Shown here in pieces: positions 1 through 34,002 of a stretch of 34,002 nucleotides of DNA. The notes beneath the pieces are model-generated. The model worked only from the letters and a program-made list of their open reading frames with translations. It searched no databases and was not told where the DNA came from. The position numbers were made by a program, and so were the translations under genes. The stretch is taken from NCBI GenBank assembly GCA_009787485.1, contig WQWP01000004.1, positions 1-34,002 on the forward strand, in the 5' to 3' direction. This DNA is from Lentimicrobiaceae bacterium. GTDB lineage: Bacteria > Bacteroidota > Bacteroidia > Bacteroidales > WCHB1-69. How positions within the stretch are numbered: the first letter of the stretch is position 1; each line of letters starts with the position of its first letter.

Positions 1-207
1 AAAAACGGCATCCAACAAGCCTACAACCACGGCGTAAAAGTATTTGGCGTAACCGTGCATTACGTTGACGCCGGCATAGACACCGGAAAAATCATCGCAC
101 AAGAATGCTTCAAAGCAGCAGGAACCGAAACCTTAGAACAGATAGAACAAAAGATACATCGTATTGAGCATCAATTGTACCCGAGGGTTATTAAAGAAAT
201 TTTATAG
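1..207 (+). CDS. purN: Phosphoribosylglycinamide formyltransferase, C-terminal part (5' truncated by window)
   Basis: Open from base 1: KNGIQQAYNHGVKVFGVTVHYVDAGIDTGKIIAQECFKAAGTETLEQIEQKIHRIEHQLYPRVIKEIL*. HxVDxGxDTGxII is a PurN motif; purE and purC follow. Confidence 0.85.
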   Translation, partial: KNGIQQAYNHGVKVFGVTVHYVDAGIDTGKIIAQECFKAAGTETLEQIEQKIHRIEHQLYPRVIKEIL

Positions 208-230
208 CAATATCTTTTTCTAAACACAGA

Positions 231-947
231 CTAAAACAGTGATAACGAGATTCCCAAAGACATAGGGTTTACCGCTGGTCCTTTTCCTTCATTAAACAGT
301 TTGTTTACCTGATAAGAATAATAAACGCCTACAAACTTCCAGCCGCAACGGATATAAGCATCAAAATTTACAGTTTGGCGGTGCGTAGTCAAGAAAAATT
401 TATAATTCTCTTCCGTACCGTTTCCTTCAATGTTTTTTCCTTTATAACGCTGAGAAATTTCCGCTACCAACCCGAGACGCATGCCTACCGTGAGCTTAAA
501 CCCACTTTTATGGCGGTACCTAAACTCTAAAGGAATATTGCAGTTAATATAAGTCATCCTATTGAGTTTCAAACTATCTGAAATGGTTGTGGGAAGAATA
601 AAATATTTAGTCTTGTCGGAAGTAGGATCGTATCTCAGTTGTGCATTCGAAAATTGCGTGTGATATGTGCAACCTACACCCAAACCAAAAGAAATGGGGC
701 TGTTTTTCTTGGCTTTAAAATCCCATAAAACCGCCACATTAAACCCGGGGTTAAATTTGGGCGTAACGTTGCCGGGTAAGTTCATCCAAAAGGAATGAAA
801 AACATCTACCACCAACCGATCTCTAAAGGTTTCTACTGCTTCTTTTTGCAGGTTTTGGGTAAAGTCTTGGTTGATTTGTTCTTGAGAAAAAGCGGAAAAA
901 CCTAAACAAAAACAGATACAAATTAAGATTATTTTAGAAAGTTTCAT
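231..947 (-). CDS. Outer-membrane beta-barrel (PorT-like) protein, secreted
   Basis: N-terminal signal peptide (MKLSKIILICICFCLGFSAFSQ), alternating hydrophobic strands, terminal Phe (SLGISLSLF). Confidence 0.65.
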   Translation of the reverse strand: MKLSKIILICICFCLGFSAFSQEQINQDFTQNLQKEAVETFRDRLVVDVFHSFWMNLPGNVTPKFNPGFNVAVLWDFKAKKNSPISFGLGVGCTYHTQFSNAQLRYDPTSDKTKYFILPTTISDSLKLNRMTYINCNIPLEFRYRHKSGFKLTVGMRLGLVAEISQRYKGKNIEGNGTEENYKFFLTTHRQTVNFDAYIRCGWKFVGVYYSYQVNKLFNEGKGPAVNPMSLGISLSLF

Positions 948-1065
948 TCGGAAAAATTTTTAATATGCAAATAAACACAAATTGTGCTATTGTAGTATAT
1001 TTAGATGAAGATTTTTCAGTTTTTTGTTTATTTTCGCACGCAAAAAAAACAAGAATTTTTTAATT

Positions 1066-1563
1066 ATGAAACCATTAGTAAGTATCATCATGGGAAGTGT
1101 TTCCGACTTCCCGATTATGGAAGAAGCCGTAAAATTTTTGGAAGAAATGGGTATTGGGTGTGAGATTAATGCCCTGTCGGCTCATCGAACACCGGAATTA
1201 GTTATGAATTTAGCTACAACCGCCAAGGAGCGTGGCATAAAGGTGTTTATAGCCGGAGCCGGTGGCGCAGCACATCTGCCCGGAGTGGTGGCAGCCTGTA
1301 CGTCCATCCCTGTAATCGGCGTTCCTATTAAAGCATCTATCTCTATAGATGGTTGGGATTCAATACTTTCCATTTTGCAAATGCCCGCCGGTATTCCTGT
1401 GGCAACCGTGGCTTTAAATGGCGCCCGAAATGCTGCAATTTTAGCAACACAGATTATTGCAAGCGGAAACGATGAGCTATACGCTAAATTAACCGCGTTT
1501 AAAGAAACAATGAAAAAGAAAGTCATAGAGGCAAACAACAATTTAAAAACAAAAAAGTTATGA
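1066..1563 (+). CDS. purE: N5-carboxyaminoimidazole ribonucleotide mutase
   Basis: MKPLVSIIMGSVSDFPIMEEA...SAHRTPE...AGAGGAAHLPGVVAA...PVIGVPI is PurE class I. The ATG at 1066 is preferred over the ORF-track start at 1024. Confidence 0.95.
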   Translation: MKPLVSIIMGSVSDFPIMEEAVKFLEEMGIGCEINALSAHRTPELVMNLATTAKERGIKVFIAGAGGAAHLPGVVAACTSIPVIGVPIKASISIDGWDSILSILQMPAGIPVATVALNGARNAAILATQIIASGNDELYAKLTAFKETMKKKVIEANNNLKTKKL

Positions 1564-2237
1564 AATTAGTTTACAAAGGCAAAACAAAAGATGTGTACGA
1601 TAACGGCGACGGTAACCTTCTGTTACAATTTAAAGATGACGTTACCGGTACCGATGGCAAATTCGACCCGGGTGCAAATACAGTAGCACTAAGCATTGAG
1701 GGGGTAGGAAGGTCTTGTGTAAGACTTACTGAATTTTTCTACAACAAAATTGAAGCAGCAGGTATTCCCACACATTTGGTGTCGGCAAATGTTGAAAATG
1801 CGCAAATGATTGTAAAACCCGCTACTATGTTTGGAAAAGGGCTTGAAGTTATTTGCAGGCTTAAAGCTGTGGGTAGTTTTTTAAGAAGATTTGGCGATTA
1901 TTGTACAAACGGACAACCATTAGACTTTTTGGTGGAAACCACTTTAAAAGACGATGAGCGCGGCGATCCGCCCATCACGAAAGATCAGCTTGATATGCTC
2001 GGAATTTTAACCGCGGAAGAGTACGAAATTTTGAAAGACTTAACCAAAAGAATTGCGCGCATTGTTAAGGATGAATTAGCAAAAAAAGGCGCCGAATTGT
2101 ACGATATGAAAATTGAATTTGGCAGGGTTAACGAAAAAATAACGCTTATTGACGAAATTTCCGGAGGGAGCATGCGGGTGTTTAAAGACGGTAAATCTGT
2201 GGATCCGTTGGAAATTCCTGTTATATTATTCGGCTAA
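1560..2237 (+). CDS. purC: Phosphoribosylaminoimidazole-succinocarboxamide synthase
   Basis: KLVYKGKTKDVYD...FKDDVTGTDGKFDPGANTVALSIEGVG...; follows purE with a 4-nt overlap. Confidence 0.9.
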   Translation: MKLVYKGKTKDVYDNGDGNLLLQFKDDVTGTDGKFDPGANTVALSIEGVGRSCVRLTEFFYNKIEAAGIPTHLVSANVENAQMIVKPATMFGKGLEVICRLKAVGSFLRRFGDYCTNGQPLDFLVETTLKDDERGDPPITKDQLDMLGILTAEEYEILKDLTKRIARIVKDELAKKGAELYDMKIEFGRVNEKITLIDEISGGSMRVFKDGKSVDPLEIPVILFG

Positions 2238-3484
2238 ACCAATTCATGTATCACCAACCCCGAGCGTAATTTCGGCTCAAACCAGGTGGTCTTCGGCGGC
2301 ATAATATTCCCCGTATCCGCAATATCTATTAGTTGTTTCATAGATACCGGATACAACGCAAAAGCTACCGCCATTTCCCCGTTATCCACACGCCGTTTCA
2401 GCTCGCCCAAGCCGCGAATACCGCCCACGAAATCAATCCGTTTGTCGGTACGTAAATCTTTTATTCCCAAAATTTTATCTAACACCAAATCGGAAAGAAT
2501 GGTAACATCTAATACGCCAATCGGGTCGTTGTCGTTGTACGTACCGGCTTTGGCTGTTAATTTGTACCATTTCCCCTCCAAATACATGCTAAATTCGTGC
2601 AATTTGGCAGGTGTGTAAATATCGGCGCCCATTGCTGTAACTTCAAATGTTTCTTTCAACGCATCAATGAGCTGGTCTTTGGTTAATCCGTTCAAATCTT
2701 TTATAACACGGTTATAATCAATAATTTTCAATTGATTATCCGGGAAAATTACCGCCATGAAATAGTTGTATTCTTCTTTGCCGGTGTGGTTTTTGTTTTG
2801 CGCTCGTTTCTCGCCACCCACCAATGCTGCGGCTGCCGTTCTGTGGTGTCCGTCTGCAACGTACAATGCAGGTATCTCTTTTTCAAAAACTTCCTCTATT
2901 TCTTTGTTAATTTTCGGATCATCAATTACCCAAAAATGATGCCCAAAACCATCATCTGCAACAAAATCATACTCCGGTGCTTGCTCTTTTACAATCTTTT
3001 CTACAATTGCATCTATTTTCTTGTTTGCCGGATAAGAGAAAAACACCGGCTCTACATTAGCGTTGGTAATCCGCACATGAATCATGCGGTCTTCCTCTTT
3101 ATCTTTACGGGTAAGTTCGTGTTTTTTGATGTTATTGTTCATATAATCATCAACATGCGCGGCGCCCACAATGCCGTACTGCGTTCTGCCGTTCATGGTT
3201 TGCGCATAAATGTAGAATTTTTCTTCCGGGTCTTGCACCAACCACTTTTTATCTTTAAACATTTTAAAGTTCTCTACCACTTTATCATACACTTCTTGTG
3301 AGTGTTCATCAATTCCTTTCGGAAGATCAATTTCTGCTTTGGTTACATGAAGTAAAGAATAGGGATTTCCTGCTGCTTCCACACGGGCTTCTTCAGAATT
3401 TAATACATCATAAGGGCGTGATGCTAATTGTTTTACAATCTCTTTCGGAGGACGAATTCCTTTAAATGGTTTTACGATAGCCAT
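2234..3484 (-). CDS. DUF1015 family protein
   Basis: MAIVKPFKGIRPPKEIVKQLASRPYDVLNSEEAR..., ALYVADGHHRTAAA: typical DUF1015 motifs. Confidence 0.85.
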   Translation of the reverse strand: MAIVKPFKGIRPPKEIVKQLASRPYDVLNSEEARVEAAGNPYSLLHVTKAEIDLPKGIDEHSQEVYDKVVENFKMFKDKKWLVQDPEEKFYIYAQTMNGRTQYGIVGAAHVDDYMNNNIKKHELTRKDKEEDRMIHVRITNANVEPVFFSYPANKKIDAIVEKIVKEQAPEYDFVADDGFGHHFWVIDDPKINKEIEEVFEKEIPALYVADGHHRTAAAALVGGEKRAQNKNHTGKEEYNYFMAVIFPDNQLKIIDYNRVIKDLNGLTKDQLIDALKETFEVTAMGADIYTPAKLHEFSMYLEGKWYKLTAKAGTYNDNDPIGVLDVTILSDLVLDKILGIKDLRTDKRIDFVGGIRGLGELKRRVDNGEMAVAFALYPVSMKQLIDIADTGNIMPPKTTWFEPKLRSGLVIHELV

Positions 3485-3522
3485 AATGTTTTTTTTTAAG
3501 GTGAATAATATATAAGGTTTTG

Positions 3523-4599
3523 TTATTGATGTTTTTCTTTTTGTGTAATGTTGAAAAATTCGGCTTTACTACTTGAAAAATAGCTTGCGAGTTTCTTGTT
3601 TTTACCAAAATACTTTTTTATGAAAAAATACCGGCGAAATTTTGAGTTTATTTTGTTCATTTTTGAACGTTTGGAAAAAATTCTGAATAAATCAATATTT
3701 TTTTCGTGATTTTTGTTTCGGAATGCCAAATTTTTAAGTTGATTAATGATCAGTTGTGTAAAATTAATTTGCACCGGACATATTTCATTACAATTGCCAC
3801 AAATTGTTGTATTTTCAAATAATTTGGGTGCACGTTTGTTTTCTTCTTTACAATGATATTTTATTAATTCGATGGGAGAAAAAGCTGCGGTTTGTTGATA
3901 AACCGGACAAACTTCTTTACATTTTCCACAATCAATGCAATATAATGTTTCTCTTAACAAATTGTCTTCTAATAATTCTGTAATTCCATTATCATACAAT
4001 AATACATAAACCTCTATTTTTTCCGAAGTATAATTCGTTTCGTCCGATAATTGAAAGTTTTTGGCTGTTATTTTAACCGGAGAAGCAGAAATTACCTTAA
4101 TATCGTCATGATAAACATTGTTTATGCCTTTTTGAAGATATAAAAGCACATCAAGGTCACTTTGTCTAACAACTAAATCATTAATATTTAATATGATAAA
4201 TATTTTTTCAACATTATTAAAACAATTTTTACTGAGTTTATTAATAAAAACAACAGATCCGTTTTCTACCACACCAAAATTTGCCTGAATAACAAGATTT
4301 TCTGCGGTATCATCATTTTTTTCAAGAGAATCAACACTTATTTCTTTAACAAAGTTCTTTTTTTCAAAAAAACCATCGGAAATTTTTGGAATATCAAAAC
4401 AAACTTTATTATAGTTGTTTTTGGATAGATGTTTACATGTAAAACTCACCAATTCTACTTCATCACTAATCCACCTTACTTTAATATCTTTCGAAGATAA
4501 TTTGGTTTCAAAAGCCAACAGGTGTTTCTCCATTTCTTCAATATAAGAGAAGCGAATAAAATTGGCTCTTGTCTTCAAAAATTGTAAATCATTGTGCAT
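3523..4599 (-). CDS. LutB-like 4Fe-4S/LUD domain protein (divergent, short)
   Basis: CIDCGKCKEVCPVY and CGNCNEICPV cluster motifs plus a weak LUD-like 'QANFGVVENGSVVF' segment. Confidence 0.65.
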   Translation of the reverse strand: MHNDLQFLKTRANFIRFSYIEEMEKHLLAFETKLSSKDIKVRWISDEVELVSFTCKHLSKNNYNKVCFDIPKISDGFFEKKNFVKEISVDSLEKNDDTAENLVIQANFGVVENGSVVFINKLSKNCFNNVEKIFIILNINDLVVRQSDLDVLLYLQKGINNVYHDDIKVISASPVKITAKNFQLSDETNYTSEKIEVYVLLYDNGITELLEDNLLRETLYCIDCGKCKEVCPVYQQTAAFSPIELIKYHCKEENKRAPKLFENTTICGNCNEICPVQINFTQLIINQLKNLAFRNKNHEKNIDLFRIFSKRSKMNKINSKFRRYFFIKKYFGKNKKLASYFSSSKAEFFNITQKEKHQ

Positions 4600-4864
4600 A
4601 TCTTGTGTATAGTTTGTTAATTTAACTGTAATTCATTGTTCATATTTTTTCATAAAAATTTTATCCACAAAAAAACAGATTTTTTTAATATGATTTCAAC
4701 AAACCTGTTTCTTTTTTTCATTTATAATATGCTTACAAATAACGTTAAAAAAAATATTAACACTATTAACATCGTTATATTTTATTATTTTTAATTATAT
4801 TTTTTTTTCATTTTTTAAAAGGATATAAAAATTATGTGTCAGTAAATTTTTAGTTTTGCAACCT

Positions 4865-5647
4865 ATGAAAAAATTCTTGTTCTTCTTTCTTTTTTTGCCG
4901 GTAATTTCTTTTTCTCAAGAGCGTATCTCATTAGCAGGCAATGTTTTTGATGGGGTAACTTTTTTTCCGATTACAGAAGCAAATATCTATAATTTCAGTT
5001 CAAAAAAATACAGTTTCACGAATAAGGAAGGAAATTTTGAAATTTTAGCGAAGTTAGGAGATACCATTGTAATTTCAAAACCCATTTATAAGCAAGTTTT
5101 GATAGAAATTACACAAGAAATGATGGATAAAAAGTTTATAGATGTTGCGCTTTTTTTTAAAGTAATCACCTTAAAAGAAATAAATGTTTTTGCATTACCC
5201 GGAACATACGAGGCATTTCAAAAAGATTTTGTGAATGTAAATTTTACGAATTTTTACAGGCAACTACAAGGAACTAGTTTAACCAAACAAGATTTTATTA
5301 ATGCGGAGTTTCTTTCACGAGGAGGACCAAATCTGTTGAGAAATATACCGGCAGCCATGAGCCCAATTTCTGCCCTTTATAATAGATTTAGCAGAAAAAT
5401 GAAATTAGAACGTTTACATCAAGAACTGGTTGATAATCAAGAAGAAATTGATAAATTACCTTTAAAATATAACAGAGAACTGGTAAGTTTATTAACCGGA
5501 TTACATGGCGACGAACTTTTAACCTTTATGGTATTTTGCAGATTTAGTTATTATGATCTAATTCGTTGGTCGCCCGAATTTATCATTTCACAAATTCAAA
5601 GAAAATTCGATGATTTTCAATTTCAAAGAGCATTGCAAGACAATTAA
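4865..5647 (+). CDS. Secreted carboxypeptidase-regulatory-like (CarboxypepD_reg) domain protein
   Basis: Signal peptide MKKFLFFFLFLPVISFSQ; 'SLAGNVFDGVTFFPITEANIYNFSSKKYSFTNKEGNFEILAKLGDTIVIS' matches the CarboxypepD_reg pattern. ATG at 4865; track start 4856 is TTG. Confidence 0.65.
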   Translation: MKKFLFFFLFLPVISFSQERISLAGNVFDGVTFFPITEANIYNFSSKKYSFTNKEGNFEILAKLGDTIVISKPIYKQVLIEITQEMMDKKFIDVALFFKVITLKEINVFALPGTYEAFQKDFVNVNFTNFYRQLQGTSLTKQDFINAEFLSRGGPNLLRNIPAAMSPISALYNRFSRKMKLERLHQELVDNQEEIDKLPLKYNRELVSLLTGLHGDELLTFMVFCRFSYYDLIRWSPEFIISQIQRKFDDFQFQRALQDN

Positions 5648-5666
5648 TTACTTAAATAAATAAATT

Positions 5667-7328
5667 ATGACAGAAAAAGTTACAAAATTAATGAAAGATG
5701 TTCCGGCAATACGCTGGACAGCTCTTGTTTTCTTGGCATTTGCCATGTTTTGCGCGTATATCTTTATGGATATATTGTCGCCAGTAAAATCTATTTTGGA
5801 AACCACCAGAGGTTGGGACTCCGAAGCGTTTGGTTTTTACGCAGGATCGGAAACATTTTTAAATGTATTCATCTTCTTCCTGATTTTTGCCGGAATTATT
5901 TTAGATAAAATGGGGGTCCGCTTCACCGCCATTTTATCAGGATTGGTAATGATTGTTGGCGCTCTAATTAATTGGTATTCAGTAACAGAAATGTTTATGG
6001 GCACCGGTTTAGAAACATGGTTCAACAACAACCTGAATTATATTCCGGGCTTTGATGAAATTGGTGTCTCGCCGTTTTATCGAGGTATGCCGGCATCTGC
6101 AAAATTAGCCTCTGTTGGCTTTATGGTTTTTGGTTGTGGCGTGGAAATGGCGGGCATCACCGTATCGCGCGGAATTGTGAAATGGTTTAAAGGTAAAGAA
6201 ATGGCGCTTGCCATGGGCTCCGAAATGGCGTTGGCGCGTTTGGGTGTGGCTACCTGTATGATCTTCTCTCCGCTCATTGCCAAAGCAAACATTTTTGGCG
6301 GCGCAAACGTTTCTCACGCTGTTGCTTTTGGCGTTATTTTATTAATGATTGCGCTGATTATGTTTATTGCCTATTTCTTTATGGATAAGAAATTAGATGC
6401 ACAACTGGGCGAAACAGAAGAAAAAGACGACCCATTTAAAGTGAGCGATATCGGCAAAATTTTTGCCAGCGGCGGCTTCTGGTTGGTGGCGCTGCTTTGC
6501 GTATTGTACTATTCTGCCATATTCCCGTTCCAAAAATATGCGGTAAACATGCTGGAATGCAATTTAACATTTACAACACTACCGGAGGGTTCATTTTGGG
6601 GTACCCCAACAGCCGCGGTCGTTGGATATCTGCTCATGTTGATTGTGGCCGCCACATCATTCATCAGCAACTTCTGTAAAACAAGATCGAAAATTGCACT
6701 TTTATCCATAGCGGTGGTCTTCTTGGTGGTTTTCTGTGTTATGTCTTACAAACAACAGTCTGCAGGCGCTATTTTCGCCGTATTCCCGTTGTTAGCCGTG
6801 GGCATTACACCGATTTTAGGAAACTACATTGACAAAAAGGGTAAAGCAGCCACCATGTTAATGTTGGGCTCTATGTTATTAATTATTTGTCACTTGACGT
6901 TTGCCTTTATTTTACCGTTATTTAAAGGACAAGAGATTGGTGGCGTTGTTTTAGCTTTTTCTACCATCTTGGTTTTAGGCGCTTCTTTCTCATTGGTGCC
7001 GGCATCGTTATGGCCCTCAGTGCCAAAATTAGTAGATCAAAAAGTGATAGGCTCCGCTTTTGCACTTATTTTCTGGATACAAAACATTGGCTTGTGGTTG
7101 TTCCCGTTGTTAATCGGGAAAATCTTAAAAGCTTCTAATACCGACATTGTTGCAAAGGTGGATGCCGGTATCTTGACCTCCCAGGAAGCAGCGGTTAGTT
7201 ATAATTACACCAACCCGTTAATCATGCTTGCGTGCTTAGGCGCTGTAGCGTTGGTATTGGGATTTGTGCTCAAGAGGTGGGATAAAAAGAAAGGTATTGG
7301 GTTGGAGTTGCCGAATATAAAATCATAA
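5667..7328 (+). CDS. MFS transporter
   Basis: 553 aa, about 12 hydrophobic segments, MFS-like loops (FAGIILDKMGVRF; LGNYIDKKGKAA). Confidence 0.8.
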   Translation: MTEKVTKLMKDVPAIRWTALVFLAFAMFCAYIFMDILSPVKSILETTRGWDSEAFGFYAGSETFLNVFIFFLIFAGIILDKMGVRFTAILSGLVMIVGALINWYSVTEMFMGTGLETWFNNNLNYIPGFDEIGVSPFYRGMPASAKLASVGFMVFGCGVEMAGITVSRGIVKWFKGKEMALAMGSEMALARLGVATCMIFSPLIAKANIFGGANVSHAVAFGVILLMIALIMFIAYFFMDKKLDAQLGETEEKDDPFKVSDIGKIFASGGFWLVALLCVLYYSAIFPFQKYAVNMLECNLTFTTLPEGSFWGTPTAAVVGYLLMLIVAATSFISNFCKTRSKIALLSIAVVFLVVFCVMSYKQQSAGAIFAVFPLLAVGITPILGNYIDKKGKAATMLMLGSMLLIICHLTFAFILPLFKGQEIGGVVLAFSTILVLGASFSLVPASLWPSVPKLVDQKVIGSAFALIFWIQNIGLWLFPLLIGKILKASNTDIVAKVDAGILTSQEAAVSYNYTNPLIMLACLGAVALVLGFVLKRWDKKKGIGLELPNIKS

Positions 7329-7339
7329 AGAGTGCCGGT

Positions 7340-9499
7340 ATGAAAAAACTTATCCTTTCCGTTGCCATCCTTTTATCGGTTTTAATGGTAAAAGCCGATG
7401 AGGGCATGTGGTTATTATCACTGCTTAACAAAAATTATTCCAACATGCAGGAAATGGGTCTAACCCTATCTGTTGAGGATATTTACAGCATAAACGAGGC
7501 GTCTATGAAAGACGCGGTGGTGATCTTCGGGCGCGGCTGCACCGGTGAAATTATTTCCAATCAAGGTTTAATGCTAACCAACCACCACTGTGGCTACGGA
7601 AATATTCAGGCGCTTTCTACTCCCGAAAACAATATTCTTGCGAACGGTTTTTGGGCAAAAACATTTGCCGATGAGTTGCCCTGTGATGGATTAACGGCAG
7701 CCTTTTTTATTCGAATGGAAGATGTTACGGATTATATGTTGAATGAGATAAACGAAGAAATGTCGGAGCAACAACGTGGAGCCATCATTAACAAACACAC
7801 AAAAGAGTTGGAAAAAGAACACAGTGAAAACAACAAATATCGTGTGAGAATAGCCAATATGTTTAATGGAAATGCCTATTATATGTTTATTTATCAAGTA
7901 TATAACGATGTACGTTTGGTAGGAGTACCGCCGGAAAGCATGGGCAAATTTGGCGGCGAAACCGACAACTGGACATGGCCTCGCCATACAGCCGATTTTG
8001 CATTATTTCGCGTTTATACAGACACAGACGGCAATCCGGCAGAGTATTCGGAAGACAATATTCCTTTAGTTCCAAAGTGGTTTTTCCCGATTTCTACCTC
8101 AGGAATAAAAGAAGGAGATTTTGCAATGATTCTTGGGTTTCCGGGTTCAACAGACAGGTTTTTAACCTCTTATGGAGTAAAAATGGCAATTAGCGAGAAA
8201 AACCCAACCATCGTAAAAGTAAGAGACGCAAAACTTACTTCATGGAGAGCATTTAGAGAATCCGACCCGGTGATTGATTTACAATATGCCTCAAAATATG
8301 CAGGAATATCTAATTATTGGAAATATTATATCGGTCAAACAAAGCAACTTATAAACAATGAAGTTTTTGACAAAAAGAAAGATATTGAAGAAAACTTTCA
8401 AAATTGGGTATATCGAAACGACAAGAAAGAATACTATTATGTGATCCCAGATATTGCCGGCGCATACGAGGAACTTTCAAAATATGAAAAATTTACGAAT
8501 TTATACAGCCAAGCCATTTTTGGTGGACCGGAAATTTTTTCATTGATAAGTTCATACAGATCACTCCACGAATTACTGCAAAAGCAAGAAAAAGATACAC
8601 TTACAACAACAGAGGCCAAACAGTTTGAGTCATGGTTTAAATCAAATCAAACCAGATTAGAAAATTTTTTCAAAAACTATAATATAAAAGTGGATAAAGC
8701 AACCACCGCAAAGTTGTTTGAGCTTTATTATAAAGAAACCACCCCACAACAACGCCCACAAGCATTTAACGATGCTATTGCAGTGTGGGAAGAAGATTTT
8801 AATAAATTAACAAACGATCTTTTTAATCGTACCATATTTGCAGATAAAAATCTGATAGAGGCGTTTTTACAAAACCCCTCCGTAGAAGATTTGAATCAAG
8901 ATTTGGCATATTTGTGGTACACTCAGTTTACAGATTTGTATCATCAAACCATAGAGCCGGTAGCGGAACAACGCGAAAAACTAAACAAAGCTAATCGTTT
9001 GTTTATTAGAGGATTACTTGAAATGAATCCGGATAAATTGTATGCACCGAATGCCAACAGCCAAATTCGTTTAACTTATGGAAAGGTTGGAGGTTATCCC
9101 ATAAAAGACGGCCTAAAAGCCGATTATTACACCACGTTGGCCGGTGTATTGGCAAAGGAAGATCCCGACAACCGCGAATTTATCGTTCCAGAAAAATTAA
9201 AACATCTGTATAGAACAGAAGATTATGGTGTGTATGCTGAGAATGGACAAATTCGTGTTAATTTTTTGACGGATCACGACATTACAGGAGGAAATTCCGG
9301 CTCACCGGTCATAAATGCAAAAGGCGAACTCATAGGTTGTGCGTTCGATGGCAACTGGGAGGCCATGAGTGGCGACATTTTCTTTGAGCCGAATTTGCAA
9401 AGATGTATCAATGTGGATATTCGTTATGTGTTGTTCATTATTGACAAATTTGGCGAAGCGAAGCATATAATAGATGAAATGAATTTAGTATACGATTAA
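7340..9499 (+). CDS. S46 family serine dipeptidyl peptidase (DPP7/DPP11 family)
   Basis: Signal peptide; GCTGEIISNQGLMLTNHHCGY (His region) and TDHDITGGNSGSPVINAKGELIGCAFDGNWE (Ser region). Confidence 0.93.
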   Translation: MKKLILSVAILLSVLMVKADEGMWLLSLLNKNYSNMQEMGLTLSVEDIYSINEASMKDAVVIFGRGCTGEIISNQGLMLTNHHCGYGNIQALSTPENNILANGFWAKTFADELPCDGLTAAFFIRMEDVTDYMLNEINEEMSEQQRGAIINKHTKELEKEHSENNKYRVRIANMFNGNAYYMFIYQVYNDVRLVGVPPESMGKFGGETDNWTWPRHTADFALFRVYTDTDGNPAEYSEDNIPLVPKWFFPISTSGIKEGDFAMILGFPGSTDRFLTSYGVKMAISEKNPTIVKVRDAKLTSWRAFRESDPVIDLQYASKYAGISNYWKYYIGQTKQLINNEVFDKKKDIEENFQNWVYRNDKKEYYYVIPDIAGAYEELSKYEKFTNLYSQAIFGGPEIFSLISSYRSLHELLQKQEKDTLTTTEAKQFESWFKSNQTRLENFFKNYNIKVDKATTAKLFELYYKETTPQQRPQAFNDAIAVWEEDFNKLTNDLFNRTIFADKNLIEAFLQNPSVEDLNQDLAYLWYTQFTDLYHQTIEPVAEQREKLNKANRLFIRGLLEMNPDKLYAPNANSQIRLTYGKVGGYPIKDGLKADYYTTLAGVLAKEDPDNREFIVPEKLKHLYRTEDYGVYAENGQIRVNFLTDHDITGGNSGSPVINAKGELIGCAFDGNWEAMSGDIFFEPNLQRCINVDIRYVLFIIDKFGEAKHIIDEMNLVYD

Positions 9500-9502
9500 A
9501 AA

Positions 9503-10756
9503 TTGTCTCAACGCGAAACCTTTCAAGACAGACCTGTTTACGCGCTTTCTGAAATTACGAAAAGCATAGAAAGTGTATTTAAAAAAAATTACAACCGCGC
9601 ATATTATATTAAAGCTGAAATACTTAAGCTTAATTATTATCCTCATTCCGGGCATTGCTACCCGGAGTTGGTGGAAAAAGAACATGGTAAAATAAAAGCG
9701 CAACTACGAGGTGTAATTTGGTCAACACAATTTCGCAATATTAATGAACGCTTTGTGGCCATTACCGGCGAGCCGCTAAAGGAAGATATTTCCATTTTAT
9801 GCCTGGCTACGATCGAGTTTAGCGCCCAACACGGATTAAACTTACAAATTCAAGATATTGAACCTACTTACACATTAGGAGAAATGGTGCGAAATAAACG
9901 CGAAGTGATAGAAAAATTGAAAAAAGAGCAGATTTTCTTGCAAAATAAGCAGAAAAAACTACCATTAGTACCAAAAAAAATTGCTATAATTTCTGTTGAA
10001 ACCAGCAAAGGTTACAGCGATTTTATGATAACGTTGAAACAAAACAATTGGCACTATCAATTTCAAACCACCTTATTTCCTTCTATTTTGCAAGGCGAGA
10101 AGGCGTTGATCTCCATGCCTTATCAGTTGTCGCAAATTGCTAAACGCCAGCAAGAATTTGATTGTGTGGTGATTGTGCGGGGCGGCGGCGGCGATGTTGG
10201 TATGAGTTGTTATGATGATTATGAGCTTGCCGCCGCCGTGGCTACTTTTCCTCTTCCGGTACTTACAGGAATTGGGCACTCTACCAACGAAACCGTAACA
10301 GATATGGTGGCATTTGCCAACAAAATTACACCCACCGAAGTGGCTTACTTTTTAATTCAGCAGTTCCAAAATTTTTCAGTCCAAATAGAAAATTATAGAG
10401 ATAAATTGGCAAAACAAGTGAAAGAATTATTACAAGAACAAGATATTTACTTTTCAAAAATTCATCAACAACTAATGCTGCTCATTGGAAAGTATAATCA
10501 TCAAAAAGAAAAAGAAATACAAAATTTATCACAGCGTTTTCAAAGCGCTGCAGTTCAATTTTTGCTAAAACAACAAAATGCGCTTCATCAATCGCAAACC
10601 AAAATCGAACTATTACATCCGGAAAACATTCTCAAACGCGGATACAGTATTACAATGAAAGATGGAAGGCCGGTTCGCAATGCTAAAGAGATAACCCAGG
10701 GAGAAATAATTAGGACAAAACTTTTGTACGGAGAAATAGAGAGTAAAGTATGTTAA
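9503..10756 (+). CDS. xseA: Exodeoxyribonuclease VII large subunit
   Basis: YALSEITKSIESVF..., VVIVRGGGGDVGMSCYDDYELAAAVATFPLPVLTGIGHSTNETVTDMVA, HPENILKRGYSI. Start in the track is TTG at 9503. Confidence 0.9.
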   Translation: MSQRETFQDRPVYALSEITKSIESVFKKNYNRAYYIKAEILKLNYYPHSGHCYPELVEKEHGKIKAQLRGVIWSTQFRNINERFVAITGEPLKEDISILCLATIEFSAQHGLNLQIQDIEPTYTLGEMVRNKREVIEKLKKEQIFLQNKQKKLPLVPKKIAIISVETSKGYSDFMITLKQNNWHYQFQTTLFPSILQGEKALISMPYQLSQIAKRQQEFDCVVIVRGGGGDVGMSCYDDYELAAAVATFPLPVLTGIGHSTNETVTDMVAFANKITPTEVAYFLIQQFQNFSVQIENYRDKLAKQVKELLQEQDIYFSKIHQQLMLLIGKYNHQKEKEIQNLSQRFQSAAVQFLLKQQNALHQSQTKIELLHPENILKRGYSITMKDGRPVRNAKEITQGEIIRTKLLYGEIESKVC

Positions 10757-10940
10757 ATACTAAAATTTCTCAAAAACAAAAAATCAGCCCTTTTAAGCCC
10801 CTTTCCCCCATTTTGGAACTCTATCATTAAAATTTTTTTTTCTGCAATCTAAAACAACATTTCTAAAACAATGAAAATCAATAAAATAATGAAAATCTGC
10901 GTAAATTTGCGTCATCTGTGCCATCAGCAGGCCAAAAACT

Positions 10941-12809
10941 CTATCCTTTCAAATACATCAACAAAATTGCAACATCCGCAGGATTAATTCCACTAATCCG
11001 CGAAGCCTGTCCTAAATTGTGCGGTTTTACATTTGTCAACTTTTCCCGCGCCTCAAGAGAAAGAGAAACGAAAGAGTGATAATCGAAATCAGCCGGAATT
11101 TTAACATTGTCAATTTTCGCCATCCTATCCGCCAACTCTTTTTCTTTAACAACATAGGGATCATATTTGATAGCAATTTCTACATTTTCTATTTCCTCTT
11201 CTTCCATATTGAGACGTTTAATTTCCCCTTTTACAGCAGCACTATTTTCAATAATCTCATTAAAAGCCACCTGAGGTCGAAGTAATAATTGGGCAATTTT
11301 TATAGGTTGCGATAAAAGAGGAGTTTCTATGGTTTCTAAGTATGAATTTATCTCGCAAGGTTTAATGTTTTCTTTAGTTAAAAATGATTCTAAATCAGAT
11401 TGTCGCTGGTATTTTTTTTCCAACCCTTTTATTCGTTCATCATCAATTAAACCCATTTGATGTCCTATGGGAGACAACCGGATATCTGCATTATCTTGGC
11501 GCAATAAAATCCGGTACTCTGCCCGAGAAGTAAACATTCGATAAGGATCTTGCACACCCTTTGTGGTGAGGTCATCAATAAGCACCCCGATGTAAGCATC
11601 TGAACGAGATAAAATAAGGGGTTCTAAGTTTTTGATAGCCCGGTGTGCATTAATACCGGCTAACAACCCCTGACAAGCAGCTTCTTCATACCCGGTAGTC
11701 CCGTTTAGCTGTCCTGCAATATAGAGATTGGGTAATTTTTTAGATTCCAAAGATGGATTTAATTCCAAAGGATCAAAATAGTCATACTCAATAGCATAAC
11801 CTGGTTTTAAAATATGTGCATGTTGCAAACCCGGAATATACTTTAACGCTTCGGCTTGTACCTCTTCCGGAAGAGATGAAGAAAATCCATTTAGATAATA
11901 TTCATGAGTATTTCTTCCCTCTGGTTCTAAAAAAAGTTGGTGTCTGTCCCTATCCGAAAAGCGATTAATTTTATCTTCTATGGAGGGGCAATAACGAGGT
12001 CCAACTCCTTTTATACGTCCTTGAAACATGGGAGATTTTTCAAATCCGGTTCGTAAAACGTCGTGCACTTGTTTACTGGTGTAAACAATCCAGCAACTCA
12101 ATTGGGATTGAAGTTTGGGCGTATTGGTAAAAGAGAATTTTGCCGGATTATCATCACCCTTTTGTTCTTCCATTACAGAAAAATCTATAGTGCGACCATC
12201 TAAGCGCACAGGAGTACCGGTTTTCAATTGTTTTACTGATAGCCCTAATGCAGCAAGGTTATCGGATAACATAGGAGAATTTGGCTCTCCCATTCTGCCT
12301 CCGAGAAAAGAAACCTCTCCAATATGAATCTTTCCGTTTAAAAATGTTCCATTAGTAAGAATAGTTATTTGAGCAAAAAAACTGTTTCCTTGTAACGTTC
12401 TTACGCCAGATATTTTATTATTTTCCACAATAACATCTACAACACAATCTTGGCACAACACCAAATTAGGTTGATTTTCCAAGAGTTGCTTCCAAAAGAT
12501 AGAAAAAGCATATTTATCGCTTTGTGCCCTTGGACTCCACATGGCAGGTCCTTTCGACCGGTTGAGCATTCGAAATTGGATCATAGTATAATCTGTAACA
12601 ATGCCGGACATTCCACCCAGAGCGTCAATTTCGCGTACCATTTGTCCTTTGGCAATACCGCCCATAGCGGGATTACATGACATTTGAGCTATTATAGAAA
12701 GATTGAGATTAATTAATAATACTTGAGAACCTAATTTTGCAGCAGCCACCGCTGCTTCGCAACCGGCATGTCCTGCTCCTACTACAATAATATCATATCT
12801 GTTTTTCAT
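10941..12809 (-). CDS. mnmG: tRNA uridine-5-carboxymethylaminomethyl modification enzyme MnmG/GidA
   Basis: [23 protein letters not shown]..., [37 protein letters not shown]. Confidence 0.97.
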
Positions 12810-12825
12810 TGTTCCACGTGAAACA
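12810..12825. promoter_or_regulatory. parS-like ParB binding site (TGTTCCACGTGAAACA)
   Basis: 16-mer read directly; equals the classic bacterial parS consensus TGTTNCACGTGAAACA. Lies directly 5' of the mnmG ATG (cat at 12807-12809). Confidence 0.8.
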
Positions 12826-12846
12826 TTTTCATAATAACTTGTTTAT

Positions 12847-13272
12847 TTAATAATTATAAGAAGTATTGAATAACATTAAGGCCTCCTCTTCTTTTTGTTT
12901 CATTATTTGTTTATCGGCGTTTTTCGTATCTTTATATCCGCAAAGATGCAAAATCCCGTGTACCATTACTCTTCGCAATTCTTCTTCAAAAATACAATTA
13001 AAAGTTTCCGCATTTTCTTTTATGCGTTCAATAGAAATACAAATGTCACCATGTAAAAATTTCCCTTCCGAGTAATCGAATGTGATAACATCTGTAAACG
13101 AATCATGATTCAGGTATTGTTTGTTGAGGGTTAAAAGTTGTTCATCATTATAAAAAATAATATTTACCTCTCCTATTTTTTTGTTTTCTTGTTTTGCCAC
13201 AGCACCCAACCAATTTTTAACAGGTCTTTTGTGGGATAATTGAAATTGAATTTCGGAGAAAAAGAGAATCAT
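12847..13272 (-). CDS. ybeY: Endoribonuclease YbeY / rRNA maturation factor
   Basis: Small protein with LNKQYLNHDSFTDVITFDYSE and HGILHLCGYKD, matching UPF0054/YbeY motifs. Confidence 0.9.
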   Translation of the reverse strand: MILFFSEIQFQLSHKRPVKNWLGAVAKQENKKIGEVNIIFYNDEQLLTLNKQYLNHDSFTDVITFDYSEGKFLHGDICISIERIKENAETFNCIFEEELRRVMVHGILHLCGYKDTKNADKQIMKQKEEEALMLFNTSYNY

Positions 13273-13281
13273 AAATTCATT

Positions 13282-13734
13282 TTATATTGCATTTTCAGAG
13301 GCATACCACGCCGCAAAAGATTTTTCGGTTTCGTATAATCGTAATGAAAATAATTGCAAATGGGCAGGTAATATTTCTTTTATAATGGAAGCCAATTCAC
13401 AAATCATATTTTCGGTAGTGGGTTGAAAAGGCACCGAAATAATTTTCTCATAGTTATTTTTCAAAGCACAAAGCAGTACAGGGTCAGAATCTTGGTGTAT
13501 CATCAAAGCATGATCCCATACGGTAATGATTTCGTTTTCAATTAACTTTTTAAAATCGCTGAAATCTATGAGCATTCCTTTTCTGGGAGAAGCGTCATCA
13601 TTACAAGGAACCCCTTTCACAGTTACTTCCAACTTGTAAGTATGCCCATGTATATTTTTGCATTTTCCGTGATAATTTAACAAGACATGAGCCATATCAA
13701 AACTAAAAATACGGGTTAAACGTAAAATAGCCAT
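13282..13734 (-). CDS. queD: 6-carboxytetrahydropterin synthase family protein
   Basis: FSFDMAHVLLNYHGKCKNIHGHTYKLEVTV...GMLIDFSDFK...WDHALM: QueD/PTPS motifs. Confidence 0.88.
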   Translation of the reverse strand: MAILRLTRIFSFDMAHVLLNYHGKCKNIHGHTYKLEVTVKGVPCNDDASPRKGMLIDFSDFKKLIENEIITVWDHALMIHQDSDPVLLCALKNNYEKIISVPFQPTTENMICELASIIKEILPAHLQLFSLRLYETEKSFAAWYASENAI

Positions 13735-13990
13735 ACAATTATTATTTTTGGCAAAGAAACATCAATTTTTTAAACAAACAAAAAAGACGCCCATTTTCAC
13801 ATTGAAAATTAATGAAAAACAAGCAAAATAGAAGGTGCTTTTATGTACGTAGTGTTTTGAAGCCCGTAAAATTTTGCTGTAAAATATTATTCATTATAAA
13901 TAATATTTATTTTTGTGGCAAATTTGGTACTTAGAATAATTTAAAAAACTCATATTAATTTGCTCAAAATAAAACCAATAACGTGAAACA

Positions 13991-15115
13991 ATGAAATATT
14001 ACATTATTGCCGGTGAAGCCTCAGGCGATTTATTGGGTTCTTATTTAATGAAATCCATAAAAAAGCTGGATGCCTCTGCCAATTTCCGTTGCTGGGGCGG
14101 CGATTTGATGGAAGCACACGGCGGAAAAATTATCAAGCATTACAAAGAGCTTGCTTTCATGGGGTTTTGGGAAGTGATGAAAAATTTGCGTACTATCCTT
14201 AATAATATTAAGATTTGTAAAGCAGATATACTACATTGTAAACCCGATGTGCTTCTCTTAATTGATTACCCCGGATTTAACATGCGTATTGCAGAATTTG
14301 CTAAAAAACAGAATATTAGAGTCGTATATTATGTGTCTCCGCAAATTTGGGCATGGAAGAAAAATCGTGTGCACAAAATTAAACGTGATGTGGATACACT
14401 AATTTCCATTTTGCCTTTTGAAAAAGATTTTTTTGCCCAATACAATTATGAAACCCATTATGTTGGACACCCTTTGTTGGACATCATTACCGATGCAATG
14501 AAAAACGATGATTGGAAAATCTTTAAAGAAAATTATCATTTAGATGACCGTCCGGTTATTGCTGTTTTACCTGGAAGTCGCCGGCAGGAACTTAAAAAAA
14601 TGCTTCCGGTTATGGTGCAAATGGCAGAGTATTTCCCTGAATATCAATTTGTAATGTCGAAAGTAAAATGGCAGCCGCTCTCATTATATCAATCTTATAT
14701 AAAAAACTATCCCATCATTTTAGTAGAAGGAAACACTTATTCGTTGTTGCATCACGCAAAAGCGGCGATGGTAACTTCCGGCACGGCAACTTTAGAAACT
14801 GCATTGTGGAATGTGCCGCAAGTGGTGTGCTATAAAGGTAGTTTTCTTTCATATCTCATAGCCAAAATAGTCGTAGGTAAACATTTGAAATACATTTCGT
14901 TAGTAAATCTTATTTTGAACAAACCTGCCGTAACGGAGTTAATTCAACATGAATGCAATCCAAAAAAATTAAAAAATAAACTTGCAAAAATTGTAAATGA
15001 TGATGTTATTATTAATACAATACAAAACGATTATAAACAATTGCAACATATTTTAGGCGATGCCGGCGCTTCCGATAAAGCGGCAAAATTAATTGTAAAC
15101 CATGACATTAGATAA
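13991..15115 (+). CDS. lpxB: Lipid-A-disaccharide synthase
   Basis: MKYYIIAGEASGDLLGSYLM..., YVSPQIWAWKKNRVHKIKRDVD, VLPGSRRQELKKMLP, SGTATLETAL. Confidence 0.95.
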   Translation: MKYYIIAGEASGDLLGSYLMKSIKKLDASANFRCWGGDLMEAHGGKIIKHYKELAFMGFWEVMKNLRTILNNIKICKADILHCKPDVLLLIDYPGFNMRIAEFAKKQNIRVVYYVSPQIWAWKKNRVHKIKRDVDTLISILPFEKDFFAQYNYETHYVGHPLLDIITDAMKNDDWKIFKENYHLDDRPVIAVLPGSRRQELKKMLPVMVQMAEYFPEYQFVMSKVKWQPLSLYQSYIKNYPIILVEGNTYSLLHHAKAAMVTSGTATLETALWNVPQVVCYKGSFLSYLIAKIVVGKHLKYISLVNLILNKPAVTELIQHECNPKKLKNKLAKIVNDDVIINTIQNDYKQLQHILGDAGASDKAAKLIVNHDIR

Positions 15116-16616
15116 AATCAACACCATTTATTTCCTGGGAATCGGCGGCATAGGCATGAGCGCCCTGGCGCGTTTTTTCTTGCTTCAAGGGAAACAGGTT
15201 TACGGATACGATCTTATGTTCACAGAAATTACCTCGCAGTTAATTACAGAAGGCGCGTACATTCATTTCGAGGAAGATATAACTCAAATACCGGCGCAAA
15301 TAGATATGGTGATTTACACGCCGGCAATTCCGGAAGAACATGAAGAATATCAGTATTTTATTAAACATAAAATCCCTTTATTAAAACGTTCCGAAATTTT
15401 GGGAATCCTTTGCAGTTGTTATCCCACCATTGCCGTTTCCGGAACGCATGGGAAAACGACGACCACGGCGATCGTTACGCAGATCTTAGGAGAAAAGGAA
15501 CAAAGGAGAAAGGAGAAGGGAGAAATATTCCCTTCAAATTTTGAAGGGGTGCCCGAGGGGCGGGGTAGTTTATATAAAAATAAAATCCTCAGTTTCATCG
15601 GCGGCATCTCCAAAAACCTCAACAGCAACTTCCTTTGCGAGCCCGATTTTAACACCATAATAGTAGAAGCCGACGAATTCGACCGTTCATTTTTAACATT
15701 ACGCCCCCAAGTAGCCATCATCACCTCCATAGATGCCGATCATTTAGATGTTTACAAATCTCACGAGCAATTAAAAGAGTCGTTTCAATTATTTGCTAAC
15801 CAGATACAACCGAGTGGCACTTTGGTTATTTATGATGAGATTGCGGATGAGATTGTGCATCCGAATAAAGTTACCTATGGGTTTTCGGAAGGGGCGCGGT
15901 ATCGGGTATGGAATATTCGGTATGGGGTGGCGAATATGGAATTTGATTTAGTATATAAACCACCCCGCCCTTCGGGCACCCCTTCAAATTTTGAAGGAAA
16001 TATTATTGCTCGTCATTCCGAGCGTAGCGAGGAATCTCGTTCCATGTCGCTCACCATAAACCTCCCCGGCAAACACAACGTGCTGAACGCCGTGGCTGCA
16101 CTTGCTGCGTGTATAGAATTTTTATCCTGGAAGGAAATAGTTGTGGATATTTATTCATTAATAACCTCAGTAGCAAGTTTTACCGGCGTAAAACGCCGTT
16201 TTGACATCCGCATTCAACGCGATGATTTGGTGTATATTGATGATTACGCGCATCATCCGGAGGAGATTCGGGCGTTTTTAGAGGCGGTTAAAAAAAGTTA
16301 TCCTGCCAAAAAAATTACCGGTATTTTTCAGCCGCATTTGTATTCACGAACAAGAGATTTTATTCGGGAGTTTGCAGATGCTTTGGAGGTTTTAGATGAA
16401 GTTATTTTGTTGGATATTTATCCGGCAAGGGAAAAACCGATAGAGGGAATTACGTCTGATTATTTATTGTTGTTCATAAAAAATGAAAATAAAAAACTCC
16501 TTAAAAAAGAGGAGCTTGTGCCTTATTTGCAACAAAACAAGCCGGAGGTTTTGGTTACGATGGGCGCCGGGGATATTGACAAAATGGTGGGTGTTTTAGA
16601 AACCACTTTTTGTTAG
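15102..16616 (+). CDS. murC: UDP-N-acetylmuramate--L-alanine ligase, with in-frame repeat-derived insertions
   Basis: YFLGIGGIGMSALARFF, VSGTHGKTTTTAIV, GGISKNLNSNF, VEADEFDRSFL, DADHLDVY, GVKRRFDIRI, DDYAHHPEEI. Contains unusual insertions at ~15488-15582 and ~15956-16041. Confidence 0.95.
   Translation: MTLDKINTIYFLGIGGIGMSALARFFLLQGKQVYGYDLMFTEITSQLITEGAYIHFEEDITQIPAQIDMVIYTPAIPEEHEEYQYFIKHKIPLLKRSEILGILCSCYPTIAVSGTHGKTTTTAIVTQILGEKEQRRKEKGEIFPSNFEGVPEGRGSLYKNKILSFIGGISKNLNSNFLCEPDFNTIIVEADEFDRSFLTLRPQVAIITSIDADHLDVYKSHEQLKESFQLFANQIQPSGTLVIYDEIADEIVHPNKVTYGFSEGARYRVWNIRYGVANMEFDLVYKPPRPSGTPSNFEGNIIARHSERSEESRSMSLTINLPGKHNVLNAVAALAACIEFLSWKEIVVDIYSLITSVASFTGVKRRFDIRIQRDDLVYIDDYAHHPEEIRAFLEAVKKSYPAKKITGIFQPHLYSRTRDFIREFADALEVLDEVILLDIYPAREKPIEGITSDYLLLFIKNENKKLLKKEELVPYLQQNKPEVLVTMGAGDIDKMVGVLETTFC
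15524..15575 (-). repeat. ~52-nt palindromic repeat, copy 1 (minus orientation), inside murC
   Basis: aatattcccttcaaattttgaaggggtgcccgaggggcggggtagtttatat. Its reverse complement matches 15953-16004 with about 4 differences. Confidence 0.9.
15953..16004 (+). repeat. ~52-nt palindromic repeat, copy 2 (plus orientation), inside murC
   Basis: atataaaccaccccgcccttcgggcaccccttcaaattttgaaggaaatatt. Internal hairpins gccc-ttc-gggc and ccttcaaa/tttgaagg. Confidence 0.9.
16011..16039 (+). repeat. 'HSERSEES'-type palindromic repeat inside murC
   Basis: cgtcattccgagcgtagcgaggaatctcg, translated RHSERSEESR in the murC frame; attcc...ggaat hairpin. Confidence 0.75.
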
Positions 16617-16658
16617 AGATTCATTACAAAATATTTTTGAAAAAAAGGTGATTTTTTT

Positions 16659-16697
16659 CTTCCGTCCATTTCATTAAACGGAAGTTCTACTTTTTTA
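16659..16697 (+). terminator. Candidate rho-independent terminator after murC
   Basis: cttccgt (16659-16665) pairs acggaag (16678-16684), followed by ttctacttttttac; the T tract is offset. Confidence 0.35.
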
Positions 16698-16747
16698 CGC
16701 CCAAGTTATGAACGAAAATATTAGTATTTATTAAAATCAAATTTATT

Positions 16748-17275
16748 ATGAAAAAACTTATCTTTTTTTCTTTTTTGGGCGCGCTCTTTATGGGATTGAA
16801 TGCGCAATTTAATCCGGGAGCTCTTTCCGAGTCTTGGAGCACTACAGGAAATGCCGGTACTACAAGTTCTAATTTTTTGGGTACTACCGATGAATCTGAT
16901 CTTCTTTTTGTAACAAACAATACATTGCGTATGATACTGAGAAAAGATGCAACTTGTCTCGGTAGCAATGCTATTGAACATTCAAATAGTGAGATTATTA
17001 AAACAAATATGAATATGAATATCATTAAAAATAATGCAAACATTCAAGAGTTTACAATATACCCTAATCCTAATGATGGAACTTTTTCTATTAAATTATT
17101 CAACGAGATTAATGAATTGCTTAAAATTACAATTACAGATATCAGAGGTACAATAATTTATAATACAGCTGCGTTTACAGAGCAGATTCAACTCCCTAAC
17201 CCTCCCGCCGGTATTTACATTATCTCATTAATTTTTAAAGATAAAATCTTAACATCAAAATTTGCAGTATTATGA
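16748..17275 (+). CDS. Small T9SS (type A sorting domain) secreted protein
   Basis: Signal peptide MKKLIFFSFLGALFMGLNAQF; SWSTTGNAGTTSSNFLGTTDESDLLFVTNNTLRM module; C-terminal FTIYPNPNDGTFSIKL...PAGIYIISLIFKDKILTSKFAVL. Confidence 0.8.
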   Translation: MKKLIFFSFLGALFMGLNAQFNPGALSESWSTTGNAGTTSSNFLGTTDESDLLFVTNNTLRMILRKDATCLGSNAIEHSNSEIIKTNMNMNIIKNNANIQEFTIYPNPNDGTFSIKLFNEINELLKITITDIRGTIIYNTAAFTEQIQLPNPPAGIYIISLIFKDKILTSKFAVL

Positions 17276-17784
17276 ACAACATAAGACATTATCTGTTTTA
17301 TTCAATATTAGCACTAATATTTTTTACTTTAATATCTTGTGATGCGCTTGGTATCAGGCATTGTAGAAATATGCCGAAACAAATAGAAGGCGGCACAGGA
17401 GAAATAATATCTAACGCAATGATCCGGCATCCGGCATTCATAGCTTCTAAGGGTAGTTCCAATGAAGGAGTAATCATAACTTCCGATTCTTTAAATGGTT
17501 CTAATTTAGTAGTAAGTTTTGACAACGGAATAACCTATAATCCTATTGATTTTTCTCAATACACTTTGTTAGGAAAATATGCTGAGGGACAAAGTATGGC
17601 GTTTTTTGATAGAAACGTAACAAAAGATGCTAAAAAAAAGAAATACATTTATACAATCAGAGTTATTTTTTGTGGTGATTTTCTGGACACTCGTGCAAGT
17701 ATGAATTGGGTATTGGTTCCAAAAATAGAAGATGATTTTTCTGTTGAGTTTGTTATAGAACACAAAGAGTGGACACGAAAATAA
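17272..17784 (+). CDS. Hypothetical lipoprotein
   Basis: Lipobox-like ...LIFFTLISCDA; 4-nt overlap with the upstream gene. Confidence 0.6.
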   Translation: MNNIRHYLFYSILALIFFTLISCDALGIRHCRNMPKQIEGGTGEIISNAMIRHPAFIASKGSSNEGVIITSDSLNGSNLVVSFDNGITYNPIDFSQYTLLGKYAEGQSMAFFDRNVTKDAKKKKYIYTIRVIFCGDFLDTRASMNWVLVPKIEDDFSVEFVIEHKEWTRK

Positions 17785-17813
17785 AAATAGAGTAATTGCA
17801 TAAAATTGAAAAC

Positions 17814-18380
17814 ATGAAGAAAACATCACTTTTAATTATTATTTTGTTTGCAATTTACGCAGTGAGCATGGCACAACCAAGAGCTATCGGCGGACGCTTA
17901 GGCTGGACTATTGCTCCCTCCTATCAGCATCAGATTGGTGAAAAAAAGATGATTCAGGCAGATGTAGATTTTATTGGCTACGCTTTGTGGGGAGTGCAGG
18001 GTACTGTAACTTTTAATTGGTTAATCCCACTTGTTTCTGTGAATGCAGGTAGTTTGAATTTATATCCGGGTGTTGGCATTGGCGGTGGCTGTGATTGGGG
18101 TTGGGGGGGCTCCGGACTTGTTGACTGGCTTCAAGGTTCAAAACACCCATGGTTTATTTGTGGCTTTGTAGGCATTGCCGGAATGATAGGTTTAGAGTGG
18201 AATTTTAATTTTCCCCTACAACTTTCTATAGAATATCGCCCGCTAATCGGTCCTCAGTTTTTTAAAAACGGACGCTATTATTTATATGAAAACAAAAGTG
18301 TTGGCGTTGACTTTTACCATCGTGGATTATGGACAAGCGCAATTGCTGTTGGGGTAAGATATAAATTCGGTGGGAAATAG
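17814..18380 (+). CDS. Hypothetical outer-membrane/beta-barrel protein
   Basis: Signal peptide MKKTSLLIIILFAIYAVSMAQ, barrel-like C-terminus AIAVGVRYKFGGK. ATG at 17814 preferred over track start 17796. Confidence 0.6.
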   Translation: MKKTSLLIIILFAIYAVSMAQPRAIGGRLGWTIAPSYQHQIGEKKMIQADVDFIGYALWGVQGTVTFNWLIPLVSVNAGSLNLYPGVGIGGGCDWGWGGSGLVDWLQGSKHPWFICGFVGIAGMIGLEWNFNFPLQLSIEYRPLIGPQFFKNGRYYLYENKSVGVDFYHRGLWTSAIAVGVRYKFGGK

Positions 18381-18469
18381 CCAGCAATGGAGATATTAGT
18401 TTTCGCTCGGTGTTGCCGTAGTTTGTATATTAAAGCGGATATCAAGAATTATATCGTTATTAAAATAAA

Positions 18470-18597
18470 AAGTGCGCCGCGTCTGCCACGGGGCATCATT
18501 TTGTGGTTATCGCACTGAAAGATGGCGCGGCGCTAACGCAGAAGTTGATTTTGTGTTACAACTTGACGGAAAAGTGGTGCCTGTTGAGGAATTCCTG
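18470..18597 (+). pseudogene. Fused relic: T9SS sorting-domain C-terminus joined to AAA/DUF4143 ATPase C-terminal fragment
   Basis: Frame 1: ASATGHHFVVIALKDGAALTQK (compare the 25130-25218 relic). Frame 2: NAEVDFVLQLDGKVVPVEE (DUF4143-like). Confidence 0.6.
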
Positions 18598-20061
18598 CTA
18601 AATCTTCATCTTCTTATCAATCTCATCCACATAAATCTTCATCTTCTTATCTGTTTCATAGAGATTTGAGATTGTTCTGCAGGCGTGCAGTACCGTAGCG
18701 TGGTCTCTGCCGCCGTAATGCGCGCCAATGGCGGCCAATGGAAGTTTGGTATATTTTTTGGCAAAAAACATGCAAATTTGGCGCGGCTGCACCACTTCTC
18801 TGTCTCTTTTGTTGGCATTGATTTTTTCGGTAGATACGCCAAAATATTCTCCCACAACTTTTTGAATGTATTCTACCGAAATCTCTTTCGCCGTACTTTT
18901 TACATATTTATCCACCATCTCTTTTGCCAACTCAATGGTAATAGGGCGGTGATTGAGAGAGGCTTGTGCCAAAATAGCAATCATGGCGCCTTCCAATTCG
19001 CGGGTGTTGGAAGTGATGCGCAACGCCAAATACGTGATCACCTCGTCGGGAAAAACGATGCCGCTGTTTGCCAATTTTTTATGCAAAATCTTAACCCGTG
19101 TGTCAAAATCGGGAACCGTCAACTCAACGGTTAATCCCCATTTAAAACGAGACAGCAAACGTGCTTCAAAACCGGTAATATCCACAGGCGATTTATCGGA
19201 GGTGATAACAATTTGTTTCTTTTTTAAGTGTAAGTGATTGAAAATATGGAAAAACGCTTCTTGTGTAGCTACTTTGCTTCCGGAGCCAAGGTGTTCAATA
19301 TCATCAATAATAAGCACGTCAATAGATTGATAATATAAAATAAAATCATTGCGGTTTCCGGTTCTGCAAGCTTCCATATATTGTTGGTAGAAGGTATCCG
19401 CATTAATGTAAGAAACGGTTTTATTTGGAAAGTTCTCCTTGGTTTGCAGTCCGATAGCGTGTGCTAAGTGCGTTTTGCCGAGCCCCACTTCAGAGTAGAT
19501 GAAAAACGGGTTAAAGGATGTGCCTCCCGGGTCTTGCGCAATTGCCCAGCCGGCGGTGCGCGCCATCCGGTTGCAATCGCCCTCTACATAATTGTCGAAA
19601 TTATAAGTTTCTACTAAGTTGGAAGGTATTTTATGTTTTTTAATTCCGGGAACCACAAACGGCGCAGGAATCTCTTTGCTTCCGGTTTTATATAATTCAA
19701 CAGGAACGCTGATTGCCGGATTGGAAACCGCCTGGCGCGGGTTGGAAGGCAAGTTGATAGTTTGCGAATCGGTGGTGGTGGTCTTTTTTTCCATTACAAC
19801 GCGGTACTGCAATTTTCCCATATTGCCCAATTCTTTTTTCACTACTTTTTTCAACAAATTGATGTAATGCTCTTCTAACCACTCATAAAACATGTGCGAT
19901 GGCAACTGCAATATAAGTGTTGTCTTCTCAATACCTATCGGCACGATGGGAACAAACCATGTTTGAAAATTTTTCTCATCAACATTATCACTTATGATTT
20001 CCAAGCAGTTAGACCAAACCGTTTTAAAATCTTTTGTGATTTTCGACACCTCTCCTACCAT
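18598..20061 (-). CDS. dnaA: Chromosomal replication initiator protein DnaA
   Basis: YNFDNYVEGDCNRMARTAGWAIAQDPG, NPFFIYSEVGLGKTHLAHAIG, DVLIIDDIEHLG, RELEGAM, GGRDHATVLHA. Confidence 0.97.
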   Translation of the reverse strand: MVGEVSKITKDFKTVWSNCLEIISDNVDEKNFQTWFVPIVPIGIEKTTLILQLPSHMFYEWLEEHYINLLKKVVKKELGNMGKLQYRVVMEKKTTTTDSQTINLPSNPRQAVSNPAISVPVELYKTGSKEIPAPFVVPGIKKHKIPSNLVETYNFDNYVEGDCNRMARTAGWAIAQDPGGTSFNPFFIYSEVGLGKTHLAHAIGLQTKENFPNKTVSYINADTFYQQYMEACRTGNRNDFILYYQSIDVLIIDDIEHLGSGSKVATQEAFFHIFNHLHLKKKQIVITSDKSPVDITGFEARLLSRFKWGLTVELTVPDFDTRVKILHKKLANSGIVFPDEVITYLALRITSNTRELEGAMIAILAQASLNHRPITIELAKEMVDKYVKSTAKEISVEYIQKVVGEYFGVSTEKINANKRDREVVQPRQICMFFAKKYTKLPLAAIGAHYGGRDHATVLHACRTISNLYETDKKMKIYVDEIDKKMKI

Positions 20062-20293
20062 ACAATATCCATAAATTTTTTACTGTGAAACAATTAACAA
20101 ATTAACATTATCTTTTTTTCGATGTCCCAAAAATGAACAAAAAAAAGTTCAAAAAATATTACCTCAATACTTGATTTTTAAAAAACTTTGTATATAGTAG
20201 AATCACGGTTTCCAGCGTTTTTTTTTTCACAGTTTTTAAACTCGTTCATAGCAAATAAATTATATTTTCGCTTTCTGAAAAAAATCCTATTTT

Positions 20294-20686
20294 ATGCATC
20301 AAAAATTTTTCGGAACAATAATTCATGGATTGGGCAGAGGTAAAGAATTTGGCTTTCCAACGGTTAATATCAGATTGATTGATAATAGTTTACATATAGA
20401 AAGCGGAGTTTATGTGGCGGCAGTTACCATTAACAATTTGGTTTTCAAAGGCATGTTATATGTGGGTACAAGACCCACTCTTGATTTACAGGAAACTACC
20501 ATCGAAATACATATTTTAGACTTTCATGAGGATATTTATGACCAACAAATTTCTTTTCAAATTTTGCAGAAAATTCGGGATGAAATTCGGTTTGAAAATG
20601 TAGATGAACTGATTGATCAATTATACAGAGATCGGGAAGTGGTGACTTATTTATCTTCAATGTTTTTCAATTCATCCAAACTATAA
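20294..20686 (+). CDS. Stand-alone riboflavin kinase (flavokinase) domain protein
   Basis: GTIIHGLGRGKEFGFPTVNI, GMLYVGTRPTLD, IEIHILDFHEDIYDQQISFQILQKIRDEIRF; lacks the N-terminal FAD synthetase domain of RibF. Confidence 0.8.
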   Translation: MHQKFFGTIIHGLGRGKEFGFPTVNIRLIDNSLHIESGVYVAAVTINNLVFKGMLYVGTRPTLDLQETTIEIHILDFHEDIYDQQISFQILQKIRDEIRFENVDELIDQLYRDREVVTYLSSMFFNSSKL

Positions 20687-21846
20687 TTTCCACCTTCATC
20701 CACTTTCTTTTGATTGACCACCGCAAACTCCTCTAATGTTTCTGGGCGTTTTCCGGCTTTATTCATTTCAATAATTTGGTTAACTTTCTCTAAAGGAATG
20801 GCATAAATCGTAGAATGATCATCGGCATAGTGATACCACACTACTTTTTTCATGATGTCAATTTTGGTATAAAACCCTTTGCCTTTCTTGGTAAACAGAT
20901 GCACATTCGGCTGCGGAAAGTGCTTTAATTCTTCAAGATAAGCTTCTTGCTCAAAATTGAGGCAGCATTTCAATTTTCCACACATCCCTGCTAATTTTTG
21001 AGGATTTAGAGAAAGTTGCTGCGTTCGGGCAGTAATCGTAGAAACCGATTGAAAACCGGTGAGCCACGAAGAACAGCAAAGTTCTCTGCCACAAGTGCCC
21101 AACCCACCCAAACGCGCCGCTTCTTGACGCACTCCAATTTGGCGCATTTCAATACGAATTTTGAATTGCTCTGCCAATATTTTGATCAGCTCGCGAAAAT
21201 CCACGCGGTCTTCTGCCGAGTAATAAAAAATTGCCTTCGTCCCATCTCCTTGATATTCAACATCATTTACTTTCATATCCAAGTTCAAATCCCAGGCAAT
21301 GTAGCGGGAAGAAAGCATCGTGGCGTTTTCCATATCTACCGTAGAGATCCACTTGTCAATGTCGGCTACGCGAGCATGGCGGTATAGTTTTTTTGCAACA
21401 TCCTCTTGTTTAATACGTTTCTTCGTCAATTGCTTTTTCACGCTTAATCCCAGCAGGGAAATAATGCCGATGTCGTGTCCCGTGGGCGCTTCTACTGCCA
21501 CAATGTCGCCTACCTGAAAACGCCCTTCTTCCGGCAATAAAAAGAAATCTTTATGACTGTTTTTAAACCGAACTTCACCAATGGGAAAATCTTTGTATGT
21601 GGGCGCCACTTCCAATTCTTGTATCCAATCGTGAGAAGCTAATTTACAACAACTTAAACAATAGTTTCTGCAATGCGACTCATCAATTTCGGGTGGCGCC
21701 GACAACCCGCGTGTATGAAACGCGTTGCCGGAAATCTTTTTGGCTTCTTCGGAAGTGGGAACTCGAATATCTAAATCTAAATATTGCTCTAAATTTTCGC
21801 CTTGCGAAAAATCTTTATCATCAAATTTACCAATTTTCTTTTCCAT
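20647..21846 (-). CDS. PSP1 domain protein (RicT/YaaT-like)
   Basis: VGDIVAVEAPTGHDIGIISLLG, DFRELIKILAEQFKIRIEMRQIGVRQEAARLGGLGTCGRELCCSSWL, QKLAGMCGKLKCCLNFE. Confidence 0.9.
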   Translation of the reverse strand: MEKKIGKFDDKDFSQGENLEQYLDLDIRVPTSEEAKKISGNAFHTRGLSAPPEIDESHCRNYCLSCCKLASHDWIQELEVAPTYKDFPIGEVRFKNSHKDFFLLPEEGRFQVGDIVAVEAPTGHDIGIISLLGLSVKKQLTKKRIKQEDVAKKLYRHARVADIDKWISTVDMENATMLSSRYIAWDLNLDMKVNDVEYQGDGTKAIFYYSAEDRVDFRELIKILAEQFKIRIEMRQIGVRQEAARLGGLGTCGRELCCSSWLTGFQSVSTITARTQQLSLNPQKLAGMCGKLKCCLNFEQEAYLEELKHFPQPNVHLFTKKGKGFYTKIDIMKKVVWYHYADDHSTIYAIPLEKVNQIIEMNKAGKRPETLEEFAVVNQKKVDEGGNYSLDELKNIEDK

Positions 21847-22030
21847 GTTTTATTGAGTTGTGCGCTGTGCACGTCATTATTTTTATAGTTTGCAAAGAAA
21901 CAATTTTTATCGGAATATTTTTACTTTTTATCTCTCAAGGCGCTTGTCTTGATATCTTCATGTTTTTACTATTTTCGCCACCTCATTTATTTACCCATTC
22001 AAATTAAACAACAATTAAATAATTACCAGC

Positions 22031-24877
22031 ATGATAAAAGACGATTTTACCATTAGACACATCGGTCCGCAAGGCGCGGAAATTGAAAAAATGTTGCACA
22101 CCTGCGGCGTAAAAACTTTAGACGAGTTAATTGAAAAAACAGTTCCGGCTGCCATTCGCCTGCCTGAAAAACTGCCGCTTCCGGATGGTTTGCCCGAAGG
22201 CGAGTACCTGCAAACAGTAAAATCAATACTGTTGAAAAACAAACTGTATAAATCCTATATCGGTATGGGATACTACAATACGTTTACGCCTGCCGTGATT
22301 TTGCGCAATATTTTTGAAAATCCGGGCTGGTACACTTCCTACACGCCCTATCAAGCCGAAATTTCGCAAGGGCGACTCGAAGCGCTGCTCAATTATCAAA
22401 CCATGATTATGGAGCTGACTGCCATGCCGCTCTCAAACGCCTCGTTGTTGGATGAAGCTTCTGCTGCCGGCGAAATGATGCTGATGTTTTACAACAGCCG
22501 CAGCCGCGATGCCATGAAAAACAATGTGTGCAAGTTTTTTGTACCGGAAGACGTGTTTCCGCAAACGCTAGGCGTGCTCAAAACAAACGCCGCTCCGCAA
22601 GGGATTGAAATCGTGGTGGGTAACACAGAAAAAACAGCACTTGACACTACCTTCTTCGGCGCTATGGTGCAATACCCAAACAGCTGGGGCGAGGTACACA
22701 ACTACAAACAGTTTACTGCCAACGCACAGGCAAAAGGCATTTTTGTAGGCGTTGCCGCCGATTTGTTGGCGCTCACTGTTTTGACGCCTCCGGGAGAGTG
22801 GGGCGCCGACTGTGTCATCGGTTCTACACAACGTTTAGGTCTTCCTATGGGATTTGGCGGTCCTTCTGCCGGCTATTTAGCTTGCAAAGAAGATTTTAAA
22901 CGCCAGCTTCCGGGTCGTATTATCGGAGTAACGGTGGATGCGCAAGAGAACCGCGCCGTGCGTATGGCATTGCAAACCCGCGAGCAACACATTAAACGCG
23001 AACGCGCTACATCTAACATTTGCACAGCTTCGGCATTGGTAGCCATTATGTCCGGTTTTTACGGTATGTGGCACGGCGCCCAGGGATTGCGTAATAAAGC
23101 GCTCAAAATCAATGTGCTTGCAGGTGTGTTAGCCAAAGAAGCTGAAAAATACGGATACAAACAACACAACAAAACATTTTTCGATACTTTGTGTTTTGAA
23201 GCGCTCAACGGGGTTACCGCAGAAGATGTTAAAAAAGTAGCCCTGGCACACGAAGTGAACTTCTATTACTGGTGCGAAACCTGTTTCTCTTTGTCTTTAG
23301 ATGAAACCGTAAAATTGGAAGATGTAAACTTCATCTTGTCTATTTTGGCAAAAGCTGCCGGCAAAGAGTTTGCGCCGTTTGTTTGTCAGCCGCATATTCC
23401 TCAATTGAATATTCCCAAAGATTTGCAACGCACTTCCGCCTTCATGCAGCAAGATATTTTCACCCAATATCAATCCGAAACAGAGATGATGCGCTACATG
23501 AAAAAATTAGAAGTGAAAGACTTATCACTCAATCGCGCAATGATTCCGCTCGGCTCTTGCACTATGAAGTTGAATGCGGCAGCGGAAATGATGCCGTTAA
23601 GTTGGGCAGAAGCAGGCGCATTGCACCCGTTTGCACCGGAAGACCAAACTATAGGATATTTGGAAATGATTCGGGAAATGGATCTGTGGCTGCAAGTGAT
23701 TACCGGTTTCAAAGCCTTTTCGTTCCAGCCCAATTCGGGGGCAGCAGGCGAGTACGCCGGCTTGATGGTGATTCGCAATTATCACATTGACAAGGGCGAA
23801 GCACATCGAAATGTCTGCTTAATTCCGGCATCGGCGCACGGCACCAACCCGGCATCGGCAGCCAAAGCCGGCTTAGAGATTGTGGTCGTAAAATCAACCG
23901 CCGGCGGCGAAATTGATGTGGAAGATTTACGCGCCAAAGCCGAGCAGCATAGAGCTGATTTGTCGTGCATTATGATTACCTACCCTTCTACGCACGGCGT
24001 GTTTGAGGAAGCAATTCTGGAAATCATCAAAATTATTCACGATAACGGCGGTTTAGTGTATATGGATGGCGCAAATATGAATGCGCAGGTGGGTTTGGCC
24101 TCTCCGGGCGCCATGGGCGCAGATGTGTGCCACTTAAATCTGCACAAAACCTTTGCAATGCCGCATGGCGGAGGAGGTCCGGGCATGGGGCCTGTTGGGG
24201 TTGCCGATTATTTAACAGATTACTTGCCAAACCACGAACTCTATAAAGTGGGCGGAGAGAAGGGCTGTCAAATTGCAGCATCGCCCTACGGAAGCGCCTT
24301 CTTATTGCCAATTACTTACGGCTATCTGAAAATGCTGGGCGGAAACGGTTTAACCGAAGCCACCAAGATGGCAATGCTCAACGCCAACTACATGGTAGCT
24401 CGCCTGAAAGACCACTATAAAATCATGTACCTCGGCACACACGGACGTTGCGCCCACGAGTTTATTCTCGATTGTAACGAGTTTGACCGCTCTGCCGGCG
24501 TGCAAGTGATTGATATTGCCAAACGCTTGATGGACTACGGGTTTCACGCACCCACGGTAGCCTTCCCTATTCACGGCACGCTCATGGTAGAGCCTACCGA
24601 AAGTGAACCGTTGTGCGAAATTGACCGTTTATGCGATGCTTTCATCTCCATTCGCGAAGAGATTCGTGAAATTGAAGAGGGCAGGGCCGACAAAACCAAC
24701 AACGTGATTAAAAACGCGCCACACACAGCCAAGGTGGTTTGCGCCAATGAATGGAACAGACCTTATTCCCGCGAAAAAGCAGCCTACCCGATGCCGCACG
24801 ATGATAAATACTGGCCAATGGTGGGAAAAGTAAATGATGCGCACGGGGATAGAAATTTGCAGTGTTGTGTAGGGTAA
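22031..24877 (+). CDS. gcvP: Glycine dehydrogenase (decarboxylating), full-length P protein
   Basis: FTIRHIGP..., SYIGMGYYNTFTPAVILRNIFENPGWYTSYTPYQAEISQGRLEALLNYQTM, LGSCTMKLNAAAEM, DVCHLNLHKTFAMPHGGGGPGMGP. Confidence 0.97.
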   Translation: MIKDDFTIRHIGPQGAEIEKMLHTCGVKTLDELIEKTVPAAIRLPEKLPLPDGLPEGEYLQTVKSILLKNKLYKSYIGMGYYNTFTPAVILRNIFENPGWYTSYTPYQAEISQGRLEALLNYQTMIMELTAMPLSNASLLDEASAAGEMMLMFYNSRSRDAMKNNVCKFFVPEDVFPQTLGVLKTNAAPQGIEIVVGNTEKTALDTTFFGAMVQYPNSWGEVHNYKQFTANAQAKGIFVGVAADLLALTVLTPPGEWGADCVIGSTQRLGLPMGFGGPSAGYLACKEDFKRQLPGRIIGVTVDAQENRAVRMALQTREQHIKRERATSNICTASALVAIMSGFYGMWHGAQGLRNKALKINVLAGVLAKEAEKYGYKQHNKTFFDTLCFEALNGVTAEDVKKVALAHEVNFYYWCETCFSLSLDETVKLEDVNFILSILAKAAGKEFAPFVCQPHIPQLNIPKDLQRTSAFMQQDIFTQYQSETEMMRYMKKLEVKDLSLNRAMIPLGSCTMKLNAAAEMMPLSWAEAGALHPFAPEDQTIGYLEMIREMDLWLQVITGFKAFSFQPNSGAAGEYAGLMVIRNYHIDKGEAHRNVCLIPASAHGTNPASAAKAGLEIVVVKSTAGGEIDVEDLRAKAEQHRADLSCIMITYPSTHGVFEEAILEIIKIIHDNGGLVYMDGANMNAQVGLASPGAMGADVCHLNLHKTFAMPHGGGGPGMGPVGVADYLTDYLPNHELYKVGGEKGCQIAASPYGSAFLLPITYGYLKMLGGNGLTEATKMAMLNANYMVARLKDHYKIMYLGTHGRCAHEFILDCNEFDRSAGVQVIDIAKRLMDYGFHAPTVAFPIHGTLMVEPTESEPLCEIDRLCDAFISIREEIREIEEGRADKTNNVIKNAPHTAKVVCANEWNRPYSREKAAYPMPHDDKYWPMVGKVNDAHGDRNLQCCVG

Positions 24878-24883
24878 TAGGCT

Positions 24884-24898
24884 CGCAAAGGCGCAAAG
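24884..24898 (+). repeat. 'CGCAAAGGCGCAAAG' low-complexity dispersed-type repeat 3' of gcvP
   Basis: Read directly; tandem CGCAAAG. Confidence 0.45.
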
Positions 24899-24926
24899 AA
24901 AAAAAACTTCGTGTCTTTACTAACCC

Positions 24927-25093
24927 ATTGCCGTCAGCTTCATTGCCGTCAGTTTTAACTGACGGAACAAATAGAAAATAAGCAAAAAATGGCTTTAGCC
25001 AAAATCATTATTAATTTTTGGCTAAAGCCATTTTATCCTTTCCTTTCAATCCGTCGGCTGAAGCCGACGGCAATGAGAGCCGACGGCAATGAG
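24927..25093. repeat. Nested REP/BIME-like palindromic mosaic
   Basis: ccgtcagttttaactgacgg (24946-24965); 19-bp perfect inverted repeat 24986-25004/25016-25034; ccgtcggctgaagccgacgg (25051-25070); direct repeats gccgacggcaatgag at 25063-25077 and 25079-25093. Confidence 0.9.
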
Positions 25094-25129
25094 TGTTAAT
25101 GAGATAGAGTGTTTCACCGCTGTATCACC

Positions 25130-25218
25130 ATCTTTTGCGTTAGCACTGCGCCATCTTTCAGGATGATCACCACAAAATGCAGGCCTGTGGCGGAAGTGGG
25201 TAGTTGAATGGTATGGGA
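25130..25218 (-). pseudogene. Relic of a T9SS type A sorting-domain C-terminus
   Basis: Reverse strand reads TIQLPTSATGLHFVVIILKDGAVLTQKMVIQR*, the end of a T9SS CTD, with no upstream body because the 25222-25545 gene abuts it. Confidence 0.7.
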
Positions 25219-25221
25219 AGG

Positions 25222-25545
25222 TTATTTGCAATAAGTTTCTCCCAATTTTATCACTTCATAGAGTTCTTCACACTCTTCACCAGAACACAATACGATGATG
25301 CCTGCACATCCATAATAAGTAATCTTGTCGGTATATGTGTTTGGCCCAAAAATATACCCTTCTCTTTTACCTTTGCCAAGTTTACTAAAAACGGCTTCTG
25401 TAATACAAGTGCTTTCCGGTAGATCCAAATCTTGAAGCCACCTTATTTCTGTAAATGGGTCAGATACATGACAGTGTGGATCTTTATGACACGAGATTAA
25501 AAGAATTGCTATGCCAATAGTGATTAAATATAATGTTCGCTTCAT
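25222..25545 (-). CDS. Hypothetical Cys-rich lipoprotein
   Basis: MKRTLYLITIGIAILLISCHKD: lipobox LISC; 107 aa. Confidence 0.6.
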   Translation of the reverse strand: MKRTLYLITIGIAILLISCHKDPHCHVSDPFTEIRWLQDLDLPESTCITEAVFSKLGKGKREGYIFGPNTYTDKITYYGCAGIIVLCSGEECEELYEVIKLGETYCK

Positions 25546-25613
25546 AATTATAATGGAAGGTTTTAAAAGTTAGTTTTTAACATTTGAAAATTATGGCAAA
25601 ATAATAAAATATT

Positions 25614-27188
25614 TTATTCAATAATGATTTTTTTTGTCGCAATATGGTTTCCCATGGATAGTTTTACAAAATAGACTCCGGTGAGTAAATTAGAATGATT
25701 GACGTTGATTTTGTGGGCATTGCAATGTTCAATTCCGGAAATAAGTTTGCCTGATGAGTTAAAAATTTGAATTGAAAAAGGTTTCATTTCTTTCGCATGC
25801 ACTATTTCTATGGTAAAGTTTCCAATATTAGGATTTGGATAAACAGTAAAATCAAATTTATGATGGGATACCTCTGCAACCGAATAATAAATTTCATGAT
25901 CGAAATTTTCCGAATCAGCGTTTCCCGGATCATTCACAGGTGTTAATGATCTACAATGCTGAACATAAATATTATAAGAGTTTGAAATTTCGTCGTCAGG
26001 TGATGAAAAAGTAATATATGCACTATATCTCCCGCTACTGACCCCATAAACCGGCCATACGGTAACAGTATTCCCAACAACATTACCACTTCCGCTATAA
26101 ACAAGACTTCCTGTAAGATATGTAAAAATTTTTACAGAATAATGAGTTGCACCGGTAAGTTCGAACGTTAAACCCTCATCTATACAGGCAATATTTGTCC
26201 ACGCTACCAAATTAATGCCATCAGGAAGTTCAACACAATTAAAATTTTCGATTCTTGCCTGAAACTGACTACCTTCCTGCGCCTGAAAACCCGGCTTTAA
26301 ACTGATACTATTTCCTGCTATATACGTAACATCTGCACCTTGTTGAATGACACCGGTTGACTCAATGGTATGAGCTGCTTTATAAATGAACGAACCGGAA
26401 GATATATTCCAGTTGAAAACCAAATTTAATGCAGGGCAAGCATCAATACCATCCCAAACAGATACACCTGTTTCATTTGGGTCAAGGCGCCCTTGTAAGC
26501 GTTTATCTACCTCCCACGACCTAAAAAGTTTGCCATAGTTTGAGCTATGTTTACCAGGATCCTTACACTCGTAACTCTTACATTTATTACCTTGACGGTG
26601 AAATTGTCCGATAATACGTTTTTGGGCATTAAAAAGTGGCGATCCCAAGCTTGCGCCATATCCGTGTCCATTCTCTGTAGCAATCCAATTAATTTTGTAA
26701 TAGTTTGAAGCATCGTATTGGTAGCAATCTGAAGTTTGAGGCGTCATATCAAAAGTGGAGATTCTTTTTTCGCCTGTTATACGGCAATAAATACTAACTC
26801 CTCCGGCACTTTGGTTTTCATTTCTGTCCCATCCTGCAAAATATGGACGAAATGTTGCTCGAGGCCTTTTTGACAATTCCAATAATACATAATGTGTATG
26901 TTCAGCGACAATAGGTGCGCTAGCTCCGCTAATAGATTGAGTGAGTGAAACGCTACCCGAATTGCAAAAAGGTTTTTCAGTATTAAAATAAACAATTATA
27001 TTGTTTGCATTGCAACTCCCACAAGGTCCAAGCATATCAGAATTACAAACACATTCACAATTTGTTAATATATACATACCGGCATTTCCCGTTGTGTTCC
27101 AAGTATTGGAGGAACTCTCCTGTTCAAATTGCGCATTCACTCCCATAAAGAGCGCGCCCAAAAAAGTTAATAATAAGATTTTTTTCAT
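25614..27188 (-). CDS. T9SS-secreted lysyl-endopeptidase-like protein, probably catalytically degenerate
   Basis: FAGWDRNENQSAGGVSIYCRITGEKRIST...GASLGSPLFNAQKRIIGQFH resembles Lys-C-type trypsin-like proteases; a 'AGNSISLKPGFQAQEGSQFQARI' module; C-terminal FTVYPNPNIGNFTIEI...KKIIIE sorting domain. Confidence 0.75.
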   Translation of the reverse strand: MKKILLLTFLGALFMGVNAQFEQESSSNTWNTTGNAGMYILTNCECVCNSDMLGPCGSCNANNIIVYFNTEKPFCNSGSVSLTQSISGASAPIVAEHTHYVLLELSKRPRATFRPYFAGWDRNENQSAGGVSIYCRITGEKRISTFDMTPQTSDCYQYDASNYYKINWIATENGHGYGASLGSPLFNAQKRIIGQFHRQGNKCKSYECKDPGKHSSNYGKLFRSWEVDKRLQGRLDPNETGVSVWDGIDACPALNLVFNWNISSGSFIYKAAHTIESTGVIQQGADVTYIAGNSISLKPGFQAQEGSQFQARIENFNCVELPDGINLVAWTNIACIDEGLTFELTGATHYSVKIFTYLTGSLVYSGSGNVVGNTVTVWPVYGVSSGRYSAYITFSSPDDEISNSYNIYVQHCRSLTPVNDPGNADSENFDHEIYYSVAEVSHHKFDFTVYPNPNIGNFTIEIVHAKEMKPFSIQIFNSSGKLISGIEHCNAHKINVNHSNLLTGVYFVKLSMGNHIATKKIIIE

Positions 27189-27317
27189 TGATTTTTTTTT
27201 AATTGTTGAAAATGTTTAATAAATGCTCGTTTTTTAAGAACAGGCAAAACTTGTCATCCTTTCTCCATCAGCCCCCGGATGGGTTATATTCAACAATAAA
27301 AAAACGTGGGACTGTAA

Positions 27318-27447
27318 CTTTATTCGGTTCCGAGGTCTTCAACTACCTTTACCACAAATAAGTAGCCCACGTCAAAAAAGACGTGAGCATTAACTACTTA
27401 TTCCTGTGGCTTGGAAATTGTTGAAGTTTCGGAACCCAGAATAAAAG
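27318..27447. ncRNA. Long imperfect hairpin, candidate structured RNA or palindromic element
   Basis: Nested stems: ctttattc/gaataaa(a)g, ggttccga/tcggaacc, cttcaac/gttgaag, ccaca/tgtgg, aataagtag/ctacttatt, cacgtc/gacgtg with an AAAAAA loop. Confidence 0.55.
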
Positions 27448-27742
27448 CTAACGCTTTTTCTAACTATGTTTTTAAAGTGCTATGTTGCACATTTTTTTAT
27501 GTCATAATGATAATTTTTGTTAATATTTGGGTGAAAAGATATTAAAAAAATCAGGATATGATTTTTTGACACAATTCGGGGCTAAATCTTTTTTTTCCCA
27601 GCACAAGAAAAAAAGTTTTAACCTACAGTTAGATATTTGTACGGTATATTGAATGTTTTTCATATTTTTGCCAAAATTTTCATATACAACATCTGAAAAT
27701 AAACAAATCTATATGTTATAAAATATAAATACATCAAATTTC

Positions 27743-28990
27743 ATGGAATCGTATATCGTAATAGAAGAATTTATTAAGAAAAAAACTCTTATTGAACGTT
27801 CTGATTATACCAAAAAAATTACTCCATTTATTGATAAGAATATAATAAAGGTATTAACCGGGCAGCGCCGTGTAGGAAAAAGCTACATTTTGTTTCAATT
27901 AATCTTAGAAATAAAAAAACAAAATCTTAATGCTAATGTGATCTATATCAGCAAAGAGTTAAAACCGTTTGAACACATTGTAAACGATAACTTGCTATAT
28001 GAATTTGTACAGTCAAATCTAAAATCAAATGCAAAAAACTACTTATTTGTTGATGAGGTTCAAGATATTGTAAATTTTGAAAAAGCCTTGCGAAGTTTGC
28101 TTGCCGAAAACGTTTGTGATATTTTTATTACAGGAAGTAATGCTAAATTGCTTTCGGGCGAATTGGCAACTTATTTGTCCGGGAGATATGTTGAATTTGC
28201 CATTCATCCATTAAGTTACAATGAATTTTTAGATTTTTTCTCTCTTGAAAACAATTCTGAAACCCTCAACAAATATATTGCTGTTGGTGGAATGCCTTAT
28301 ATAAAAACTATAGGATTGGACGAAAACCAAGTATATGAATATCTTAAAAATGTGTATGCCAGCATTCTTTTGCGCGATGTTGTAGCAAGAGAAAATATTC
28401 GCAATGTAAGGTTTTTAGAAAATTTAGTAGAATTTTTGGCCGATAATATTGGTAGTTTGTTTTCCGCTTCAAATATCAGTAAGTATTTAAAATCTCAACA
28501 AATATTATTAACTCCGCAAGTGGTTCTCAGTTACATAAAATCGCTTTGCAATGCTTTTTTTATTCACAAAGTAAGCAGATACGATATTAAAGGGAAACAA
28601 CTTTTTGAATACGGTGAGAAATATTATTTTGAAGATATTGGTTTGCGAAATGCAATCAGGGGCTTTAACAGAGCCTCCGATATTGGAAAAATTATAGAAA
28701 ACTTGGTGTATAATCATTTACAGCAATTGGGCTATACGATTAATGTAGGACAGATGGACAGTGCGGAAATTGACTTTATTGCCGAACAAAATGGCAAACA
28801 AATTTACATTCAGGTAGCTTACTTACTCAACGATGAACAAACAAAAAAACGAGAATTTGGTAATTTGTTGAAAATAAACAATAACTACCGAAAATACGTG
28901 GTTACTCTAGACGAATACAACAATAGCAGCAATTACGAAGGCATTGAGCATATTCACCTTCGCCAATTTTTGACAAAAACAGAGTTATAA
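27743..28990 (+). CDS. AAA family ATPase with C-terminal DUF4143 domain
   Basis: VLTGQRRVGKSYILFQLI (Walker A), YLFVDEVQDI (Walker B), FITGSNAKLLSGELATYLSGRYVEFAIHPLSYNEFLDFF, DSAEIDFIAEQNGKQIYIQVA. Confidence 0.9.
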   Translation: MESYIVIEEFIKKKTLIERSDYTKKITPFIDKNIIKVLTGQRRVGKSYILFQLILEIKKQNLNANVIYISKELKPFEHIVNDNLLYEFVQSNLKSNAKNYLFVDEVQDIVNFEKALRSLLAENVCDIFITGSNAKLLSGELATYLSGRYVEFAIHPLSYNEFLDFFSLENNSETLNKYIAVGGMPYIKTIGLDENQVYEYLKNVYASILLRDVVARENIRNVRFLENLVEFLADNIGSLFSASNISKYLKSQQILLTPQVVLSYIKSLCNAFFIHKVSRYDIKGKQLFEYGEKYYFEDIGLRNAIRGFNRASDIGKIIENLVYNHLQQLGYTINVGQMDSAEIDFIAEQNGKQIYIQVAYLLNDEQTKKREFGNLLKINNNYRKYVVTLDEYNNSSNYEGIEHIHLRQFLTKTEL

Positions 28991-29069
28991 TCCATTACTT
29001 GGTGAAGAAATAATTTATTACTTTCGCGCTTAAAAGTTGAACTTAAAAATCTAACACCCAACCATTCTT

Positions 29070-29858
29070 ATGCACCCCATCACCGGCATCATCATTACGC
29101 TAAACGAAGAAAAAAACATCACAGATGCTGTTCTTTCTTTGCAACAGATTTGTAATGAGATAATTGTTGTGGATTCGTGTAGCCATGATAACACCCGCGA
29201 AATGGCAGAAAAAGCAGGTGCAAAAGTTTATGTTCAACACTATTTGGGAGATGGAATCCAAAAAAATATCGGACTGCAATTTGCCACAAACAGATGGATT
29301 TTCTGTATGGATGCCGATGAACGATTAACGCCGGAATTGGTTGCCGCCATCAATGCCATTGACTTGGCCAACACACAATATTGGGGTTTTGCCGTGAAAC
29401 GGCGTAACTATATTGGAAGTCGCTGGGTTCGTTGCTGCGGTTGGTATCCCGATTATGTGGTCAGACTATTCCGACACGACAAATTGCGATTTGCTGAGGT
29501 AAAGCAACATGCAACGGTTCCTGCAAAAAACACCTGCAAATTGCCGGCAGATATGATGCACTATACCTATCATAATATTGGAGAGCTTTTCTCTAAACCC
29601 GCCCGCAATTTTTCAACTCGCAGCGCCAAAATAATGTTCCTGAATGGTAAAAAAACTAACGTTTTCTCACCTGTTCTTCATGGTTTTTGGGCTTTTTTCA
29701 GTAATTATTTCTTCAAAAAAGGAATACTGGGTGGTATAGATGGATTGACCCTCTCCATTGCCATCGCTTGCAACTCCTACTTAAAATATGCAAAATTGCT
29801 TGAATATCAACGAGATTCTGAAGTCAGAAACAAAGAAAATTTTGAAAAAGTTTGGTAA
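29070..29858 (+). CDS. Glycosyltransferase family 2 (WaaE/KdtX-like)
   Basis: ITGIIITLNEEKNITDAVLSLQQICNEIIVVDSCSHDNT...WIFCMDADERLTPEL. Confidence 0.88.
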   Translation: MHPITGIIITLNEEKNITDAVLSLQQICNEIIVVDSCSHDNTREMAEKAGAKVYVQHYLGDGIQKNIGLQFATNRWIFCMDADERLTPELVAAINAIDLANTQYWGFAVKRRNYIGSRWVRCCGWYPDYVVRLFRHDKLRFAEVKQHATVPAKNTCKLPADMMHYTYHNIGELFSKPARNFSTRSAKIMFLNGKKTNVFSPVLHGFWAFFSNYFFKKGILGGIDGLTLSIAIACNSYLKYAKLLEYQRDSEVRNKENFEKVW

Positions 29859-29893
29859 CTTAAATGATTATTCACCTATAAATTATTATTATT

Positions 29894-30961
29894 ATGAAAA
29901 AAAACAACGGAATTTTTTGGGGACTACTTTTTGTCGCTTTTGGTCTTCTTTGGTTGGGAAGATCACTTGGATTTTTCCACTTTAGCTGGTACAATGCACT
30001 CAGACTGTGGCCAATCCTTATTATCTGGGTGGGCGTTACGCTGCTGCCCATTGCACAACTTTGGAAAAATGTGTGTAATTTCATCCTTTTAGCCATTGCA
30101 ATTGTGCTGCTTTTTTCGCTGCCGGCAAAGTCATCGTGCTGCAATCGTATCTATTGGAATGAAAAAGAATCGGTATCCATTCAACGGGAAAGTCGAACCC
30201 GAACTACCGGAGAAATTCAGGAAAAACGGATTACCGGAGAAATTAAGGGAGTTATCATTGAAGGCCCTTGGGAAGTGTTTATCACACAGAATAATACAGA
30301 TAATAACGCCGTGATTGAACATAATGTTCCGGAAAGCAAAATTACAACCGAGTTGCGTCCTAATGGGTATCTACACATTCGGGCGTCTTCTGTGGGTGGC
30401 TATCACAAAAGAATACTGAGAGCTACTATTCATGCATCTGTACTCGAAAAAATTGAAGCGCGCGGAGCCGCTACCATAAATACTGACGGACAATTTGCTT
30501 CCCATTGTGATATCAAGTTGTCTGGGGCTTCTAAAATGGATGGGCTTTCGTGCGAAGGAAGTTACGCTAATGTAACCATTAGCGGAGCGTCAAAACTAAA
30601 AAATTTCACATTCACCGGAGAGCGCTTCGATGCGGATGTTTCGGGCGCTTCGAAAATAGACTTTCTCGAAATGAATGTGAAAAAGTGTAAAGTTGACCTC
30701 TCCGGCGCTTCTTCTTTTAAGGGAAGCGGCTATGCTACAAAAGGTTCATTTTCAGGATCCGGAAGTTCTGCTTTTAAAGCTTTTGATTTGGAATTAGAAA
30801 ACCTTGACATTAATCTTTCCGGTGCTTCTTCCGCAGAAGTTACTGTAAACCAAGCGATCACAGGAAGCCTTTCCAGCGCTTCAATACTCAGGTACAGAAA
30901 AGCGGAAGATGTTCGCGGCGTTTCCACAAGCGGAAGTTCAAAAATTGTTTCTGTGAAATAA
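29894..30961 (+). CDS. LiaF-type transmembrane domain plus GIN (DUF2807) domain protein
   Basis: GIFWGLLFVAFGLLWLGRSLGFFHFSWYNALRLWPILIIWVG, then repeated 'LSGASK' strands of a GIN beta-helix. Confidence 0.82.
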   Translation: MKKNNGIFWGLLFVAFGLLWLGRSLGFFHFSWYNALRLWPILIIWVGVTLLPIAQLWKNVCNFILLAIAIVLLFSLPAKSSCCNRIYWNEKESVSIQRESRTRTTGEIQEKRITGEIKGVIIEGPWEVFITQNNTDNNAVIEHNVPESKITTELRPNGYLHIRASSVGGYHKRILRATIHASVLEKIEARGAATINTDGQFASHCDIKLSGASKMDGLSCEGSYANVTISGASKLKNFTFTGERFDADVSGASKIDFLEMNVKKCKVDLSGASSFKGSGYATKGSFSGSGSSAFKAFDLELENLDINLSGASSAEVTVNQAITGSLSSASILRYRKAEDVRGVSTSGSSKIVSVK

Positions 30962-30989
30962 TGTGGCCCCGTGCAGCAAAAACATACTT

Positions 30990-31021
30990 AATACGTTATA
31001 TAAATAATACGTTATATAAAT
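30990..31021 (+). repeat. Perfect 16-nt tandem duplication (aatacgttatataaat)x2
   Basis: Two exact copies at 30990-31005 and 31006-31021, just upstream of the 31044 start. Confidence 0.95.
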
Positions 31022-31043
31022 AATTAATCTAAAATTTATAAAA

Positions 31044-31766
31044 ATGAAAAAAGCAGTAATTATTATTAGTTTGTTCCTTTTGGGAACCACACTGTCGGTA
31101 AAAGCACAAGAAATGACTGAAAAAGAACAAAACAATTACGCCATTGGGGTGCTGCTGGGACAAAAAATCCAGGAAGAAATCCAAAAAGCCGGAATTGATG
31201 TGACAATCTTTGAGTCTATTAAAGAAAAATTTAAAGAATTGGTGGATCTTCATGCTATAAAAGAAGGTTTTAGTGATGTTTTAAAAGGAGAGTCCAAACT
31301 TTCTAAAGAAGAAGTTGAAGCGAGTCTTATGGAACTTATGAAGATGAAAGATTATTTTGAGCAGCTATTTGGACTTAACCAAACGAACCAAGTGAATCAA
31401 CTCCAGAAAAGTGAGTGTGCAACTTCGATATACTCCGAATTGATACAAGAAGCGTGGGCGATGTATGAAGTAGAAGAATACCCAATGTCGGCGCAGAGAT
31501 ACGAGGAAGCATTTAAAACACTGGGAGGTAAAGGCTTGGTTCGCGACCGGTACAACGCTGCTTGCTCGTATGCTTTAGCCAATAAAATTGACGCCGCTTT
31601 TGTGCAACTATTCAAAATTGCGAAACGCGGAAACTATACTGATTTTGAGCACATTACCACAGATGCCGACCTAAATGCACTTCATAACGACAAAAGATGG
31701 ACTAAGCTTATTAAAATTGTGAAAGCGAACAAAGAGAAGGCGGATAGTTTGAGGTATGTAAAATAA
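31044..31766 (+). CDS. Secreted protein with FKBP_N-like domain and TPR-like C-terminus
   Basis: Signal peptide; 'NNYAIGVLLGQKIQEEIQKAGID...AIKEGFSDVLKGESKLSKEEVEASL' resembles FKBP N-terminal dimerization domains; no FKBP PPIase domain; TPR-like YNAACSYALANKIDAAFVQLFK. Confidence 0.6.
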   Translation: MKKAVIIISLFLLGTTLSVKAQEMTEKEQNNYAIGVLLGQKIQEEIQKAGIDVTIFESIKEKFKELVDLHAIKEGFSDVLKGESKLSKEEVEASLMELMKMKDYFEQLFGLNQTNQVNQLQKSECATSIYSELIQEAWAMYEVEEYPMSAQRYEEAFKTLGGKGLVRDRYNAACSYALANKIDAAFVQLFKIAKRGNYTDFEHITTDADLNALHNDKRWTKLIKIVKANKEKADSLRYVK

Positions 31767-31767
31767 G

Positions 31768-31797
31768 TTGGGTGGTGGAGCGAAAAGTATATTTTTG
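31768..31797 (+). promoter_or_regulatory. Bacteroidetes-type promoter upstream of pdxJ
   Basis: TTG (31768-31770), 19-nt spacer, TATTTTTG (31790-31797), matching TTTG/TANNTTTG sigma-ABfr consensus. Confidence 0.5.
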
Positions 31798-31823
31798 CCG
31801 TTGCATTTATTACAGCAAACGGT

Positions 31824-32546
31824 ATGACAAAGTTAAGCGTAAACGTTAACAAAATAGCCACGCTCCGCAACGCGCGCGGTGGAAATCTCCCCGACCTCAT
31901 TCAAGTAGCAAAAGATTGTGAAAAATTTGGCGCACAGGGAATTACAGTACACCCGAGACCCGACGGGCGCCATATCCGCTACGAAGATGTACGCAATCTA
32001 AAAAAAATAGTTACTACAGAATTTAATATTGAGGGATATCCTTCTAAAGATTTTATTGACTTGGTATTAGAAGTAAAACCCGACCAGGTAACTTTGGTGC
32101 CCGATGCACCCGATGCCATTACTTCGAATAACGGTTGGGATACGATTAAGTATCGGGAGATGCTTTTTGAAATTTGTCAAAACTTTAAAAAAGAAGGAAT
32201 TAGAACCTCTATTTTTGTAAATCCCGAAACTATTATGGTACAAAACGCCAAACTTTGCGGCACCGACAGAATTGAATTATACACAGAAGGTTATGCCGTA
32301 AACTACCCAATCAATCCAAAAACGGCAATTGAAAGCTATTCTCAATGTGCCGAAGAAGCAATCAAACAAGGATTAGGGATAAACGCCGGACATGACCTAA
32401 ACTTGCACAATCTCAACTACTTTGCCCAAAACATCTCTCAACTATTAGAGGTCTCCATCGGCCACGCCCTCATCTGCGATGCCTTATATTTAGGCTTAGA
32501 AGAAACTATTCACCGTTACTTATCCGCCTTAAAAATTTCTCTGTGA
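31824..32546 (+). CDS. pdxJ: Pyridoxine 5'-phosphate synthase
   Basis: [60 protein letters not shown]. Confidence 0.96.
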
Positions 32547-32598
32547 ACCTCTGCGCCTTCTGCGTCTCTGTGCTGAAAAAAATTAAAATCATCATAAA

Positions 32599-33408
32599 AT
32601 GGAAAAACTAAAAGAAACCAAACTCTTTTTGTCTTCAAAAATGAAAACCACCCCACAAATCGGCATCATCTTAGGTTCCGGCTTAAGTGGATTAGTACGG
32701 CATTTAGAAATTGAGGAAGAGATTCCCTACGCCACCATTCCCAACTTTCCGGTTTCCACAGTAAAAGGACACTACGGTTCCTTAATTTTTGGAAAGCTGA
32801 ACGGAATAGACATTGTGGTGTGCAGCGGCCGCTTCCATTACTACGAAGGTTATACCATGCAAGAAGTAACTTTCCCGATTCAAGTTATGAAAGAGCTGGG
32901 AATTAAAAAGTTAATCATATCAAATGCCGCAGGTGGCATGAATCCAACTTTTAAGATTGGAGATATTATGCTCATTAAAGACCACATTAACATGTTCCCT
33001 ACTAACCCGTTGCTTGGACCCAACGATGACGAACAAGGACCTCGTTTCTTAGATATGAGCGAAGCCTACTCGAAAAAAATGTTAAAAACTGCCTCTGAAT
33101 GTGCAAAAGAACTTGATATTCACGTGCAAACCGGCGTTTATGTGGGCGTTACCGGTCCTTGTTACGAAACCCCTGCCGAGTACCGCATGTTTGCCATCAT
33201 TGGCGGCGATGCGGTGGGCATGTCCACCGTTCCAGAAACTATCGTAGCCCGCCATCGTGGAATAGAAGTTTTTGGTTTATCGGTAATTACAGACCTCGGC
33301 ATTGTAGGACAAGTGGAAAAAATATCACATGATGAAGTGCTTCAGGCAGCTAAAATTGCGGAACCGAAAGTGGTGGCGTTGGTTTGTGAAATGTTGAAGA
33401 GGGTTTGA
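32599..33408 (+). CDS. Purine nucleoside phosphorylase (PNP/MTAP family)
   Basis: IGIILGSGLSGLVRHLE, GRFHYYEGYTMQEVTFPIQVMKELGIKKLIISNAAGGMNP, VTGPCYETPAEYRMFA, VGMSTVPETIVARH. Confidence 0.95.
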   Translation: MEKLKETKLFLSSKMKTTPQIGIILGSGLSGLVRHLEIEEEIPYATIPNFPVSTVKGHYGSLIFGKLNGIDIVVCSGRFHYYEGYTMQEVTFPIQVMKELGIKKLIISNAAGGMNPTFKIGDIMLIKDHINMFPTNPLLGPNDDEQGPRFLDMSEAYSKKMLKTASECAKELDIHVQTGVYVGVTGPCYETPAEYRMFAIIGGDAVGMSTVPETIVARHRGIEVFGLSVITDLGIVGQVEKISHDEVLQAAKIAEPKVVALVCEMLKRV

Positions 33409-33434
33409 ACGGTATGACAAAAATACTATCTTTG
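33404..33434 (+). promoter_or_regulatory. Bacteroidetes-type promoter overlapping the purine nucleoside phosphorylase stop codon
   Basis: TTTG (33404-33407), 19-nt spacer, TATCTTTG (33427-33434). Confidence 0.6.
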
Positions 33435-33440
33435 CAACCA

Positions 33441-33645
33441 ATTTTATTAACAAAAATATTGCGTATGATATAGAAAACAACACAAAAATATAATAGAATA
33501 GCATTTGCTATGTTCTTGCTTCTGAAATTGCACACTTCAAGAAAGTATTACAAGAATAAGTAATGTTCGCAGTTAGCGGGCTTTATTATTTGTAATACAG
33601 GTCGTGCAAAACCTCAGAAGCGGATTATAAGTCCGCTTTTTTATT
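33441..33645 (+). ncRNA. Candidate small/leader RNA of about 205 nt with intrinsic terminator
   Basis: No sizeable ORF; promoter at 33404-33434; local hairpins (agaatagc-attt-gctatgttct); terminator aagcgga/tccgctt plus T tract. Confidence 0.5.
33618..33645 (+). terminator. Rho-independent terminator
   Basis: aagcgga (33618-33624), ttataag loop, tccgctt (33632-33638), then TTTTT. Confidence 0.75.
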
Positions 33646-33693
33646 TGTCAAATTTTTAAACAACAATACATTCACCCTTAAAAAACAAACAGT

Positions 33694-34002
33694 ATGAAAC
33701 GAAAAATTATTTTCTTATTATGGTTTGCCATCCCATTATTTTGCATGGCACAAAGCGGTTTAGCTTTTAGTTATGAGTATGACGCTGCGGGTAATCGTGT
33801 GCTTCGTAAAGTGATTATATTTGACCCTCAATTTACACCGCCACCGCCTCCGGAGGATCCACCTCTTGCTGAAAAACCAGTAGAAATAGAAGAGAACTTA
33901 ATGCCCTTAACGTCTTTAACATCCATAGAGCCAACGGCACCGGAAGCCCATACCCAATACTTTGTAGAAAAAGTAGCCCAAGTAGAACTGAAAATCTACC
34001 CC
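33694..34002 (+). CDS. YD/RHS-like T9SS cargo protein, N-terminal part (3' truncated by window)
   Basis: MKRKIIFLLWFAIPLFCMAQSGLAFSYEYDAAGNRVLRKVI...VEKVAQVELKIYP: signal peptide, YD-repeat motif, start of a T9SS domain. Confidence 0.7.
   Translation, partial: MKRKIIFLLWFAIPLFCMAQSGLAFSYEYDAAGNRVLRKVIIFDPQFTPPPPPEDPPLAEKPVEIEENLMPLTSLTSIEPTAPEAHTQYFVEKVAQVELKIYP

Follow-up and report, generated by a model that had tools for sequence, protein, structure and literature searches.

The murC gene of an uncultured, gut-type Bacteroidales bacterium (genome G000, a 2.26 Mb draft that is 86% complete) contains composite repeat DNA. We consider it probable that this DNA is read as part of the MurC protein, that the palindromic unit within it spreads and survives in surface loops tolerant of in-frame insertions, and that the same loop is refilled species by species. 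The gene lies in a stretch of 34,002 nt, referred to here as the window.

Repeat-derived segments within murC

The Pfam domains Mur_ligase, Mur_ligase_M and Mur_ligase_C were all detected above cut-off in the 504 aa product of the gene. Codons 130-161 encode GEKEQRRKEKGEIFPSNFEGVPEGRGSLYKNK, flanked by TQIL and ILSFIGGISKN, a net gain of 26 residues over relatives (Table 1). An earlier note, made from the DNA letters alone, had placed a purine tract and a palindromic unit between these conserved MurC segments, and both are present as it described them, on the evidence of the sequence, TRF and the inverted repeat. Its reading of the two as a single palindromic insertion stands for the palindrome but not for the purine part, which is an independent heptanucleotide tandem repeat, of a family with 24 matches per Mb in G000 and 0 in the congeneric genome G004.

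Folded as RNA, the murC unit at 15526-15575 is predicted to form two adjacent hairpins (-18 kcal/mol, z -2.0); the consensus unit gave z scores of -2.4 as RNA and -4.1 as DNA. The first and second copies within murC have 53 nt arms that are 92% complementary, and a 17-mer taken from the unit had two matches in the window, as against none in 100 shuffles. Closely 3' of the second copy is a third repeat, with one exact match in the window and a frequency of 10.9 matches per Mb in G000 compared to 1.3 in G004.

Table 1. Coordinates within the window of murC and of the repeats that it contains
Feature	Position	Strand	Basis or remark
murC, UDP-N-acetylmuramate--L-alanine ligase, 504 aa	15102..16616	+	single uninterrupted frame; host gene of all inserts
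Heptanucleotide tandem tract, unit AGGAGAA, peptide GEKEQRRKEKGE	15488..15525	+	TRF period 7, 5.1 copies
Dispersed palindromic unit of ~50 bp, peptide IFPSNFEGVPEGRGSLY	15526..15575	+	~40 genome copies; folding
Hairpin 1 of the unit	15529..15549	+	
Hairpin 2 of the unit, then TTTATAT tail	15550..15567	+	
Whole codon-exact repeat-derived segment of MurC, residues 130-161	15489..15584	+	alignments; low-confidence AlphaFold loop
Palindromic unit, second copy, in the opposite orientation to the first; in-frame peptide on gene strand YKPPRPSGTPSNFEGN	15952..16004	-	inverted repeat; BLAST (G000, contig C4)
Third dispersed repeat TCGTCATTCCGAGCGTAGCGAGGAATCTC, imperfect palindrome, in frame as ARHSERSEESR	16009..16038	+	repeat segment in 827 kb sample
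Predicted tryptic peptide of MurC, GEIFPSNFEGVPEGR			

Both inserts are missing from all 42 other Bacteroidota MurC sequences that were aligned, the nearest named relatives being Bacteroidales. The loop from T119 to F165 is 47 residues long, compared to 20-21 in all 42 of these proteins; the outgroup genera have the short loop. The second loop, from residue 270 to G323, is 54 residues long, compared to 29-33 in 41 of the 42 and 11 in the remaining one. The alignment rules out ordinary MurC sequence as the identity of the insert; close relatives do not carry the segment as conserved MurC, and the first of the two findings that would have refuted the earlier note is thus absent.

An AlphaFold2 model of MurC, built from a 43-sequence alignment, had a mean pLDDT of 90.2 and a pTM of 0.90, with pLDDT values below 50 only at residues 143-146, 151-156 and 293-309, all within the two inserts. 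Foldseek matched the model to the H. influenzae MurC structure 1p31 with a TM-score of 0.90 over the target. The core of the protein is modelled as intact and both inserts as disordered loops, a check that the earlier note had proposed and that came out in favour of a low-confidence loop on an intact enzyme.

Other repeats were observed elsewhere in the window. A 112 nt inverted repeat (16748-16859 and 27077-27188, 79% complementary) corresponds to the similar 5' ends of two ORFs, starting MKKLIFFSFLGALFMG and MKKILLLTFLGALFMG, which probably encode paralogous secreted proteins. A terminator-like hairpin with 25 nt arms, 92% complementary, and an 11 nt spacer (24980-25040) lies just 3' of a 948 aa ORF, and there are perfect 16 bp tandem repeats of AGCCGACGGCAATGAG (two copies, 25062-25093) and TAATACGTTATATAAA (2.2 copies, 30989-31024).

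Distribution and reading frames of the palindromic unit

A 29 nt core of the unit had 38 matches in the host genome with up to three mismatches allowed, while the reversed pattern had none; with both this control and the shuffles at zero, a chance origin is ruled out. BLAST with the 95-mer found about 40 places in the host genome, of which roughly a dozen also have the purine tract. The copies lie both between and within genes, where the earlier note had proposed to look for them, and the 52-mer is not confined to its two murC copies, as it would have been under the second refuting condition of that note. The aligned copies share the common unit ATCCCCTTCAAATTTTGAAGGGGTGCCCGAAGGGCGGGGTAGTTTATAT and differ in their flanks, with unrelated tracts or none upstream of the copies that lack the purine tract. 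As each is also found without the other, the purine tract and the palindrome are distinct dispersed repeats, frequently found side by side; the tract as a fixed part of the unit is ruled out by the varied or absent upstream tracts and by one site in genome G005 that has the tract alone. No general rule that palindromes stand beside heptamer tracts is claimed, the lag-7 signal upstream of all copies being weak (mean z 0.85, compared to 1.22 for lag 8). No Rfam family matched at its gathering score, the only hit being to IMES-5 at 19.7 bits against 96.1, and the 95-mer had no match in either the phage or the plasmid collection, on which grounds we reject phage or plasmid cargo.

In other genera of the family, the unit has a different first-hairpin loop and is found mostly between genes. 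A looser pattern, allowing one mismatch, was matched in 25 of 395 Bacteroidia genomes, the host included, mostly in the form GGAGGGGTGNCCGNAGGNCGGGGTGG, in which the two arms of the second hairpin have changed in step (CCC/GGG, GCC/GGC and TCC/GGA). The second hairpins of G005 and G004 are longer and different, and still self-complementary. In a genome of another genus (G007, contig C637), a related unit is in frame as AKFPSKGGVPEGRGGRN within a 556 aa ORF, L248; hence coding use is not confined to the host genus.

In-frame copies of the unit were found in MurC (twice), FolC, MurF, FumC and an oligopeptide-type ABC ATPase (two sites), and also in a mannosidase-like glycosidase, an HlyD-like protein, a secreted-protein family, the N terminus of aspartate-semialdehyde dehydrogenase and the junction of a tRNA nucleotidyltransferase-M16 peptidase fusion. 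These proteins were named by similarity of sequence, and for MurC, FolC, FumC and MurF solved structures provided a check; the insert in FumC comprises 42 residues where the best-matching solved fumarase has five. Across all fetched loci of the congeneric genomes, long ORFs hold 29 of the 71 distinct copies, and the frame SPSNFEGV..GRGSLY is used by 23 of these 29. We read the unit as stop-free in four of six frames; against the corresponding expectation of 1/4, this preference has a binomial p of 1.3e-9, which is optimistic because paralogues were not removed. Any depletion of odd-length hairpins in genes (2/29 as against 8/42) is too small for a claim to be made.

The tRNA nucleotidyltransferase and M16 peptidase form a single ORF in both G000 (L002, around position 40783 of contig C3) and G004 (L323, a 937 aa ORF on contig C155), with the junction filled by different repeats in the two genomes. 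It is possible that fusion of the two genes was brought about by the repeat DNA, or that the repeats fill the linker of an older fusion.

Loop contents and heptamer tracts in congeneric genomes

All four congeneric MurC proteins in which the loop could be read have it enlarged, with a different filling that consists mostly of other repeats: GDEMSTTSHSSPLIPDEAEGRKQKPEGG in G003, NNPTELQIPPNNNTHYSLLTTHYSR in G002, MGGERCVVSGLPVSL in G004 and CGCRDAGCHVST in G001. At this position, only DPYRS is present in another genus of the family. The sequence CTCACCTCTCATTCCTC occurs 52 times in G003, four times in G002 and in none of the other four genomes, and a form of it is present in the MurC, FumC and FolC loops of G003. 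The CACTACT tract of G002 has 142 matches in that genome and 0-2 elsewhere, whilst the GCGGTGTGCGGTGAGCGGT family, with about 18 matches per Mb in G004 and none in the G000 sample, supplies forms that fill the MurC, FumC and MurF loops of G004. In G001, the MurC insert is one of 11 copies in that genome of a 28 nt palindrome, GTAGAGAC..GTCTCTAC (control 0). This second dispersed palindrome family, GTAGAGAC-N12-GTCTCTAC, has a variable core in which the palindrome is kept (e.g. G000, contig C16, 11902-11929), and it is also represented by 21 copies in G000, nine in G002, four in G003, one in G005 and none in G004. The MurF and FolC loops contain, species by species, tracts of GCAGAAA, AATTCAA, AATGGAG or GAAGCCA, or palindromes, and an ABC ATPase loop of G005 has a purine tract only, where G000 has the palindrome.

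The repeats in the MurC, FumC, MurF and FolC loops of the congeners are thus different, species-specific and dispersed, and all are in frame; the loop site is permissive and common to the congeners, with a filling specific to the species. Of the clean insertion with empty-site relatives that the earlier note had suggested looking for, the short loop of the outgroup genera remains, whereas 'clean' does not apply to congeners whose loops are enlarged and otherwise filled. The exact insertion event was not seen, as the congeners already have enlarged loops.

An alternative history, for and against which we find the balance about even, is that the loop expanded in the ancestor of the genus, its repeats turning over as an old tract was replaced or joined by those of each species, through slippage and recombination between dispersed tracts, and the palindrome being a late addition to a loop already enlarged. 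All readable MurC, MurF and FolC loops of the congeners are enlarged at the same position when those of other genera are short, and both the tract-only ABC ATPase loop of G005 and the differing junction repeats of G000 and G004 between nucleotidyltransferase and peptidase would fit such turnover. However, the fillings come from repeat families unrelated to one another, an observation accounted for just as well by independent insertions into a permissive loop, and the FumC of G003 is almost without extra residues. Independent insertion and turnover within an ancestral expansion are indistinguishable on present data; the alternative concerns history, and is compatible with the mechanism that we favour.

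Repeats were surveyed in 827 kb of G000 and 771 kb of G004, rather than in whole genomes. Comparison of 177 orthologue pairs between the two revealed 50 internal length differences of at least seven residues. More than half of the length is covered by repeated 13-mers in 21% of the G000 inserts, compared to 0.8% of control stretches from the same genes, and in 5% of the G004 inserts, compared to 1% of control stretches; hence repeats account for a minority of these length differences. The G000 sample contains 82 tandem tracts of period 7, compared to 0, 44, 18 and 2 of periods 5, 8, 10 and 11, and the G004 sample contains 97, compared to 0, 24, 13 and 5. Because 7 mod 3 is 1, a heptamer tract shows frame INDEPENDENCE, passing through every frame and, if stop-free, giving one cyclically shifted heptapeptide irrespective of the frame of entry; by this arithmetic (AGGAGAA)n becomes RRKEKGE. 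Heptamers that are stop-free on both strands are in ORFs in 30 of 39 cases, as against 29 of 140 for the others (p 1.6e-10), although this bias is partly by construction, as an ORF cannot hold a stop. The informative figure is the proportion of stop-free tracts in ORFs, 77%, which is not far from the 89% of the G000 sample that is coding.

The position of the tracts within proteins varies with the strand translated: purine-sense tracts are internal in all 20 cases, whilst 20 of the 27 pyrimidine-sense tracts begin within the first 33 residues (pooled Fisher p 1e-7). The N-terminal pyrimidine-sense tracts encode hydrophobic cores resembling those of signal peptides (e.g. LIPFLLFSLLLSPFSLFAQ), as judged by eye without a predictor. 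In two orthologues that are 79% identical, LIPFLLFSLLLSPFSLFSQ in G000 is matched in position by LIILIIFNFQFSIFNCTAQ in G004, each derived from its own repeat.

Signal-peptide-like N termini with the core on the pyrimidine strand of a heptamer tract were observed at L344, L346, L348, L357, L358, L359, L366 and L367 in G000 and at L313, L325, L370, L375 and L387 in G004; further heptamer-encoded cores include LLFSLLLFSFLP and LSAFCLLLSAFCLL, with orthologues in the two genomes using their own heptamers. The 626 aa ORF L366 starts with MIFFTIFGLAQ, followed by the palindromic unit and then by a heptamer tract encoding a second signal-peptide-like core, LIPFLLFSLLLSPSLFAQ, and its N terminus looks like a signal peptide rebuilt from repeats.

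Whether dispersed repeats form a standing source of protein sequence in this genus, through heptamer tracts that are independent of frame and yield two peptides from two strands, such that loops and secretion signals are rebuilt, is a proposition to which we would give an even chance. The purine strand would supply hydrophilic loops and the pyrimidine strand hydrophobic signal-peptide cores, and repeated rebuilding of the same loops and signals by heptamers and hairpin elements would leave unrelated, species-specific repeats in sister orthologues.

Persistence of the inserts and comparison with known systems

In the mechanism that we favour, the unit would spread by an unidentified process and land both in and between genes, surviving within a gene only where whole codons are added, the frame in use has no stop and the site of insertion is a tolerant surface loop. 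The tolerated peptide would be hydrophilic and disordered; selection for hydrophilic peptides is inferred, as are translation of the insert and its neutrality. A heptamer tract is easily admitted because seven is not a multiple of three, and a stop-free heptamer gives one heptapeptide in three frames. For MurC, the insert is probably neutral or of mild cost, and the loop may be a permanent landing site that each species has refilled with different repeats. The earlier note's proposal of a mobile element that left the frame unbroken agrees with the observed dispersal and reading frame; movement itself is inferred from dispersal only, because no within-species empty-site polymorphism was at hand, and neither a transposase nor a target duplication could be linked to the unit.

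The unit might be a REP moved in trans by a Y1/RAYT transposase, given six Y1_Tnp matches in G000 and a hairpin anatomy with GTAG at one end. This appears improbable and is not supported, though not excluded: none of the six matches is on a unit-bearing contig, G005 has many copies of the unit and no Y1 match (but is only 53% complete), and G003 has neither. Retention of the insert for a benefit to MurC, through regulation, partner binding or stability, is very unlikely; loops of this kind persist in several core enzymes across all examined congeners, but the sequence, length and composition of the MurC loop are not conserved between congeners, it is modelled as disordered, and an identical peptide occurs in unrelated proteins. 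We give less credence still to the possibility that the insert is untranslated, whether through excision from the RNA or through ribosomal skipping: this could account for strong hairpins within an essential gene, but the frame preference and freedom from stops maintained across genes would be needless under skipping. An assembly or binning artefact, conceivable in a fragmented draft with some copies near contig ends, can practically be discounted given the unbroken 504 aa frame, the complete enzyme fold and the enlarged loops at the same position in four other assemblies.

Protein-coding palindromes are best known from Rickettsia; those described here are in a Bacteroidales genus and in the core enzymes MurC, MurF, FolC and FumC. 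One and the same loop is filled differently in up to six congeneric species, and these natural replicates allow a direct test of whether such insertions are neutral, harmful or useful. The frame independence of heptamers, and the use of both strands, would offer a concrete route from simple repeats to new loops and signal peptides, and the inserts serve as a warning that such segments in databases are repeat DNA rather than conserved protein. Neither a printed occurrence of the core sequences nor a description of such insertions in Bacteroidales was found in the literature, subscription journals being mostly outside our coverage; in-frame insertions of palindromes or REPs are already known elsewhere.

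Rickettsia palindromic elements, or RPEs (Ogata et al. 2000, 2002, as reviewed in PMC2229807), are 105-146 bp long and found in conserved genes, with one RPE-bearing guanylate kinase having been shown to be translated and active (PMC2229807). The likeness suggested by the earlier note is a sound analogy, both being small dispersed palindromic repeats, intergenic as well as in frame in conserved protein genes, that the enzymes tolerate. It does not extend to membership: the unit here is about 50 bp long, belongs to a Bacteroidales host of another phylum than Rickettsia, has another sequence and forms two short hairpins instead of one long stem-loop, and sister species refill the loop with unrelated repeats.

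REPs are 20-40 bp hairpin repeats, often paired and in some cases within ORFs, and the unit resembles them in these respects. It also has a GTAG at one end, but this stands at the 3' end of hairpin 2 and that of REPs usually at the 5' end, so that the tag neither places the unit among the GTAG REPs nor excludes it from them. GTAG and CGTC families have been described, a hairpin repeat being tagged by GTAG at one end, as have intragenic REPs in many bacteria; REPs that differ between two Xanthomonas species occupy roughly equivalent positions in recB (PMC3733652), a situation similar to the refilled loops here. However, no RAYT gene adjoins the unit, and none flanked by it was found in G000, where the Y1_Tnp matches lie off the unit-bearing contigs; about two fifths of the examined copies are in ORFs, with one preferred frame, and REPs have not been described from Bacteroidales in the papers found. 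Protein-fused MITEs are likewise small repeats in frame within genes, being non-autonomous and in some cases supplying signal peptides or membrane segments (PMC2229807), but in the repeats studied here no terminal inverted repeats of a known IS were recognised, nor, by eye in aligned flanks, a target-site duplication.

The heptamer tracts have their own parallels. Heptanucleotide tandem repeats are known in cyanobacteria as STRRs, and the present tracts meet the criterion of dispersed 7 bp tandem arrays with many families per genome. The TAACTGA repeats of the Beggiatoaceae have been described as intergenic (PMC4679880), whereas the stop-free units of this genus are largely genic, with a predicted translation that depends on the strand.

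Follow-up and report, generated by a model that had tools for sequence, protein, structure and literature searches.

The murC gene in this 34,002-nucleotide window (the whole stretch of DNA analysed here) of a Lentimicrobiaceae genome carries two in-frame copies of a short palindromic element that is dispersed through the genome. We regard the element as a new family of REP/RPE-like, in-frame palindromic elements in Bacteroidota, a kind that is itself already known; the best-known examples of in-frame palindromic repeats come from Rickettsia and a few Proteobacteria. The family and its copies, their use of reading frames, the covariation of their stems, the insert-free orthologs and a compositional signature in the flanking DNA are observed directly. 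The element is probably a non-autonomous, short palindromic mobile repeat of the REP/RPE kind, filtered by frame and peptide within genes, with substitution in its flanks accompanying insertion or repair.

Two in-frame copies in murC

The murC locus contains the following features:

15102..16616, + strand: murC (UDP-N-acetylmuramate--L-alanine ligase), 504 aa, an intact ORF with two element insertions; Pfam Mur_ligase, Mur_ligase_M and Mur_ligase_C all above cut-off; best PDB match 9ir5 MurC
about 15489..15523, + strand: purine-rich filler GGAGAAAAGGAACAAAGGAGAAAGGAGAAGGGAGA, part of the MurC insert and missing from orthologous MurC proteins
15524..15575, + strand: element copy 1, sense, encoding FPSNFEGVPEGRGSLY; hairpin 1 at 15529-15549, hairpin 2 (decayed) at 15551-15561, tail GGGGTAGTTTATAT at 15562-15575
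15580..15700, + strand: downstream flank of copy 1 with altered third codon positions, C-ending in 18/25 codons
15865..15952, - strand: flank of copy 2, downstream in element orientation and upstream in the gene; coding-strand codons end in G
15953..16004, - strand: element copy 2, antisense, encoding YKPPRPSGTPSNFEGN in MurC; hairpin 2 at 15967-15977, hairpin 1 at 15979-15999
16011..16037, + strand: CGTC-tagged REP-like repeat CGTCATTCCGAGCGTAGCGAGGAATCT, in frame in MurC as ARHSERSEESRS

Both copies lie within one murC ORF (15102-16616) with zero internal stops, as a sequence-only reading of this DNA had claimed. Its description of the pair also holds: 15953-16004 differs from the reverse complement of 15524-15575 at 4 of 52 positions, the encoded peptides (EIFPSNFEGVPEGRGSLYKN for copy 1 and VYKPPRPSGTPSNFEGNI for copy 2) are those that it gave, and the unit consists of two abutting palindromes. 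The palindrome CCTTCAAATTTTGAAGG occurs with 0 mismatches at 15531 and at 15981 (4 matches at ≤3 mismatches, versus 0.33 expected from shuffles), while GCCCTTCGGGC is present in copy 2 only and takes the decayed form GCCCGAGGGGC in copy 1. Overlooked by that reading were the CGTC-tagged repeat 3′ of copy 2 and the purine-rich filler 5′ of copy 1; filler of similar style lies on the left side of many element copies. Both inserted segments are missing from the MurC proteins of four orthologs in the genus and of more distant ones, and loop 1 of two MurC orthologs holds unrelated filler. An Rfam search of the murC region returned nothing above threshold and one sub-threshold match.

The interpretation placed on the pair was partly supported. 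The inverted copies had been proposed to pair in mRNA or to promote inversion of the DNA between them. In a thermodynamic model that ignores translation, copies 1 and 2 pair over 49 bp at -83.5 kcal/mol, versus about -31 kcal/mol for the separate hairpins; mRNA pairing is thus thermodynamically possible, and the modelled duplex is far more stable than the local hairpins. We nevertheless regard it as very unlikely that the pair is a regulatory device, whether as a long-range mRNA duplex or as an invertible segment: same-orientation pairs within one ORF also exist (M16-region ORF, ABC ATPase), most copies are single, and an inverted segment would garble an essential ORF. Inversion of 15524-16004 itself has no support, since the segment between the copies is collinear in four genus orthologs. 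It is scarcely credible that errors in metagenome assembly or binning produced the copies. Several of the 200 contigs do start about 60 nt before a copy, but both murC copies are mid-contig, the ORFs are open with domains on both sides of the copies, and another assembly (G004) has the same element in the same loop of an M16 peptidase.

A dispersed family of paired hairpins

The genome (G000), that of a gut-type member of the Bacteroidales, is metagenome-assembled (2.26 Mb, 200 contigs, 86% complete), and the data used were the stretches around copies plus a 395-kb sample. With N at its centre, the palindrome has 58 matches in the genome, versus 0 for a reversed-pattern control, and flanked sequences were obtained for 65 full, near-identical elements, so that the further copies foreseen from the murC pair do exist. 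Elements are 52 to 58 bases long and comprise two hairpins; the core consists of ATCCCCTTCAAATTTTGAAGGGGTG, hairpin 2 and CGGGGTAGTTTATAT and is identical in 20 copies. Hairpin 2 falls mainly into 11-nt and 17-nt classes, two codons apart, and the element ends, AATATCCCC and GGGGTAGTTTATAT, form no long inverted repeats.

The architecture is conserved across genera: the two hairpins abut, compensatory change is strong, and the tail GGGGTRGT is retained. Among 22 aligned variants, 10/16 pairs are altered on both sides and 93.9% of cells are paired, giving a covariation score of 0.239 versus 0.082 for shuffled and ≤0.096 for slid alignments, the slid control favoring the structure because the structure was drawn from the consensus. 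Hairpin 2 alone has both-side changes in 7/7 pairs and 35 sequence variants, mostly perfect stems, and consensus copies have DNA folding z values of -5 to -6. A GTAG lies near hairpin 2, with stem and tag a few G apart, and reads GTGG in related genera.

Within the bacterial family, exact hairpin 1 is confined to the genus, where it occurs in 4/6 genomes (52 strand matches in G000, ≤9 elsewhere). Among named relatives, the same sequences are found in Bacteroidetes MAGs, for example Th196P4bin9 and Nc150P4bin20; judging by their isolate names, these MAGs would come from termite guts. Variants whose stems differ are found in further genera of the family and, as isolated cases, in a Chitinophagales MAG and a Francisella sp. 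record. A contig of Francisella sp. SYW-9, outside Bacteroidota, has two element-like repeats in opposite orientation (L163:5161-5285). Phage and plasmid collections searched at the DNA level and viral contigs searched by pattern gave no match to the element.

Place in genes and reading frame

At least 28 of the 65 copies are internal to ORFs, nine of them within one repeated gene family bearing Por_Secre_tail; ORFs were called crudely, as the longest open frames, which leaves the counts close to gene starts uncertain. Enrichment inside ORFs, which had been put forward as a check, is not apparent from about 28/65 copies in a genome expected to be mostly coding. Intergenic copies lie between 27 tandem, 6 convergent and 1 divergent gene pairs. 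REPs are found mainly between tandem genes (PMC3733652), and with its intragenic share the element departs widely from ordinary REPs, which are intergenic by habit. Members of the Por_Secre_tail-ending family (contigs C11, C55, C100, C111, C117 and C169 of G000) carry one or two elements each, and several contigs start or stop there.

For 16 intragenic copies, Pfam supports a domain around or at the element. Their hosts are murC (two copies), another Mur ligase (probably FolC), a MurF-like ligase, an M16 peptidase, GH2, a GlmM-type phosphomutase, FtsK, HlyD, UvrD, LpxK, DAHP synthase, AroA, a duplicated ABC ATPase (two) and a Lyase_1 enzyme. The covarying two-hairpin family within cell-wall, LPS and replication genes thus amounts to a natural set of tolerated loop insertions.

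The element had been described as stop-free in murC whichever way it is inserted. Both murC orientations are indeed in frame, but this does not extend to every frame of the element: four of six are open, and TAG or TAA closes two. Among the 16 Pfam-supported copies, 13 use the sense frame SPSNFEGVPEGRGSLY and 3 the antisense frame KLPRPSGTPSKFEGD, both hydrophilic, and the two more hydrophobic open frames are used by 0/16. Confinement of 16/16 copies to two of four open frames has P of about 1.5e-5 if copies are taken as independent and frames as equal. Copies in other species of the genus also use the sense frame. This frame bias suggests that peptide chemistry filters the surviving reading frame.

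Each of five genus members has its own, different insert in the M16 loop, and we therefore regard such loops as repeatedly invaded; in G004 the same element occupies the same place. Loops of the M16 peptidase and the FolC-like Mur ligase are hypervariable in the genus, with different low-complexity inserts each (L215-L222). In a separate arrangement (L106:1525-4302), an element (C3:40767) marks the point where a CCA-adding/PolyA polymerase and an M16 peptidase join within a single open frame that is at least 926 aa long.

Composition of the flanking DNA

In element orientation, the flanks are G-rich and C-poor on the left and C-rich and G-poor on the right to about 150 nt, in embedded and non-embedded copies alike (C>G in 50/56 right flanks; G>C in 47/56 left flanks, where values include filler). 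In the first 20 right-side codons of the 16 copies, third-position C is 0.58 and T is 0.11, versus 0.22 and 0.29 far off in the same genes, and at 15/16 copies the vicinity of the element is richer in C than the rest of the gene (Wilcoxon P = 0.0005). The third-position signal fades by about 150 to 250 nt downstream (element orientation), and left-side host DNA past the filler has a weak A-to-G excess.

At codons for the same amino acid, third-position C is 0.63 and T is 0.04 in G000, versus 0.22 and 0.33 in insert-free orthologs, with 157 T-to-C changes versus 12 unchanged T; codon pairs are not independent, because several orthologs were counted per codon, and orthologs stand in for ancestry here without being ancestors. 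The main rival explanation of the flanks is target choice, in which the element prefers DNA already switching from G-rich to C-rich. Gene ends and starts show a mild switch of the same sign in the absence of repeats, and skewed blocks occur elsewhere in the genome. The ordinary third positions of insert-free orthologs are evidence against a target preference, strong but short of absolute given that orthologs are not ancestors, and the local C-richness of nearly all copies relative to the rest of their own genes also speaks against it; we judge target choice unlikely. Selection on codons or mRNA structure after insertion appears less likely still. Sense copies are trailed by unstructured C-rich codons, as such selection could produce, but the sign tracks the element rather than the gene (G-ending codons accompany murC copy 2, which is antisense), and non-embedded copies have the same skew. 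Purine filler alone was rejected as the main cause, as element-free filler arrays raise the skew only slightly.

The pattern suggests instead that the signature reflects local strand-directed mutation tied to insertion or hairpin repair in this lineage. We tentatively propose, as a possibility somewhat short of even, that a hairpin repeat, as it inserts or is repeatedly repaired, provokes local strand-directed hypermutation in the host gene, which in the first ~60 to 150 nt downstream would convert nearly all synonymous T to C while the core stays constant. If this is true, palindromic repeats would be directional mutators of essential genes, beyond passengers; a mutational signature would tie small hairpin repeats to directional local mutation. 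Elements in two other species of the genus (G004 and G005) have no flank signature, and the M16 peptidase of G004 has the same-site element yet lacks it. The signature is therefore no automatic result of the element, and we discarded the idea that it is a property of the element in every genome.

Over the last 20 codons of genes in the sampled stretches (L195-L214), third-position G is 0.28 to 0.29 and C is 0.08 to 0.13, versus 0.19 and 0.21. Gene starts there are mildly C-rich, and both features occur with or without nearby repeats.

Relation to known repeats and possible mode of spread

Among known repeats, REPs and the in-frame palindromes of Rickettsia come closest to the element in kind. 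RPE-1, RPE-4 and RPE-6 of Rickettsia are short palindromes that lie in frame within unrelated genes, which are probably functional (PMC3733652). The element resembles them, as they are described, in being a short palindrome dispersed in unrelated ORFs with frame kept and conserved domains around it (the 16 Pfam-supported copies, with insert-free MurC orthologs) and with a consistent frame among intragenic copies, also in other species. It differs in its phylum, its two-hairpin layout with the GGGGTRGT tail, its purine filler and the composition switch in its flanks. GTAG-tagged REPs are likewise small and hairpin-forming and mostly separate tandem or convergent genes; intragenic and even doubled copies of them have been reported (PMC3733652). 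The element shares with them GTAG at one end, small hairpins and a presence in tandem or convergent gene gaps, but its GTAG is a few nucleotides off hairpin 2. It is not established as a GTAG REP, because no RAYT gene is flanked by copies (the genome has 6 Y1_Tnp genes) and the tag varies to GTGG in relatives. Like MITEs, it is short, non-coding by origin, dispersed and hairpin-forming; unlike MITEs, it lacks long terminal inverted repeats (15 to 30 bp, with target-site duplication, in MITEs).

In the reading that we favor, a single strand of the element would fold into two adjacent hairpins (a 21-nt palindrome and an 11- or 17-nt hairpin) followed by GGGGTAGTTTATAT, and mobility via single-stranded DNA seems plausible because the hairpins are conserved. 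We infer that an enzyme acts in trans and that the flank signature has a mutational origin. The element would have multiplied recently in this genome, landing in intergenic and loop-coding DNA, usually beside purine-rich filler or a CGTC-tagged repeat. Intragenic copies would survive only if insert plus filler keep the frame, in the hydrophilic sense or antisense reading, and host proteins would gain a tolerated loop of about 20 to 40 residues, presuming that the peptide is retained. Insertion or repeated hairpin repair may be accompanied by local strand-directed substitution in the flanks.

None of the 6 Y1_Tnp genes has element copies on both sides, and one lies ~490 bp from a copy. That gene (L145:1500-2000) sits beside GTCCC...GGGAC hairpins; carrying its own GTCCC-type hairpins, it was set aside as the element's partner. 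The 25 most frequent families of 47 neighboring ORFs include no transposase family. No target-site duplication or exact DNA-level empty site is recognizable against the orthologs, because these are only about 70% identical in protein.

CGTC-tagged REPs have been reported in Bacteroidetes and Rickettsiae among others (PMC3733652). The neighbor at 16011-16037 is alike, with CGTC followed by a palindrome, but it is a separate repeat, and the element itself has no CGTC tag. The repeat has 22 copies in the genome, 8 of which adjoin an element in the same relative orientation; in the second murC insert it lies about 8 nt from the element. The genome also has scattered tandem 7-8-mer fillers, among them TTAGTGG, GGAGAAA, GAATTAG and TGATGAGG (L195-L214, e.g., L210:9430-9510, L195:18222-18352 and L207:9219-9267).
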